From the NCBI RefSeq assembly GCF_000619805.1, contig NZ_JHUV01000009.1:165771-229770 (forward strand): a stretch of 64,000 bases of DNA. The letters are read 5' to 3'. The notes below the pieces were generated by a model. That model worked only from the letters and a program-made list of their open reading frames with translations, did no database searches and was not told where the DNA came from. This document shows, one piece after another, positions 1 through 64,000 of this stretch. Both the position numbers and the translations under genes were made by a program. Each line of letters starts with the position of its first letter. Within the stretch, counting starts at the first letter, position 1. The DNA is from Sulfurihydrogenibium subterraneum DSM 15120 (GTDB taxonomy: Bacteria > Aquificota > Aquificia > Aquificales > Hydrogenothermaceae).

Positions 1-104
1 GACAGTCAAAAGAAGAAAAAAGAACCTTTATAGGGTCAACTTCTTATAAAATTTTAAAAGACTCTCCCATTTCTGTTTTAATATACCGAGGTAATCATGA
101 ATAA
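1..104 (+). CDS. Universal stress protein family, C-terminal end only (partial)
   Basis: The frame starting at base 3 is open from the window edge to a TAA at 102-104. It encodes about 33 residues containing GSTSYKILKDSPISVLIYRG. This resembles the last strand and helix of UspA-type proteins, where a conserved Gly-Ser-x-Ser is followed by a helix and a PVLVV-like strand. The 5' part lies outside the window. It overlaps the start of the following TPR gene by 8 bases. The assignment rests on a short C-terminal signature, so it is moderate. Confidence 0.55.
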   Translation, partial: QSKEEKRTFIGSTSYKILKDSPISVLIYRGNHE

Positions 105-1767
105 ATTATTAAAGTATATATCAGCTTTTGCACTTTTAAGTGGGTCGACTGTTGCATCGCCTTTAAAGATCCACTCAGAAAATCCCCTTTTCTACTATGG
201 TGTTTGTAAGATAGCAAAGGATAATCAAGACCCTAAAACAGCTTACGAGTTTTGTAAAAAGGCTCTTCAATTAATGCCTGACACTCCAGCGGTATACAGA
301 GAAACAATTTTTTTAGCTTACTCTTTAGGTAAAAAAGAAGAGGCTTTTGAAATACTTAGAAAGTATAACGAAAAGTTTAAAAACGACCCTGAAACTTACC
401 TTTTTACAGCATTTTTCTATTCTGTTATAAAACAGCCAGAGAAAGCAATCTCTACCCTTGAAGAAGCTTACAAAAAATTTCCAAACAATGAAAAAATCAT
501 AACAACTTTAGCTGATTATTACTTAGAAAACAAGCAGGTAGACAAAGCAAGACAGATTTTAGAAAAGTTATCTGCTGTTAAAAAAGATGACCCAAATCTT
601 TACTTTAAACTTGCAAGAATATACCTGTTTGAAAATAACCTTCAAAAAGCAGAAGAATACTTAAAACAAACTTTAAAGTTAGACAAAAACTTCCAACCTG
701 CCTGGCAGATACTTGGAGAGATATATAAACAACAAAAAAGATATGATGATGCAATAAATCTTTACAAATCAGTTTTACAGGATAATCCACAAAATTTAGA
801 TGCACTAAATAGACTTTTTCAAGTATACGTAGATATTGACGATTTTGAAAATGCTTCAAAAACGATAGATAAAATAATCACTTTGAATCCAAAAGACAAC
901 GATGCACTTTTAAAAAAGTTTCTACTTTACATAAAGTATGATAAATCAAAAGAGATTCTACAAGACCTTCAAAAAACTGTAAAGGAAAATCCTGATAACC
1001 TTTTTGCCAAGTTTATGCTTGGAATGGCTTACGAATCTTTAAATGACTATCAAAAAGCCAAAGAAGTATATGAGGAACTTTACCAGCAACAGCCTGACAA
1101 TCAAGAGTTAATAGATAGACTTGCACAAGTTTACGTAAATCTAAAAGAGTACGACAAAGCACTTGATATATACAATAAACTCTATACACAAAATCCAAAT
1201 GATTACCGTATTTTACTTGCTATGGCTGATATAGAAGACAAAAGAGGAAACACTCAAAGATCGTTAGAGTTAGTTCAGGAAGCTGAAAAAGTAAAACCTG
1301 ATGATGCTACAATTTACTTTTTAAAAGCTATCTACCTTGATAAATTAAAAAACTGGAAGGAAGCAGAGAAGGCACTGCTAAAAGCATTAGAACTTCGTCC
1401 AAACTATCCCGATGCACTTAACTACCTTGGATACACTTACATAGATAGAGATATAAATGTAGATAAAGGTATAGAGTTAGTTAAAAAAGCTATAAGCCTT
1501 GTTCCAGATAATCCAGCTTACTTAGATAGTTTAGCGTGGGGATACTACAAAAAAGGAGATTACAAAAAAGCTTACGAGATACTTGAAAATGTTTTAAAAA
1601 AGGTCAATGATGACCCTGTTATAAATGAGCATTTTGCTGACGTTTTAACAAAGTTAGGTAAAAGTAAAGAAGCTTTAGAATACTACAAAAAAGCATTAAA
1701 ATTAATTGAAGAAAAAGGGGAAGGAGAGCCGGGACAAAAAGATAGAATATTAAAAAAGCTTAAATAG
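97..1767 (+). CDS. Secreted or periplasmic TPR-repeat protein
   Basis: This is a 556-residue protein with an N-terminal signal peptide (hydrophobic residues about 5-20, likely cut near TVAS). The rest is about a dozen tandem tetratricopeptide repeats, each with the usual A/G-x3-Y/L spacing and a closing N-P or P-N/D turn (for example NPQNLDAL, NPKDNDAL, RPNYPDAL, VPDNPAYL). TPR arrays are protein-binding scaffolds, often for envelope assembly in bacteria. The start is set by GAGGT at 88-92. A lipoprotein gene follows within 10 bases, so the two probably act together in the envelope. The specific partner is not visible. Confidence 0.88.
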   Translation: MNKLLKYISAFALLSGSTVASPLKIHSENPLFYYGVCKIAKDNQDPKTAYEFCKKALQLMPDTPAVYRETIFLAYSLGKKEEAFEILRKYNEKFKNDPETYLFTAFFYSVIKQPEKAISTLEEAYKKFPNNEKIITTLADYYLENKQVDKARQILEKLSAVKKDDPNLYFKLARIYLFENNLQKAEEYLKQTLKLDKNFQPAWQILGEIYKQQKRYDDAINLYKSVLQDNPQNLDALNRLFQVYVDIDDFENASKTIDKIITLNPKDNDALLKKFLLYIKYDKSKEILQDLQKTVKENPDNLFAKFMLGMAYESLNDYQKAKEVYEELYQQQPDNQELIDRLAQVYVNLKEYDKALDIYNKLYTQNPNDYRILLAMADIEDKRGNTQRSLELVQEAEKVKPDDATIYFLKAIYLDKLKNWKEAEKALLKALELRPNYPDALNYLGYTYIDRDINVDKGIELVKKAISLVPDNPAYLDSLAWGYYKKGDYKKAYEILENVLKKVNDDPVINEHFADVLTKLGKSKEALEYYKKALKLIEEKGEGEPGQKDRILKKLK

Positions 1768-1776
1768 GTGGAAATT

Positions 1777-2397
1777 ATGAAAAAAGTTTTATTACCAGTT
1801 TTAATTCTGTTTGTGTCTCTTATCTTCTCTTGTTCTCCTACAGTCTTTCAACCTTTTTACTGTGAAAATAAATTCAAAGAGATACAGCAAAAAGATAACT
1901 CTATACCAGATAGATTTAGTTTTTCAGCTGCTGCTATGGTATCAGGAATGCCTGTTCTTGTAAAAGGAGAGTTTAAAGATTATGAAAAGTTAGTTTTATC
2001 CTCTCCTTTCGGAAAATCTCTTTTAAACATTGAAAGACAAAATGGGACTTTATGTGTTAAAGCTGCAGGATTTAGATCCTGTGATAGTAGTGAAATACTA
2101 TCATTAGTATCTATGTATATGCCCCAAGCTACAGTTTTAACAGATATAAACCTACTTAAAAGTCTTATATCTAAAAAATTTAACTTACAGCCAAATGAAA
2201 AGATAGAGTGTGAGTCAAACCAGTTAAAAGTTATAAGACCTCAGTATACTCTCGTTTATGAAGAAAATAATCTAAGGAAGGTTATTTACAAAGACTACAC
2301 AGTAGAGTATGGATTAAACAATGAGATAAATATTACAAACGGTGGAAAAAGTTTAGTTAAGATAACCATATCAAACTTAAACTTTGAGAAAAATTAG
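1777..2397 (+). CDS. Predicted outer-membrane or periplasmic lipoprotein, unknown function
   Basis: From ATG at 1777 the product is 206 residues and starts with a classical lipoprotein signal: Lys-Lys, a hydrophobic stretch, then LIFSC with the lipidated Cys at residue 19. An in-frame GTG at 1768 lies inside the Shine-Dalgarno region (AGGTGG), so ATG 1777 is preferred. The mature part is about 187 residues, mostly beta-forming, and contains two further cysteine pairs. The placement, directly after an exported TPR protein, is reminiscent of LolB or DUF4292-like envelope lipoproteins, but I cannot assign a family. Confidence 0.75.
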   Translation: MKKVLLPVLILFVSLIFSCSPTVFQPFYCENKFKEIQQKDNSIPDRFSFSAAAMVSGMPVLVKGEFKDYEKLVLSSPFGKSLLNIERQNGTLCVKAAGFRSCDSSEILSLVSMYMPQATVLTDINLLKSLISKKFNLQPNEKIECESNQLKVIRPQYTLVYEENNLRKVIYKDYTVEYGLNNEINITNGGKSLVKITISNLNFEKN

Positions 2398-2409
2398 GAG
2401 GTGTTTGTT

Positions 2410-3270
2410 TTGAGAGATATAAACAAGTTAAAAGAAATCGCCAGAGAGCTTCGAATTGATATTATAACTATGGTTTACAATGCCCAGTCAGGACACCCTG
2501 GAGGGTCTTTATCTGCGATAGACATACTAACTGTTTTATATTTTGGTGGATTTTTAAGATACGACCCAAAAAATCCTTGGTGGGAGGATAGAGACAGATT
2601 TATCCTTTCAAAAGGACACGCATCTCCTGCTTTATACTCTGTTTTAGCAAAAGCTGGATATATACCTAAACAAGAGCTTCAAACTTACAGAAAGACAAAA
2701 GGATTCGCACCTGATGGATACAGTAGATTACAGGGACATCCTGCTTGGCAAGGAAATAAACACGGCGTTCCAGGAGCTGAAGCTTCAACAGGTTCATTAG
2801 GACAGGGGCTTTCTATTGCAATAGGTCAAGCCTTATCAGGAAGACTTGCAAAAAAAGATTACAGAGTTTATGTTATGCTTGGAGATGGTGAGATTCAAGA
2901 GGGAATGAGCTGGGAAGCTGCAATGTTTGCAGGACATCACAAATTAGACAACCTATGTGCAATAGTAGACAACAATAATCTACAGATAGACGGAGATGTA
3001 AGACAGATAGTAAACATACACCCAATAGTAGATAAGTATAAAGCTTTTGGCTGGCATGCTATTGAGATAGACGGACACGATTATCAGCAGATAATAAACG
3101 CCTTTGAAGAAGCAATCAATACAAAAGGAAAACCAACTGTAATAGTAGCCCATACAGTAAAAGGAAAAGGAGTTTCATTTATGGAAAACAACTTCAAGTG
3201 GCACGGTGTTGCACCTAACAAAGACCAGTACGAAAAAGCCTTGTTAGAATTAACAGCTGGAGGTGTTTAG
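2410..3270 (+). CDS. tktN: Transketolase, N-terminal (thiamine-diphosphate-binding) subunit
   Basis: This is the first half of a split transketolase (286 residues). It carries the TPP/Mg signature GDGEIQEGMSWEA followed by the Asn-rich VDNNN segment, and the early HPGGSLS and SKGHASPALY motifs. Transketolase moves two-carbon units between sugar phosphates in the pentose phosphate pathway. The strong AGGAGGTG at 2396-2403 fits a TTG start at 2410 better than the GTG at 2401, which is part of the ribosome site. The C-terminal half follows immediately, and the two halves should form one enzyme. Confidence 0.93.
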   Translation: MRDINKLKEIARELRIDIITMVYNAQSGHPGGSLSAIDILTVLYFGGFLRYDPKNPWWEDRDRFILSKGHASPALYSVLAKAGYIPKQELQTYRKTKGFAPDGYSRLQGHPAWQGNKHGVPGAEASTGSLGQGLSIAIGQALSGRLAKKDYRVYVMLGDGEIQEGMSWEAAMFAGHHKLDNLCAIVDNNNLQIDGDVRQIVNIHPIVDKYKAFGWHAIEIDGHDYQQIINAFEEAINTKGKPTVIVAHTVKGKGVSFMENNFKWHGVAPNKDQYEKALLELTAGGV

Positions 3271-3274
3271 ATTG

Positions 3275-4237
3275 ATGACAATAGATATATCTTCTTTACC
3301 AAAAAAAGCTTTAAGAGATACCTATGGAGAAGTTTTAGTAGAGCTTGGAAAAATTGACCCTAATATGGTCGTTTTAGATGCTGACTTGTCAGAATCTACA
3401 AGAACACATAAATTTCACGAGGCTTTTCCAGATAGATTTTTTAACGTTGGTATAGCAGAACAAAATTTAATAGGTATTGCAGCAGGTTTTGCATACACAG
3501 GAAGAACTGTTTATGCTTCTTCGTTTGCAATATTTTTATCAGGAAGACCATGGGAGATAATCAGACAACAGATAGCCTACAACAAACTTAACATTAAGTT
3601 GGTTGCATCTCACGGAGGTGTATCTGTAGGACAAGACGGAGCTTCCCACCAGATGAACGAAGATATATCCTTAATGAGAACTCTTCCTAATATGAACGTA
3701 ATAGTTCCAGCAGACAGCGTAGAAATGGAAAAAGTTTTAAAGAAAGTCCACTGGATAAAGGAACCTTTTTACATAAGAATGGGTAGAGAAAAGTTTCCAA
3801 TAATAATGCCTCAAGATTACGAGTTTGAATTAGGAAAAGGTTATGTGTTAAAAGAAGGAAGTGATGTTTCTGTAATAGCCTGTGGTGTGATGGTATCAAT
3901 AGCCCTTCAAACAGCCTACGAGTTAGAAAAGGAAGGAATAGACGTTGAAGTTATAAACATGGCGTCAATAAAGCCTATAGACAGAGAGTTAATAGTTCAG
4001 TCTGCAAGAAAAACAGGAGCTGTGGTAACTTCTGAAGAACATTCTGTAATAGGTGGTCTTGGTAGTGCAGTAGCAGAAGTATTATCTGAAGAGTGTCCAA
4101 CTATACTGGTAAGACACGGTGTAGAAGATAGATTTGGCATATCTGGTCCAGCTTGGGAAGTAATGGAAGAGATGGGATTATCTGTAGAAGGTTTAAAAAA
4201 CAAAATAAGGTTAGCCTTATCTAAAAAGACAAAATGA
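3275..4237 (+). CDS. tktC: Transketolase, C-terminal (pyrimidine-binding) subunit
   Basis: This is the second half of the split transketolase, 320 residues from ATG 3275. It has the pyrimidine-binding domain (DADLSEST, NVGIAEQN with the catalytic Glu) and the C-terminal transketolase domain (EEHSVIGGLG). GGAGGTG at 3259-3265 overlaps the end of the N-terminal subunit gene and sets the start; TTG 3272 is a close alternative. The gap to the partner gene is 4 bases, so the subunits are translationally linked. Its stop overlaps the trpF start as ATGA. The product could be confused with the related 1-deoxyxylulose-5-phosphate synthase, but the split layout fits transketolase. Confidence 0.92.
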   Translation: MTIDISSLPKKALRDTYGEVLVELGKIDPNMVVLDADLSESTRTHKFHEAFPDRFFNVGIAEQNLIGIAAGFAYTGRTVYASSFAIFLSGRPWEIIRQQIAYNKLNIKLVASHGGVSVGQDGASHQMNEDISLMRTLPNMNVIVPADSVEMEKVLKKVHWIKEPFYIRMGREKFPIIMPQDYEFELGKGYVLKEGSDVSVIACGVMVSIALQTAYELEKEGIDVEVINMASIKPIDRELIVQSARKTGAVVTSEEHSVIGGLGSAVAEVLSEECPTILVRHGVEDRFGISGPAWEVMEEMGLSVEGLKNKIRLALSKKTK

Positions 4238-4860
4238 TAGTAAAGATATGTGGAATAACATTACCACAGCAAGCTAAGGAGATATCAGAACTTGGTGCCG
4301 ATTACATCGGTACCATCTTCTACCAAAAAAGTCCAAGATATGTTGATTTAGACAAAATAAAAGAGATAAAACAATCGTTAAATAGAAATACAAAGTTGGT
4401 AGTTGTAGTAGTAAACGAAGATGAAAAAACAGTAGAAAAGCTGTTTGATACAGCTGATGTTATTCAGTTTCACGGAGATGAGGAGTATAGTTTTATAAAA
4501 AACTTTCCAAAAGAAAGGGTTATAAAAGTGTTTCGCCTTAAAGAAGAATCCCAAATTAAACAGATGGAAGAGTATATGAAAGACAACTACTGTTTACTTT
4601 TAGACACTTACAAAGAAGGTATGTATGGAGGGACAGGAGAAATTATAGACTTGCAGCTTCTAAAAAAAGTTTTAAAACTTTATGATAAAATTATTGTATC
4701 TGGTGGACTTGGGCTGGATAACATAAAAGACGTTTTAAGCCAGATAAAGCCTTATGGAGTAGATGCTTCATCAAAACTTGAAATTAAACCTGGGATAAAA
4801 GATATTAATAAAGTAAAACAGTTTATAGAGATTGTAAAAAGTTATGAGCCAAATAATTAA
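4234..4860 (+). CDS. trpF: Phosphoribosylanthranilate isomerase
   Basis: This is a 208-residue TIM-barrel enzyme that converts N-(5'-phosphoribosyl)anthranilate to the ribulose form in tryptophan synthesis. The N-terminal KICGIT contains the catalytic Cys, VIQFHGDE is typical of strand 4, and LLDTYKEGMYGGTG carries the catalytic Asp and phosphate loop. The SGGL and VDASSKLE segments form the C-terminal phosphate-binding site. The length is normal. The start is inside the transketolase stop (ATGA), and the end overlaps the next gene by 17 bases. No other trp gene is nearby. Confidence 0.95.
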   Translation: MIVKICGITLPQQAKEISELGADYIGTIFYQKSPRYVDLDKIKEIKQSLNRNTKLVVVVVNEDEKTVEKLFDTADVIQFHGDEEYSFIKNFPKERVIKVFRLKEESQIKQMEEYMKDNYCLLLDTYKEGMYGGTGEIIDLQLLKKVLKLYDKIIVSGGLGLDNIKDVLSQIKPYGVDASSKLEIKPGIKDINKVKQFIEIVKSYEPNN

Positions 4861-5425
4861 AAGTATAAAACCAATCTGGGAAGAAAAAACAACGCCAATA
4901 GTAGACTTTTTGCATAGGGTAAATGTATCTCCAAACACTTTGACTTTAGTAGGTTTAATATTTATTTTTATTGGAAGCTTCTTTATTATCCAAGGTATGT
5001 TTTTATTAGCTGGAGTTTTTATACTGGTTGGAAACTTGTGTGATGCACTTGACGGATACTTGGCAAGAAAGTATAACCAGCAAACCCAAATGGGAGCTTT
5101 CTTAGACTCTGTTATAGATAGGTATTCGGATATAATCCCTATATTAGCTTTAATGTATAGCTTTAGAAACGATGATTTATTTTTTATCTTCTCATCTTTA
5201 TCACTGATTGGCTCTTACATGACAAGTTATACAAGGGCAAGGGCAGAAAGTTTAGGAGTGGAGTGTAAAGTGGGAATAATGGAAAGACCAGAAAGGTCTT
5301 TTGTTTTAATACTTTCTCTGCTAAGTGGGTTTTTAATCTATGGAATAGGAGTAATTGCAATTTTTTCAAATATTACTACATTGCAAAGAGTTATTTGCTT
5401 TTATAAACATCCAAAATCCAGTTGA
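4844..5425 (+). CDS. CDP-alcohol phosphatidyltransferase family membrane enzyme
   Basis: This is a 193-residue polytopic protein with the full family signature DG-x2-AR-x8-G-x3-D-x3-D (CDALDGYLAR then GAFLDSVIDRYSD, about residues 67-95). Such enzymes displace CMP from a CDP-linked lipid with an alcohol to build phospholipid headgroups. About five or six hydrophobic segments are visible. The alcohol substrate (glycerol phosphate, inositol phosphate or other) cannot be read from sequence. It overlaps trpF by 17 bases, so expression is probably coupled. Confidence 0.88.
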   Translation: MSQIIKSIKPIWEEKTTPIVDFLHRVNVSPNTLTLVGLIFIFIGSFFIIQGMFLLAGVFILVGNLCDALDGYLARKYNQQTQMGAFLDSVIDRYSDIIPILALMYSFRNDDLFFIFSSLSLIGSYMTSYTRARAESLGVECKVGIMERPERSFVLILSLLSGFLIYGIGVIAIFSNITTLQRVICFYKHPKSS

Positions 5426-5493
5426 TTTAATTAAAATGAGAAATATTTTAATTTTCTTCAAAAATAATAGTAGGAGGCTAAAGTAGTTAATTA

Positions 5494-7092
5494 ATGCTGT
5501 CTTCTGTAAGTATAAAAAAGTTTCTTTATATTAAGGATATAGAGATAGATCTACATCCTAAAATGAATGTTTTTACAGGAGAGACAGGGGTAGGAAAGTC
5601 TCTAATAATAGATGCTATAACGTTTGTTTTAGGAGAAAAAGGAAATTATGAAGAAGAAGATTACGTAGAGCTGACATTTGAAGCTGACAACGATTATGCA
5701 GAAGACGGCATATTAGTCCTTGCAAGGCAGATAAAAAACAGTAAAAGCCTGTATTATCTAAACGGTAGAAAGGTAGGTAAATCTCTTATACAAGAGTTGA
5801 GTAAAGACCTTATAGAAATTCACGGGCAACATTACAGTCAAAGGCTGTTTGAGAAAGATTACCACAGAGAAGTTTATGATAAATATTTGAAATTAGAAGA
5901 TAAATTACAAGAGTTTCAAAATCTTTACACTCAGTATCAAAAACTAAAAAAAGAGTATGAAGATTTAATCCAAAAACAGTCAGAAAGACTTCAAAAGATA
6001 GACTTTTTACAGTTTCAGATAAACGAGCTACAAAGTGCAAACTTGAAAGAAGGAGAAAAACAAAAACTTGAACAAGACTACAACTATTACTCAAATATAC
6101 AAACGATAAAAGAAAATATAGAATTTACCAAAGCCTTGATATCTCAAGATAATGGTATTCTTCAAAATCTCTCTACAGCTGTAAAAAGTATCTCAAAAGT
6201 TTCAGAGTTTGATGAGAGACTGTCTAAAATTTTAGATAACTTGGAAAACGCAAAATCATTAATTGAAGAAACTTACTATGACCTTGAAGACTTTGATTTA
6301 GACTTTAACCAAGAAAAACTCTATCAAATAGAACAGCGGTTAAACTTAATCAACAATCTTGAAAGAAAGTATGCTACAGACGAAAAAGGGTTAATTAATC
6401 TTCTTAAAACATTACAACAAGAATTAGATACACTTTTACACCTTGAAGATAAAGCTCCTCAGCTGGAAAATCAGTTAAAAAAGCTACAAAACCTTGTATT
6501 TGAAAAAGCCAAGGAGTTGTCTGAAATAAGAAAAAGTAAGGTCAAAGATTTTGAAGAGGAAGTGTTAAGCCATTTAAAAGATCTTGCCTTTAAATCAGCT
6601 GACTTTAAAGTAGCTATACAGGAAAAAGAGTTAGACAGATACGGAATAGATAAAATCCAGTTTTTATTCTCTGCTAATAAAGGATTTGAGCCAAAACCTT
6701 TAGATGAGATAGCTTCAGGAGGAGAAATATCAAGACTATCTTTAGTTTTAAAACTTGTGTCTAAAAAATCTGTAAATACTATGATATTTGATGAGATAGA
6801 CACAGGAATAGGCGGTATAACAGCTGTATCTATGGCAAAAAGGCTAAAACAGCTCTCTAAAGATTTTCAAGTTATTTTAATAACCCACCTTCCACAGATA
6901 GCAGTTATAGGAGATAAACATTTTTACGTGGATAAACAAGAAGAAAACGGCAAGACAAAAGCAGTTATAAAACAGCTAACCCAAGATGAAAGAATTAAAG
7001 AAATTGCAAGAATGTTAAGTGGAATAGTAAATGATGAATCTATAAACCTTGCAAAAGAACTTTTAAGACAAGGAGAAGTATGGACAAGATAG
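5494..7092 (+). CDS. recN: DNA repair ATPase RecN
   Basis: This is an SMC-like ATPase of recombinational repair, 532 residues (slightly shorter than the usual 550 or so). The N-terminal Walker A is GETGVGKS, the middle is a coiled coil rich in K, E, Q and L (about 130-370), the ABC signature is ASGGEISR, and Walker B is [12 protein letters not shown] followed by [14 protein letters not shown] at 5472-5477 is 16 bases from ATG 5494, which is long, but an in-frame stop at 5488-5490 excludes earlier starts. It overlaps uvrA by 13 bases, making a two-gene DNA repair unit. Confidence 0.95.
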
Positions 7093-9842
7093 TTATTCAC
7101 GGAGCAAGACAACACAACCTTAAAAACATAGATTTAGAATTACCAAAAAATAAGCTTATTGTAATAACAGGACCTTCAGGTTCAGGAAAGTCTTCCCTTG
7201 CTTTTGACACAATTTACGCAGAAGGACAAAGAAGATACGTAGAAAGTCTGTCAGCATACGCAAGGCAGTTTTTAGGGATAATGGAAAAACCTGATGTAGA
7301 CAGTATAGAAGGTTTATCTCCTGCCATTGCAATAGACCAAAAAACAACATCTAAAAATCCAAGGTCTACAGTCGGAACGATAACAGAGATTTATGATTAT
7401 TTAAGACTACTGTTTGCCAGAGTTGGAAAGGCTCACTGCCCAGAGTGTGGAACAGAGATATCTTCCCAATCTCCTCAGGAAATATCAGAAAGTATACTTA
7501 ATCTCCCAGAAGGAACAAAAATCCAAATTCTTGCACCTATCGTAAGAGGACAGAAAGGAGAGCATAAAGAAGTCTTAGAAAGGATAAAAAGACTTGGCTA
7601 TCCAAGAGTGAGAATAGATGGAGAAATCTACCTTACAGAAGAGATACCAAAACTTGAAAAGAATAAAAAACACACAATAGAAGTAGTTGTAGACAGAATA
7701 ACTATAAAAGAAGGTATAAGAACAAGAGTAAATGACTCTGTAGAACAAGCTTTAAAACTTTCTGATGGACTTGTGGTAATAAACATAGTAGACCGTCAAG
7801 AAGATATAATCTACAGTGAAAAGTTTGCCTGTCCAGTACATAACTTTTCTATTCCAGAAATCTCCCCAAGACTTTTTTCATTTAACAGCCCTTACGGAGC
7901 TTGTCCTGTTTGTAAAGGTCTTGGTGTTATACACAAAATAGACGAAACTGCTTTAATAGATGAAAACAGGTCAGCAATAGAGGCTTTTAGAATTTCAGAC
8001 AGTATTTCTTTTAAATACATCAAAGCGATGATGGGAGAGATTTTAGATTTTCACAGAATAAACAGATATAAAAAATTTAAGGATATTCCTCCCCACGTAA
8101 AACAGGAGATACTTTATGGAGATGAGTACTTTGAAGGTATCATACCCCACCTTGAAAAAAAATTTTTAGAAACAGATGTAGAAAAGTACAGAGAAGAAAT
8201 CGGAAAGTACATTAAAGAAATAAAATGTCCAGAGTGTAAAGGTTCAAGGTTAAGAAAAGAAGCTCTTACAGTTTTAGTAGGAGGAAAGAACATATACCAA
8301 GTTGTCCAGATGGATATAAGTCAAGCTTACAGATTTTTTGAAGAGTTTGAAAAATCTCCTATGTCAGAAAAAGACAGAATTGTAGCAGAAAAAGTTATAA
8401 AAGAGATTAAAGAAAGGCTAAAGTTTTTAATAGACGTTGGGCTTGATTATCTAACTTTAGAAAGGTCTGCTACTACTTTAAGCGGTGGAGAAGCACAGAG
8501 GATAAGACTTGCAACTCAGATAGGCTCTAAGTTATCAGGGGTTTTATACGTTTTAGATGAGCCTTCGATAGGACTTCATCCAAGAGATACAGAAAAACTT
8601 ATAAATACATTAAAACAGCTTAGAGACCTTGGAAATACTGTTATAGTGGTAGAACACGACCCTGAAACGATAGAAGAAGCAGATTACATAGTGGATATAG
8701 GTCCTGGTAGTGGCGTTTATGGAGGGCAGATTACAGCTGTAGGAACTGTTGAGGAAATAAAACAAAATCCTAACTCATTAACAGGAAAGTACCTAAGTGG
8801 AAAACTTAAAATACCTCTGCCAAAAGAAAGAAGAAGAATAAAAGATAAATATTTAACAATATACGGATCAAAACATCACAACCTTAAAAATATAGACGTT
8901 AAAATCCCTTTAGGGGTTTTTGTTGCAATAACAGGCGTATCAGGAAGTGGAAAATCAACACTTATATACGATATTCTGTGGCAGGCAGCAAAAAATAGAT
9001 TCTATGAAACAAACGAAGAGGTAGGGCTTCACGATAAAATAGAAGGATGGGAATATATAGATAAAGTTATAAACGTTGACCAATCTCCAATAGGAAGAAC
9101 GCCAAGGTCAAACCCAGCTACCTACACGAAGGTATTTGACTATATAAGGGAGCTGTTTGCATCAACGATAGAAGCAAAAGCAAGAGGATACACTGCAGGC
9201 AGGTTTTCCTTTAACGTTAAAGGGGGTAGGTGTGAAGCGTGTCAGGGAGAAGGTGTAGTAAAAATTGAGATGCACTTTTTACCAGATATATACGTAACTT
9301 GTGAAGTATGTGGAGGAAAAAGATATAACAAAGAAACATTATCTATACTGTACAAAGGGAAGAACATAGCTGATGTTTTAGATATGACAGTAGCAGAAGC
9401 TCTGGAATTTTTTGAAAACGTACCTACCATAAGAAATAAGTTGAAAGTCCTTCACGATGTAGGATTAGATTACATAAAGTTAGGTCAACCTGCTACCACT
9501 TTAAGTGGTGGAGAAGCTCAAAGAATAAAACTCTCAAGAGAGTTATCAAAAAGGGATACAGGAAGGACTTTATATCTTTTAGACGAGCCTACTACTGGAC
9601 TTCATTCTCATGATGTTGCAAAACTAATTCAGGTGTTAAATAAATTAGTCGAAAAAGGAAACACTGTAGTTGTTATAGAGCATAACTTAGATGTTATAAA
9701 GTGTGCAGACTGGATAATAGACCTTGGTCCAGAAGGTGGAGAAAAAGGAGGACAGATAGTAGCTCAAGGAACACCTGAAATGGTAGTAAACAACGAAAAC
9801 TCTTACACAGGAAGATTCTTGAAAAAGTATTTGTCTATTTAA
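7080..9842 (+). CDS. uvrA: Excinuclease ABC subunit UvrA
   Basis: This 920-residue subunit recognises DNA damage in nucleotide excision repair. Two ABC ATPase modules are visible: GPSGSGKSS near residue 32 and GVSGSGKST in the second half, each with its own LSGGEAQR signature and a [11 protein letters not shown] or [11 protein letters not shown] Walker B. Zinc modules appear as CPVH...[13 protein letters not shown] and CEAC...CEVC. The start codon lies inside the recN 3' end and no separate ribosome gap is seen. The length is normal and nothing is missing. UvrB and UvrC are not in the window. Confidence 0.97.
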
Positions 9843-9886
9843 ACCTTCCTCTGTCCTCTTCCTGTTTTCTATATAGATAAAATCTT

Positions 9887-10186
9887 TTACAGCTTCACTA
9901 CCATACAGGTTGTGGCTTTTTTAACTCCCGGAATAGAGTTAATGTCCCTTATTACAACCTTACCTATCTCGTTTTGGTCTTGTCCCACCAAGTATACGAT
10001 AATGTCGTATATTCCTGTTACCACATCTGCAGATTTTACGTTAGGAATACTTGCTAAAGCTTTTAAGATAGAAGGAATCTCAGAAGGGTTTGCTTCTATC
10101 AGTACATAAGCGGAAGCTGCTATGGTTTTTTCAACATCTTTTAACAACTCTTCAAAAGTGATAGGAAGCTCCTCTAATTTTTCCAT
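9887..10186 (-). CDS. Stand-alone RAM (Lrp/AsnC ligand-binding) domain protein
   Basis: This 99-residue protein consists of the regulator-of-amino-acid-metabolism fold found at the C-terminus of Lrp/AsnC factors (AYVLIEANP at the start of strand 1, VKSADVVTGIYDIIVYL in the middle). There is no helix-turn-helix. Such stand-alone RAM proteins form ring oligomers and may bind small effectors or partner regulators. It is the last gene of the long ileS-to-hslU run, 14 bases after hslU, with TAAAGGAG as ribosome site. What it senses is unknown. Confidence 0.8.
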   Translation of the reverse strand: MEKLEELPITFEELLKDVEKTIAASAYVLIEANPSEIPSILKALASIPNVKSADVVTGIYDIIVYLVGQDQNEIGKVVIRDINSIPGVKKATTCMVVKL

Positions 10187-10200
10187 CTCTTCTCCTTTAT

Positions 10201-11547
10201 TTATAAGATATATCTACTTAAATCTTCGTTTGATATTATGTCTCCAAGTTTTTCTCTTACAATGTTTACATCTATAACTACTTTCTGACCTTTTAAATCA
10301 GGGGCGTTAAATGAGTAATCTTCCATTATTTTTTCTAAAATTGTATGTAGTCTTCTTGCACCTATATTTTCTGTCTTTTCGTTTACTTCCTGAGCAAGTC
10401 TTGCTATCTCTTCTATAGCATCTTCAGTAAACTCAAGCTCAACTCCTTCTGTTGACATAAGGGCTTTATACTGTTTTATAAGCGCGTTTTTAGGCTCTGT
10501 AAGTATTCTTATAAAGTCTTCCTTAGTTAAAGGCTTTAGCTCAACTCTTATTGGAAATCTACCTTGGAGCTCTGGAATTAGGTCTGAAGGTTTTGCCAAA
10601 TGAAAAGCTCCTGCTGCTATAAAAAGTATGTGGTCTGTTTTTACAGGTCCATACTTTGTAGATACAACAGTTCCTTCAACGATAGGTAGTAGGTCTCTTT
10701 GGACGCCTTCCCTTGAAACATCGGGTCCTGATTTACCACTTGATTTTGAGGCTACTTTGTCTATCTCGTCTATAAAAACTATTCCAAAGTTCTCTACTCT
10801 CTTTATAGCTAAAGACTGGACTTCATCCATATCTATCAGTTTTTCAGCTTCTTCGTTTTCTATTACTTTTAACGCTTCTTTTACTGTTAACTTTCTTTTT
10901 TTACTCCTTGATGGACCTAAAGATGAGAATATCTCTTTTAACTGACTTTCTATATCTTCCAATCCGGGAATGACAACCCCGCCGATTACAGCTTGGGCTT
11001 TTTCTGCAACATCTATTTCAACAACTTTATCATCTAAAAGACCTTCTTTTAACATCTGTCTAAACTTTTCCCTTGCAGGAGACTCTTCCTCTTCTTCCAT
11101 TAAACTGCCGTATCTTTTGGGTCTTTTAGGTACTAAGTAGTCTAATATCTTTTCTTCCGCTATCTTTCTTGCTTTTTCTCTAACTTCTTCCATCTTTTCG
11201 GCTTTAACCATTTTAAAAGCAACATCTGTTAACTCTCTTATTATAGACTCTACGTCTCTTCCTACATATCCAACTTCTGTAAACTTGGTTGCTTCAACTT
11301 TTATAAAAGGTGCTTTTACTAAGGCTGCAAGTCTTCTGGCTATCTCTGTTTTACCTACACCTGTTGGACCTATCATCAATATGTTTTTTGGTATTACTTC
11401 GTCTCTTAGGTCTTCTGGAAGGTTCTGTCTTCTCCATCTATTTCTAAGGGCTATAGCTACAGCTTTTTTAGCTTCATACTGACCAACTATGTATTTATCT
11501 AACTCTTCTACTATTTGTTTAGGTGTTAACTCTTCCCTAACTTCCAC
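10201..11547 (-). CDS. hslU: HslU (ClpY) ATPase subunit of the HslUV protease
   Basis: This 448-residue AAA+ unfoldase feeds substrates to the HslV peptidase. The N-terminus [17 protein letters not shown] is typical, followed by Walker [10 protein letters not shown], the GYVGRDVES pore-loop region, an inserted I domain rich in K, E and R (about 110-240), Walker [10 protein letters not shown], and sensor 2 NIGARRLHT. The length matches HslU rather than ClpX. No hslV lies in the window; in many genomes it is adjacent, so the partner must be elsewhere. It is 11 bases after acs. Confidence 0.95.
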
Positions 11548-11558
11548 TTACTCCTCCT

Positions 11559-13457
11559 TTAATCTTCTAAAGTAGAGATATCTCCAAGGTCTTGTCCTAA
11601 CTCTCTAGCTCTCAAAACTCTTCTCATTATTTTACCGCTTCTTGTTTTTGGTAGTTTATCCACAAACTCTACTTCGTCAGGAACAGCTATAGCTCCTAAG
11701 ATTTCTTTTACAGTTTCTTTTATCTCTTCTATAAGCTCAATAGAAGGTGAATATCCTTCTTTTAAAACAACAAACGCTTTTATAGATTCTCCTTTTATCT
11801 CGTTTGGTTTACCTATTACTGCAGCTTCTGCTACTGCAGGATGTTCTATTATTGCAGATTCAACTTCTGCATTACCTATTCTGTGTCCTGCAACACTTAA
11901 AACGTCGTCAGCTCTTCCAAGTATCATTATATAACCATCTTCGTCTATTGTGGCAAGGTCTCCTGCAGAATAAACGTTTCCGGGAATTTCTTTCCAGTAT
12001 TTTTCGTACCTCTCTGGTTCTCCCCAGCAAGTTCTAAGCATAGAAGGCCAAGGTTGTTTTATAACAAGGTGTCCTATAGTGTTAGGCGGTAATGAGTTTC
12101 CTTCTTTATCTACAACGTCTGGAATTACGCCAAATAAAGGTTTTCCTGCTTTACCCGGTTTTGCAGGATAGCAAGGTAAAGTAGTTATCATGTGAGCCCC
12201 TGTTTCCGTTTGCCACCAAGTATCTACAACTACAGCTCTTCCTCTTCCTATGTTTTTGTAGTACCAAAGCCAAGCTTCAGGGTTTATTGGCTCTCCTACA
12301 GACCCTAAAACTTTCAGTGAAGATAAGTCGTATTTAGCTGGTATTTCATCTCCAAATCTCATAAGCATTCTTATTGCTGTAGGGGCTGTGTAAAATACGT
12401 TTACTCTGTACTTATCTACATACTCCCACCATATTCCTGGATGAGGATATACAGGCACTCCTTCCATCATTACGATAGTTGTCCCGTTTAAAAGTGGTCC
12501 ATAAACGATGTAACTGTGTCCTGTTATCCAACCTATATCAGCTGTACACCAATAAACTGTGTCCTCTTTTATGTTAAACACTACTTTTGTAGTTAGATAA
12601 GTGTTTACCATATATCCGCCAACTGTGTGTAATACACCTTTTGGTTTTCCTGTTGTCCCTGAGGTGTAGAGGATAAATAGCGGGTCTTCTGCGTCCATCA
12701 CTTCTGGATTGCAATTTGGAGAAGATGATTTTATCAATTCCTCAAGACTTACAAACTTTTTACTAAACTCAGACTCTTCTAACTCTTTATCTCTATCCCA
12801 AACTATAACATGTTTAACAAAATCTAAATCTTTTATGGCTTCTTTTACAATTGGAAGTAGAGGTATCTTTTTACCTCTTCTTTTTGTGTAAGTAGCAGTT
12901 ATAACTACCTTTGCCTTTGCATCGTTTATTCTTAATTTTAAAGCTCCTTCACTAAATCCGGCAAAAACTACACTGTGAATAGCTCCAATCCTTGCACAGG
13001 CAAGCATTGCAATTACAGCTTCTACAGTGTTTGGCATATATATGGAAACTCTGTCTCCTTTTGATACTCCAAGGGATTTTAATCCGTTGGCAAATCTATT
13101 TACCTGCTCAAGAAGTTCTCCATAGGTTATTTTTTTCTCATTTCCTTCTTCGTCAACTGATATGTAAGCTACTTTATTTCTTCTACCTTTTTCAATGTTA
13201 GCATCTAAACAGTTATAAGTTATGTTTGTTTTCCCATTTACAAACCACTTTGCATAGGGGAAGTTCCACTCTAAAACTTTGTCCCACTTTTGAAACCAGT
13301 GAAGCTGTGAGGCTATCTCTGACCAAAACTCCTCTGGATTTTCTATAGACTTTTTATACATACTTTCGTAGTCTTGAACTATACACTCTTTTTTTATTTC
13401 TTCTGGTGGATAAAAAATCTCTTTTACTTGAAGGTGAACTTGCTCTAAATTTTCCAT
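11559..13457 (-). CDS. acs: Acetyl-CoA synthetase (AMP-forming)
   Basis: This 632-residue enzyme activates acetate to acetyl-CoA through acetyl-AMP. The ANL-superfamily core motif [12 protein letters not shown], the [10 protein letters not shown] adenine and acetate pocket, [14 protein letters not shown], and the C-terminal [10 protein letters not shown] with the catalytic (acetylatable) Lys are all present. The length is close to the usual 640-650. It lies in the long housekeeping run, 30 bases after pyrG. In an autotroph it probably recovers leaked or scavenged acetate. Confidence 0.95.
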
Positions 13458-13487
13458 CTTTTACCCCTCTGTAAGATTTATATAAAA

Positions 13488-15104
13488 CTATGTTTGATTT
13501 TTAATTTTATCAAGCCTGTTTTTGTAAGAAGCCTCTACAAAACTTACAAATAAGGGATGGGGGTCAAACGGTTTACTTTTAAACTCTGGATGAAACTGAC
13601 AAGCTATAAACCATATATGATTAGGAAGCTCTATTATCTCTGGTAGATTTCTTGTTTTGTAAACTCCAGAGACTACTAAGCCTTTTTCTTCTAAAATCGG
13701 AACGTATTTAGGGTTAAATTCGTATCTATGTCTGTGTCTTTCTGATATTTCGGGCTGTCCGTATATCTGATATGCTTTTGTTCCTGGTTTTAAAGTGCAT
13801 TTATAAGCCCCAAGTCTCATAGTCCCGCCTTTTTTGTCTACATTTTTCTGGTCTGGCATTATATCTATAACTGGGTGAGGGGTAAATGGATTAAACTCTG
13901 TTGAGTTTGCCCCTTCAAGTCCTGCTACAGACCTTGCAAACTCTATAACAGCTATCTGCATACCAAGACATATTCCAAAATATGGAATGTTGTTTTCCCT
14001 TGCATACTTTGCAGTTAGTATTTTTCCTTCTACTCCTCTGTCTCCAAAACCTCCCGGGACAAGAATTCCGTCAAGACCTTTTAGCACTTCTTGATAGTTT
14101 TCCTGATTTATCTTTTCTGAGTTTATCCAATGGATATTAACTTTTACTTTGTTTGGAATTTGGGCGTGTATTAACGCTTCATTTATACTTTTATAAGCAT
14201 CTTTTAATTCTACATATTTCCCAACAATACCTATGTCAACTTCTTTTTCTAACTTTGACAGTGCAGAAACTATTTTTTTCCACTTTGATAATTCAGGTTC
14301 TTTATACTCAAGGTTTAGGTGTTTTGCTATTGCTTTATCAAGACCTTCTTTTTTAAAATAAAGCGGTATTTCATAGATTATGTCTAAATCTGGAGCTGAG
14401 AATACAGAGTCTTCGTCAACGTTGGTAAACAAAGATAATTTTTTCTTGATATCTTTGGGAAGTGGAAACTCTGACCTTCCTATTAAAATATCAGGTTGAA
14501 TACCTATAGCCCTTAACTCTTTTACAGAATGCTGACTTGGTTTTGTTTTTAGCTCTCCTGCAACCTTAATATAAGGAACGTAGGTAAGGTGTATATACAT
14601 TACATCTTCTTTTTTATTTTCTATACCCATCTGCCTTATGGCTTCTAAAAATGGCAGACTCTCTATGTCTCCTACCGTTCCACCTATCTCAACTAATGTT
14701 ATATCGTGGTTTTCTGCAACTTTTTCTATGGATTTTTTAATCTCGTTTGTAAAGTGAGGTATAACCTGAACTGTAGCTCCTAAAAATGCTCCTCTCCTTT
14801 CTTTTTCAAGAAGGTTAAAGTAAAGTTTTCCAGAAGTAGTGTTATTGTGCTTTGTCATAACTGCATTTGTAAATCTCTCGTAATGACCAAGGTCAAGGTC
14901 AGTTTCAGCTCCATCTTCCGTAACGAAAACTTCTCCGTGTTGATAAGGGTTCATAGTACCAGGGTCTATATTTAAGTAAGGGTCAAGTTTCATAAGAGTT
15001 ATTTTGTATCCCATACTCTCTAAAATAGACCCAATTGCAGCTGATGTAACACCTTTTCCTAAAGAAGATAAAACACCACCCGTTATGAATATATACTTTT
15101 TCAA
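13488..15104 (-). CDS. pyrG: CTP synthase
   Basis: This 538-residue enzyme aminates UTP to CTP using glutamine. The N-terminal synthetase domain shows FITGGVLSSLGKG and the MKLDPYLN segment. The C-terminal class I glutamine amidotransferase has the nucleophile in YFGICLGMQ and the partner His-Glu in CQFHPEF. The start is TTG at 15104, supported by GAGGTG a few bases upstream and by the conserved KKYIFITGG N-terminus. The gene is complete. Confidence 0.97.
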   Translation of the reverse strand: MKKYIFITGGVLSSLGKGVTSAAIGSILESMGYKITLMKLDPYLNIDPGTMNPYQHGEVFVTEDGAETDLDLGHYERFTNAVMTKHNNTTSGKLYFNLLEKERRGAFLGATVQVIPHFTNEIKKSIEKVAENHDITLVEIGGTVGDIESLPFLEAIRQMGIENKKEDVMYIHLTYVPYIKVAGELKTKPSQHSVKELRAIGIQPDILIGRSEFPLPKDIKKKLSLFTNVDEDSVFSAPDLDIIYEIPLYFKKEGLDKAIAKHLNLEYKEPELSKWKKIVSALSKLEKEVDIGIVGKYVELKDAYKSINEALIHAQIPNKVKVNIHWINSEKINQENYQEVLKGLDGILVPGGFGDRGVEGKILTAKYARENNIPYFGICLGMQIAVIEFARSVAGLEGANSTEFNPFTPHPVIDIMPDQKNVDKKGGTMRLGAYKCTLKPGTKAYQIYGQPEISERHRHRYEFNPKYVPILEEKGLVVSGVYKTRNLPEIIELPNHIWFIACQFHPEFKSKPFDPHPLFVSFVEASYKNRLDKIKNQT

Positions 15105-15118
15105 TCCTACACCTCAGG

Positions 15119-15577
15119 TTATAATTTTAGTTTTCCTTTAAACTGTTTTTCAATTTCTCTTCTTGTTTCTTTTTCTTTTATATCTTCTCTTTTTTCGTAT
15201 TTAACTTTACCTTTTGCAAGGGCTATCTCTACTTTTGCCTTTCCGTTTTTAAAGTAAACTTGTAAAGGGACAATTGTAAGACCTTTTTCTTTTACTTTTC
15301 CCATTAATCTAAGAATTTCTCTTTTGTGAAGTAAAAGTTTTCTTTTTCTGTAAGGGTCGTGTCCTAATTTGTGAGCAGGTTTGTATGGTGCAATGTAGCA
15401 GTTATAAAGCCATGCTTCCCCATCTTCAATCATAACAAAACTATCCTTTAAATTACAAGACCCTTCTCTTAAAGACTTTACCTCTGAACCTGTCAGTACG
15501 ATTCCTGCCTCGTACTTTTCAAGTATATTGTAATCGTGAAAGGCTTTTTTGTTTGTCGCAACAACTTTAACAGACAT
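15119..15577 (-). CDS. smpB: SsrA-binding protein SmpB
   Basis: This is the 152-residue tmRNA partner in ribosome rescue. The OB-fold hallmarks are KAFHDYNILEKYEAGIVL, GSEVKSLR and APYKPA, with a basic C-terminal tail (KGKVKYEKRE onwards) that occupies the empty A site. GGAG just before a TTG at 15586 would leave no spacing, so ATG 15577 is chosen. tmRNA itself is not in the window. It sits between hemE and pyrG, 14 bases ahead of pyrG. Confidence 0.95.
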   Translation of the reverse strand: MSVKVVATNKKAFHDYNILEKYEAGIVLTGSEVKSLREGSCNLKDSFVMIEDGEAWLYNCYIAPYKPAHKLGHDPYRKRKLLLHKREILRLMGKVKEKGLTIVPLQVYFKNGKAKVEIALAKGKVKYEKREDIKEKETRREIEKQFKGKLKL

Positions 15578-15594
15578 TAAAATCAACTCCGGTT

Positions 15595-16644
15595 TTAAGT
15601 ATTCCTTATCTTAAAAGATAACTCTTTTACTGTATCAACCAAGTACTTTACATTTTCAACACTCATATCAGGATTGAGTCCGTGTCCAAGGTTAAATATA
15701 TGTCCTGAATCTTTTCCCCAGCTTTCTAATACGTACTCAGCCTCTTTTTTAATAGCATTTTTTTCTGCGTATAAAACTGTAGGGTCTAAATTTCCTTGGA
15801 CAGATGCTTTTGGATAGATTTTTTTCTTTACATCTTTTATGTCTATCATCCAGTCCATACTGTAAACGTCAGCTCCAGACTCAGTTATAAAGTCTATAAC
15901 TCCTGCCACTCCTTTTGAAAAGTGAATAACAGGTTGATAGTCTCTTTTAAGATTCTTGATTATTTTCTTTACTGGTAGTAAGGCAAACTCTTTGTAATCT
16001 TTCGGTGAGAGATGTCCTGCCCAGCTGTCAAATATCTGAACAGCATCAGCTCCAGACTCTATTTGGAAGTTTAAGTAATCAATAATAACGTTAGCTATTA
16101 TGTCTAAAAGTTTTTTAAAACCTTCTGGATTGTCGTACATAAACTTTTTTGCCTTTTTAAAATCTCTGCTACCTCTTCCTTCTATCATATATGCGGCTAA
16201 AGTAAAAGGAGCTCCTGCAAAGCCTATAACGGGTAGTTCTCTGTTTAAGATTTGATTTACTCCCTTTATGATCTCTCCTACGTACTTTACATCTTCTGTG
16301 TTAAAAGGTTTTAGATTTTCTATATCTTGCAAGGATTTAATAGGATTTTCAAATACAGGTCCTTCTCCTTCTTTAAAGTCAAACCTCATACCTATTGATT
16401 CTAAAGGCGTAAGTATGTCTGAAAAAATTATTATTGCGTCAACGTCAAGTAATTTTTTAGGTAGGATTGAAGCTTCTACTGCAAGGTCTACGCTTTTATA
16501 AAAGTTTTTAAAGCTTCCAGCTTTTTCTCTTAACTCTCTGTACTCTTTCATATACCTACCTGCCTGTCTCATAAGCCAGATAGGCGTTCTTTCTATCTTT
16601 TTGTTTTTACAAGCTCTTAAAAATAAGTCATTTTTTAAGTTCAT
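15595..16644 (-). CDS. hemE: Uroporphyrinogen decarboxylase
   Basis: This 349-residue TIM-barrel enzyme removes four carboxyls from uroporphyrinogen III to give coproporphyrinogen III in haem synthesis. The signature PIWLMRQAGRYMKEYR near the N-terminus provides the substrate-binding Arg residues, GFAGAPFTLA is the second signature, and FSDILTPLE carries the catalytic Asp. The length is normal. Its ATG shares one base with the stop of the upstream HU/IHF-like gene (TAATG), a sign of coupled translation. Confidence 0.96.
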   Translation of the reverse strand: MNLKNDLFLRACKNKKIERTPIWLMRQAGRYMKEYRELREKAGSFKNFYKSVDLAVEASILPKKLLDVDAIIIFSDILTPLESIGMRFDFKEGEGPVFENPIKSLQDIENLKPFNTEDVKYVGEIIKGVNQILNRELPVIGFAGAPFTLAAYMIEGRGSRDFKKAKKFMYDNPEGFKKLLDIIANVIIDYLNFQIESGADAVQIFDSWAGHLSPKDYKEFALLPVKKIIKNLKRDYQPVIHFSKGVAGVIDFITESGADVYSMDWMIDIKDVKKKIYPKASVQGNLDPTVLYAEKNAIKKEAEYVLESWGKDSGHIFNLGHGLNPDMSVENVKYLVDTVKELSFKIRNT

Positions 16645-16916
16645 TATTTAAGCTCCGTATTTTTGTAAGCTCTTTTAAGTATTTTTCCCGGTTTAAAGTG
16701 GACTGTTTTAGAGTAGCTTACTCTTTTTTTGCCTTTTAAAGGTTTTTTCCTTTTTAGCACTTTAAATGTTCCAAGTTTTCTTATCTCTATCTTTTCTCCT
16801 GATGCAAGTCCTTCTATCATCTTATCAAATATAGCGTCAACTACTTTTTTTATATCTTTACCATCTATATGGTTGTACTTTTCTTTTAATATCTTTACAA
16901 TGTCAGACTTTTTCAT
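16644..16916 (-). CDS. HU/IHF-family DNA-binding protein (IHF-like)
   Basis: This 90-residue nucleoid protein has the family layout: helices 1-2 (KSDIVKILKEK...VVDAIFDKM), the IEIRKLGTFKVLKRK strand pair, and a basic DNA-binding arm ending in VHFKPGKILKRAY. The arm sequence differs from typical HU (no RNPxTG), so it is closer to IHF-type or divergent paralogues. It lies between ileS (4-base ATGA overlap) and hemE. A second, canonical HU gene lies on the other side of ileS. Confidence 0.88.
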   Translation of the reverse strand: MKKSDIVKILKEKYNHIDGKDIKKVVDAIFDKMIEGLASGEKIEIRKLGTFKVLKRKKPLKGKKRVSYSKTVHFKPGKILKRAYKNTELK

Positions 16917-19729
16917 ACAAGCTCCTCCATATTAATATTCATTTTTATCAGTTGTTCTTTACATCTATCACAAACTTTTTGTCCGTTTCTTCCAACAGAC
17001 TCATCGTATATCCAGCATCTTGGACATTTTTCTCCTTTTGCCTTACTAACTGCAACGGCAGAACCTTTTACAGATTCTCCTTCTATTACTACGTCCGCCT
17101 GTGGATTTTCTGATAACTCTACCTGACTTACAGTAAAGAAAAACTTAATCCAGTCTAACCTTTCTTCAATAAGTTGTCTGTATTCTTGTGGGAGCTTTAA
17201 GATAACCCTTGCTTCATAAGGGTGTCTGACTAAATCTTTTTTTCGTGCCTCTTCAACTGCCTTTAACACATCATCTCTAACTTGCAAGAGTTTTTCGTAA
17301 ACATTCTCTAAATCTTTGTCTATATACTCTAACTTTACAGAAGGTAGTAGTTCAAGGTGTACACTTTCTTTTAAAGAAGAGTCTATCTTCCTTGTATACT
17401 TCCATACTTCTTCAGCTGTAAATGATATTATAGGTGCAAGTAGTTTGTTTAGTGCTAAAAGAAGCTCCCATAAAGCAGTCTGTGCAGACCTTCTTTCTAA
17501 GGATTTTGGTGCGTATATGTAAAGTCTATCTTTTAATATGTCTAAGTAAATGGCAGACAAGTCTACGATAAAGAAGTTTTTAACACTGTGGTATATCTTG
17601 TGGAACTTTCCTTCTTCGTAGGCTTTGTCAGAAAGTTGAATTAATCCTTGTAATTTAGATAATATCCATCTATCAAGTTCAAGCATATCTTTGTATTCTA
17701 CTTTATCTTGTGAAGGGTTAAAGTCGTAAAGGTTTCCTAAGAAAAACCTAAAAGTGTTTCTTATTTTTCTGTAGTCTTCTGCTATCCTTTTTATAAGGTT
17801 AAATCCTATTTTTATATCTTCTGTGTAATCTTCCGTAACAACCCACAGTCTTAAAATGTCAGCTCCGTACTCGTTTATAACCTTCTCTGGAGCTACAACG
17901 TTTCCAGCTGATTTAGACATCTTTCTACCCTTTTCATCAAGGGTAAATCCGTGGGTTAAAACACTGTCGTAAGGAGCTCTGTTATAAGAAGCTACAGACT
18001 CTAAAAGGGAAGATTGGAACCATCCTCTGTGCTGGTCTGACCCTTCTAAGTACATATCAGCAGGCCATCTTAACTCTTCCCATTCTCCGTACTTTAAAAC
18101 CGCAGCGTGAGACACGCCAGAATCAAACCAAACGTCAAGTATATCTTCTTCCTTTTTAAAGTTTTGACTGCTACATTTTTTACATCTATATCCTTCTGGT
18201 AATAACTCTTTTACATCTTTTTCAAACCAGATGTCAGCTCCGTACTCGTTGTTTCTGACTAAGTTTGCAACGTGCTGGAAAACCTCCATATCTTTAACTA
18301 TCTCACCACAGTCTTGACAGTAAAATACAGTGATAGGGACGCCCCAGCTTCTTTGTCTTGAGATACACCAGTCAGGTCTGTTTTCTACCATACTTTTTAT
18401 TCTGTTTTGACCGTAAGAAGGTATCCATTTAACTCTTTCAATCTCTTTTAATGCTTCTCCTCTAAGGGTGTTTCCTCCTTCTAATATGGCATCCATTGAT
18501 ATAAACCACTGGGGAGTAGCTCTGAATATAACAGGATTTTTACATCTCCAGCAGTGTGGATACGAGTGGCTTATAACTTCTTTATGCATTAAAGATCCTA
18601 CTTCTTCAAGTTTGTTTATTATAATCTCGTTTGCATCAAACACCCTTATCCCTTCAAGCCAAGAAGGAGCTTCCTTTGTAAATCTTCCTTCATCATCAAC
18701 AGGAGCAAAAGGTTCTACTTTATATCTTTGACCTATTATGTAGTCTTCTTGACCATGTCCTGGAGCCATATGAACAAGTCCGGTACCAGCTGATAACTCT
18801 ACAAACTCTGAAAGGTATATTTTTGAAACTCTGTCAATAAATGGATGGTAGTACTCTTTAAACTCAAGGTCTTTTCCTTTAACTTCTTTTATAACTTCAC
18901 CTTCTAACTTAGTCTTTTCCTTAAAACTTTCTAATAACTCTTTTGCAACGATTAAAGTACCTTTTTCAGTTTTGTAATAAACATAATCATACTCAGGATG
19001 AACCATTATTCCAAGGTTTGCTGGAAGTGTCCAAGGAGTAGTAGTCCAGATAACAGGGTAAACCTCCTCATCTACAAGTTTAAACTTTACATAAACAGAA
19101 GGGTCTTTCTTTTCTTGATATTCTACTTCTGCCTCAGCTTCTGCAGTTTTATCGTATATACACCAGTAAACAGGTTTTTTTCCTCTGTATGCTACACCTT
19201 TTTCAAATATTCTTCCAAGCTCTAAAATCTCTTGAGCCTGATAAGAAGGTTTCATAGTAAGGTAAGGATTTTCCCAGTTTCCTATAATACCAAGTCTTTT
19301 AAACTCTTGCTTTTGTATTTCTACAAATGTTTTTGCGTATTCTCTACAAAGTTTTCTAAACTCTGACTTTGGAATGTCTTCCTTTTTTATCTTCTTCTCT
19401 TTAAGCTGTTTTTCTACCTGCTGTTCTATAGGTAGTCCGTGACAGTCCCAACCCGGAACAAATGGAGCATCTTTACCTTTCATAGATTGATATTTAACTA
19501 AAATGTCTTTCAAAATCTTATTTAAGGCATGTCCTATGTGGATATGACCGTTTGCGTAAGGCGGACCATCGTGGAGGATATACTTTTCTTCTCCTTTTCG
19601 TTCTTCTCTTAATTTTCCGTATAAGTTTATTCTATCCCAGAAAGAAAGTATTTCTGGCTCTTTACTTGGTAAGTTTGCTTTCATAGGAAAGTCTGTTTGA
19701 GGCAAGTTTAAAGTATCTTTAATTTCCAA
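16913..19729 (-). CDS. ileS: Isoleucyl-tRNA synthetase
   Basis: This class I synthetase has 938 residues. HIGH is present as GHIHIGHALNK, the KMSKS loop as GRKMSKSAGN, the editing domain (CP1) includes WTTTPWTLPANLG, and a C-terminal zinc knuckle is seen as CPRCW...CDRC. The length matches bacterial short-type IleS. The start is TTG at 19729, placed 8 bases after GGAGG, and the N-terminus aligns with the family. It heads the longest minus-strand run in the window. Its leader is only about 30 bases, too short for a T-box. Confidence 0.97.
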   Translation of the reverse strand: MEIKDTLNLPQTDFPMKANLPSKEPEILSFWDRINLYGKLREERKGEEKYILHDGPPYANGHIHIGHALNKILKDILVKYQSMKGKDAPFVPGWDCHGLPIEQQVEKQLKEKKIKKEDIPKSEFRKLCREYAKTFVEIQKQEFKRLGIIGNWENPYLTMKPSYQAQEILELGRIFEKGVAYRGKKPVYWCIYDKTAEAEAEVEYQEKKDPSVYVKFKLVDEEVYPVIWTTTPWTLPANLGIMVHPEYDYVYYKTEKGTLIVAKELLESFKEKTKLEGEVIKEVKGKDLEFKEYYHPFIDRVSKIYLSEFVELSAGTGLVHMAPGHGQEDYIIGQRYKVEPFAPVDDEGRFTKEAPSWLEGIRVFDANEIIINKLEEVGSLMHKEVISHSYPHCWRCKNPVIFRATPQWFISMDAILEGGNTLRGEALKEIERVKWIPSYGQNRIKSMVENRPDWCISRQRSWGVPITVFYCQDCGEIVKDMEVFQHVANLVRNNEYGADIWFEKDVKELLPEGYRCKKCSSQNFKKEEDILDVWFDSGVSHAAVLKYGEWEELRWPADMYLEGSDQHRGWFQSSLLESVASYNRAPYDSVLTHGFTLDEKGRKMSKSAGNVVAPEKVINEYGADILRLWVVTEDYTEDIKIGFNLIKRIAEDYRKIRNTFRFFLGNLYDFNPSQDKVEYKDMLELDRWILSKLQGLIQLSDKAYEEGKFHKIYHSVKNFFIVDLSAIYLDILKDRLYIYAPKSLERRSAQTALWELLLALNKLLAPIISFTAEEVWKYTRKIDSSLKESVHLELLPSVKLEYIDKDLENVYEKLLQVRDDVLKAVEEARKKDLVRHPYEARVILKLPQEYRQLIEERLDWIKFFFTVSQVELSENPQADVVIEGESVKGSAVAVSKAKGEKCPRCWIYDESVGRNGQKVCDRCKEQLIKMNINMEELV

Positions 19730-19762
19730 CTATTTAAACCTCCTTAAAGTTTGGAAAGTATT

Positions 19763-19771
19763 ATTATACCA
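19763..19771 (-). promoter_or_regulatory. Extended -10 promoter for the ileS run
   Basis: On the minus strand this reads TGGTATAAT, a perfect extended -10 (TGn plus TATAAT). It lies about 34 bases upstream of the TTG start of ileS. No good -35 is visible at 17 or 18 bases, which is compatible with extended -10 promoters. The divergent hup promoter begins about 20 bases away. Confidence 0.6.
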
Positions 19772-19792
19772 CTTTTAAAAATAAAAAACCTC

Positions 19793-19821
19793 TTGACAAA
19801 TCAATAAATTAGGAGTTAAAC
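19793..19821 (+). promoter_or_regulatory. Promoter for hup
   Basis: A perfect -35 TTGACA (19793-19798) is followed after 17 bases by TTAAAC (19816-19821), a mediocre -10. Transcription would start near 19828, some 25 bases before the hup ATG, with GGAGG in between. The perfect -35 suits a highly expressed nucleoid protein. Confidence 0.5.
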
Positions 19822-19852
19822 TTAGATATCACTTTATTTAGGAGGGTTTTTC

Positions 19853-20137
19853 ATGACAAAGTCAGAGTTAATCGCAAAGGTAGCTGAAAAGGCAGGTCTT
19901 AAAAAGGCTGAAGCGGAAAGAGCTGTAAACGCAGCTATTGAAGCTGTTGTAGAAGCTCTTTCTAAGGGGGAAAGAACAGCTATTCCTGGTCTTGGCGTTT
20001 TCAACGTTAGAGAAAGAAAAGCAAGAAAAGGTAGAAACCCAAGAACAGGAAAAGAAATTAAAATCCCTGCAAGAAAAGTTGTAGCATTCACAGCTGCTAA
20101 ATCTTTAAAAGAATCTTTAAACGCTAAGAAAAAGTAA
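19853..20137 (+). CDS. hup: DNA-binding protein HU
   Basis: This 94-residue nucleoid protein starts MTKSELIAKVAEKAGLKKA and has the complete HU signature: GLGVFNVRERKARKGRNPRTGK, including the RNPxTG tip of the beta arm that inserts into the DNA minor groove, and the final strand VVAFTAAKSLKESL. A strong AGGAGGG site precedes the ATG and a rho-independent terminator follows, so it is a single-gene transcription unit divergent from ileS. Its codons are more G- and C-rich than neighbouring genes, as in highly expressed genes. Confidence 0.97.
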   Translation: MTKSELIAKVAEKAGLKKAEAERAVNAAIEAVVEALSKGERTAIPGLGVFNVRERKARKGRNPRTGKEIKIPARKVVAFTAAKSLKESLNAKKK

Positions 20138-20150
20138 TTTCTTAGATATT

Positions 20151-20174
20151 ACGGGGCTTTTAAGCCCCGTTTTT
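20151..20174 (+). terminator. Rho-independent terminator after hup
   Basis: A 9-bp perfect stem (ACGGGGCTT with AAGCCCCGT, 2-base loop, 20151-20170) is followed by a run of T. It begins 13 bases after the hup stop. The convergent argB stop at 20178 directly follows. On the minus strand no T-run follows, so it serves hup. Confidence 0.88.
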
Positions 20175-20177
20175 ATA

Positions 20178-21077
20178 TTATTTGTAAACTTCTGTTCCAA
20201 TACCTTCTTCAGTAAAAATCTCTAATAGTATACAGTGTGGTATTCTACCATCTAATATATGTGCTTTATTTACACCGTTTTCAACAGCGTAAGTGCAAGC
20301 TTTTACTTTTGGAATCATTCCACCTTTTATTACTCCAGACTTTATCATCTCTTCTATTTCTTGAGTTGACACAGAAGATAAAGTTTTTCCTTCTGCATCT
20401 TTTAAACCTTCTATATCTGTTAAAAAAATAACTTTTTCAGCTTTTAAAGATACCGCTATCGCAGATGCTACTAAATCTGCGTTTATATTATACGCGTTGC
20501 CTTCATCATCATAACCGATAGGAGCTATAACTGGAATGTAATTATCTTCATCAAGATTTATCAGAAGTGAAGGATCAACCTCTTCAACCTCTCCTACATG
20601 TCCTAAGTCAAGTAATTCTGTAGGTCTAAAATCTCCCATTGATTTAAAATACTCCTCTGCATCTAACTTTCTTGCTTTTATAAGACCTCCATCTTTTCCT
20701 GTAATACCAACAGCCTTTACGTGTCCTCCTGAGTAGCTGTTTATAAGTTGAACAATACTTTTATTTACAAGCCCACCTAAAACCATCTCAACTATATCCA
20801 TAGTCTCTTTATCTGTTACTCTTAAACCACCTACAAACTTAGACTCTAATCCCATCTTTTTTAAATATTGACCTATTTGAGGTCCCCCCCCGTGAACAAT
20901 TACAGGATTAATACCGATATACTTAAGCATGATAACATCTTTAGCAAAAGCAGACCTAAGGTCAGCTTTATCCATTGCATTTCCACCGTACTTAATAACA
21001 AATGTTTTACCTCTAAAGTTTTTAATATAAGGTAGTGCTTCAAGTAAAATATTTGCTTTTTCGACAGCTTTTTCCAA
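20178..21077 (-). CDS. argB: Acetylglutamate kinase
   Basis: This 299-residue amino-acid kinase phosphorylates N-acetylglutamate in arginine synthesis. Early [10 protein letters not shown] and [14 protein letters not shown] are the nucleotide and phosphate loops; [17 protein letters not shown] and YNINADLVA form the acetylglutamate site; [10 protein letters not shown] is the ATP site. The start is TTG at 21077 with GGAGG 7 bases away. The GGG-P loop is encoded by a run of eight G (C on the plus strand, 20884-20891), unusual in this AT-rich genome. The gene is complete. Confidence 0.96.
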
Positions 21078-21106
21078 TATGAAACCTCCGTAATTTTTTT
21101 AAAAAA

Positions 21107-21112
21107 ATTATA
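21107..21112 (-). promoter_or_regulatory. Possible -10 box for argB
   Basis: On the minus strand this is TATAAT, 30 bases upstream of the TTG start of argB. No convincing -35 is visible. In an AT-rich region chance matches are common, so this is tentative. Confidence 0.3.
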
Positions 21113-21187
21113 ATACAATGGTTTTAAAGAGAAGAGTTTTTTTAGTGAGACTTTATTTTAAAATGAATAAAGATTTGAAAAAAAGAA

Positions 21188-21262
<75 letters not shown>

Positions 21263-21277
21263 ATATTTGTTTTGAAG

Positions 21278-21350
21278 TGAGTCGCCTGGGAATCGAACCC
21301 AGGACCACCGGTTTAAAAGACCGGTGCTCTACCGACTGAGCTAGCGACTC
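21278..21350 (-). tRNA. tRNA-Lys (anticodon TTT)
   Basis: A 73-base cloverleaf reads on the minus strand. The acceptor GAGTCGC pairs perfectly with GCGACTC, the D arm is GCTCAGTCGGTAGAGC, the anticodon stem CCGGT/ACCGG carries the loop CTTTTAA (TTT), and the T arm is CTGGGTTCGATTCCCAG. The discriminator is A, followed by CTT rather than CCA. Confidence 0.96.
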
Positions 21351-21366
21351 ACAACTACAGGCTAAT

Positions 21367-21395
21367 AATATATCACATTTGATTTTAAAAAGCAA
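21367..21395 (-). promoter_or_regulatory. Promoter for the tRNA-Lys/tRNA-Glu transcript
   Basis: On the minus strand TTGCTT (21390-21395) and TATATT (21367-21372) are separated by 17 bases and lie about 16 bases upstream of the 5' end of tRNA-Lys. The spacing is ideal. It overlaps the divergent gpmA promoter. Confidence 0.6.
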
Positions 21396-21408
21396 TACCT
21401 GTTATAAT
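21379..21408 (+). promoter_or_regulatory. Promoter for gpmA-tpiA-secG
   Basis: TTGATT (21379-21384) and a perfect TATAAT (21403-21408) are separated by 18 bases, about 25 bases ahead of the gpmA ATG. Its -35 lies inside the spacer of the opposite-facing tRNA promoter. Confidence 0.6.
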
Positions 21409-21432
21409 AAAGTCAAAAAACTGGAGGTAAAG

Positions 21433-22041
21433 ATGCCGAAACTTGTTTTAGTAAGACACGGACAATCTTTTTGGAATCTTCAAAATAGATTTACCGGATG
21501 GGTTGATGTTCCTCTTACAGAAAAAGGTAAAGAAGAGGCATTTAAAGCTGGAGAGCTTTTAAAAGACATAAGATTCAATGTAGCTTACACGTCAGCTTTA
21601 ACAAGGGCTCAAGAAACACTTAGGATAATCCTTGAAGTGATAGGACTTCAAATTCCTGTAATCAAAGACCAAGCTTTAAACGAAAGACATTACGGTGCTT
21701 TACAAGGTTTAAATAAAGACAGAGCAAGACAAAAGTATGGAGCTGATATAGTCCACCTTTGGAGAAGAAGTTATGATATAGCTCCACCTGAAGGAGAGTC
21801 TTTAAAAGATACTGCTGCAAGGACTATACCATTTTTAGAAAGGGCTATTTTAGGAGATATTTACGAAGGAAATGATGTTTTAGTAGTAGCTCACGGAAAC
21901 TCTTTAAGGTCTATTATTATGTATTTAGAAAAATTAACTCCTGAAGAAATAATAAAGGTTGAGCTTGATACAGGAGTACCAATAGTGTACGAAATGGATA
22001 AAGAAGGTAATGTTTTAAATAAAGAGATAAGAAAACATTAA
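21433..22041 (+). CDS. gpmA: 2,3-bisphosphoglycerate-dependent phosphoglycerate mutase
   Basis: This 202-residue enzyme interconverts 3- and 2-phosphoglycerate. LVRHGQSFWN carries the phosphorylated His, FTGWVDVPLTEKG is the dPGM signature, NERHYGALQGLNK carries the catalytic Glu, and VVAHGNSLRS the second His. It is shorter than E. coli GpmA (250) because the C-terminal tail and some loops are missing, a known short form. GGAGG at 21423-21427 selects ATG 21433 over in-frame codons upstream that lie in the promoter. tpiA follows after 13 bases. Confidence 0.93.
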   Translation: MPKLVLVRHGQSFWNLQNRFTGWVDVPLTEKGKEEAFKAGELLKDIRFNVAYTSALTRAQETLRIILEVIGLQIPVIKDQALNERHYGALQGLNKDRARQKYGADIVHLWRRSYDIAPPEGESLKDTAARTIPFLERAILGDIYEGNDVLVVAHGNSLRSIIMYLEKLTPEEIIKVELDTGVPIVYEMDKEGNVLNKEIRKH

Positions 22042-22054
22042 AAGAGGGTCATTT

Positions 22055-22807
22055 ATGAGATATTTAGTAGCAGCAAACTGGAAGATGAACAAAACTGTAG
22101 CAGAATCTATTGAGTATATAGAAGTTTTTAAAGAACTTGTCAAGTATGTAGAAGGAGTAGACATTATGATAGCTCCTTCTTTTACATCTTTATCTTCTGT
22201 ATCGGTTTTAATTGAAAAAACAAACATTAGTTTGGGTGCTCAAAATATGTTTTACGCAGAAAGAGGTGCTTACACTGGTGAAATATCACCTATTATGCTT
22301 GATGAACTTAACGTTAAGTATGTAATACTTGGACACTCTGAGAGAAGACATATCTTTGGCGAAAAAGATGAGATGATTAATAAAAAAGTTTTAACTGCAG
22401 TAGAATTTGGTTTGAGACCTATCTTATGTGTAGGAGAAACTTTAGAAGAAAGAGAACTTGGAAAGACTATGAACGTAGTTGAAAGACAGATAAGAGCCGG
22501 TGTTGCAGGTTTAGAAAGAGAAATAAGCCTTATAGATATTGCTTACGAACCAGTATGGGCAATAGGAACAGGGGTAAATGCAACTGTAGAACAGGCTCAA
22601 GAGGTACATCATTTTATTAGAAATCTTATAAATGATATAAGTAAAGGAAATGATAAAGATACGAGAATACTTTACGGTGGAAGTGTAAATGAAAAAAATG
22701 CTTCTGAATTAATTAAAGCTCCTGATGTTGAAGGATTTTTAGTTGGAACTGCAAGTCTTGATCCACAAAAGTTTTATAAAATAATTTTATCTTCTTTGGA
22801 GGTTTAA
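22055..22807 (+). CDS. tpiA: Triosephosphate isomerase
   Basis: This 250-residue TIM-barrel enzyme interconverts dihydroxyacetone phosphate and glyceraldehyde 3-phosphate. The N-terminal AANWKMNKT carries the catalytic Lys, ILGHSERR the catalytic His, and AYEPVWAIGTG the catalytic Glu before loop 6. GGSVNEKNA is the phosphate-binding segment near the C-terminus. It is complete. The gpmA-tpiA-secG order places two triose-level steps together, here presumably in the gluconeogenic direction. Confidence 0.97.
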   Translation: MRYLVAANWKMNKTVAESIEYIEVFKELVKYVEGVDIMIAPSFTSLSSVSVLIEKTNISLGAQNMFYAERGAYTGEISPIMLDELNVKYVILGHSERRHIFGEKDEMINKKVLTAVEFGLRPILCVGETLEERELGKTMNVVERQIRAGVAGLEREISLIDIAYEPVWAIGTGVNATVEQAQEVHHFIRNLINDISKGNDKDTRILYGGSVNEKNASELIKAPDVEGFLVGTASLDPQKFYKIILSSLEV

Positions 22808-22810
22808 AGG

Positions 22811-23110
22811 TTGGAATTTTTATTTGGTTTGTTATCCGTTGTACTTGTTATAGTATCTGTACTACTTATTATTTTAGTGCTTATGCAGAAAACAAAAGGA
22901 GCAGAGATAGGTGCTGTTTTTGGGTCAGGAGCTGCAAAGGCTGTATTAGGAGCATCTGCTGCAACAATACTTACCAAAATAACTTACTGGCTTGCGGGAA
23001 TATTTTTGTTTTTAGTGCTTACTCTATCATACCTGAGTATAAAAATTGCAAAGTCTAACACGGTAATAGAGAACATTCCTTCTCAGCAACAGACAGAAAA
23101 TAAAAAATAA
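22811..23110 (+). CDS. secG: Preprotein translocase subunit SecG
   Basis: This 99-residue membrane protein of the SecYEG channel has two transmembrane segments (about 3-25 and 53-75) with the conserved LILMQKTKGAEIGAVFGSG loop between them. The start is TTG at 22811; its GGAGG site overlaps the tpiA stop. The stop overlaps the following ATG (TAATG). Linkage of secG to tpiA is common in bacteria. Confidence 0.93.
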   Translation: MEFLFGLLSVVLVIVSVLLIILVLMQKTKGAEIGAVFGSGAAKAVLGASAATILTKITYWLAGIFLFLVLTLSYLSIKIAKSNTVIENIPSQQQTENKK

Positions 23111-24351
23111 TGCAAGAGTACGAAACTCTATATGAGATACTTCTTTCTTTAGGTTTAGGTTTCTTTGTAGGATTAGAAAGGGAGTACAAGGCAAAAGGTG
23201 AAGTTTTTGCCGGAGTAAGAACCTATCCTTTAATATCTCTTTTAGGATACTTTTCTGCTTTGGTTTCTGACAAACATTTTGATTATTTTATTTATATATC
23301 TTTTCTGGCTATTCTTGGTTTTACACTTTTTAATTTTTTTCTAGAGTATCAAAAAGATAAAGGAATAACAACAGAAGTATCTGTTTTACTCATTTTTTTA
23401 ATCGGTGTTTTAGTTTATTTTGACTATTACTATCTATCCGTTTTTCTTGGGTTTTTAACGACATTAATTTTAGCTATAAAGCAACCTTTAGAAAATTTTG
23501 CAAAAAGTTTGTACTTTGAAGATGTTATATCTTTGGTTAAATTTTTATTACTTACAGCGATAGTCTATCCTATTTTACCGGATAAAAGTTTTGGACCTTA
23601 CGAAGCTATAAATTTAAAAGAGATATGGAAAGTCGTTATTATTGTAGCTGTGATAGATTTTATAGGTTATATACTTGTAAGATGGAAAGGAGGAAAGTCT
23701 CTTTTATGGGTGGCTTTATTTGGAGGACTTATTTCAAGTACGGCAATTACTTATAACTTTTCTATACTTTCAAAGAAAAATCCTGATTTAAAAAACATCC
23801 TTTTTAGCGGAATTACACTATCTTGGATTGTTATGAATTTAAGGGTACTGGTTATATCCGGATTTTTAAACTTAGAACTTTTAAAAGTTCTTACATTTCC
23901 TTTGTTAGTATCTTCAGCAGTTTTGATTTTAATCGTGTATAGGTATATTAAATTAGATAGCATAACCGATTTTAAAGATAGTGAATTTAAAAATCCTTTT
24001 AGAATATTAGAGATTCTCCAATTTGCTATCTTTTATACTTTTATTTTATTGCTTATTAAGTATATACAAAATAAAATAGGCATTACCGGCGTTTACTTGG
24101 TTAGTTTTGTATCCGGAGTTATAGATGTTGATGCTATAACCTTTTCTGCTGCATCTTTATCAAAAAGTGGTGTTATATTTATAATTGATGCAAGTATTGT
24201 TGTTATTCTTGCAGTAATATCCAACTCTATTTTTAAATATATTTATGTTTTAATGTTTGCCCATCAAAGTTTAAAAAGAGAGATGTTGAAAGTATTAATC
24301 TTTAACCTTGTTATTTTCCTACTTTTTATCTTTTTTCAAGCAGTTCTTTAA
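23110..24351 (+). CDS. MgtC/SapB-type integral membrane protein with DUF4010 domain
   Basis: This 413-residue protein has about 11-12 hydrophobic segments. The N-terminal third matches the MgtC/SapB pattern (LGLGFFVGLEREYKAK...GVRTYPLISLLG), and the rest resembles DUF4010 (FGGLISSTAITYNFSILSKK, VSGVIDVDAITFSAASL). Its function is not established; MgtC proteins are linked to magnesium limitation and membrane energetics in other bacteria. Its 3' end overlaps the convergent DUF72 gene by 26 bases. Confidence 0.82.
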   Translation: MQEYETLYEILLSLGLGFFVGLEREYKAKGEVFAGVRTYPLISLLGYFSALVSDKHFDYFIYISFLAILGFTLFNFFLEYQKDKGITTEVSVLLIFLIGVLVYFDYYYLSVFLGFLTTLILAIKQPLENFAKSLYFEDVISLVKFLLLTAIVYPILPDKSFGPYEAINLKEIWKVVIIVAVIDFIGYILVRWKGGKSLLWVALFGGLISSTAITYNFSILSKKNPDLKNILFSGITLSWIVMNLRVLVISGFLNLELLKVLTFPLLVSSAVLILIVYRYIKLDSITDFKDSEFKNPFRILEILQFAIFYTFILLLIKYIQNKIGITGVYLVSFVSGVIDVDAITFSAASLSKSGVIFIIDASIVVILAVISNSIFKYIYVLMFAHQSLKREMLKVLIFNLVIFLLFIFFQAVL

Positions 24352-25045
24352 ATTCTAAAGCGTTTTTTGGAGCGAATCCTTCAAAATCATTGTTAAAGTA
24401 AACATAACATTCTTTAGCATCTGTCTTAGAAATTTTATCTATCCATAAATAAAGTTCTTCTTTTGAATAATTATATCTATACCAAACTTTCCCATGAAAC
24501 CTTATATAAACAAAATTTGCGGTTTTAATTAATTCCTCAGGTAGTTTAGGAGCTGAAATGCTACAAAATCCTATTTTATATTTTGAGAGGATTTCATAAG
24601 TTTTATCATTCCACCAACTTTTATCTCTAAATTCTAATGCATTCTTATATTTTGTATCTATTTGAGCAACAATATCCTCTAATAGATTTAAGGAAAACTT
24701 TAAAGATGGTGGCAATTGAAACAGATAAACACCAATCTTTTCTTTTAATACATCTTCAAAATTGTTGTAAAAATCCTTTATCAATTTTTCTGTGTCTTTA
24801 AATTTTTTCAGGTGAGTTATAACTTTGTTTACTTTTATTGAGACTTTATAATTTTCAGGAGTTTTTGTAAAATATCGTTTTATAGAAGTTTTCTTTGGAA
24901 TTCTATAAAAAGATGAGTTTAACTCTAAAGAGTTAAAAAATTTTATGTAATAATCAAACCATTCGTTCGGTTTTAAATCTGGAGGATAAAAAATACCTTT
25001 CCAGTGATAGTAAAAGTAGCCGGAACAACCTACAAAATGTTTCAT
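24326..25045 (-). CDS. DUF72 (YecE-like) family protein
   Basis: This 239-residue protein is predicted to form a TIM barrel. It has the typical DUF72 features: VGCSGYFYYHWKGIFYP at the N-terminus, LELNSSFYRIP, LFQLPPSLK, ALEFRDKSWW, and a C-terminal CYVYFNNDFEGFAPKNA. The biochemical role of the family is not established. It overlaps the bioD stop as ATGA and overlaps the MgtC-like gene tail to tail. Confidence 0.88.
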   Translation of the reverse strand: MKHFVGCSGYFYYHWKGIFYPPDLKPNEWFDYYIKFFNSLELNSSFYRIPKKTSIKRYFTKTPENYKVSIKVNKVITHLKKFKDTEKLIKDFYNNFEDVLKEKIGVYLFQLPPSLKFSLNLLEDIVAQIDTKYKNALEFRDKSWWNDKTYEILSKYKIGFCSISAPKLPEELIKTANFVYIRFHGKVWYRYNYSKEELYLWIDKISKTDAKECYVYFNNDFEGFAPKNALEFKELLEKR

Positions 25046-25686
25046 AACAATCTTCCTAAAAGTTTACTATAACACTCTTCTACTGGCTGCTTAGACTTTT
25101 TACATTTTGCCAAAACTTTAATGCCTGTCATCTCTTGAATTATCTGTGGATTGGTTTCTTCCAATATATCTTCTCCAGAAAAGCCGTTCATAACAATACC
25201 GATTATTTGTTTTCCTTCTAACGCTTTAACAGTTAAAGCTGTGTGATTTATTGTTCCCAAAGATGCCCTTGATACAATTAAAACAGGGATGTTTAAATCT
25301 TCGATAAGATTTAAGTAAGTGTAATTTTTTTTTATCGGAACTAAAAGCCCTCCTGCCCCTTCTACCACTACAAAATCGTATTTTGACTTTAAATAGTTGT
25401 AGTGGTTTATTATTTTTTGCAAGTCTATCTCTTTACTTTCAAGTAGTGTAGCTGTGTATGGAGCTACTGGGTTTTCAAATGTGTACAGGACAACCTCTTC
25501 TAAAGGCTGCCCTGTTATTTTAGATAGAGTGTAGGCATCTTGAGGGATAGGTTCACATCCTGTTTCTACTGGTTTGAAGTAGGCTACTTTTACTCCTTTT
25601 TCTTTCAGTAGTTTACAAATGGCGGCTGATACGGTTGTTTTACCTACTCCTGTATCTGTTGCAGTTATAAATAGGCTATTAAGCAT
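25042..25686 (-). CDS. bioD: Dethiobiotin synthetase
   Basis: This 214-residue ATP-dependent carboxylase closes the ureido ring in biotin synthesis. The P-loop is TATDTGVGKTTVSAA, followed by YFKPVETGC with the substrate Lys, and VVEGAGGLLVPI. The length is normal. It overlaps fabD by 8 bases and the DUF72 gene by 4. The bioA gene is about 35 kb away, so the pathway is scattered. Biotin demand fits the carboxylase subunit encoded at 46636. Confidence 0.95.
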   Translation of the reverse strand: MLNSLFITATDTGVGKTTVSAAICKLLKEKGVKVAYFKPVETGCEPIPQDAYTLSKITGQPLEEVVLYTFENPVAPYTATLLESKEIDLQKIINHYNYLKSKYDFVVVEGAGGLLVPIKKNYTYLNLIEDLNIPVLIVSRASLGTINHTALTVKALEGKQIIGIVMNGFSGEDILEETNPQIIQEMTGIKVLAKCKKSKQPVEECYSKLLGRLL

Positions 25687-26584
25687 TTTCTATATCTTGC
25701 AGACTTTCAATGTTTTTAAGGTTTAAATCTTTGTTAATTCTCTTTATAAGTCCTGTTAGGACTTTTTTAGGTCCTATTTCGTAAATCTCTTTTACTCCTG
25801 CATCTGTCATATACTCTACTGTTTGAACCCATCTTACAGGGCTGTAAAAGTGTACTTTTAGCTCCTGCTTTATATCCTCAGATTTTGTTATAGGTTTTGC
25901 TGATACGTTTGATATAACAGGAATGTTTGCGTCTTTTATCTGTATTTTTTCTAAATACTCTCCAAATTCCTGTGCTTTTTCTTTTAGCATTGATGAGTGT
26001 GCAGGAACAGAAACTGCCAACGGAACGACTTTTTTAGCCCCCTGAGATTTGAGTATTTCCATTGCTTTTTCTACAGCTTGCTTTTCTCCAGATATAACTG
26101 TCTGCTCGTAAGAGTTATAGTTTGCTATTTCAACTATACCGTCTATCTGTTTTAAAACTTCTTCAATTTTTGGAGCTTCTAAACCTATAATAGCAGCCAT
26201 TAGCCCAACACCTTCTGGAACTGCGGATTGCATAAGCTTCCCTCTTATGTGTGTGATGTAAACTGCATCTTCTAAGGATAAACTATCTGCCACTGCCAGA
26301 GCTGTAAACTCTCCAAGTGAGTGTCCAGCTACAAAATCAGGATTGATATTCTTTTTTTCTTTAAAGATTTTATAAGTTATGTAGGAAGTCAAAACCAAGG
26401 CTGGCTGTGTAAATTCTGTAAGGTTTAGTTTTTCTTCGTCGTTAAAAATAATATCTGTAAGGTTAAAACTAAGTCTTTCGTTGACTTTTTCGTGGAGCTG
26501 TCTTACTTCTTCAAAATTTTCATAAAAATCTTTACCCATTCCTAAATACTGAGAACCTTGACCTGGAAAAACAAAAGCTTTCAT
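25679..26584 (-). CDS. fabD: Malonyl-CoA:ACP transacylase
   Basis: This 301-residue enzyme loads malonyl groups onto acyl carrier protein for fatty-acid synthesis. It shows FVFPGQGSQYLGMG, the nucleophile elbow AGHSLGEFTALA, the LMQSAVPEG loop with the malonate-binding Arg upstream (RGK), and the His of VPAHSSML. It is complete and preceded by GGAGG. Other fab genes are not nearby. The 10-base gap from mgtE suggests cotranscription. Confidence 0.95.
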   Translation of the reverse strand: MKAFVFPGQGSQYLGMGKDFYENFEEVRQLHEKVNERLSFNLTDIIFNDEEKLNLTEFTQPALVLTSYITYKIFKEKKNINPDFVAGHSLGEFTALAVADSLSLEDAVYITHIRGKLMQSAVPEGVGLMAAIIGLEAPKIEEVLKQIDGIVEIANYNSYEQTVISGEKQAVEKAMEILKSQGAKKVVPLAVSVPAHSSMLKEKAQEFGEYLEKIQIKDANIPVISNVSAKPITKSEDIKQELKVHFYSPVRWVQTVEYMTDAGVKEIYEIGPKKVLTGLIKRINKDLNLKNIESLQDIENA

Positions 26585-26594
26585 CGAAACCTCC

Positions 26595-27965
26595 TTAAAG
26601 TTTTAGGTAATGTATGAAAAATGTAGCTACTATAAGATATATAGATATACCGATTATATCTGTTAATGTTAAGGATAAAGGTCCTGTTGCTAATGTTGGG
26701 TCTTTTTCAAGCTTATACATTATAAAGGGAACTAAACTACCTATCAATCCAGCAAAAACGATGCTAAAAAACAGGGCTATGGCTACTATTATTCCAAGTA
26801 TATGATTACTTATCCATAAAGATGCAACAACTCCAACTAAAATACCAATTATCATTCCTATAAAAACTGCAACCTTTAACTCTCTAAAGACTGTAAAAAT
26901 GTAATCTACAGTGTTTTCTGTTAATCTTCCTTCTTTTAATCCTCTTGCTGCTATTATTGCCGCTTGGGAGCTTATATTTCCACTTAGAGCTGCTACCATA
27001 GGAAGAAAAAATACTACTTGTATAAACTCTGTTATTGTGTAATCAAATAAACTAATAATAACCGCTGTAATAAACTCTCCTGCGGTTGCTATTAAAAGCC
27101 AAGGAAGTCTTAACTTTGCTATTTTAAAGGTTTTATCCGCATAAAACAGCTCTTCTTCTTTTGCTCCTGCCATTTTAAAGAAATCTTCCGTTGTTTTTTC
27201 TGACATAACATCTAAAATGTCTTCTATGTAAACAACACCAAGCAAAGTCCCTTCATCATCAACAACAGGAAGAACGTATAAATCGTATCTTTTAAAAGTT
27301 TCTATGGCTTCTTCTTTAGTATCGTCTATGTTTAAAGTTATCAAATCTCTTTTCATTATGTCTTTAACCATCAGATTAGATGGATAGGTTAATAGGTCTT
27401 TTAATGAAATTACACCCACTAATTTGTTTTTTTCATCAACTACATATATGTAAACCAATTCGATGTCTTGGTTATACTCTTTTACTTTTTGTATAGCATC
27501 TTCTACTGTAGAAGTATCTAAAACAGCAAGATAAGACTCACTTACTATTGACGCAACTTTATCTTCACCTTCTGAAAGAAGATGTTTTAACTCTTCTTTC
27601 TCTTCTCCTTCTAAGTTATCAATAACAGCTCTTTTAATATCTTCTGGGATATTTTCTATAATAGATGCTATTTCTGGCGTAGGGAGCTTTAAGATAAAAT
27701 CTACTGCATCTTTAATGTGGAGAGACCTTATAATTTCTACTTTTACTATGTCGTCAAGGTCTGTAAAAACGTCAAAAGCTTTATCTGGATTTGTTTTGTA
27801 AAGTACTGTGAATATCTTTACTCTTTCTTCTTTCGTAAGATACTTAAAAACCTCGGCTATATCTCCTTTATGACTTTTAGACAGAATTCTTTCTAAGGTT
27901 TTAAAGTCGTGTTTTTGAAGAGACCTTTTTAGCGTTTCTTTTAAAACTTCAATAATAGGACTCAT
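26595..27965 (-). CDS. mgtE: Magnesium transporter MgtE
   Basis: This 456-residue channel has the MgtE layout: an N-terminal superhelical domain rich in leucine and acidic residues (about 1-130), two CBS domains (about 135-260, with YVVDEKNKLVGVISLKDLL and LPVVDDEGTLLGVVYIEDIL), a connecting helix, and five transmembrane segments. The pore segment AALSGNISSQAAIIAARGL is recognisable. The cytosolic part senses Mg2+ and gates the pore in characterised homologues. The length is standard. Confidence 0.95.
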   Translation of the reverse strand: MSPIIEVLKETLKRSLQKHDFKTLERILSKSHKGDIAEVFKYLTKEERVKIFTVLYKTNPDKAFDVFTDLDDIVKVEIIRSLHIKDAVDFILKLPTPEIASIIENIPEDIKRAVIDNLEGEEKEELKHLLSEGEDKVASIVSESYLAVLDTSTVEDAIQKVKEYNQDIELVYIYVVDEKNKLVGVISLKDLLTYPSNLMVKDIMKRDLITLNIDDTKEEAIETFKRYDLYVLPVVDDEGTLLGVVYIEDILDVMSEKTTEDFFKMAGAKEEELFYADKTFKIAKLRLPWLLIATAGEFITAVIISLFDYTITEFIQVVFFLPMVAALSGNISSQAAIIAARGLKEGRLTENTVDYIFTVFRELKVAVFIGMIIGILVGVVASLWISNHILGIIVAIALFFSIVFAGLIGSLVPFIMYKLEKDPTLATGPLSLTLTDIIGISIYLIVATFFIHYLKL

Positions 27966-27973
27966 TTAACAAC

Positions 27974-28876
27974 CTAAGATATTTGGTTATAGCCTAAAGA
28001 CCTTAAAAGCGGTAGGTCTTCCTTCCATTTTTCTTTTACTTTAACAAAAAGATTTAGATGAACTTTTTTACCAATTAAAAACTCTAACTCTTCTCTTGCC
28101 TGAGTTCCTATCTTTTTTAGCATCTGACCTTTTTTACCTATTATTATTCCTTTGTGATTTTCTCTTTCTACGTATATTACTGCATCTATTATAAGAAGAT
28201 TCTTATCCTTTTCTCCTTCCTTTATAGATTCAACTTCTACAGCTACAGAATATGGTACCTCTTGCTTTGTGTTGAAAAATACCTTTTCTCTTATTATCTC
28301 TGCTATCCAAAGTTTTAATGGTAAGTCTGTTATCATATCTTCAGGATAAAGGGGTGGAGACTCTGGAAGGTATTTTTTTATAGTATTTAAAAGTTCATCT
28401 ATGTTTATGTTTTTTATAGCAGAAATTGGTATGTACTCTTTAAAATCGTATATTTTTGCAGATTCTTCTATTAGTGGTAAAACTAAATCTCTCTGAATTT
28501 TATCTATTTTGTTTATTGCAAGTATTGTGGGTTTGTTATACTTTTTTATGTAATTTTCTACTATTTCTTTATCTTCTTTTGTCCATCCTTTGTCTGCTTC
28601 TATTATCATCACTATAACGTCAGCATCTTCCATACTTCCAACCGCAGACTCTAAAACTGATTTTGAAAGCAAATCTCCCCCTTTTTGAACTCCGGGAGTG
28701 TCTAAAAATATTATCTGCGCGTCTGGGAGATGTTTTACTCCTAAAATTCTCATTCTTGTAGTTTGTGGTTTTGGACTTACAATACTTAACTTTGTTCCAA
28801 GTATGTTATTTAGTAGTGTTGATTTTCCAACGTTTGGTCTTCCTATTAATGCGACGAATCCAGCTTTAAAACTCAT
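27974..28876 (-). CDS. era: GTPase Era
   Basis: This 300-residue ribosome-assembly GTPase binds 16S rRNA near its 3' end. G1 is GRPNVGKST, G3 is DTPGVQKG, and G4 is AINKIDKI. The C-terminal KH domain shows HKGIIIGKKGQMLKKIG. The usual length is about 300. mgtE follows after 8 bases. Confidence 0.96.
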   Translation of the reverse strand: MSFKAGFVALIGRPNVGKSTLLNNILGTKLSIVSPKPQTTRMRILGVKHLPDAQIIFLDTPGVQKGGDLLSKSVLESAVGSMEDADVIVMIIEADKGWTKEDKEIVENYIKKYNKPTILAINKIDKIQRDLVLPLIEESAKIYDFKEYIPISAIKNINIDELLNTIKKYLPESPPLYPEDMITDLPLKLWIAEIIREKVFFNTKQEVPYSVAVEVESIKEGEKDKNLLIIDAVIYVERENHKGIIIGKKGQMLKKIGTQAREELEFLIGKKVHLNLFVKVKEKWKEDLPLLRSLGYNQIS

Positions 28877-28889
28877 CTTTATATACCTC

Positions 28890-29624
28890 TTAGTAATAAA
28901 TTTCTTTTAAATACAATCCTTCTGCAGGTGCTAAAAATTTGCCTTTTGAAGGGTTTTTAGCTTTAATTATATCTTCAAACTCCCTTAGAGACAAACTCCC
29001 TCTTCCTATAGCAACTAAATGTCCTACTATTCTACGAACCAAATTTCTCAAAAAATGAGATGCTGTTATTTCTATATCTATTATTTTACCATCATAATAC
29101 AGCTTTATCTCTCTTAAATCAATTTCTTTTCTTAAGTAATCTCCTTCTTTTGCTAACGACGTTAAATCTTTGTATTTTTTTAGAATCTCAATTCCCTCAA
29201 TCATTTTTAATATATCTAAATTTTTGTCAAAAAACCATCCTCTACCGTATAAAAATGGGTCTGGTTTTGTGTATATTCTATACAAGTATGTTTTTCCTTT
29301 TGCAGAAAATCGGGCGTTAAAGTTTAAATCAACCTCTTCTACTTTTTTTATTGATATATCTCTTGGAAGTTTAGCGTTTAGGTACGAATAAATGCTGGAA
29401 GGAGTTCTATACGAAAAGGTTTTAAAGTTTGCAACTTGATTTAAAGCATGAACTCCTGCGTCTGTCCTTCCGGAACCAATCAAGGTTATTTTTTCTTTAA
29501 AAAGTTCTTCAAGAAGGTCTTCTATAATCTGCTGTATGCCAGTTGCATTTTTTTGCCTTTGCCAACCACTGTACCTTGTACCTATATAAGCTATTGTAAG
29601 TTTATAGTTATACCTTTTTTCCAT
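28890..29624 (-). CDS. truA: tRNA pseudouridine synthase A
   Basis: This enzyme makes pseudouridine at tRNA positions 38-40. From ATG 29624 it has 244 residues with the catalytic Asp in GSGRTDAGVHAL, the N-terminal IAYIGTRYSGWQRQ, and FLRNLVRRIVG near the C-terminus. An in-frame extension to 29795 is open but not family-like. No ribosome site precedes ATG 29624; a TATAAT lies 7 bases upstream on the same strand, so the message could be leaderless. Confidence 0.93.
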   Translation of the reverse strand: MEKRYNYKLTIAYIGTRYSGWQRQKNATGIQQIIEDLLEELFKEKITLIGSGRTDAGVHALNQVANFKTFSYRTPSSIYSYLNAKLPRDISIKKVEEVDLNFNARFSAKGKTYLYRIYTKPDPFLYGRGWFFDKNLDILKMIEGIEILKKYKDLTSLAKEGDYLRKEIDLREIKLYYDGKIIDIEITASHFLRNLVRRIVGHLVAIGRGSLSLREFEDIIKAKNPSKGKFLAPAEGLYLKEIYY

Positions 29625-29664
29625 AAAAAATATTATAATTGATAAAAATTCTCTGGAGTAGGTT

Positions 29665-30300
29665 ATGGATGCTTTATATCTTATATTGAAATACATTATC
29701 TCCATATTTGCTATAGTTGATCCTTTTGGAGCTATTCCTTTAATTGTTTCAGTATTAAAGAATTTTTCTGAGAAAGAAAGAGAAATTATTATCAAAAAGG
29801 CTTCTATTTATGGATGTTTTATACTAATATTCTTTTTATTTTTAGGAAACTTTTTTGTTAGAATATTAGGTGTTAGCATTGCTGATTTTCAGATAGCTGG
29901 TGGAATTATACTCCTTTTAATATCTATAAACATTATATTTGGACAACCTTTAAAAGAAAAGATACCTCCCGAAGAAATTTCTTTAATAAAAAAGTTAGAA
30001 AATGTAGCACTTATTCCAGTTGCTACTCCTATTCTGGCTGGACCAGGTGCCATGGTTACATCTATGACAATAGCATCATCTCAGGAAAGTTTTTTAAACC
30101 TTTTAATAGTAGCAATTTCAATAGTAATAACTTTTTTAATATCTTATTTCATCTTAAAAGCATCTAAATACATTCAAAAATTTTTAGGAGAAATATTTTT
30201 AGATATTGTTTCAAGGATGATGGGAATAATTATAATGGCATTAGCAGTTCAATTTATCGTGAAGGGCATAAAACAAAACTTTTTTAATATCTTACATTAA
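29665..30300 (+). CDS. MarC family integral membrane protein
   Basis: This 211-residue protein has about six transmembrane segments and the MarC pattern: IFAIVDPFGAIPLIVSVLK near the N-terminus, DFQIAGGIILLLIS, and VATPILAGPGAMVTSM in the middle. The family is broadly conserved; its transport role is not established. GGAG precedes the ATG by about 6 bases. The 3' end overlaps the E2 gene tail by 9 bases. Confidence 0.9.
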   Translation: MDALYLILKYIISIFAIVDPFGAIPLIVSVLKNFSEKEREIIIKKASIYGCFILIFFLFLGNFFVRILGVSIADFQIAGGIILLLISINIIFGQPLKEKIPPEEISLIKKLENVALIPVATPILAGPGAMVTSMTIASSQESFLNLLIVAISIVITFLISYFILKASKYIQKFLGEIFLDIVSRMMGIIIMALAVQFIVKGIKQNFFNILH

Positions 30301-31530
30301 CGAATTTAAGTATTCTTTATCTTTGAATTTTTCTTGGAATAGATTTATAAATTCTGCAGCTTCTTTGCCGTTTAATATTCTATGATCAAACGTAAAAGTC
30401 AGCTTAGCAATGTTATCTACTACTTTACCTACTGCAACAATTCCTGCACAGTCTGGAGGTATTATAGCATCGAATGATAAGATGTTATACATTCCCAAAT
30501 TAGATATGGAAAAAGTAGATCCTTCTAAGTCTTCTTTTAAAAATCTACCTTCTCTTGCTTTTTGTTTTATTAATTCTAAATCTTTCGCTATATCTTTTAA
30601 GGTTTTTGCTTCAACATTTTTTATAACCGGTGCAAATAATTCTCCTGATACGTCAACAGCTATGGATATATTTACTGTAGGATATACGTAGTAGTATTCT
30701 TCGTCTGTTTTTGTTCTTAATTTTTCATATTTATATATACAGTCTCCTAAGATTTTTACAAACCAAGTAGTTATAGTGTATCCTGAATTCTTAGGAATAT
30801 TTGAAAAATCTGCTTCTGTAAATATATGAAATACAGGAATTTCTATAGATTTTTTAAGGTTTTTAATTAGGCTTTTTCTTAAAGAGTTTATACTTCTTTT
30901 TATAGGTATGTTTTTCTCTATTATAAACTTTAAGACTTCATCGGTTGTTATTTTTTCTTTTTCAGGGTAGAGTTTTATAATATCTTCAGGATTTATTTGA
31001 TAATCTTTAAGTAAGTTTATTACATCTTTGTCTAACTTTTGGTTTACTATGTACTCTTTTATATCTTTTTCATGTGCCGGGATAGGCAGTTTACCTTCTT
31101 CTTGTAGGGATTTTATATCTATTCCCACTTCTTTGGCTAAAACTTTTGCCATAGGAGATGCTGTAGAAGGAGGAAGTTTTTTTGTTTCAACTTCAATCTG
31201 TTCTGGTATCTTAATTTCTTCAATCTCTTGTTTGGCAGGTTCCACTTTTTTCTCTTCTTCTGGTTTTTGTTGTATTTGGGGCATTTCCTCCTTGCTCTCG
31301 GAAATTATCGCTATAACTGTTCCTACAGGGACTTGAGAACCTTCATCAAATAGTGTTTTTGTTAGATAACCACTTTTCATAGAATGGACTTCCATTATAG
31401 CTTTGTCTGACTCTACTTCTAAAATAGGTTCGTTGACTTCTACATAGTCTCCTTCTTTTTTTAGCCACCTGACTATTTTTCCTGTTTCCATTGTATCGGT
31501 TAGTTGTGGCATAACTATTTCATAAGCCAT
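30292..31530 (-). CDS. pdhC: 2-oxoacid dehydrogenase E2 (dihydrolipoamide acyltransferase)
   Basis: This 412-residue core subunit has an N-terminal lipoyl domain (VESDKAIMEVHS with the lipoylated Lys near 43), a charged Glu/Lys/Pro linker, a peripheral subunit-binding domain (ASPMAKVLAKEVGIDI), a possible second one (DYQINPEDIIKLY), and the catalytic domain. The active-site motif is HRILNG (His383, Asn387) rather than HRxxDG; Asn at this place is known in Azotobacter E2p, so activity is plausible. The acyl substrate (pyruvate, acetoin or branched-chain) cannot be fixed. No E3 gene is adjacent. Confidence 0.9.
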   Translation of the reverse strand: MAYEIVMPQLTDTMETGKIVRWLKKEGDYVEVNEPILEVESDKAIMEVHSMKSGYLTKTLFDEGSQVPVGTVIAIISESKEEMPQIQQKPEEEKKVEPAKQEIEEIKIPEQIEVETKKLPPSTASPMAKVLAKEVGIDIKSLQEEGKLPIPAHEKDIKEYIVNQKLDKDVINLLKDYQINPEDIIKLYPEKEKITTDEVLKFIIEKNIPIKRSINSLRKSLIKNLKKSIEIPVFHIFTEADFSNIPKNSGYTITTWFVKILGDCIYKYEKLRTKTDEEYYYVYPTVNISIAVDVSGELFAPVIKNVEAKTLKDIAKDLELIKQKAREGRFLKEDLEGSTFSISNLGMYNILSFDAIIPPDCAGIVAVGKVVDNIAKLTFTFDHRILNGKEAAEFINLFQEKFKDKEYLNSLM

Positions 31531-32497
31531 TTTGTTTTCCCCACTCTACTATTTTTGAATATATTTTTTCAGGTGTTGGAATTGCTAAAAGCTCTAACTT
31601 TCTGTTGTAAGGTATTGGCACATCTTCTCCTGCTATCCTTAAAGGAGGAGCGTCTAAGTTATAAAAACACTCTTCTAAAACACTGCTGACTATATGGGCT
31701 CCAAATCCACCATGTTTTGGATTTTCTTCTACCACTACAAATCTTTTTGTTTTTTTAACAGAATTTGTTAAAGTCTCTAAATCTAAGGGATTTAAAGAAC
31801 CTACATCTATAACCTCAGCTGATACATTTAACGTTTTTTCTATCTTATCTACGACCTTCAAAACATCATGCACCATTTTTAAGTAAGAAAAAATTGTTAT
31901 ATCTTTACCCTCCTTTAAAACTCTTGCTTTAAAAGGGTTGTAATAACTATCTTTAGGAAGGTCAAACTTTTCAAAGTATAAAAGGGTATGCTCCAAGAAT
32001 ATAACTGGGTCATCTAATTTAATTGCTGTTTTTAGACCGTGGTAAGCTGTTATACAGTCAGAAGCTGTAAAAACTCTAAGCCCCGGAATACTTGCAAATA
32101 GGGATTCTAAACTTTGAGAGTGTTGAGATGCAAGTTGTTTTACAACGCCCTGTGGCATTCTGACAACCATAGGTAAAACAATTTTTCCACCACTCATATA
32201 CCTGAGCTTTGCCATATTGTTTACTATCTGATCCATTGCAAGCATTGCAAAATTTGCCGTCATTATCTCTGCAATAGGTCTTAAACCTCCTAGAGCCATA
32301 CCAATTGCAACACCTACAATAGAGTTTTCTGCTATAGGTGTATCTATTACTCTTTTCTCTCCATACTTTGCATACAATCCTTCTGTAACCCTGTAATTAC
32401 CTCCATAAAATCCTACATCTTCTCCAAGGATAACAACAGAACTATCTTCTTCCATTATTTCATCCATAGCTAAGTTTAAAGCTTCACGGTAAAACAT
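31520..32497 (-). CDS. pdhB: 2-oxoacid dehydrogenase E1 beta subunit
   Basis: This 325-residue subunit starts at ATG 32497, behind GAGG in the tail of E1 alpha; a GTG 15 bases upstream is less likely. Features are REALNLAMDEIM, GEDVGFYGGNYRVTEGL, DTPIAENSIVGVAIGMAL with the catalytic Glu, and the C-terminal VVVEENPKHGGFGAHI. It forms the alpha2-beta2 E1 with the preceding gene, overlapping it by 14 bases, and overlaps E2 by 11. It could belong to a pyruvate or acetoin dehydrogenase complex. Confidence 0.93.
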   Translation of the reverse strand: MFYREALNLAMDEIMEEDSSVVILGEDVGFYGGNYRVTEGLYAKYGEKRVIDTPIAENSIVGVAIGMALGGLRPIAEIMTANFAMLAMDQIVNNMAKLRYMSGGKIVLPMVVRMPQGVVKQLASQHSQSLESLFASIPGLRVFTASDCITAYHGLKTAIKLDDPVIFLEHTLLYFEKFDLPKDSYYNPFKARVLKEGKDITIFSYLKMVHDVLKVVDKIEKTLNVSAEVIDVGSLNPLDLETLTNSVKKTKRFVVVEENPKHGGFGAHIVSSVLEECFYNLDAPPLRIAGEDVPIPYNRKLELLAIPTPEKIYSKIVEWGKQNGL

Positions 32498-33443
32498 TTT
32501 TACATACCTCACAGAGTACGTCTGTATAAAGCTCTATATTTTCAGGTTCAGGAGAGTTTTTAGCAAACTCAACAACTTCTTCTATCTCTTTTTCTACAAG
32601 GTTATCTATGTATTTAATATAACTTTCTGATAACAATCCAGAATTTTTTAATTTTTCAATAGGGTCTTTACTTTTTGCTATTTCCAGTTCTCTTGCAGAC
32701 CTGTAGTTTCCGGCATCACTCATAGAGTGAGGTTCGTATCTGTAAGTAATTGCTTCTATAAAGTATGGTTTAGATTCTTCTTGAATGTACTCTTTTGCTT
32801 CTCTAACTGCTTTGTATACTTCAAACACATCCATTCCGTCAATTTGTTTTGAAAGCATATAAGGTTTTGCTTTTAGATAAAGGTCTGTTATTGCTGAAGC
32901 TTTATCTATCCGTGTTCCAATGGCATAGTAATTGTTTTCACATAAAAATAAAATCGGTAATTTCCACAGTGAAGCTAAGTTTAAAGATTCATAAAAATTT
33001 CCTGCATTTGTTGCACCATCTCCAAAAGCTACTAAAACACCCGTGTTTTCTCCTTTATACTTTCTTGCGTACGCCATACCTACGCTGTGGGGAATGTGTG
33101 CTCCTACTATTGCATTTCCTCCATAAAAGTTTAGTGAAGGTTCGTAAAAATGCATAGATCCACCTTTTCCTTTAGATATCCCAGTCTTCTTTCCAAATAA
33201 TTCTGCCATTAAGTACTTTGGGTTTATCCCTTTTGCCAGTGCATAAACGTGGTCTCTGTAATGGACAAAAATATCTCCTTTGTCAAATGCTATAGTAGCT
33301 CCTACATGAACCGCCTCTTCTCCAATAGCTAAATGTAAAAAACCCCCAATGTTTCCTTTCATATACTCTTCTTTTGCTCTTAGTTCGAAAACTCTTCCAA
33401 GTTTCATAAAATAATAAAATTTTTCTGCTAATGATTGTTCCAT
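32484..33443 (-). CDS. pdhA: 2-oxoacid dehydrogenase E1 alpha subunit
   Basis: This 319-residue subunit contains the thiamine-diphosphate motif GDGATNAGNFYESLNLA closing with CENNYYAIG, FLHLAIGEEAVHVG near the N-terminus, and the phosphorylation-loop-like YRYEPHSMSDAGNYRS. The length resembles AcoA and bacterial PDH E1 alpha. It starts 1 base after the stop of the wrbA remnant, so its translation is probably coupled to that small frame. Confidence 0.93.
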   Translation of the reverse strand: MEQSLAEKFYYFMKLGRVFELRAKEEYMKGNIGGFLHLAIGEEAVHVGATIAFDKGDIFVHYRDHVYALAKGINPKYLMAELFGKKTGISKGKGGSMHFYEPSLNFYGGNAIVGAHIPHSVGMAYARKYKGENTGVLVAFGDGATNAGNFYESLNLASLWKLPILFLCENNYYAIGTRIDKASAITDLYLKAKPYMLSKQIDGMDVFEVYKAVREAKEYIQEESKPYFIEAITYRYEPHSMSDAGNYRSARELEIAKSKDPIEKLKNSGLLSESYIKYIDNLVEKEIEEVVEFAKNSPEPENIELYTDVLCEVCKNVLP

Positions 33444-33444
33444 T

Positions 33445-33663
33445 TTATTCTCCTAATTTAAGTTTTTGAGCTATTTTTGTAACTCTCCTTCCAAGGTATC
33501 TACAAATTTCTTTTTCGTCTTCATCCAATTCTCTAAAAATATCTCCAAATGTAACATGGGATGCACCGTATGGAGTTCCCCCAGATTTCGTTGTATTTAA
33601 GTTTTTTAATTCGTAAGGAATCCCAACTATTGAATAATAAAGAACCAAAATATTAATTTCCAT
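33445..33663 (-). pseudogene. wrbA-type NAD(P)H:quinone oxidoreductase, internally deleted remnant
   Basis: This 72-residue open frame joins the first strand of a WrbA-like flavodoxin (INILVLYYS) directly to its C-terminal part (IVGIPYELKNLN, GGTPYGASHV, then EKEICRYLGRRVTKIAQKL). Intact WrbA has about 200 residues, so roughly 125 are missing in frame, including the FMN-binding loops. It cannot be an active quinone reductase. It has a start codon, AAAGGGG ribosome site and promoter, and ends 1 base before E1 alpha, so it may persist as a translated leader for the dehydrogenase operon. Confidence 0.72.
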
Positions 33664-33701
33664 AACTATACACCCCTTTAATTTTCAATCCTTATTCTTT
33701 A

Positions 33702-33730
33702 AATTTATTGTGTACTATTTAAAAAAACAA
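33702..33730 (-). promoter_or_regulatory. Possible promoter for the wrbA remnant/pdhABC operon
   Basis: On the minus strand TTGTTT (33725-33730) and TAAATT (33702-33707) are separated by 17 bases, about 40 bases ahead of the small frame's ATG. The hexamers are partial matches in an AT-rich stretch. Confidence 0.4.
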
Positions 33731-33750
33731 TATTTAAAATATAACAGCGT

Positions 33751-33779
33751 TTGATTTTTTGACCCTATTTGGATATAAT
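33751..33779 (+). promoter_or_regulatory. Promoter for acnB
   Basis: TTGATT (33751-33756), 17 bases, and a perfect TATAAT (33774-33779) give near-consensus sigma-70 spacing. The predicted start near 33786 leaves a short leader with GAGGTG before ATG 33813. Confidence 0.7.
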
Positions 33780-33812
33780 ATATCTTCCAAAAACATTTGT
33801 GAGGTGATAAAG

Positions 33813-36383
33813 ATGGGTTTTTTAGCAGAGTATAGAAAACATGTAGAAGAAAGGGCTAAGCTTGGTATACCGCCCTTACCTTTAAATGCAAAGCAAGTAG
33901 CGGCTGTAGTAGAGCTTCTTAAAGAGGTACCTATCATTGAAGAAGAGTTTTTAATGGATTTACTCGTCAACAGAGTTAGTCCGGGCGTTGATGAAGGAGC
34001 TTATGTAAAAGCTGCATTTTTAAACGATATAGTCCAAGGGAAAGCTCACTCTCCGGCCATATCTCCTAAAAAAGCAGTTCAAATATTAGGCACTATGCTT
34101 GGAGGTTATAACGTAAAACCGTTAATAGATGCACTTTCTCATAAAGACCCAGAAGTTGCTCAAGAGGCTGCAAACGCTCTTAAAAATACTCTTTTAGTTT
34201 ACGATGCATTTAACGATATAGTTGAACTATCTAAAACAAACAAATACGCTAAGGAAGTTTTAGAGTCTTGGGCTAACGCAGAATGGTTCTTAAACAAAGA
34301 ACCATTACCTGAAAAAATCACAGCTATTGTTTTTAAAGTTCCCGGGGAAACAAACACTGACGATTTTTCTCCAGCAACTGAAGCATCAACAAGAAGTGAT
34401 ATTCCTCTTCATGCACTCAGTATGCTAAAAGCAAAGATGCCAGATGCTATTGAAAAAATAAACGAGCTTAAAAAGTCTGGATATCCTGTTGCTTTTGTAG
34501 GAGACGTTGTAGGAACTGGTTCAAGTAGAAAATCTGCTGCAAACTCTTTAATATGGCACATAGGAAGGGATATACCTCATGTTCCAAACAAAAGAACAGG
34601 TGGAATTGTAATAGGTGGTATTATAGCTCCAATATTCTTCAACACTCTTGAAGATTCTGGGGCACTACCAATAGAAGCAGATGTTACAAAACTTGAGACA
34701 GGAGACGTTATAGAAATATATCCCTATGAAGGAAAAATAGTTAAAAACGGTCAGGTAGAATCAGAGTTTAAATTAAAACCAAACACTCTTTCAGATGAAG
34801 TAAGAGCCGGTGGTAGAATCCCTCTAATCATAGGAAGAGGATTAACAAGAAAAGCAAGAGAAGTTTTAGGACTTGGTGAAGATAACATATTCATAAGACC
34901 ACAGCAACCACCAGAAAAAGAAGGAGTAGGATATACTTTAGCACAGAAAATGGTTGGTAAAGCCTGTGGAATGCCGGGAGTTAGACCTGGAATGTATGTT
35001 GAGCCTCAAGTATTAACAGTAGGTAGCCAGGATACAACTGGTCCAATGACAAGAGATGAGATAATAGAACTTGCAGCACTTGGATTCAGCTGTGATTTTG
35101 TTCTACAAAGTTTCTGTCATACTGCAGCATATCCAAAACCTGCAGACGTAAAACTCCATCACACCCTCCCTCCATTTATAATCAGTAGGGGTGGAGTATC
35201 TTTAAGACCTGGAGATGGAATTATACACTCTTGGTTAAACAGAATGGTTCTACCAGATACAGTAGGAACAGGTGGAGATAGCCATACAAGATTCCCAATA
35301 GGAATATCTTTCCCAGCTGGTTCTGGATTGGTAGCATTTGCAGCAGTTACGGGAACAATGCCTCTTGTTATGCCAGAATCTGTTTTAGTAAGATTTAAAG
35401 GAGAAATACAACCTGGAATTACTATAAGAGACCTTGTAAATGCAATTCCTTACTATGCTATAAAACAAGGTTTATTAACAGTTGAGAAGAAAGGTAAGAA
35501 AAATGTATTTGCAGGAAGAATTTTAGAGATTGAAGGATTGCCGTATTTAAAAGTAGAGCAAGCTTTTGAGTTTGCAGATGCATCAGCAGAAAGAAGTGCT
35601 GCAGCTTGTACAGTAAGATTAGATAAAGAACCTGTAATAGAGTATATACAATCAAACATAAAACTCATTGAAGCAATGATAGAAGCAGGATATCAGGATG
35701 CAAGAACATTAAGAAGAAGAGCAGATAAGATGAAAGCATGGCTTGACAATCCTACACTTCTTGAACCAGATGAAAATGCAGAGTACGCAGCAGTTATAGA
35801 AATAGATTTAAACGAGATTAAAGAGCCTATAGTAGCTTGTCCAAACGACCCAGATGACGTTGCTACACTATTAGAAGTTCTTGCTGACGAAAGAAGACCT
35901 AAGAGGATAGACGAGGTGTTTGTAGGAAGCTGTATGACAAACATAGGACACTACAGAGCCTTAGGAGAAGTTCTTAGAGGAGAAGGACAAGTACCTGTTA
36001 GACTCTGGATAGTCCCACCTACTAAGATGGACGAAAGACAACTAAAAGAAGAAGGTTACTACGCTATATATGGTCAAGCAGGAGCAAGATTAGAAGTCCC
36101 CGGATGTAGCTTATGTATGGGTAATCAAGCTAGAGTTAGAGATGGGGCTGTAGTATTCTCAACAAGTACTAGAAACTTTGATAACAGAATGGGTAAAGAT
36201 GCTAAAGTTTATCTTGGAAGTGCAGAGCTTGCAGCTGTATGTGCAATCTTAGGAAGACTTCCAACTGTAGAAGAGTATATGAGTATAGTTCCTAAGAAGT
36301 TGGCTGGAAAAGAAGACGAGATTTACAAGTACCTAAACTTCCACCAAGTAGGAAAAGACGAGTTAATATATCTTACGGTATAA
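33813..36383 (+). CDS. acnB: Aconitate hydratase B
   Basis: This 856-residue enzyme interconverts citrate and isocitrate, here probably in the reductive TCA cycle. The N-terminus [18 protein letters not shown] and the HEAT-like first domain, then the swivel domain ([18 protein letters not shown]), then the three core domains, follow the AcnB order. The [4Fe-4S] ligands are in GSCMTNIG and [16 protein letters not shown] at 33801 fixes ATG 33813; the upstream in-frame codons lie in the promoter. It is a single-gene unit with its own terminator. Confidence 0.96.
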
Positions 36384-36394
36384 AATTTCTTGTT

Positions 36395-36412
36395 CCCCTG
36401 CTTTTGCGGGGG
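36395..36412 (+). terminator. Terminator hairpin after acnB
   Basis: A CCCCTGC/GCGGGGG stem of 7 pairs (one U-G) with loop TTTT begins 12 bases after the acnB stop. The following T-run is broken (ATCTTCTTT), so it is a weaker intrinsic terminator. The rest of the gap to 36483 shows nothing else. Confidence 0.65.
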
Positions 36413-36483
36413 ATCTTCTTTAACGATTATATTCATAAAGATATAAAAAATGATAATAAATTAAAAGAGGTTTGAAGGTTAAT

Positions 36484-37017
36484 TTATAGATATTTACCTA
36501 TTTCTTCTAACAATTCAAGTAAAACTATTTTTACGTTTTCTTTATCTGTTGCAATCAGAGGTAAAACCTTTATCTCTTCTCCCAAATCTAATGCAGTTCT
36601 TATATCTTCTGTACTCCAAGCACCTTTTAGATCCTGTTTATTACAACCAACCACAAAAGGAGCTGGATACCTTGATTCAAAATAGTTAATTATCCTTCTT
36701 GCCTCGTGGAATGTTGCTGGGTCTGTACTATCAACTAAAACAACTAATCCTACCATACCTTTACCTAAAATATCCCACATAAAATCAAATCTTGATTGTC
36801 CAGGTGTTCCGAAAAGATAAAGTGTGTGTTCATCATCTATTTTTATTCTACCGAAGTCCATTGCTACTGTAGTATGGTCTTTTTTCTCTTTTTCTCCTGC
36901 TTTCGTAGTCTTTGCCTCAGTTTTTACTGTTTCTATTTCGCTGATAGTATTTATAAACTGGGTTTTACCTGCTGCGTAAGGACCCGATATTACTATTTTT
37001 ATCTTTTTCTCTGCCAT
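36484..37017 (-). CDS. Ras-like small GTPase of the MglA/CvnD type
   Basis: This 177-residue GTPase has P-loop GPYAAGKT (12-19), switch I TTVAMDFG (49-56), G3 in the form GTPGQ (70-74, lacking the usual Asp but with the Gln), and G4 NKQD (126-129). Bacterial GTPases of this group work with roadblock/LC7 proteins, as MglA with MglB or CvnD with CvnB. It is the last gene of a five-gene cassette and starts 1 base after the DUF4388 gene. A role in polarity, surface sensing or signalling is inferred from the partners; the output is unknown. Confidence 0.88.
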   Translation of the reverse strand: MAEKKIKIVISGPYAAGKTQFINTISEIETVKTEAKTTKAGEKEKKDHTTVAMDFGRIKIDDEHTLYLFGTPGQSRFDFMWDILGKGMVGLVVLVDSTDPATFHEARRIINYFESRYPAPFVVGCNKQDLKGAWSTEDIRTALDLGEEIKVLPLIATDKENVKIVLLELLEEIGKYL

Positions 37018-37018
37018 T

Positions 37019-37714
37019 TTACAACCCTTTTATCTTAGATATAATTTTGTTAAGGAGTGTTCTTGTTAGGTCAAAACCTAACTTCCTTTCTTTCTTCTTC
37101 TCTCTCTGAATTATTCCGCAGGCTAAAAATCCATAAAGGGTTCTTTTTACAATTAGATCATTCACTTTAGAAATATAAATAATATCGGAAACTTTATTTT
37201 TCCCGTCAATCAGATGTAAGATTTTTTTCTCGTGATCTAATAAGAAAGCTTTTTTTGCTATCTCGTCCCAATTTTCTGTTTTTTCAAAGATTAAACCAAA
37301 ATCAGATATTTTCCTTTCAACTTCTTCCTCTGTCAACTGTCTTGCAAGATACATGATTAATTTTTCAATAGGAATCTTGGACTTTATATCTGGAGGATAC
37401 TTTATAAATCCAGATGTAAATGAAAATTTACCTTCTTTTAGGTTAAACAAATTAGGTAATTTGGCAACTAAAACGTTATAGATATCTTCTTTTGAAATTC
37501 CTTCTTTTTTTAAAACTGTTTCAAAATCTACATCAAGGTAAACGTAAAAAACTTTTTTAACTTCCCTTATGTAGATAATATCTCCTTCTTTAAAGTATAC
37601 AGCGTAGTTTGAATCATCTTTTTCTATTACAAGAATACCATCTTTTTTATCTTTCTTTAAAACTTGAAATATGTCAACAAAGTTAAATATCCTTAAATCA
37701 CCAGCTATAGCCAT
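37019..37714 (-). CDS. DUF4388 (PATAN-like) domain signalling protein
   Basis: This 231-residue cytoplasmic protein starts with the DUF4388 pattern: GDLRIFNFVDIFQVLKKDKKDGILVI, then YAVYFKEGDIIYI and LFNLKEGKFSFTSG. The second half (about 130-215) looks like a winged-helix-like segment (KILHLIDGKNKVSDII, then LYGFLACGII), as often follows DUF4388. The domain occurs beside GTPases, receivers and roadblock proteins and probably mediates protein contacts. It lies 6 bases after the LC7 gene. Confidence 0.8.
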   Translation of the reverse strand: MAIAGDLRIFNFVDIFQVLKKDKKDGILVIEKDDSNYAVYFKEGDIIYIREVKKVFYVYLDVDFETVLKKEGISKEDIYNVLVAKLPNLFNLKEGKFSFTSGFIKYPPDIKSKIPIEKLIMYLARQLTEEEVERKISDFGLIFEKTENWDEIAKKAFLLDHEKKILHLIDGKNKVSDIIYISKVNDLIVKRTLYGFLACGIIQREKKKERKLGFDLTRTLLNKIISKIKGL

Positions 37715-37720
37715 GGATTA

Positions 37721-38080
37721 TTATCCTAACTCTGTTTCTAACTTTTTGATTGTTCTTTGTATTTCCATAAGTAAAAGTCCTAACTTTGCATTTGCTGGTG
37801 CTAATACTCCTAAAACTGCAACATCTTTAATACCTGTAAATATAACATATCCAGAAGAACCTTTTATGTAAAGCTGCTCTAATGTACCTTTATTCAATTC
37901 TGCCGTTACTCTTTCTCCAAGAGACAGTATCGCAGCGCCCATTGCTGCTACTCTATCTTCATCTGCTCCCGGTGGTAATACAGATGCGATAGCTAAACCG
38001 TCAACACTGACAAGTACTGCCCCTTCTGCTCCAGCATCTCTTACTAAACTTTCCAATATCTCATAATACTTTACAGCCAT
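37721..38080 (-). CDS. Roadblock/LC7 domain protein (MglB-like)
   Basis: This 119-residue single-domain protein has the roadblock fold pattern: a first helix (ILESLVRDAGAEGAVLVSVDGLAIAS), AAMGAAILSLGERVTAEL, and the strand pair EQLYIKGSSGYVIFTGI followed by VLGVLAPANAKLGLLLME. Such proteins dimerise and bind small GTPases, in MglB's case as the GTPase-activating protein. It sits two genes from the GTPase at 36484, which is its likely partner. Confidence 0.88.
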   Translation of the reverse strand: MAVKYYEILESLVRDAGAEGAVLVSVDGLAIASVLPPGADEDRVAAMGAAILSLGERVTAELNKGTLEQLYIKGSSGYVIFTGIKDVAVLGVLAPANAKLGLLLMEIQRTIKKLETELG

Positions 38081-38093
38081 GATACCCTCCAGA

Positions 38094-39032
38094 TTAAATG
38101 TTTAACAATTTTTCCTTACATTCTTTTACAAACATCTCTCTTTTTTTATTATCTGGTATTTCTTCGGCAAGATTGTGGAAAAATTTTACCACAGAAAATT
38201 TATTCACCGTGTTTGTTTTAAAAAACTCCTGCCTTTTTTTATTAAACAAAAATTTACCAAATGGTCCTATATACTTTATAAAGATAGTACCGATTTCATT
38301 AAGAACCTTCTCAATGTCTATATTTTCTGATTCTTGGTTATTTAGACTTCCTTCTGTTAATATTTCACTTAAATTAGGGGGTGTATTTACTATATCTATA
38401 TTTTCTTGAGATTTAATGGAATCTTCCTTTGTATCTTCCTTTAAAATATCAAGTAAGTCTGGGGTTTTTATTTGTTTAACTTCTTCATCTAATACGTTTG
38501 AGGTTAAAACTTTTTCCAGCTCAGTTATATTTGAATCTATATAAACTTCTTCTTTGACCATTTCATTCTTTTTAAAAGACACAGGTGTTTCTTTTTTGTC
38601 TAAGTTAAATTCTTTTTCGTTTAAATCACTTTCTTTATCTTTCAACTGTTTTTCGTATATCTCTATGAGTTGTTTTTCAAAGGGTTTAATTTCTTTTGCT
38701 AAATCTGATGCTGCCACCTTTAAAAGTGAAAAGTTTGGTTTTCCAATATGGATCATACCTATTGCTATATCTTTACTAATGTAATATACAAACATTGAAA
38801 AATCTTTATTTTTATTTTCAGAAAATAAAAATTCTGCATTAAAGTTTTTTATAGCTTCTTCAATTTCCAAAGACCTTTCTATCATTCTTGCAAAGTTTGA
38901 TTCTATATTTTGAAAGCTCCCTGTATATTTAGAAACAAAAACTTTACCTTTAACAAATACACCAACGTAATAAAGTTTAGTATCGTTATATACCTTATTT
39001 AAAAGATTGAAAATCTCGTCTTTTACTTCCAT
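38094..39032 (-). CDS. Three-part scaffold with roadblock-like N-terminus, unknown function
   Basis: This 312-residue protein is not recognised as a named family. Residues 1-120 resemble a diverged roadblock domain (YYVGVFVKGKVFVSKYTGSF, DIAIGMIHIGKPNFSLLKVAASDLA). Residues about 120-235 are a low-complexity, highly charged linker rich in Lys, Glu, Asp, Asn and Ser. Residues about 236-312 are helical and contain IGPFGKFLFNKK, a Gly-Pro turn seen in small domains attached to bacterial signalling proteins. Its place between the LC7 and HAMP genes suggests a cytosolic adaptor that brings the membrane sensor to the GTPase. Confidence 0.65.
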   Translation of the reverse strand: MEVKDEIFNLLNKVYNDTKLYYVGVFVKGKVFVSKYTGSFQNIESNFARMIERSLEIEEAIKNFNAEFLFSENKNKDFSMFVYYISKDIAIGMIHIGKPNFSLLKVAASDLAKEIKPFEKQLIEIYEKQLKDKESDLNEKEFNLDKKETPVSFKKNEMVKEEVYIDSNITELEKVLTSNVLDEEVKQIKTPDLLDILKEDTKEDSIKSQENIDIVNTPPNLSEILTEGSLNNQESENIDIEKVLNEIGTIFIKYIGPFGKFLFNKKRQEFFKTNTVNKFSVVKFFHNLAEEIPDNKKREMFVKECKEKLLNI

Positions 39033-39038
39033 AAGCTG

Positions 39039-39428
39039 TTAAAGCTCACCTTTTTCTAACTTTTCCATTATTGCTTTAATGCTCATTCTCATTCTGTCAA
39101 AAGATTCAGCTAACTCTTCTAACTCGTCTCCTGTTTTTTCTATATGTATTTGATAATCTAAGTTTCCCATACTTACTTCATGCATACCATTAGCGACTGT
39201 TTTTAATTTACTAACTATTTTATCGTCTATAATCTTTTTAATTCCAAACACTGGAATAAGAAACATTATTTGAGAGATAATTACCGCTAAAATTGATTTT
39301 GATAAAGCACCCTGAACATTTGATGAAGCCAGCATAAAATAAACTAACCCCCCTACAAATAAAGATCCAACAAATGATCCACTAAGTACTATTATAAAAA
39401 TTTTTTGAGATATGGACGCTTTTTCCAT
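39039..39428 (-). CDS. Stand-alone HAMP-domain membrane protein
   Basis: This 129-residue protein has two transmembrane segments (about 10-33 and 42-62), only a short loop between them, and a cytoplasmic HAMP domain (63-117; VANGMHEVSMGNLDYQI and GDELEELAESFDRMR). It ends soon after HAMP, with no kinase, cyclase or methyl-accepting domain. HAMP domains convert membrane or sensor signals into helix rotation; here the output would be passed to another protein, plausibly the scaffold encoded 6 bases downstream. Confidence 0.85.
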   Translation of the reverse strand: MEKASISQKIFIIVLSGSFVGSLFVGGLVYFMLASSNVQGALSKSILAVIISQIMFLIPVFGIKKIIDDKIVSKLKTVANGMHEVSMGNLDYQIHIEKTGDELEELAESFDRMRMSIKAIMEKLEKGEL

Positions 39429-39450
39429 TTTAAACCCCCTTTTACACGAC

Positions 39451-39957
39451 TTATAATTCTTTTCGGTTAATTTTTAAAAAACTTAAAAAATTATATAACA
39501 AAAATATCTCCAAAATCATTGTTGTTACATTTATAACTGATGAGACAGTGTGTACGTTAGAAAATTGGGAGTGTAGTGTTTCAGCTTTTTCTTTTTGTTT
39601 TTCTTCTAATGCTTGAACGTACTCTCTTTGTATAGATTTTGCCATAGGAAGCAGGCTTCTATCTTGAGCCATATTTAATATAACTATGGCACCAACACTT
39701 ACTAAAAACCATTTTAAGGTTTTTACAATTTCTTTATCTTTAAAAGATAATACTCCTATGATTGTATATATAACTACTCCTAAAATCCAATTGATTTTAA
39801 AATAGTATGGAAATATAAGTTGCATAATACTTCCAGCGGTAATTTTGTCAAAGTTTGAGAAAAGAACGGGAGCAACTACAAAGGATAGAAATACATTGCT
39901 CCCTATTAAGATACTTATTAATAAGACAATCGCAAAAGTAATATATTTATTCAACAA
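39451..39957 (-). CDS. DUF4149-type integral membrane protein
   Basis: This 168-residue protein has four predicted transmembrane segments (about 6-28, 52-71, 80-97, 138-160). It carries the DUF4149 look: FLSFVVAPVLFSNFD near the N-terminus, a soluble helix rich in Glu, Lys and Gln between TM3 and TM4, and a histidine (ETLHSQFSNVH). Function is unknown. The start is TTG (39957 or the next codon) inside the ndk 3' end, an 11-base overlap. It may be part of the signalling cassette or only cotranscribed with it. Confidence 0.72.
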   Translation of the reverse strand: MLNKYITFAIVLLISILIGSNVFLSFVVAPVLFSNFDKITAGSIMQLIFPYYFKINWILGVVIYTIIGVLSFKDKEIVKTLKWFLVSVGAIVILNMAQDRSLLPMAKSIQREYVQALEEKQKEKAETLHSQFSNVHTVSSVINVTTMILEIFLLYNFLSFLKINRKEL

Positions 39958-40363
39958 TTTCTAATCCACTAAAGAAAAATGGTATCTCGTAAGCTGCTGA
40001 TTCAGGCGAGTCTGAACCATGAACTGCATTCTCTCCTACGTTTGTTCCGTAGAGTTTTCTTAGTGTGCCTTCTTCTGCTTTTGATGGGTCTGTAGCTCCC
40101 ATAATCTGTCTTACTCTTGCTATTACGTTTTCTCCTTCCCATACCATAGCAACTATTGGTCCAGAAGACATAAACTCACAAAGCTCATCATAAAAAGGTC
40201 TATCTTTGTGTACTATGTAAAATTTTCCCGCTTGCTCTTTCGTAAGTTTTAACTTTTTTAAAGCAACTAACTTAAATCCTTCTTCTTCAAACCTTGAGAT
40301 AATTTTTCCTACTACATTTTTTCTTACTGCATCTGGTTTTGCCAACACTAAAGTCCTTTCCAT
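39947..40363 (-). CDS. ndk: Nucleoside diphosphate kinase
   Basis: This 138-residue enzyme equalises nucleoside triphosphate pools by transferring phosphate through a His. TLVLAKPDAVRKN is the N-terminal signature and NAVHGSDSPESA carries the phosphorylated His. AGGAGG precedes ATG 40363; the upstream in-frame codons overlap the promoter region and are discarded. It heads the run that leads into the GTPase cassette, and NDK products include GTP, though a functional link is only inference. Confidence 0.96.
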   Translation of the reverse strand: MERTLVLAKPDAVRKNVVGKIISRFEEEGFKLVALKKLKLTKEQAGKFYIVHKDRPFYDELCEFMSSGPIVAMVWEGENVIARVRQIMGATDPSKAEEGTLRKLYGTNVGENAVHGSDSPESAAYEIPFFFSGLEIVE

Positions 40364-40393
40364 AAACTGTCCTCCTGATGTGATTTTTATCAA

Positions 40394-40417
40394 ATTATAA
40401 CACAAAAATGTTATAAT
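40394..40417. promoter_or_regulatory. Perfect inverted repeat holding back-to-back -10 boxes (ndk / aldolase)
   Basis: ATTATAACA (40394-40402) and TGTTATAAT (40409-40417) are exact inverted copies with a 6-base spacer. Each arm ends in a TATAAT read outward: plus strand 40412-40417 toward the aldolase gene, minus strand 40394-40399 toward ndk. No clear -35 is visible for either side. It may be a divergent promoter pair, an operator, or both. Confidence 0.5.
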
Positions 40418-40446
40418 AGTTTTAAAATCTTATTTGGAGGGATATT

Positions 40447-41865
40447 ATGGCAACTATATTTGAAAACATTCAGCAACTCAATGAAAGATTAAAAGATGTT
40501 GTTTCTGTTGAAAATGGGAAAGTATCTATTTTAGATGAAAAAAAACTTAGAGAAGAAGTTATTGATGACCTTATATATACCGCTGTATTTTCTAAAGATT
40601 ATGACCTTAAAGAAGAAGTTAAGTACCTAATAAGAGAGATAGCTAACGAGTTTGGTGCTATTGCAGCTTCTATACATGATTTGTATATGGCTGTTGGTAG
40701 AGGAGAGACTAAAAACTTTACTACTCCAGCTGTTAACATTAGAGGAATGACCTACGACGTTGCAAGAAGAATGTTTAAAGTTGCTTTAAAAAATGATATA
40801 GGAGCTATGATTTTTGAAATAGCCAAGTCAGAGATAGAGTACACTTATCAAAGACCTTCTGAGTATGCAACTTGTGTTTTAGCAGCTGCTATAAAAGAAG
40901 GATATAAAGGTCCTGTTTTTATACAGGGAGACCACTTCCAATTTTCCGCGAAGAAGTACTTTGAAAATCCAGAAAAAGAATTACAAGCTATTAAAGACCT
41001 TACAAAAGAAGCTATATCAGCAGGTTTCTACAACATAGATATAGACCCTTCTACTTTGGTAGATTACTCAAAAGAGTCTTTGAAAGACCAGCAGTATCAT
41101 AACTATCTAAACACTGCAAAAATGACAGACTACATAAGAGAGATACAACCAGAAGGCATAAACGTATCTATTGGAGCTGAGATAGGACACATAGGCGGTA
41201 AAAACTCAACTGTAGAAGAATTTGAGGCATTTATGGAAGGATATCTTCAAACTATCACAGAACAAATAGGAATATCAAAAATATCCGTTCAAACAGGAAC
41301 AGAGCATGGTGGTATACCACTTCCTGACGGAACTGTTGCAAAGGTAAAACTTGATTTTGACGTTTTAAAGAATATTGGAGAAGTGGCAAGGAAAAAGTAT
41401 GGTTTAGGTGGAACAGTTCAACACGGAGCTTCTACATTACCAGAAGAGCTTTTTGACAAGTTTCCACAAAATAACTGCTGTGAGATACACCTTGCAACAG
41501 GCTTTCAAAACATAATGTTTGACCTTGCACCAGAAAAGTTTAAAGAAGAAGTTTACAAGTTTATAGAAGAAAACTTTAAAGATGAATGGAAAGAAGGAAT
41601 GACAAGAGAGCAGTTTTTATACAAATCAAGAAAAAGAGGAATGGGACCATTTAAATATCAGTGGTGGACTTTAGAAAACAAAGAAGAAATCTTAGATGCT
41701 ATTGAGAAAAAGTTTGAGTTTTTATTTGAAAAATTAAACGTTTTTGGAACAAAAGAGTATACAGATAAGTATATAAACCTCATTAAAATGCCTTACGTAA
41801 AAGGTTCAACAAAAGACGTTCAACAAAAAGCACAAGATATAAAGTTAGAGGCAGGAGCTGACTAA
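40447..41865 (+). CDS. fba: Class II fructose-bisphosphate aldolase, long form
   Basis: This 472-residue zinc aldolase condenses triose phosphates to fructose 1,6-bisphosphate. Metal and substrate motifs are visible: GPVFIQGDHFQ (His ligand), SIGAEIGHIGG, VQTGTEHGG (His ligand), and GTVQHGASTLP (His ligand). It is over 100 residues longer than E. coli FbaA, with an extra helical N-terminal region (1-70) and a long C-terminal extension (340-472). GGAGG precedes the ATG by 6 bases. fbp lies two genes downstream, so the pair makes fructose 6-phosphate. It could act on a related tagatose-type substrate, but context favours FBP. Confidence 0.85.
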   Translation: MATIFENIQQLNERLKDVVSVENGKVSILDEKKLREEVIDDLIYTAVFSKDYDLKEEVKYLIREIANEFGAIAASIHDLYMAVGRGETKNFTTPAVNIRGMTYDVARRMFKVALKNDIGAMIFEIAKSEIEYTYQRPSEYATCVLAAAIKEGYKGPVFIQGDHFQFSAKKYFENPEKELQAIKDLTKEAISAGFYNIDIDPSTLVDYSKESLKDQQYHNYLNTAKMTDYIREIQPEGINVSIGAEIGHIGGKNSTVEEFEAFMEGYLQTITEQIGISKISVQTGTEHGGIPLPDGTVAKVKLDFDVLKNIGEVARKKYGLGGTVQHGASTLPEELFDKFPQNNCCEIHLATGFQNIMFDLAPEKFKEEVYKFIEENFKDEWKEGMTREQFLYKSRKRGMGPFKYQWWTLENKEEILDAIEKKFEFLFEKLNVFGTKEYTDKYINLIKMPYVKGSTKDVQQKAQDIKLEAGAD

Positions 41866-41866
41866 T

Positions 41867-42373
41867 TTGTTAGATAAACAGATAAAAGCAATAAAAGAGA
41901 TATACAGAGAGTTTGATAAGGTAAGGGTAAAACACAAACCAATAATTGTAGGAAAGTTTGCCCTTACCGTTTATACACAAGGTATGTATCCTGCCAACAT
42001 TATATCTTTAATTTATCCTGATATTCCACTTTTAGAGAAAATACTTTCAGACCTTGGATATCAAAGGTTTGGAGATTTGTGGTTAAAAGATGATTTAAAC
42101 GTAGAAGTAAGCAAAGATTTTTATCTTTTAACAGGTATGTTAAATCAAATAGAAGTAGATAAAGAGGAAATCTTAAACGTTATATCCTTAGAAGACCTTA
42201 TACTTGATATGATGAAGTATTGTGTAGAAGGAGATGACTTAGTTTGCGACCTTGTAAAAATGATTATAAAGTCTTACTACAAGGCTTTAGATTTTCATTA
42301 TATGTACCAGAGAATAACAGACAGAAGGTTTATACCAAAGATAAAAGAGTATAAAAAGTTGGCGGAGGCTTAA
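41867..42373 (+). CDS. Diverged nucleotidyltransferase-like protein, unknown function
   Basis: This 168-residue protein faintly resembles DUF6036-type minimal nucleotidyltransferases: a first helix, then PIIVGKFALTVYTQGMYPANIISLIYPD where the active enzymes have GG-x-A...T-x-DID, followed by LLEKILSDLGYQ and SLEDLILDMMKY. The Gly-Gly and catalytic Asp pair are not conserved, so it is probably inactive or something else. The start is TTG at 41867 with AGGAG about 9 bases away. It lies between the aldolase and fbp genes with 1- and 2-base gaps, so a link with sugar-phosphate metabolism is possible. Confidence 0.6.
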   Translation: MLDKQIKAIKEIYREFDKVRVKHKPIIVGKFALTVYTQGMYPANIISLIYPDIPLLEKILSDLGYQRFGDLWLKDDLNVEVSKDFYLLTGMLNQIEVDKEEILNVISLEDLILDMMKYCVEGDDLVCDLVKMIIKSYYKALDFHYMYQRITDRRFIPKIKEYKKLAEA

Positions 42374-42375
42374 AT

Positions 42376-43332
42376 ATGGATTTAAATAACTTTATATTAG
42401 AAGAAGAAAGAAAGTATCCAAATGCAACAGGGTCTTTATCAAGGGCTTTAGTAGCGTTGGAATCTGCCACAAAAGTTATAGCATCTCACGTCAGAATGGC
42501 AGGACTTGTAGATATTTTAGGTAAAGCAGGTAAAACAAACGTACAAGGTGAAGAAGTACAAAAATTAGACGAACTTGCAAATAACATACTTATTGAGTAT
42601 CTATCGAAATCAGGAGAGTTTTTTGCTCTTGCGTCAGAAGAGTTAGACAAGCCTATCTTCCCAGAAGAAGGAAAAGATGCTAAGTATATCATAGCTTTTG
42701 ACCCTTTAGATGGTTCTTCCAACATAGATGTAAACATAAGTATAGGAACTATATTCTCTATTCACAAAAGAGTTAACTCTGACGTGTCTGACTTTTTACA
42801 GGAAGGATATAAACAGGTAGCTGCAGGGTATGTTATATACGGGTCTTCTACTATGTTTGTTTTATCAACAGGCAACGGTGTAAATGGATTTACGTTAGAC
42901 CCTTCTGTAGGAATGTACCTACTTTCCCATCCTAATATGAAAATACCAGAAAAAGGTAAGATATACTCAATTAATGAATCTAACGATAAAAAATGGATAG
43001 ACAAAGGATTAAAAGAATACATCGAATCTTTAAAAGACGAAGGCTACACTTCAAGATATATAGGCTCTATGGTTGCAGACGTTCACAGGACATTAATAAA
43101 AGGTGGTATCTTTGCTTACCCTGCAGACGTAAAAAGTAAAAACGGAAAACTAAGACTCCTTTATGAAGCTTCTCCAATGGCGTTTTTAATTACTCAAGCA
43201 GGGGGATATGCCACAACAGGAAAAGAAGATATTTTAAACATAAAACCAACTGATATCCATCAAAGAGTGCCTGTCTTCTTAGGTGGAAAGTACGAAATAG
43301 AAAAATTAAAAGAATATCTAAAAGATGGATAA
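42376..43332 (+). CDS. fbp: Fructose-1,6-bisphosphatase, class I
   Basis: This 318-residue enzyme removes the 1-phosphate from fructose 1,6-bisphosphate, the committed gluconeogenic step. The metal site DPLDGSSNIDVN is intact, SEELDKP holds an upstream acidic ligand, and YIGSMVADVHRTL and GKLRLLYEASPMAFL are sugar-phosphate-binding regions. The length is normal. The 3' end overlaps crcB by 8 bases. Confidence 0.96.
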   Translation: MDLNNFILEEERKYPNATGSLSRALVALESATKVIASHVRMAGLVDILGKAGKTNVQGEEVQKLDELANNILIEYLSKSGEFFALASEELDKPIFPEEGKDAKYIIAFDPLDGSSNIDVNISIGTIFSIHKRVNSDVSDFLQEGYKQVAAGYVIYGSSTMFVLSTGNGVNGFTLDPSVGMYLLSHPNMKIPEKGKIYSINESNDKKWIDKGLKEYIESLKDEGYTSRYIGSMVADVHRTLIKGGIFAYPADVKSKNGKLRLLYEASPMAFLITQAGGYATTGKEDILNIKPTDIHQRVPVFLGGKYEIEKLKEYLKDG

Positions 43333-43702
43333 GTACATAGTTTTAGCTATTGGCGGGTCTATTGGAACTATTTTGAGATATCTTACAGGTGTATATTCTG
43401 CAAAGATATTAGGAGCTGACTTTCCCTATGGAACGTTAATAGTAAACACAGTTGGGTCTTTTATACTGAGTTTTTTCATGATTTTATTTTTGGAAAAATT
43501 ATCTTTAGACCCTTTGTGGAGACTTTTTATAGCAGTTGGATTTTGTGGTAGTTATACTACCATGTCTTCTTTTACTTATGAAACATTTGGACTTTTAATG
43601 GATGGAGATTATATAAAAGCTGGATTAAATATATTTTTAAACGTGTTTCTATCTTTTGCATCAGCATTTTTAGGAATAGTTTTTGCGAGGATGCTGTTAT
43701 GA
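43325..43702 (+). CDS. crcB: Fluoride channel CrcB/Fluc
   Basis: This 125-residue protein has four transmembrane helices. It shows AIGGSIGTILRYL, the PYGTLIVNTVGSFILSFF segment with the pore Asn, and GFCGSYTTMSSFTYE, the family hallmarks. It forms a dual-topology dimer that exports fluoride. It overlaps both fbp (8 bases) and the DUF190 gene (ATGA), so it is expressed with the gluconeogenic genes and has no room for a fluoride riboswitch of its own. Confidence 0.95.
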   Translation: MDKYIVLAIGGSIGTILRYLTGVYSAKILGADFPYGTLIVNTVGSFILSFFMILFLEKLSLDPLWRLFIAVGFCGSYTTMSSFTYETFGLLMDGDYIKAGLNIFLNVFLSFASAFLGIVFARMLL

Positions 43703-44037
43703 AAATAGAAGGTGAAGCTTTACTTTTAAGAATACATATAGGAGAAGCTGATAGGTACGAAGGAAAACCACTTTATAAAAAGATTGTACAAATTTTAAGA
43801 GAAAATCACATTGCAGGTGCAACTGTTCTTAGGGGTATATTAGGGTATGGAAAATCTACCGTTGTACACTCTGCATCTATTTTAGATTTATCTGAGGATT
43901 TGCCAATAATAGTTGAAGTTATAGACAGTCAAGAGAAAATTGAAAATATAATTCCAATCATAGAAAAGTATGTTAAAAATGGTTTAATTACAATGGAAAA
44001 AGTAAAGGTAATTAAATATACTGCTGAAGGAGAATAG
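43699..44037 (+). CDS. DUF190 family protein
   Basis: This 112-residue cytosolic protein has a PII-like (ferredoxin-like) fold pattern: LLRIHIGEADRYEGKPLYKKIVQIL, the strictly typical GATVLRGILGYGKS, and a C-terminal strand MEKVKVIKYT. It starts at the crcB stop (ATGA). CrcB and DUF190 are a frequent pair, so it is probably a regulator or accessory factor for fluoride handling, though the family's biochemistry is not established. Confidence 0.88.
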   Translation: MKIEGEALLLRIHIGEADRYEGKPLYKKIVQILRENHIAGATVLRGILGYGKSTVVHSASILDLSEDLPIIVEVIDSQEKIENIIPIIEKYVKNGLITMEKVKVIKYTAEGE

Positions 44038-44038
44038 T

Positions 44039-44635
44039 TTGTTTGCAGGAATAGAGGTTAAAGATAAAATATTTATTGTTTCCTTTATGGATAACAACAG
44101 AAATGTGAAAGGTATATTTAAATTTTATAAAGAAGGGCTTTTGTGGTTTTTAGACCATTATACTCCAGAGGTTATTGCTGTAAACTACGATTTTGGAGTT
44201 AGTTCAAAACTATCCCTTACAAACAAAGCTTACTCAAATCTTTACAGAGATATAATTGAAACTTTTGAATATAGACAAGTAGATAAAAAAAGTTTTAGAG
44301 AGAAAGAAAAGAGAATTTTTAAATCTAACGTAGAGGAGTTTTGGAAAAAGATAATACATAAAGATATTTTGCCAGCAGATACACCTGAAGGTTTAGAGCA
44401 AAGACTTTACAATCTACCAAAAAGTGGAATAAGATTAAATAGAAAGCTTTTATCTCAAGATAAAAAATTTATCGGTAAAGAGTTAGATGCTGTAGTTTTA
44501 TCCTTTGCAGCTTACAGCTTCTATAACAACAGATTTGAAACGATAGACCACGAAGGAGGAATATGGATTATACCCCGCTATACATATGTTCCTAAAAAAG
44601 AAAGAGAACAAGAATCATCTCAAGAGCCAGCTTAA
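44039..44635 (+). CDS. DUF429-like predicted RNase H-fold protein
   Basis: This 198-residue protein starts FAGIEVKDKIFIVSF, a possible RNase H-like first strand, and has a C-terminal segment typical of DUF429-like proteins: TPEGLEQRLYNLPKSGI, then GKELDAVVLSFAAYSFYNN and EGGIWIIPRY. The tail after 185 is charged and low-complexity. The start is TTG 44039, about 6 bases after AGGAGA. The 3' end overlaps the convergent DUF218 gene by 21 bases. Function is not established. Confidence 0.62.
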   Translation: MFAGIEVKDKIFIVSFMDNNRNVKGIFKFYKEGLLWFLDHYTPEVIAVNYDFGVSSKLSLTNKAYSNLYRDIIETFEYRQVDKKSFREKEKRIFKSNVEEFWKKIIHKDILPADTPEGLEQRLYNLPKSGIRLNRKLLSQDKKFIGKELDAVVLSFAAYSFYNNRFETIDHEGGIWIIPRYTYVPKKEREQESSQEPA

Positions 44636-45343
44636 CTGATAAGCCAGTAGTCCTACATATTCTCTTATTGCTTTAGTAGAGTCCTGTAAAACGTTCATCT
44701 TAGGAAAGTAGCTGTAAATTGTGTATTTTTTATCCATTTTAAAATCTGTTGGATAAGGAATAACATCAAGTCCTACCCTTTGAAAAACCATTACAGACCT
44801 TGGCATGTGGTATGCAGAAGTGACTAAAATAATTTTTTTAAACCCATTTTTTTCACATATCTTTTTAACAAAAAAAGCGTTTCCCAGCGTATCTCTGCTG
44901 TTTACGTCTGTGTAAATCATAGATTTTTCTACTCCAAGCTCATTTAAAACGTTTTTCATAACCTCAGCTTCAGGAAGGTTAGTTATAGCGGATCCTCCCG
45001 ATAAGATTATAGGAAGATTTAACTTTTTATGTAAAACAAAACCTGTTAAAACTCTTTTTAAGGAGTCTTCTGTTAAAATGCCTGTGTTATAACTTCCTCC
45101 CCCTAAAACAACTATAACATCTCCATTTAACTCTTTGACTACAGGATACTTACTTTCTAAAGGTTTAAGTAAAGTATCTTTTACAGGCTCTATTGAAAGT
45201 AGATAGATAAAAAATCCAGATAAAAATGAAATAGTAAAAATTTTTCTATCTTTCCTTCCAAGATAAGCTATAACACCAAAAATAACAACAAAAAGCCCTG
45301 GAGGTAATATAAAGAAAGTTATTAATTTTTTTAAGAAAAACAT
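44615..45343 (-). CDS. DUF218 (YdcF/ElyC/SanA-like) membrane protein
   Basis: This 242-residue protein has two N-terminal transmembrane segments (about 8-30 and 36-52), then a DUF218 domain facing the periplasm: DVIVVLGGGSYNTG, LPIILSGGSAIT, and VTSAYHMPRSVMVFQRVGL. ElyC in E. coli supports peptidoglycan synthesis and envelope barrier function, so an envelope role is likely. The ATG is preceded by AAAGGTG. Confidence 0.88.
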   Translation of the reverse strand: MFFLKKLITFFILPPGLFVVIFGVIAYLGRKDRKIFTISFLSGFFIYLLSIEPVKDTLLKPLESKYPVVKELNGDVIVVLGGGSYNTGILTEDSLKRVLTGFVLHKKLNLPIILSGGSAITNLPEAEVMKNVLNELGVEKSMIYTDVNSRDTLGNAFFVKKICEKNGFKKIILVTSAYHMPRSVMVFQRVGLDVIPYPTDFKMDKKYTIYSYFPKMNVLQDSTKAIREYVGLLAYQLSWLLR

Positions 45344-45407
45344 CTCACACCTTTAAATTGTGTTAGAATTATAATACCATATTTACAACTAATTAGGAGG
45401 ACTACGG

Positions 45408-46643
45408 TTGCCTTTAATCGTTCAAAAGTACGGCGGAACTTCTGTAGGTAATATAGAAAGAATAAAAAATGTAGCAAAAAAAATAAAAAAAGCTGTAGAT
45501 GAAGGAAATCAAGTAGTGGTTGTTTCCTCTGCAATGACGGGAGAGACTGATAGATTAATAGGTCTTACAAGAGAGCTGTCAAGCAGACCAAACCCAAGAG
45601 AACAGGATATGGTTGTAGCAACTGGAGAGCAAGTTGCTATAGGTTTAGTTGCAATAGCACTTCAAGAGTTAGGTGTACCTGCTATTAGTTTAACAGGTTG
45701 GCAAGTACCTATCATAACAGACAACGTCCATACAAAAGCAAGGATAAAAAAGATAGATACCCATAGAATAAGAAAACATCTCGATGAAGGAAAAGTTGTT
45801 ATAGTAGCTGGATTTCAAGGTGTAAGTGAAGATGGAGATATTACAACCTTAGGTAGAGGAGGGTCTGATACTTCAGCGGTAGCTTTGGCTGCAGCGTTAA
45901 AGGCTGACGTATGTGAGATTTACACAGATGTTACTGGAGTTTTTACAGCAGACCCAAGAATAGTGGAAAATGCAAGGAAAATACCTGTAATATCTTACGA
46001 AGAAATGATGGAAATGGCATCTTTAGGCTCAAAAGTAATGCAGATAAGGTCTGTAGAGTTTGGAGCCAAGTATGGCGTTAAAATACATGTAAGGTCATCT
46101 TTTAATGATGAAGAAGGAACTTGGATAATGGAGGAGAATGAAGAGATGGAAAAAGTAGTAGTAAGAGGAATTTCTCACGAATTAAAAGAATCAAGAATAA
46201 CAGTTGTTAGAGTGCCTGACAAACCAGGTGTTGCTGCAAAACTTTTTAAAGCATTAGGAGAAAAAAATATAGTTGTTGACATGATAGTTCAAAACGTTTC
46301 CCACAAAGGGTTTACTGACATATCATTTACAGTTAACAAAACAGATGCAGATTATGCTGAAGAGATAGCAAGGGAAGTGGCAAAAGAAGTTGGAGCTGAA
46401 GATGTTGAAAGAAACGATAAAATTGCAAAAATCTCTGTTGTAGGTCTTGGTATGAAAACCCACTCAGGTGTTGCAGGAAAAATGTTTGAAGTCCTTTACA
46501 AAGAAGGAATTAACATATACGCAATTTCTACTTCTGAGATAAAGATATCTTGCCTTATAGATGAAAAGTATGCAGAGCTTGCAGTAAGAGCTCTTCACGA
46601 AGCATTTATAGAAAATATGGAAGGTGATATTCAGTATGAGTAA
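45408..46643 (+). CDS. lysC: Aspartate kinase
   Basis: This 411-residue enzyme phosphorylates aspartate, the first step toward lysine, threonine, methionine and diaminopimelate. [10 protein letters not shown] is the N-terminal kinase motif, [18 protein letters not shown] the central one, and two ACT domains (about 265-330 and 345-405, [15 protein letters not shown] and [15 protein letters not shown]) give feedback control. The start is TTG 45408 with AGGAGG 7 bases upstream. A TATAAT at 45370-45375 may be its -10. Confidence 0.96.
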
Positions 46644-48090
46644 AGTAAAAACCTTTACCTTTACAAAGGATATTAAAAAAGTTTTAGTTGCAAATAGAGG
46701 GGAGATAGCTACCAGGATAATTAGAGCCTGTAAAGAGCTTGGAATTAAAACTGTAGCTATTTACTCTGAAGCAGATGCAAAAAGTATATACGTTAAAAAA
46801 GCTGATGAAGCTTACCTAATTCCAGGAGACCCTATCCAAGCTTATTTAAACTATTTTAGAATAGTTGACCTTGCAAAACAAACAAAGTGTGATGCTATAC
46901 ATCCGGGATACGGATTTTTATCAGAGAACCCAGAGTTTGCAGAGTACTGCTGGAAACAAGGAATTATATCTATTGGACCTCATCCAGATCATATAGCTCT
47001 TTTTGGCGATAAAATGGCTGCTAAGAAAAAGATGAGAGAGCTTGGAGTACCTGTTTTACCAGGAAGTGATGAGCCTATTTCGGATATTAAAAAGGCAAAA
47101 AAGATAGCAGATGAAATAGGTTATCCAGTGATATTAAAAGCTGCCTTTGGTGGTGGCGGAAGAGGAATGAGAATAGTAAGAGAAGAGTCAGAATTTGAAG
47201 ATTTATTTAAATCTGCTTTCAACGAAGCTAAAAAGTTCTTTGGAAGAGGCGATGTATTTATAGAGAAGTATGTTGAAAATCCAAGACATATAGAAATACA
47301 AATAATGGCAGATAAGTACGGAAACGTAGTCCATTTAGGAGAAAGAGACTGTTCAATCCAAAGAAGACACCAAAAAGTAGTTGAGATAGCAAGGTCTCCA
47401 ACTTTAAACGAAGATGTAAAAAAAGAGTTATACAGAACTTCTGTGAAAGCAATGTTTAAAGTTGGATATGAAAATGTTGGAACAATAGAGTACCTTGTTG
47501 ATGAAAAAGATAATTTTTACTTTATTGAGATGAATACAAGACTTCAAGTTGAACACACTGTTACAGAAATGGTTACAGGTGTAGATATAGTCCAGCAGAT
47601 GATAAAAATAGCTCAAGGAGAAAAGTTAGGTTTTCTACAAGAAGACATATCAATGCGTGGATACGCAATAGAGTTTAGAGTTAATGCAGAAGACCCTAAA
47701 AGAAACTTTGCTCCATCGGTAGGTGCAATAACTTCTTACCACTCTCCAGGAGGACCTGGTGTTAGAGTAGACGCGGCTGTTTATAAAGATTACGTAATAC
47801 CCCCTTACTATGATTCTATGATAGCAAAACTATCAGTTTGGGCTTTAACATGGGATCAAGTTGTAAACAGGGCAAGAAGAGCTTTAGATGAGTTTATAGT
47901 TAGAGGAGTCCCTACAAACCTACCATTACTTAGAGCCATAGTTAGAGATGAAGATTTTATAAAAGGTAAGTTTACTACAAGATACATTGAAGAAAAACTC
48001 CCAACCTTTAACTTAGAGGATAAAACAGCTAATTTAGAAGATTTAGTAGCTGCAATAGCAGGAGCAATCGCTGCATACCATAAAATTTAA
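46636..48090 (+). CDS. Biotin carboxylase-type subunit (2-oxoglutarate/pyruvate carboxylase small subunit or AccC)
   Basis: This 484-residue ATP-grasp enzyme carboxylates biotin. Features: [36 protein letters not shown] loop [29 protein letters not shown], and [16 protein letters not shown]. The ATG at 46636 lies inside the lysC stop region. There is no biotin-carrier or carboxyltransferase domain, so it needs a separate partner, and none is encoded nearby. In Aquificales homologues serve CfiB of 2-oxoglutarate carboxylase as well as acetyl-CoA or pyruvate carboxylase; sequence alone does not decide. Confidence 0.9.
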
Positions 48091-49758
<1,668 letters not shown>

Positions 49759-49762
<4 letters not shown>

Positions 49763-50400
49763 AGCAGATTCAGCTATTTATGTTTGATTTAGACGGGACT
49801 TTACTTGACTCATCAGAAGATATAGCCATTGCGGTAAATTACGCATTTGAAAAGTTAAGTATTCCACAAAAAACCACTCAAGAGATAGTGTCAAAAGTAG
49901 GATACGGGGCTAAAAAACTTATAGAAGACTTAATACCAGATTACCCACAGGACATTAAAGAGAAAGCTTTAGAACTTTTTAGAGAATTTTACTACAAAAA
50001 CCCCGTTATTTACTCAAAACTTTACGAAGGTGCTCAAGAAACGGTTATAAAATTAAAAGAGAGTGGAAAATCAGTAGCGGTAATTACAAACAAGTACGAA
50101 GAATTATCAAAAAAAATATTAGATAAACTGGAAATTTTAAACTACATAGATTTAGTTGTTGGAGCTGATACAACACCTGAAAAAAAACCAAGTCCTTTAC
50201 CAGTTTTTTACGCTTTAGAAAAGCTAAAACCTGAAAAACAAAACTCAATTCTTATTGGAGATAGTGAAACAGATATCTTAACAGCAAAAAATTCACAGAT
50301 AAAAAGCTGTCTTGTTTTACACGGTTATGGAAATAAACAGCTTGCTTTATCTTTAAATCCAGATTACGTAATAAATAGCCTAAAAGAAATAGAGGTGTGA
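49759..50400 (+). CDS. gph: HAD-family hydrolase, probable phosphoglycolate phosphatase
   Basis: This 213-residue phosphatase has motif I FDLDGTLLDSSEDIA with the nucleophile Asp, motif II AVITNK, motif III KPSPLPV with the Lys, and motif IV IGDSETDILTAK. The helical cap (about 20-80) is the Gph type. Phosphoglycolate phosphatase clears the product of DNA repair and oxygenase reactions; relatives act on other small phosphoesters, so the substrate is tentative. The start is inside the preceding stop (ATGA). Confidence 0.85.
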
Positions 50401-50402
50401 TT

Positions 50403-51170
50403 ATGGCTCAAAATTGGAGAACAAAAATATCTTTTAACACCAAAGAAGAGACTTACATAAGAGGATATCCTTTAACCCAGATGATAGGAAAACTTTCATT
50501 TTCTGAAGGCATCTATCTACTTTTAAAAGGAGAGCTCCCAACAGAAAAAGAAAAAAAGATGTTTGATGCAATATTCGTATCTGTTATAGACCACGGAGTA
50601 GCTCCACCTTCAGTAGTTGCACTTAGAAACGTTATATCAGGAGGAAATAGTCTTCATGTAGGAGTGGCAACTGGAGTCCTTACATTTGGAGATTACCACG
50701 GTGGAGCTTTAGAAGATGCTATGAGATTTTTGCAAGAGTATGCAAAAGATGAGGAAGATGTAGAAGCTGTCGCTACAAGACTTGCAGAGAAAGTAGTAAA
50801 AGAAAAGTGGAAAATATCAGGATTTGGACATAAATATTACAAAGACTTTGACCCAAGGACAAAAAAACTTATGGATTTAGCAAAGGAGCTTGGACTTTTT
50901 GGAATACATTGCAGACTTGCTCTATCTTTAGAAGAAGAAATATACAAGCTAAAAGGTAAAAAACTTGTGTTAAATGTAGACGGTGCAATTGCTGCTATCA
51001 CTTCTGATATGGGGTTTGATTACAGACTTGGAAAAGGATTTTTTATAATAGGAAGAATTCCAGGACTTGTTGCCCACGCCTTTGAAGAACTAACCCAAGA
51101 GCCACCTTTCAGAAGGTTAGATGAAGAAGAGATTGAATACCAAGGGCATCCACCGAGAAACCTTGAATAG
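50403..51170 (+). CDS. ccl: Citryl-CoA lyase (short citrate-synthase homologue)
   Basis: The 255 residues correspond to the catalytic C-terminal part of citrate synthase, missing its large N-terminal domain. The family residues appear as DHGVAPPS, GFGHKYYKDFDPRTKK (His near 142), and LNVDGAIAAITSDMGF (Asp near 192). In Hydrogenobacter thermophilus a protein of this size, citryl-CoA lyase, splits citryl-CoA into acetyl-CoA and oxaloacetate as the last step of the reductive TCA cycle. GAGGTG overlaps the gph stop and fixes ATG 50403. Citryl-CoA synthetase genes are not in the window. Confidence 0.87.
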   Translation: MAQNWRTKISFNTKEETYIRGYPLTQMIGKLSFSEGIYLLLKGELPTEKEKKMFDAIFVSVIDHGVAPPSVVALRNVISGGNSLHVGVATGVLTFGDYHGGALEDAMRFLQEYAKDEEDVEAVATRLAEKVVKEKWKISGFGHKYYKDFDPRTKKLMDLAKELGLFGIHCRLALSLEEEIYKLKGKKLVLNVDGAIAAITSDMGFDYRLGKGFFIIGRIPGLVAHAFEELTQEPPFRRLDEEEIEYQGHPPRNLE

Positions 51171-51172
51171 TA

Positions 51173-53140
51173 ATGAACTTAGAAAAGGATAAAACAAAGA
51201 GAAACCTTCTTATATTCTTCATTTCGTTTATACTGTTTTTAGGTGGAAACTACTACATTTTTAGCAAACTTGAAAAAGTTAAAGATGTACTTAATCCTTA
51301 TCTGTTTTTGTTTATTTTAAACATTGACGTAATTTTTTTCATAATCATCTTTGCATCTTTACTTAGATACATTATAAAAATATTTTTCCAAGAAGGTATC
51401 AAAGGAAAACTACGGCTTAAACTTACAGTAATACTGGTATTAATGATTATTATCCCTTCAATGATACTTTTTACAGTGTCTGTATCTATAATATCCAGCG
51501 CTACAAACCTCTGGTTTTCTGGAAAAGTAGGAAATGCACTTGGTAAATTAGACACGATAATAACTCAAAATATTACATCTAATCAAGAATGGGTTCTTAA
51601 AGTATATAAATCTATTAAAGAAGGTGTGATACACCCAAAAGACACAGTAGATTTTTTAGGACTTAGAACAGTTGCTATAAACGATAACGAAGGAAGACTC
51701 TTAGAATTTTACGGAAAACCTTACGATAGAGAGATACTAAATGCTCTTGGAAAAGAAGGTTTTACAATATATCAAAATAAGGTTGTTTATCAAGACAAAT
51801 TAGATAATGATAGAAAAATACTTTTAGTTTACGAGCTTCCAAAAGATATAATCCTTTCAAAAGAAGATACGGCTTTAATCCTTGAAATTTACAACCAACT
51901 GAGATTTTACAAAACACCTATCCGTATAGGCTACATTCTTATATTACTTACAATTACCATATCTGTTATATTTGCTGCCTTTTGGCTCAGTAGATTTATA
52001 ATAACAAATATAACAAAACCAGTAGAAGCTCTTGTAGATGCTTCTAAAAGACTTTCTGAAGGGGACTTGTCTATAAAGATAAACTTGAAAGCTCAAGATG
52101 AGTTTGGAATCTTAATAGAAGAGTTTAATAAAATGGTAGATAGATTAAACATTCTTTATAAAAAGTTAGAGGAAAGAAACAACATACTTAGAAAAAATAA
52201 AGAGTATTTAGAGGCAATTTTAAACAACATAAGAGCAGGTGTAGTTTACTCTTCTGAAGACAGTAAAATAGAAAACATAAATCTTTCTGCTAAATCTATC
52301 TTAGGAGAAAGCATTGAAAAGTTCAAAAGAAAGCACATAAAAGACTTTGCTAATGAGTACAAACTGGATTTATCTAACGAAAAAGAACAGATATTAGATA
52401 TAAACGGCAAAACTTTAATAATTAAAATAACACATATATCAAAAGATGGATATGTTATAGTTTTTGATGACATTACAGATATAATATCAGCGCAAAAACT
52501 GAAAATGTGGAAAGAAGTAGCCCAGAGAATAGCCCATGAAATCAAAAACCCACTCACACCAATAAAACTCTCTGCAGAGAGGATAATAAACCAGTGGAAA
52601 AAGAAAAATCCAAATATAGACCAAATTATAGAAAAATCAACTTCAATTATAATCTCTGAAACAGAACATCTATCTCAGCTTGTTAGGGAGTTTAACCAGT
52701 TTGGTCTTTCCTTCTCAGATTTTGAAAAAGAAAGTTTAGACTTATGTCAGCTTCTGAATGAAACAGCTGAAAGCTACATAGATGAACGTTTTAAGGTTGA
52801 GATAGAGTGTTTGTATAAACCTGTAATTAAAGGAAATAAAAAACTTTTAAAACAAGCATTTTCAAACATAATTCAAAACTCCTACGAAGAAGCTGATTAC
52901 TTAAAAATAACTGTCAAATCTGAAGAAAACAGTGTATTAATTTTATTTGAAGACAATGGAAAAGGAATACCAAAAGAAGATTTAGATAAAATATTTATAC
53001 CATATTACTCTAAAAAACCTAAAGGTAGTGGGCTTGGAATGGCTATTACAAAAGAGATAATAGAAAATCACGGTGGTAAAATACAAGCTTTAGAAAGCAA
53101 TAAAGGTGCAAAGATTTTAATAATACTCAAAGAGGAATAA
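51173..53140 (+). CDS. NtrY-like membrane sensor histidine kinase
   Basis: The 655-residue kinase has three N-terminal transmembrane segments, an extracytoplasmic region (about 110-245), a fourth membrane segment (about 258-280), a HAMP domain (FIITNITKPVEALV to FNKMVDRL), a PAS-like region, and the kinase core with the phosphorylated His at about 455 (AQRIAHEIKNPLTPIKLS). The ATPase domain ends with FEDNGKGIP and GSGLGMAIT. It resembles NtrY, which senses nitrogen status or redox. No receiver gene is adjacent, so it is an orphan. It begins 2 bases after ccl. Confidence 0.9.
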   Translation: MNLEKDKTKRNLLIFFISFILFLGGNYYIFSKLEKVKDVLNPYLFLFILNIDVIFFIIIFASLLRYIIKIFFQEGIKGKLRLKLTVILVLMIIIPSMILFTVSVSIISSATNLWFSGKVGNALGKLDTIITQNITSNQEWVLKVYKSIKEGVIHPKDTVDFLGLRTVAINDNEGRLLEFYGKPYDREILNALGKEGFTIYQNKVVYQDKLDNDRKILLVYELPKDIILSKEDTALILEIYNQLRFYKTPIRIGYILILLTITISVIFAAFWLSRFIITNITKPVEALVDASKRLSEGDLSIKINLKAQDEFGILIEEFNKMVDRLNILYKKLEERNNILRKNKEYLEAILNNIRAGVVYSSEDSKIENINLSAKSILGESIEKFKRKHIKDFANEYKLDLSNEKEQILDINGKTLIIKITHISKDGYVIVFDDITDIISAQKLKMWKEVAQRIAHEIKNPLTPIKLSAERIINQWKKKNPNIDQIIEKSTSIIISETEHLSQLVREFNQFGLSFSDFEKESLDLCQLLNETAESYIDERFKVEIECLYKPVIKGNKKLLKQAFSNIIQNSYEEADYLKITVKSEENSVLILFEDNGKGIPKEDLDKIFIPYYSKKPKGSGLGMAITKEIIENHGGKIQALESNKGAKILIILKEE

Positions 53141-53141
53141 T

Positions 53142-55469
53142 ATGAATATTAAAAAAGTTTTTTACGAAGATTTATTATTAGACATAAAACTTGATAAATC
53201 TACAAAAGATGTAGAACCTAAACCAGTATTTTTCGGCCAAGAACGTGTTGAAAATGCTTTTAGAATTGGATTAAGTGTAAAAAAGGAAGGCTATAACTTA
53301 TATGTAGCAGGTCCCGATGGAATAGGAAGAACTATTTACACTAAAAATAGACTTGAAGAAGAGGCATTAAAGTATCCAACACCTGAGGATATTATTTACT
53401 ATTATGATTTTGAAAATCCTTTTCGTCCAAAATTTTTAAAGGTAAAAGCTGGATTAGGAAAAATACTTGTATCTCTTGTAGATGAAGTTTTGAATATTTT
53501 GAAAAGAGAAGTTTACAAAATATTTGAGAGTAAAGAATACGAAGATGAAGAAGCTAATATATTAAGGTCTGTAGAGGAAAAAAGAGAAGAACTATTTGAA
53601 AGCTTAAGAGATGAAGCACAAAAATATAACCTTGGAGTGATCATAACTCCAAGAGGAATAGAACTTTTTCCGATAATTAATGGTAGAGTTATAACAAACT
53701 TAAAAAACCTATCAGAAAAACAGTTTGAAGAGTATCAAGAGAATCTTGATAAATTTGATTCTAAATTCAGGGATTATATAAGGCAACTTAGAGAATTAGA
53801 TCATCAAGTTGAGGATCTTTTAAAAAGTTTAAAAGTTAAAGTCTCAAAATTTAAAATAGACAGTATATACTATAAATTAGAGAAAACTTTTGAAAATAAC
53901 CCACAAATTCTCAATTTTATTGAATATCATAAAAAGAATGTTATTGAAAATATAGATGTATTTATAGAACTAAGATATGCAGAAAAAAATCCATTTGTAT
54001 TAAAGAGTTTAGAAAAAGAATTAGAAAGTTTTCAACTTAATCTTATAGTAGATAACTCTAATACAAAAGGAGCTCCTATAATAATAGAGACAAATCCAAG
54101 TTTTAAAAATCTCTTTGGAGGTATAACATACCAAGCAGAATTGGGAGTTCTTTATGCAAATCATAAAAATATATTTGCAGGCAGTTTTCATAAAGCAAAC
54201 GGTGGTTTTCTTGTTTTGTACATAAAAGACCTTTTAAAAAATATCTTCTTATGGGAAGCTTTTAAAAAGGCTATAGTAAATAAAGAAGTTTACATAAATC
54301 AAGATTACACCTTAGGATTGTACTCCTTACAAGTTGGATTGGATCCAGAGCCAATTCCTTTAGATATTAAAGTAATTTTAATTGGTGATAGTTTTACTTA
54401 TGACCTTTTATCTGAATATGACCCAGAATTTAAAAAAATTTTTAAGATAAAAGCAGAATTCAATCCGATAGTAAAAATTAACGATGATATCCTAAATAAA
54501 TTTCCAACTTTAGTTAAAAATATAGTATCTTCTGAAGATTTAAAAGATGTTTCAAAAGAAGGTTTACAAGAGCTTTTAAAATTCTCTATCTATAAATCAG
54601 GTAGTAGAGAAAAAGTAAACTTGAATTTTAGCTTAATAACAGACATTTTGAGAGAGGCAAGTGCTATTTCAGATTCTCAATTAATACAACCAGAAGATAT
54701 AAAGTCTGTAATAAAAGACAAATTGTTTAGAGAAAATTTGATAGAAGAGAAAATTTTTGAACTTATAAACGAAGGAAAGATAATAATAGATATAGATAAT
54801 AAAAAAGTTGGTCAGGTATATGGTCTTTCTGTTTATGAAGTTGGTAATTTATCCTTTGGAAAACCTACAAGAATTACTGCATCAGCATATATAGGAGAAA
54901 AAGGAATAATAAACATAGAAAGAGAAGTTGAATTAAGTGGTCCTATACACGATAAAGGAGTATTAATACTATCTGGTTATTTAGGTAAAAAGTATGGTAC
55001 AGATTTTCCTTTAGCATTAAACTGTAGTATCACTTTTGAACAGTCCTATGGCGAAGTAGAAGGAGACAGTGCATCTTTAGCAGAATTAATTGCTATTTTA
55101 TCAGAGATTGGTGAGGTACCTGTTAGACAAAATATTGCTGTTACAGGGTCAGTAGATCAACATGGAAACGTTCAACCTGTTGGTGGAATAAAAGAAAAGA
55201 TAGAAGGATTCTTTAAAGTATGTAAAATAAAAGGATTGACAGGTAAAGAGGGAGTTATTATACCTTTAAAAAACAAAGATAATCTGTTATTAGACGAAGA
55301 AGTAATACAAGCTGTTAAAGATGATAAATTTAACATATTCTTTGTGGAAAATGTAGATGAAGCTATTTTTATTCTATCAGAGCTTGACCCATTAGACTTC
55401 CACAGAAAAGTGAAATTACGCTTAGAAGAATTTTATAAGAATTCTACAAAATTTTTTAAAGGTAAATAA
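53142..55469 (+). CDS. Lon-like protease with AAA_32-type ATPase region (LonC/LonB-like)
   Basis: The 775-residue protein has a diverged AAA+ module and a C-terminal Lon peptidase domain. The P-loop reads AGPDGIGRT (about 56-64), with Arg63 where Lys is expected. The middle (120-330) is a long helical insertion. The peptidase has the Ser-Lys dyad: GEVEGDSAS (Ser about 643) and PVGGIKEKIEGFF (Lys about 684). Related LonC from Meiothermus works without ATP, so this one may too. It starts 1 base after the kinase gene and its stop abuts the convergent mraY stop. Confidence 0.87.
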   Translation: MNIKKVFYEDLLLDIKLDKSTKDVEPKPVFFGQERVENAFRIGLSVKKEGYNLYVAGPDGIGRTIYTKNRLEEEALKYPTPEDIIYYYDFENPFRPKFLKVKAGLGKILVSLVDEVLNILKREVYKIFESKEYEDEEANILRSVEEKREELFESLRDEAQKYNLGVIITPRGIELFPIINGRVITNLKNLSEKQFEEYQENLDKFDSKFRDYIRQLRELDHQVEDLLKSLKVKVSKFKIDSIYYKLEKTFENNPQILNFIEYHKKNVIENIDVFIELRYAEKNPFVLKSLEKELESFQLNLIVDNSNTKGAPIIIETNPSFKNLFGGITYQAELGVLYANHKNIFAGSFHKANGGFLVLYIKDLLKNIFLWEAFKKAIVNKEVYINQDYTLGLYSLQVGLDPEPIPLDIKVILIGDSFTYDLLSEYDPEFKKIFKIKAEFNPIVKINDDILNKFPTLVKNIVSSEDLKDVSKEGLQELLKFSIYKSGSREKVNLNFSLITDILREASAISDSQLIQPEDIKSVIKDKLFRENLIEEKIFELINEGKIIIDIDNKKVGQVYGLSVYEVGNLSFGKPTRITASAYIGEKGIINIEREVELSGPIHDKGVLILSGYLGKKYGTDFPLALNCSITFEQSYGEVEGDSASLAELIAILSEIGEVPVRQNIAVTGSVDQHGNVQPVGGIKEKIEGFFKVCKIKGLTGKEGVIIPLKNKDNLLLDEEVIQAVKDDKFNIFFVENVDEAIFILSELDPLDFHRKVKLRLEEFYKNSTKFFKGK

Positions 55470-56537
55470 TTATCTAATCTTTAATGTTGATAAAGCGATA
55501 ATCGATAAAAGAAGAGATATTATCCATACTCTTACGACTATTTTTGGTTCAGGAATACCGTGAAGCTCAAAATGGTGGTGTATAGGAGCCATTTTAAATA
55601 GTCTTTTACCACCTGTTAACCTGTAGTAGCCTACTTGAGCTATAACAGATAACGTTTCTAATACAAATATACCACCTACTATTGCTAAAACAATTTCTTG
55701 TTTTGTTATTATAGATGTAAGACCTAAAACAGCTCCTATAGATAGAGCTCCTGCATCTCCCATAAACATTTCAGCCGGAAAAGAGTTAAACCATAAAAAC
55801 CCAAGTCCTGCACCAAGTAAAGCCATAAGAAAGACTGTTATCTCTCCACTACCTTCTACATAAGGAACTATAAGGTATTTAGATAAGACGATATTTCCAC
55901 TTATGTAAGCAAATATAGCAAAAGTAGAAACTGATATTAAAGAAGGTCCTATTGCCAATCCATCAAGTCCATCTGTTAAGTTAACAGCGTTTGACGCACC
56001 TACTATTATGAATATCATTAAAGGTATGTAAAAAATACCTAAATCTATACTTAAATTTTTAAAAAACGGAAAATATAAAATAGTATTAAACTTCGGATAT
56101 ATGTATAAAGCTACAGATATTAAAGTTGATGATACAAGTTGCATCAAAAATTTTGCTTTAGAAGACAAACCTTTTTTATCTTTGACTTTTTTGTAATCAT
56201 CTAAAAACCCAATAAAACCAAAGGATAAAAATGTAAACATTAAAAGCCAGATATAAATGTTGTCAAGACGACACCATAGAACAGATGTAAATAATACAGA
56301 TAACAGTATTAAAACTCCTCCCATTGTAGGTGTGTGTTTTTTTATCTGATGCCAATCAGGAGTATCTTGTCTTACATATCCACCTTGTTTATTTTGGAAA
56401 ACTTTTAATCTTTCTATAACATAAGGACCTAAGACTAACGATATAAAAAATGCCGTCAGTAAAGCGTAAAAACCCCTAAAAGTTATATACTTAAATATAT
56501 TAATGTCTAAATACTCATAAAATAAATGGTAAAACAT
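55470..56537 (-). CDS. mraY: Phospho-N-acetylmuramoyl-pentapeptide transferase
   Basis: This 355-residue membrane enzyme makes lipid I for peptidoglycan. About ten transmembrane segments are visible, with the catalytic Asp pair in GFLDDYKKVKDKKGLS, NAVNLTDGLDGLA, WFNSFPAEMFMGDAG, and the PIHHHFE loop near the C-terminus. The length matches the family. It is not in an mra/mur cluster here. Confidence 0.97.
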   Translation of the reverse strand: MFYHLFYEYLDINIFKYITFRGFYALLTAFFISLVLGPYVIERLKVFQNKQGGYVRQDTPDWHQIKKHTPTMGGVLILLSVLFTSVLWCRLDNIYIWLLMFTFLSFGFIGFLDDYKKVKDKKGLSSKAKFLMQLVSSTLISVALYIYPKFNTILYFPFFKNLSIDLGIFYIPLMIFIIVGASNAVNLTDGLDGLAIGPSLISVSTFAIFAYISGNIVLSKYLIVPYVEGSGEITVFLMALLGAGLGFLWFNSFPAEMFMGDAGALSIGAVLGLTSIITKQEIVLAIVGGIFVLETLSVIAQVGYYRLTGGKRLFKMAPIHHHFELHGIPEPKIVVRVWIISLLLSIIALSTLKIR

Positions 56538-56549
56538 TAAATCTCCTTT

Positions 56550-57125
56550 TTAACATCTATTGATAGAAAAAAGCCTGTCTAAAATAATAGCAGCTGCATT
56601 TCTTACAGATAAATGATTGTAATCTCCCGGACCTAATATAGGTTCTAAAACATAATCACAGCTTTCAACTAATTCAGAAGGCATACCCCAACCTGTTCCA
56701 AGTAAAATAAGGTACACATCATCTTTTTTGCTTAAAATTTCTCTCATTTGTGAATAACTTACAGTTTGTGGATACCTCTTTGCTGATGTTGCTATCAATT
56801 TTGGATACTTCCCTTTCTCTTTTTTTATTTTCTCTAACATCTCTGTAATAGAAGAAACGACTCTTACCAAACTACCTGCCATAGACCTTCTTGGGTTAAA
56901 AGAGGCTCCAAAACCTTCTGTCCAATATTTTATTTGCTCTTTTATAACAAACTGCTGGGCTTCTAATGGTTGTACTATATAATAACCAGCAAGTTCATAG
57001 GTTCTTGCTGGTCTTGCCACATCATGAAAGTCTAAAGTTGTAAAAGATGTACATACCCATTTTTTTTCTTTATTTAAAGCAGGATAATGAACTACAGATA
57101 CGTAAACATGGTCGTTATGCATCAT
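56550..57125 (-). CDS. SPOUT-class RNA methyltransferase (PF09936-like)
   Basis: The 191-residue protein matches the SAM-dependent RNA methyltransferase family PF09936/COG4752 in pattern: [18 protein letters not shown] at the N-terminus, [15 protein letters not shown], and a C-terminal trefoil-knot region [16 protein letters not shown] followed by [19 protein letters not shown]. The RNA target is unknown. The two Met codons at 57125 and 57122 lie within the cimA 3' end, after GGAGAG. Confidence 0.83.
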
Positions 57126-58716
57126 CTTTCTCTCCAGCTGGTTTAATTCCATCTTTTACAAGCTTATACACAATACTGTCAACCACTGCTTGCCAAGACG
57201 CTTCTATAATGTTATCAGAAACTCCCACAGTTCCCCATTTTTTACTTTTATCTCTACTTTCTATAAGTACTCTTATTTTTGCAGCTGTTCCGCCACTTTC
57301 GTTAACTATTCTCACTTTGTAATCTATTAACTCAACTTCTGCCAATGAAGGATAGACAGCTGTCAAAGCCTTTTTTAATGCTTTGTCTAATGCATTAACA
57401 GGACCATAACCTAAAGATGCTGTATGCTCATAGTGGTTTTCTATTTTTATTCTTACGGTTGCTTCTGATATAGGGCTTTTGTCTGTGTATCTTCTTGCTA
57501 TTAAAACTCTGTAGGCATCCAAATCAAAGTATTTTGGTAATGTTCCGAGATGTTTTCTTATAAGAAGTTCTAAAGACGCTTCTGCAGCTTCAAAGTGATA
57601 ACCTTGGTTTTCTAACTCCTTTATTTCTTGGACAAGTTTTGTGAGTCTTTCGTCTTTTTCATCTATTTCTATTCCTATCTCTTTTGCTTTGTATATGATA
57701 TTACTTTTTCCTGCTAAATCAGAGACTAATACTTTTCTTCTGTTGCCTACTTCTTCTGGCAAGATGTGTTCATAACTTCTTGGATTTCTTAAAACTGCTG
57801 ATGCGTGTACTCCACCTTTATGGGCAAATGCACTATCTCCAACGTAAGGCATATTTTTAGGAACAGGCATGTTAATTATGTCTGAAACAAAGTTAGATAT
57901 TTCTTTTAACCTTTTTATGTTTTCTCTTGGGACAGTTTCGTATCCAAGCTTTAAAGATAGATTAGGAATTATAGAACAAAGGTTAGCGTTTCCACATCTT
58001 TCTCCTATACCGTTTATAGTTCCGTGTACTTGGACTGCTCCATTTAAAACGGCTACAATAGAGTTCCATACAGCTGTATCTGAGTCGTTATGAGCGTGTA
58101 TGCCAAGTTTTGCAGTAATACCAGCTTCTTTTACAGATTTAAACGCTCTTTCAATATCTGTAGGAAGACTTCCTCCGTTAGTATCACACAGAATTAAAAA
58201 ATCAGCTCCTGCCTGCTGAGCAACTTTTAAAACTTCTAAAGCGTAGTTAGGATTCTCTTTAAATCCGTCAAAAAAGTGTTCTGCGTCAAATATTACTTCA
58301 TCTACGTACTTTTTCAAGTAAGAGATAGAATCGTATATCATCTCAAGATTTTTTTCTAAGGTTGTTTTTAAAGCTTCAGTTACGTGTAAATCCCAAGATT
58401 TACCAAATATTGTTATTACTGGTGTTTCTGCTTTTATTAAGTCTTGAATTTGTGGGTCTTCTTCAACTTTTAAGGAAGATCTTCTTGTAGAACCAAAGGC
58501 TGTTATTTTTGTGTTTTTTAAATTTAACTTTTTTACCTCTTTAAAAAAAGTCATATCTTTTGGGTTTGAGCCTGGCCAACCACCTTCTATGTAATGAACG
58601 CCAAAGTCTGCTAATTTCTCTGCAATTCTAAGTTTGTCTTCTACAGAAACACTTACACCTTCCGCTTGAGTCCCGTCTCTTAGCGTTGTATCGTATATTA
58701 ATACTTGTTTTTCCAT
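57115..58716 (-). CDS. cimA: (R)-citramalate synthase
   Basis: This 533-residue enzyme condenses pyruvate and acetyl-CoA to citramalate, opening the threonine-independent route to isoleucine. The DRE-TIM barrel motif is [14 protein letters not shown], followed by [13 protein letters not shown] and [12 protein letters not shown]; the C-terminal regulatory LeuA-dimer domain (about 390-520) includes [17 protein letters not shown]-like strands. The GWPGSNP region and length favour CimA over LeuA. It is 1 base after hisF and overlaps the SPOUT gene. Confidence 0.94.
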
Positions 58717-58717
58717 A

Positions 58718-59476
58718 TTAAATCCTCACGTTTACGTTTTTTTCTTTTAAAAACTGTTTTAACTCTTTTATACCTACTTCTTTAAAATGAAACAAAGAAG
58801 CTGCTAAAGCTGCATCTGCTTTTCCTTCTTCAAACACTTCATAAAAATGTTCTTTTTTCCCTGCTCCTCCTGATGCTATAACAGGAATTTTAACAGCTTC
58901 AGATACTGCTTTTGTAAGTTCTACATCGTATCCAGATTTTGTACCATCTTTATCCATAGATGTAAGAAGTATCTCTCCTGCTCCTAAGTCTTCTACAGCT
59001 TTTGCCCACTGGACTGCATCTATTCCTGTTGGCGTTCTACCACCGTTTATGTAAACTTCCCATTTATTTTCATCTATCTTTTTTGCATCTATAGCTACAA
59101 CTATTGTAGATGAACCAAATCTAACTGCTGCACTTTCTACCAAAGATGGATTTTTTACAGCTGCTGTATTTATAGATACTTTATCTGCTCCGTTTTCAAG
59201 AAGTTTTCTTATATCTTCTAAAGACCTTACACCACCACCTACAGTCAGTGGCATAAAAACAGTTTCTGCCGTCTTTTTAACAACATCTAATATAATATCT
59301 CTATCTTCTGCAGAAGCCGTAATATCAAGAAAAACTATCTCATCAGCACCTTCTTTATCGTATGCAGCTGCTATCTCAACAGGGTCTCCCGCATCTATCA
59401 GATTTACAAAGTTAACACCTTTTACAACTCTACCTTTATTAACATCTAAACAAGGTATAATGCGTTTTGCTAACAA
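58718..59476 (-). CDS. hisF: Imidazole glycerol phosphate synthase, cyclase subunit
   Basis: This 252-residue TIM barrel makes the imidazole ring and AICAR with His[19 protein letters not shown] carries the first catalytic Asp, VVAIDAKKI the second, and LTVGGGVRS and [10 protein letters not shown] are phosphate loops. The start is TTG 59476, preceded by AAGGAG. hisH and the rest of the pathway lie elsewhere. Confidence 0.97.
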
Positions 59477-59510
59477 TCTGACTCCTTAAAAATTTTTTAA
59501 GATTAATATT

Positions 59511-59870
59511 TTAAGGCAGATTTTCAATCTCTTCAACGTTTAGTGATTTTAAATAATCTCTGTAAGAAGAATTTACTTGAATTCCCTCAGCTTTTAACAT
59601 CTGGGAAAATTTTTGAAACATTTTATCTCCATGTTTATCGACATCAAAGAGGATGATACACTTATCGAAATTATTTAGAATATTTTCTACAACATCGTAA
59701 TACTTTTTGCCTTGAAGGACAATTATGTTATTAATTCCATAGCTTGACAACTTTGTTAAGTCTCTTTTTCCTTCTACGAGTACACAGGTGTGTTTGTTTT
59801 GAGATTCTTCTTTTAATTTTAACTTCCAATCTTCAAATGAAGAAAAATTACTACTCACCTTTAATTCCAA
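59511..59870 (-). CDS. Small stand-alone TOPRIM-domain protein
   Basis: The protein, up to 119 residues, carries the TOPRIM core: CVLVEGKRDLTKLSSYG with the catalytic Glu and CIILFDVDKHGDKM with the DxD pair. Such small proteins are related to ribonuclease M5 and primase folds and may act on RNA or DNA. The start may be TTG 59870 or GTG 59858; both overlap the upstream pseudo-receiver gene. Substrate and role are unknown. Confidence 0.72.
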   Translation of the reverse strand: MELKVSSNFSSFEDWKLKLKEESQNKHTCVLVEGKRDLTKLSSYGINNIIVLQGKKYYDVVENILNNFDKCIILFDVDKHGDKMFQKFSQMLKAEGIQVNSSYRDYLKSLNVEEIENLP

Positions 59871-60327
59871 ATAACCTTTTTATAAGCTTAAGGATTTTCA
59901 TAAATAAAGATTTATCTTTCTTAGCTTCGTGGAGTATCTGTTTTACAACTTCTTCACCTTTTGCGTCCTTCAAGGATGCGGTTAAAATAAGAAAAACTTC
60001 AAGTGGATTAAAAGGTATTTCAAACACTTCTGTGGCTCCCATTCCTTTGTAATACTCAACATCTTCTTTTGTAATATTTTCTCCAAGTATTATAAAAGGA
60101 ATATCTTTTAAACTTTCATCTCTTTTAAGTATAGATAACAGTTGAAGTGAAGGCAGGTTATCTACTTTGGGAGATGCTATTATTCCGTGGATATCTTTGT
60201 TTGTAGTTATGTAATTTTTTGCATCTTCTAAACTTTCAACCATTATAACTTCTGATTGACTTAAAGATGCTACTTCATTTAAAATTTCGTATGAATTTTT
60301 ATCTTTCCCTATGTAGAGGATTTTCAT
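59851..60327 (-). CDS. Pseudo-receiver (CheY-like) protein lacking the phospho-acceptor
   Basis: The 158 residues fold-match a response-regulator receiver: KILYIGKDKNSYEILNEVA, then a strand HGIIASPKVDNLPS where the phospho-Asp should be but Ala51/Ser52 stand instead, IPFIILGEN, and FEIPFNPLEV where the conserved Lys is Ile. A basic helical tail (about 122-158) follows. It probably cannot be phosphorylated and works as a binding module. It overlaps the TOPRIM gene by about 20 bases. Confidence 0.75.
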   Translation of the reverse strand: MKILYIGKDKNSYEILNEVASLSQSEVIMVESLEDAKNYITTNKDIHGIIASPKVDNLPSLQLLSILKRDESLKDIPFIILGENITKEDVEYYKGMGATEVFEIPFNPLEVFLILTASLKDAKGEEVVKQILHEAKKDKSLFMKILKLIKRLFGIKGE

Positions 60328-60339
60328 CTTATCTCCCCT

Positions 60340-61167
60340 TTAAACAAAAGTTATCTCAGGCATATTGGGTATAAAACCTTTTTCGTAAGCTTCTTTTAAA
60401 AATAGCTCTATCGCTTTTTTTCCTTTTTCTCCGTAATCTACGGTTAAATTATTTACGTACATTCCTATAAATTTATCTGCTTTGTTTTTATCCATTCCTC
60501 TTGCATACTTCAATGCATACTCTACCGCTTCATCTCTGTGGGTAAGAGAGTATTTAATACTCTCTTTTAATATTTCGGAAATTTTTTTCATAGTATTAAT
60601 ACCTAAATCTTTTCTAATGACGTTTCCGCCTAAAGGTAATGGTAAACCTCCTGTTTTTTCATACCACCACTTACCAAGGTCTACAATACAAACTAAACCT
60701 TCATCTTTGTATGTTAACTGTCCTTCGTGTATTATAAGCCCTGCATCTACGTTTCCAGACTTTACTTCTTCTATTATTTTATCAAAAGGGATTACAATGT
60801 AATCTATATTTGGCTCAAAGAGTTTTAAGGCTAAAAATGCAGAGGTTAAAGTTCCAGGCACTGCTATTTTCTTGTTTTTTAACTCTTTTGGGTCAAAAGA
60901 TTCTCTTGCAACAACCATAGGTCCGTAATTATCTCCCATACTGGCTCCACTTGATAAAAGGGCGTACTTATCAGCTACGTAGGGAAATGCATGAATAGAT
61001 ATAGCGCTTACTTCGTATGTTCCTTTAAGGGCTTCTTTGTTAAGAGTTTCTATATCAGAGAGTATATCTACAAATTCATATCCTTTTGTATCTATCTTTT
61101 TTTGGTTAATAGCGTAAAACATAAATGCATCGTCTGAGTCTGGACTATGGGCAACTCTAATAATCAC
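60340..61167 (-). CDS. mqnD: 1,4-dihydroxy-6-naphthoate synthase
   Basis: The 275-residue enzyme acts in the futalosine pathway to menaquinone, converting cyclic dehypoxanthine futalosine to 1,4-dihydroxy-6-naphthoate. AHSPDSDDAFMFYAI near the N-terminus, SAISIHAFPYV, and LIIHEGQLTY with the catalytic His are family features. The start is GTG 61167 after AGGAGG. Other mqn genes are not in the window. Confidence 0.93.
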   Translation of the reverse strand: MIIRVAHSPDSDDAFMFYAINQKKIDTKGYEFVDILSDIETLNKEALKGTYEVSAISIHAFPYVADKYALLSSGASMGDNYGPMVVARESFDPKELKNKKIAVPGTLTSAFLALKLFEPNIDYIVIPFDKIIEEVKSGNVDAGLIIHEGQLTYKDEGLVCIVDLGKWWYEKTGGLPLPLGGNVIRKDLGINTMKKISEILKESIKYSLTHRDEAVEYALKYARGMDKNKADKFIGMYVNNLTVDYGEKGKKAIELFLKEAYEKGFIPNMPEITFV

Positions 61168-61186
61168 TTTAATTTTCCTCCTATTT

Positions 61187-62548
61187 TTAATCTCCGCATA
61201 CTTCTATTATACTTTCTTTTAGTGAATTTAAAAAGTAATTTAACTCATCTTCTTTTATTGAAAGAGGTGGCATTATAACCATAACGTCTCCAAGTGGTCT
61301 AACCCATATGCCTCTTTTAAGCATTGCTTTTGCAACTTTAAATCCAGTTCTATCTCCATATGGGTAAGGTTGTTTTGTTTTTTTATCTTTAATTAGCTCA
61401 ACTCCTGCCATTAAGCCGTAGTTTCTAACGTCTATAACGTGGTTTAGTTGTAAAAATTCAGGTAATCTTTTTTCTAAAATATCAATGTTTTTTCTAACAT
61501 TTTCAAGGGTTTTTTCTTCTTCAAAAAGGTCTATGTTTGCAAGGGCAACATTACACGCTACAGGATTTCCTGTGTAAGTGTGTCCGTGGTAAAAGTGTTT
61601 TGCTTCTCCAAAATCCCCTAAAAACGCTTCAAATATCTCATCTGTTGTTAAGGTTGCTGCTAAAGGTAAATAACCTCCTGTTATTCCTTTACCTAAAGCC
61701 ATTATGTCTGGATTTACATTCTCTTTTATACAGGCAAACATCTCTCCAGTCCTTCCAAAGCCAGTAGCAACTTCGTCCACTATCATTAATACGTTATATT
61801 CTCTACATATTCTTTCTACTTCTTTCAAGTATCCTTTTGGAAATGGAAGTATTCCAGCAGCTCCTTGCACACTTGCTTCTAAAACAAAACCAGCTATCGT
61901 TTGATGGTGCTCAAAAACAAACTCTTCTACTTCTTCAATGAGTTTTTTTGTTGTTTCATACTCAAGAGCTTTTTCTCTTCCCGCTATCTCTACAGCTTTT
62001 AAGTAAGGTGATGGAAGTTTATAAACGTCAAATAAAAGAGGTTTATACTTTTCATGAAATATATTTATTCCTCCTACACTTACACTTCCTATAGTGTCTC
62101 CGTGGTAGGCTTGACTTAAAGTTATAAACTTAGTTTTTTCTTTATAGCCTTTGTTATGCCAGTAGTGGTAAGCTATCTTTATAGCAATTTCCATGGCCTC
62201 TGACCCATCTTCGCTATAAAAGACTTTATTTAAACTTTTTGGAGTTATCTCTACAAGTTTTTTTGCAAGTATTATAGCTGGAACGTTAGAAGCTCCTAAG
62301 GTCGTAAAGTGGGATATCTTACTGACTTGGTCGCAGATTGCTTTGTTTAACTTTGGATGGTTATGACCGTGAACATTGCACCACAAAGATGCTACTCCGT
62401 CTAAGTACTTATTACCAAATATATCGTATATATAATTCCCTTCTCCTCTTTCAACTATAACATTTTCTTCTTCTCTGTAAACTTTCATCTGGGTAAAAGG
62501 ATGCCAGAAATGCTCTTTATCCCATTTGATTAAATCATTGTTTTCCAT
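61187..62548 (-). CDS. bioA: Adenosylmethionine-8-amino-7-oxononanoate aminotransferase
   Basis: The 453-residue PLP enzyme makes 7,8-diaminopelargonate in biotin synthesis. HFWHPFTQMKVY is the BioA-type N-terminus, GSEAMEIAIKIAYHYW and YHGDTIGSVSVGG are substrate and PLP regions, IVDEVATGFGRTG carries the PLP Asp, and ALGKGITGGYLPLAAT the Schiff-base Lys. The length is standard. It is separated from mqnD by 19 bases. Confidence 0.95.
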   Translation of the reverse strand: MENNDLIKWDKEHFWHPFTQMKVYREEENVIVERGEGNYIYDIFGNKYLDGVASLWCNVHGHNHPKLNKAICDQVSKISHFTTLGASNVPAIILAKKLVEITPKSLNKVFYSEDGSEAMEIAIKIAYHYWHNKGYKEKTKFITLSQAYHGDTIGSVSVGGINIFHEKYKPLLFDVYKLPSPYLKAVEIAGREKALEYETTKKLIEEVEEFVFEHHQTIAGFVLEASVQGAAGILPFPKGYLKEVERICREYNVLMIVDEVATGFGRTGEMFACIKENVNPDIMALGKGITGGYLPLAATLTTDEIFEAFLGDFGEAKHFYHGHTYTGNPVACNVALANIDLFEEEKTLENVRKNIDILEKRLPEFLQLNHVIDVRNYGLMAGVELIKDKKTKQPYPYGDRTGFKVAKAMLKRGIWVRPLGDVMVIMPPLSIKEDELNYFLNSLKESIIEVCGD

Positions 62549-62559
62549 ATACTTTTACC

Positions 62560-63942
62560 TCACCAAGCCCTTACGGCAAAGCTTTTTCCTATTATGTCTG
62601 TTTTATAAAACTCTATAAACTTTTTACTAACGAGGTTGGCTTTTTCTAAGGCTGATACTCCTTCATCATCAAAAGCTTCTATAAACTTTTCTGAGTTGAA
62701 AAATACTTTATATGGAATATCTCTACTTACAACAGGAGTTCCTACTTCTACAAGTTCAAACAATCTTTCTACGTCTTCGTTGTACATTCTTATACAACCG
62801 TGACTAACTTTCATTCCTATTCCGTACTCCTTATTTGTTCCATGCATTAAAAATGAAGTACTCCCAAGTCTCATTGCCCTTGTTCCAAGTGGGTTGTCAG
62901 GTCCTGGAGGAAAAACGGGTGGTAAATCAGGTTGTTCTTTTCTTATACTTTCTGGCGGATACCAAGCAGGATTTTCTCTTTTTTGTGATATTTTAAAATC
63001 TCCTACTGGAGATTGTGCCTCATCCGCACCTATCCCTATTGGAAATGTTATTACATAACTTTTCCCTTCTATCATAATTGGATAGTAAAGTCTTTTTTCA
63101 TTAATATTAATATATATTGTTTCGTAAGAGAAGTTTTTAATTGGTAGTATTCTTCTAAATGGTACGATTATTATTTGATTTTTTCTTATGTCAAATGGGT
63201 CTAAAAATGGGTTTGCATTTTTAAGTTCATAGTACCCAAGGTCTAACTTTTTTGAGATTTCAAGTAAGGTTTGGTCTTTTTCTGAGACGTATATAGACAG
63301 TTTTCTTATTATGGGAATTTGAGGGTCAAGCTCAAATATGTTTTGACCTAATATAAAACTTACATTTTTATAGTTTATAACTTTTGAATCTTCTCCAAAA
63401 AGTACAAATCTGTTGCTTTTTACAAGTCTTTTAATTTTCTCTTTTTTTGACTCTTTTCCTGTTATTATAGCCTCTATTACTTTTGCTGGGTCTTCTACAG
63501 ATTCTAACTTTGGATTTTCTTTTGTGTTTAAACCTAATTTATTCAGTATATACTCTTGACCTTCTTGATGTTTTCTTTCAATAAATATTGTCATAGCTAT
63601 CTGATATATTCTATAAAGAGAGTAATCATCTAATCTATTGTCTTGAAGCTGCTGTATAAACTTGTACATTAAATCTTCTTCTCGGGCTTTGTATATAGAA
63701 GATGCTAAGATTAAGTTTAGAATAGTATAATTTTGGTCGTTTACCTCGTTTTTAATTAAGGTGTCTTGAACGAGATTTATTGCATTTGTGTAAAGTCCAT
63801 CGTTGTAAAGTTTTAAAGACTTTAATATTACATCTTCTACACTTTTTGTCTGTACTTTTTGTTTTGCTACCTTAAATAAATCTTCTGTTGCGTACAAAGG
63901 TAAATTAATTAAAAAAAATAAAAGTACAAATCTTACCATCAT
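62560..63942 (-). CDS. L,D-transpeptidase (YkuD) with LysM-like and helical N-terminal regions
   Basis: The 460-residue exported enzyme has a signal peptide (about 1-19), a helical repeat region (about 30-160), a LysM-like segment (about 240-275, EISKKLDLGYYELKNANP), and the catalytic YkuD domain (about 280-410) with HGTNKEYGIGMKVSHGCIRM, Cys383 being the nucleophile. It forms 3-3 cross-links or attaches proteins to peptidoglycan. ATG 63942 or 63939 is possible. The remaining bases to 64000 show nothing definable. Confidence 0.9.
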   Translation of the reverse strand: MMVRFVLLFFLINLPLYATEDLFKVAKQKVQTKSVEDVILKSLKLYNDGLYTNAINLVQDTLIKNEVNDQNYTILNLILASSIYKAREEDLMYKFIQQLQDNRLDDYSLYRIYQIAMTIFIERKHQEGQEYILNKLGLNTKENPKLESVEDPAKVIEAIITGKESKKEKIKRLVKSNRFVLFGEDSKVINYKNVSFILGQNIFELDPQIPIIRKLSIYVSEKDQTLLEISKKLDLGYYELKNANPFLDPFDIRKNQIIIVPFRRILPIKNFSYETIYININEKRLYYPIMIEGKSYVITFPIGIGADEAQSPVGDFKISQKRENPAWYPPESIRKEQPDLPPVFPPGPDNPLGTRAMRLGSTSFLMHGTNKEYGIGMKVSHGCIRMYNEDVERLFELVEVGTPVVSRDIPYKVFFNSEKFIEAFDDEGVSALEKANLVSKKFIEFYKTDIIGKSFAVRAW

Positions 63943-64000
63943 TTTTCCGAAAAAACCTCTGTTTAAATGTTAAGAATAAATGATTATACCATAAACTCAT

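Follow-up and report, generated by a model that had tools for sequence, protein, structure and literature searches.

How signals reach the Ras-like GTPases of bacteria is poorly understood; conservons use a kinase, and Myxococcus uses a chemosensory array. In Myxococcus xanthus, the Mgl module comprises a GTPase (MglA) and two roadblock proteins, the GAP MglB and the highly divergent MglC, which shares less than 9% identity with MglB, adopts the MglB fold and binds MglB (PMC7949163). This module controls type IV pili and takes its input from RomR/RomX and Frz; its partners are scattered in the genome, and its MglA is a Group 1 member that carries arginine in G2. Conservons/AGPS (CvnA-B-C-D) are operons for a membrane HAMP protein, a roadblock protein, a third protein and a small GTPase, and their sensor-less CvnA proteins accompany accessory proteins (PMC13343842). 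In Synechocystis, PixG, PixE and LsiR carry a PATAN domain fused to a phosphorylated receiver, and such PATAN response regulators bind PilB, their proposed target (PMC10519157; PMC12288463).

We analysed a window of 64,000 nucleotides from Sulfurihydrogenibium subterraneum DSM 15120, whose genome comprises 1.61 Mb in 16 contigs. Five adjacent minus-strand genes encode an output-less HAMP membrane protein (129 aa, 39039..39428), an adaptor (312 aa, 38094..39032), an MglB-like LC7/roadblock protein (119 aa, 37721..38080), a DUF4388 protein with a C-terminal helical region (231 aa, 37019..37714) and a Ras-like GTPase (177 aa, 36484..37017), with gaps of 6, 13, 6 and 1 bases in this order. The original prediction had described five adjoining genes with 1-13 base gaps, had named HAMP, LC7, DUF4388 and GTPase products, had noted that a kinase was missing, and had seen kinship to the MglA/MglB modules together with a membrane part made up of HAMP. 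The results agreed with it on these points: all five reading frames were open, the Pfam matches were significant for all four named products, no kinase domain was detected by Pfam in the five genes or in DUF4149, and the kinship to MglA/MglB, the HAMP membrane part and the presence of two proteins of roadblock fold are supported. The unit extends beyond the five genes that had been predicted, with two further genes upstream. The gene for a DUF4149 membrane protein (39451..39957, minus strand; Pfam 8.5e-18) lies 22 bases upstream of the HAMP gene and is overlapped over 11 bases by ndk, encoding nucleoside diphosphate kinase (39947..40405, minus strand), presumably the first gene of a seven-gene unit. 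The order ndk-DUF4149-HAMP-adaptor-LC7-PATAN-GTPase (PATAN being the DUF4388 protein) was conserved across Hydrogenothermaceae, indicating that the gene order is beyond chance and that the five-gene neighbourhood is kept in related genomes, as the prediction requires.

The GTPase matched the Pfam families ATP_bind_1 (1.3e-18), Arf (1.1e-10) and Ras (1.8e-8). Its G motifs were intact, with GPYAAGKT, TT at residues 49-50, and the predicted GTPGQ and NKQD found at residues 70 and 126. Group 5 of MglA, as defined in a published survey (PMC4316618; Makarova et al. 2006 cited there), shares with this locus GTPGQ, TT in G2, NKxD, an LC7 neighbour with an Asp-Gly pair, a PATAN neighbour and presence in Aquificae, where the group has been reported. 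Under the criteria given there, GTPGQ as G3 and a G2 threonine where Group 1 has arginine point to Group 5, NKQD fits the [NT]KxD form of G4 that separates Group 5 from Groups 2 and 3, and the coupled LC7 protein, encoded two genes upstream, carries the Asp-Gly pair. Motifs and taxonomy are thus consistent with an MglA of Group 5. Membership of the Rup family was set aside in view of the coupling to LC7 and the GTPGQ motif. The host genome contains one such GTPase.

The LC7 protein matched Robl_LC7 (5.5e-20) and was the only match to this family in the host genome. Its Asp-Gly pair (D27 G28) was invariant in alignment A3 (18 sequences); this pair is expected in LC7 proteins of MglA Groups 2-5 (PMC4316618). 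Its neighbour matched DUF4388 (8.3e-22). By sequence, DUF4388 is the known PATAN domain: PF14332 (DUF4388) lay N-terminal to Response_reg in 5/7 cyanobacterial proteins scanned, and other DUF4388 proteins adjoin GTPase-LC7 pairs. The same survey (PMC4316618) already places PATAN genes near MglA Groups 1 and 5, and the earlier view of DUF4388 as a distinctive third component is not upheld. A second DUF4388 protein is encoded elsewhere in the host genome. The AlphaFold2 model of the PATAN protein (pLDDT 89.8) had no significant Foldseek match in the PDB.

The cassette differs from conservons in that it lacks a histidine kinase module, has PATAN in place of CvnC and contains an extra adaptor. Conservon membership was rejected, since there was no histidine kinase-like CvnA and no match to DUF742, which we take to be the CvnC family, and G4 was NKQD where conservons have NxFD. 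Unlike the M. xanthus module, the cassette has its genes side by side, a HAMP protein as its membrane part and a GTPase without the G2 arginine. Its PATAN is a separate protein beside the GTPase, unlike the PATAN-receiver fusions of Synechocystis.

The five-gene form was found only in Hydrogenothermaceae, whereas the LC7-PATAN-GTPase core was far wider, with pieces in Aquificota, Chloroflexota, Cyanobacteria and Actinomycetota. Aquificaceae keep LC7-PATAN-GTPase and lack the HAMP and adaptor genes of the cassette; a third Aquificota family keeps PATAN-GTPase. PATAN-GTPase, sometimes with LC7, occurs in Chloroflexota, and PATAN-GTPase-LC7 in varying order in Cyanobacteria. Within Hydrogenothermaceae, the adaptor was present in 18/18 genomes with the GTPase versus 1/8 without it (Fisher p 1e-5, kinship ignored); the sole GTPase-less genome with the adaptor has a 168-aa frame beginning at base 7 of its contig. 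The core is of a known kind, and the HAMP end with the adaptor's C-terminal domain, here called scafC, is the new part as judged from open-licence papers.

The adaptor had no significant Pfam family, nor did any of 15 homologues, and hhalign gave a probability of 1% against LC7. Its AlphaFold2 model (mean pLDDT 69.8) was ordered at residues 1-136 and 238-312, with a disordered linker between them, and showed an a-b-b-a-b-b-b-a topology at residues 1-120 (38673..39032, minus strand). When the model was compared with the PDB by Foldseek, the top 25 matches were all MglB chains (E 3e-6, TM ~0.8 on target, 8-17% identity). The adaptor N-terminus is thus predicted to be a divergent roadblock/MglB domain, as a fold rather than as a member of the Pfam family. 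The "roadblock-like scaffold" of the original prediction stands by fold and fails by sequence. Sequence proof of a second roadblock protein failed with both hhalign and Pfam, and the resemblance is seen in the fold alone. MglC offers a precedent for such extreme divergence.

We then searched 75 genomes of the order with a profile of the whole adaptor, which also matched Aquificaceae proteins over the C-terminal 70-80 residues alone. The domain common to both, scafC, is a helical domain with a GP motif (adaptor residues 240-312; 38097..38315, minus strand) and was recovered by hhalign with a probability of 98.8 (E 9e-17); no Pfam model covered it in the adaptor homologues and Aquificaceae proteins scanned. 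It was also found in 17 of 111 Deinococcota genomes searched. Thirteen of the 14 Deinococcota scafC proteins read were DUF4388-scafC fusions, which ties the adaptor to the PATAN protein of the cassette, and the remaining one joined scafC to a GntR-like regulator, a label that comes from reading the sequence, with no database match behind it. For the Aquificaceae scafC proteins, an N-terminal PATAN domain was considered and not adopted, the hhalign match being weak (12.7%).

In Aquificota, the scafC gene adjoined a gene for an output-less HAMP protein in 29 of 31 loci; each locus entered the count once, both neighbours had to be visible, and repeated loci or those truncated at the gene were excluded. 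The same held for 10/14 Deinococcota proteins read; as background, five genomes checked had 4-11 HAMP matches each. The exceptions were L010, L160, L181, L183, L187 and L188, and L163 has a lone short HAMP gene. All HAMP proteins measured (42/42) ended 8-16 aa past HAMP. Twelve Aquificaceae scafC regions were read. Their usual order was LC7-like protein, Group 1-like MglA (arginine-threonine in G2, TTPGQ), scafC protein and a membrane protein with an extracytoplasmic sensor region that ends at HAMP. L152 and L155 each encode two scafC proteins, every one with its own adjoining HAMP protein. This adjacency links scafC to HAMP. We found no description of HAMP-scafC pairs in open-licence papers, and the accessible part of the Group 5 survey (PMC4316618) reports variable neighbourhoods and mentions no HAMP protein, second roadblock protein, scafC adaptor or pilB linkage.

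On this basis, we propose that HAMP receptors with no output domain of their own act in trans, with scafC adaptors relaying their signal to modules of PATAN and a Ras-like GTPase. A broader reading, tentative and with slightly less than an even chance, is that output-less HAMP proteins form a general receptor class that signals in trans through scafC carried on a roadblock, PATAN or DNA-binding protein (one GntR-like case), in Aquificota often beside an MglA of either group. Defining scafC would provide a sequence handle on receptors that now resemble truncated or orphan genes.

For the cassette itself, we favour, by a modest measure, a transmembrane switch that works without a kinase and governs an MglA-type GTPase, running from HAMP through the adaptor and LC7 to the GTPase and PATAN and on to PilB/PilT. 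The HAMP helices would shift state and scafC would read the shift in trans, as the gene adjacency and the constant HAMP ending suggest. Judging by its fold, the roadblock domain of the adaptor may pair with LC7, much as MglC pairs with MglB in Myxococcus, and alone or with LC7 it would alter the nucleotide state of the GTPase. From the pilB linkage described below and the literature, the GTPase and PATAN would jointly act on PilB/PilT, the motor ATPases of type IV pili. If this is true, HAMP to adaptor to Ras-like GTPase is a further, kinase-free input route, and the five-protein system of a thermophile is small enough to be rebuilt in vitro.

To examine the output, we read the gene neighbourhoods of the core. 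Among the first 80 loci, pilus neighbours occurred only in L022 (PilM-LC7-PATAN-GTPase) and L052 (Nitriliruptorales; downstream of LC7-PATAN-GTPase lie prepilin-like genes and genes for PilC and two PilB-family ATPases); apart from these two, no locus of the set had any, the Chloroflexota and cyanobacterial loci included. These links prompted a search of 199 Actinomycetota genomes, with similarity to the GTPase as the sole criterion, from which we read 20 loci. With the genome of L052 itself set aside, 19 loci came from the 20 genomes ranked highest and one from further down. In all 20 loci, pilB lay next to the GTPase gene or close to it; the loci share ancestry and are not 20 independent events. 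PATAN was present in 19/20 and LC7 in 18/20 (L140 is cut by a contig end), mostly with LC7 and PATAN upstream of the GTPase and pilT and pilC matches downstream. Several of these loci encode two or three LC7 proteins. Together with the PATAN-PilB interaction in Synechocystis, the pilB linkage makes control of the pilus motor our best guess, by analogy, for the output of the LC7-PATAN-GTPase module, and in Actinomycetota it makes this role directly testable. The host genome has PilB-, PilT- and PilC-like genes, and no pilus genes lay beside the core in the host or in the other Aquificota loci read; the "twitching" suggested earlier is thus backed by Actinomycetota and not by gene neighbourhood in the host and its relatives, and the polarity and surface sensing suggested with it stay speculative. 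A phylogenetic profile against PilT was uninformative: PilT was present in 75/75 genomes of the order and the GTPase in 61/75, showing that pili do not need the GTPase and that the profile does not discriminate.

The same protein machine could instead have a non-pilus output, either gene regulation through the winged-helix-like C-terminal region of PATAN or a target such as type II secretion. The placement of the Aquificota core away from pilus genes fits this, as do a weak winged-helix match of the PATAN model (2yu3, E 0.26, prob 0.96) and one Deinococcota PATAN-scafC protein that matches HTH families. One Aquificaceae genus has HAMP-HAMP-scafC mini-operons (L156, L157, L162), two of which adjoin a GspE/PilB-like ATPase, and downstream of the receptor gene of L154 lie genes for a GspE-like ATPase and a GspK-like protein; since GspE and PilB are related motors, these neighbours also fit a motor-ATPase target. 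Given the constant placement near pilB in Actinomycetota, in most loci with pilT and pilC, and the action of Synechocystis PATAN regulators on PilB (PMC10519157), we consider a non-pilus output unlikely, though worth keeping in view.

The HAMP protein (Pfam HAMP 2.6e-10) ends 12 aa after HAMP. Hydropathy predicted two transmembrane helices (~6-35 and 40-67) joined by a short outside loop, with almost no extracytoplasmic part, as expected from the two-helix HAMP protein without a further domain that had been predicted. Alone, such a protein would be a poor sensor, and it could merely anchor and localise the GTPase module together with the adaptor, carrying no signal, with HAMP as a structural dimeriser. 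Against this, the scafC-adjoining HAMP proteins of Aquificaceae and Deinococcota are longer, and some have an extracytoplasmic sensor domain (Tll0287-like in Aquificaceae, 1.8e-30; weak cache matches in Deinococcota), which fits signalling. In alignment A4 of the family, moreover, the HAMP residues are the most conserved. A mere anchor is thus quite improbable. It is very improbable indeed that a kinase or chemoreceptor encoded elsewhere drives the module and that the HAMP protein is the remnant of such a receptor, because, although the host genome has four other HAMP genes (frames of 405-657 aa), the short form is kept across Hydrogenothermaceae at 63% mean column identity with no decay and its ending past HAMP is constant in two phyla.

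A trans-signalling HAMP protein, as we propose it, has just a short outside loop, and the neighbouring DUF4149 protein may supply its input. Our guess is that DUF4149 would be the input partner, in analogy to conservons, where kinases that lack a sensor go with accessory proteins (PMC13343842). A promoter scan gave match counts no different from those of shuffled sequences. In the tail-to-tail gap between the plus-strand aconitase gene and the GTPase gene, we observed a terminator-like stem-loop (36394..36413, plus strand), recognised by consensus match only.

The window carries ndk and a DUF4149 gene ahead of the HAMP gene (39451-40405). The same two genes preceded it throughout the Hydrogenothermaceae at loci with sufficient flank, and in the third family (L019, L021, L095, and L097-L099) PATAN-GTPase also had a distant DUF4149 gene on its upstream side. 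Both the GTPase and the adaptor were absent, and PilT was kept, in genomes G003, G007, G011, G018, G047-G050, and G071 (listed completeness 96-100%). This pattern suggests more than one loss of the cassette.

In the host genome, a second DUF4388 protein of 260 aa was observed (L087:5571-6353; G000:C10), with neither a GTPase nor LC7 nearby; its relatives at L105 and L106 likewise lacked both at the locus.

In some Chloroflexota loci (L049, L051, L053, L055, L057, and L076), a receiver-type response regulator replaces PATAN immediately upstream of the GTPase. Three LC7 proteins each were found in the Actinomycetota pilus loci L137, L141, L143-L145, L147, and L149, one of the three being very divergent (44-50 bits), a set much like the window's own pair of roadblock proteins. 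The GTPase gene at L047:6986-7527 consists of two frames in the assembly, which is a frameshift or sequencing error.

Among the exceptions to the pairing of HAMP with scafC, the adaptor's C-terminal helical domain, is L163, where no scafC gene was found near the gene for a short output-less HAMP protein (6105-6542; 145 aa). At L178:1082-2137, scafC is fused to a DNA-binding protein that reads as GntR-like from its sequence. An output-less HAMP protein adjoins this fusion, and together they possibly form a receptor-to-transcription route.
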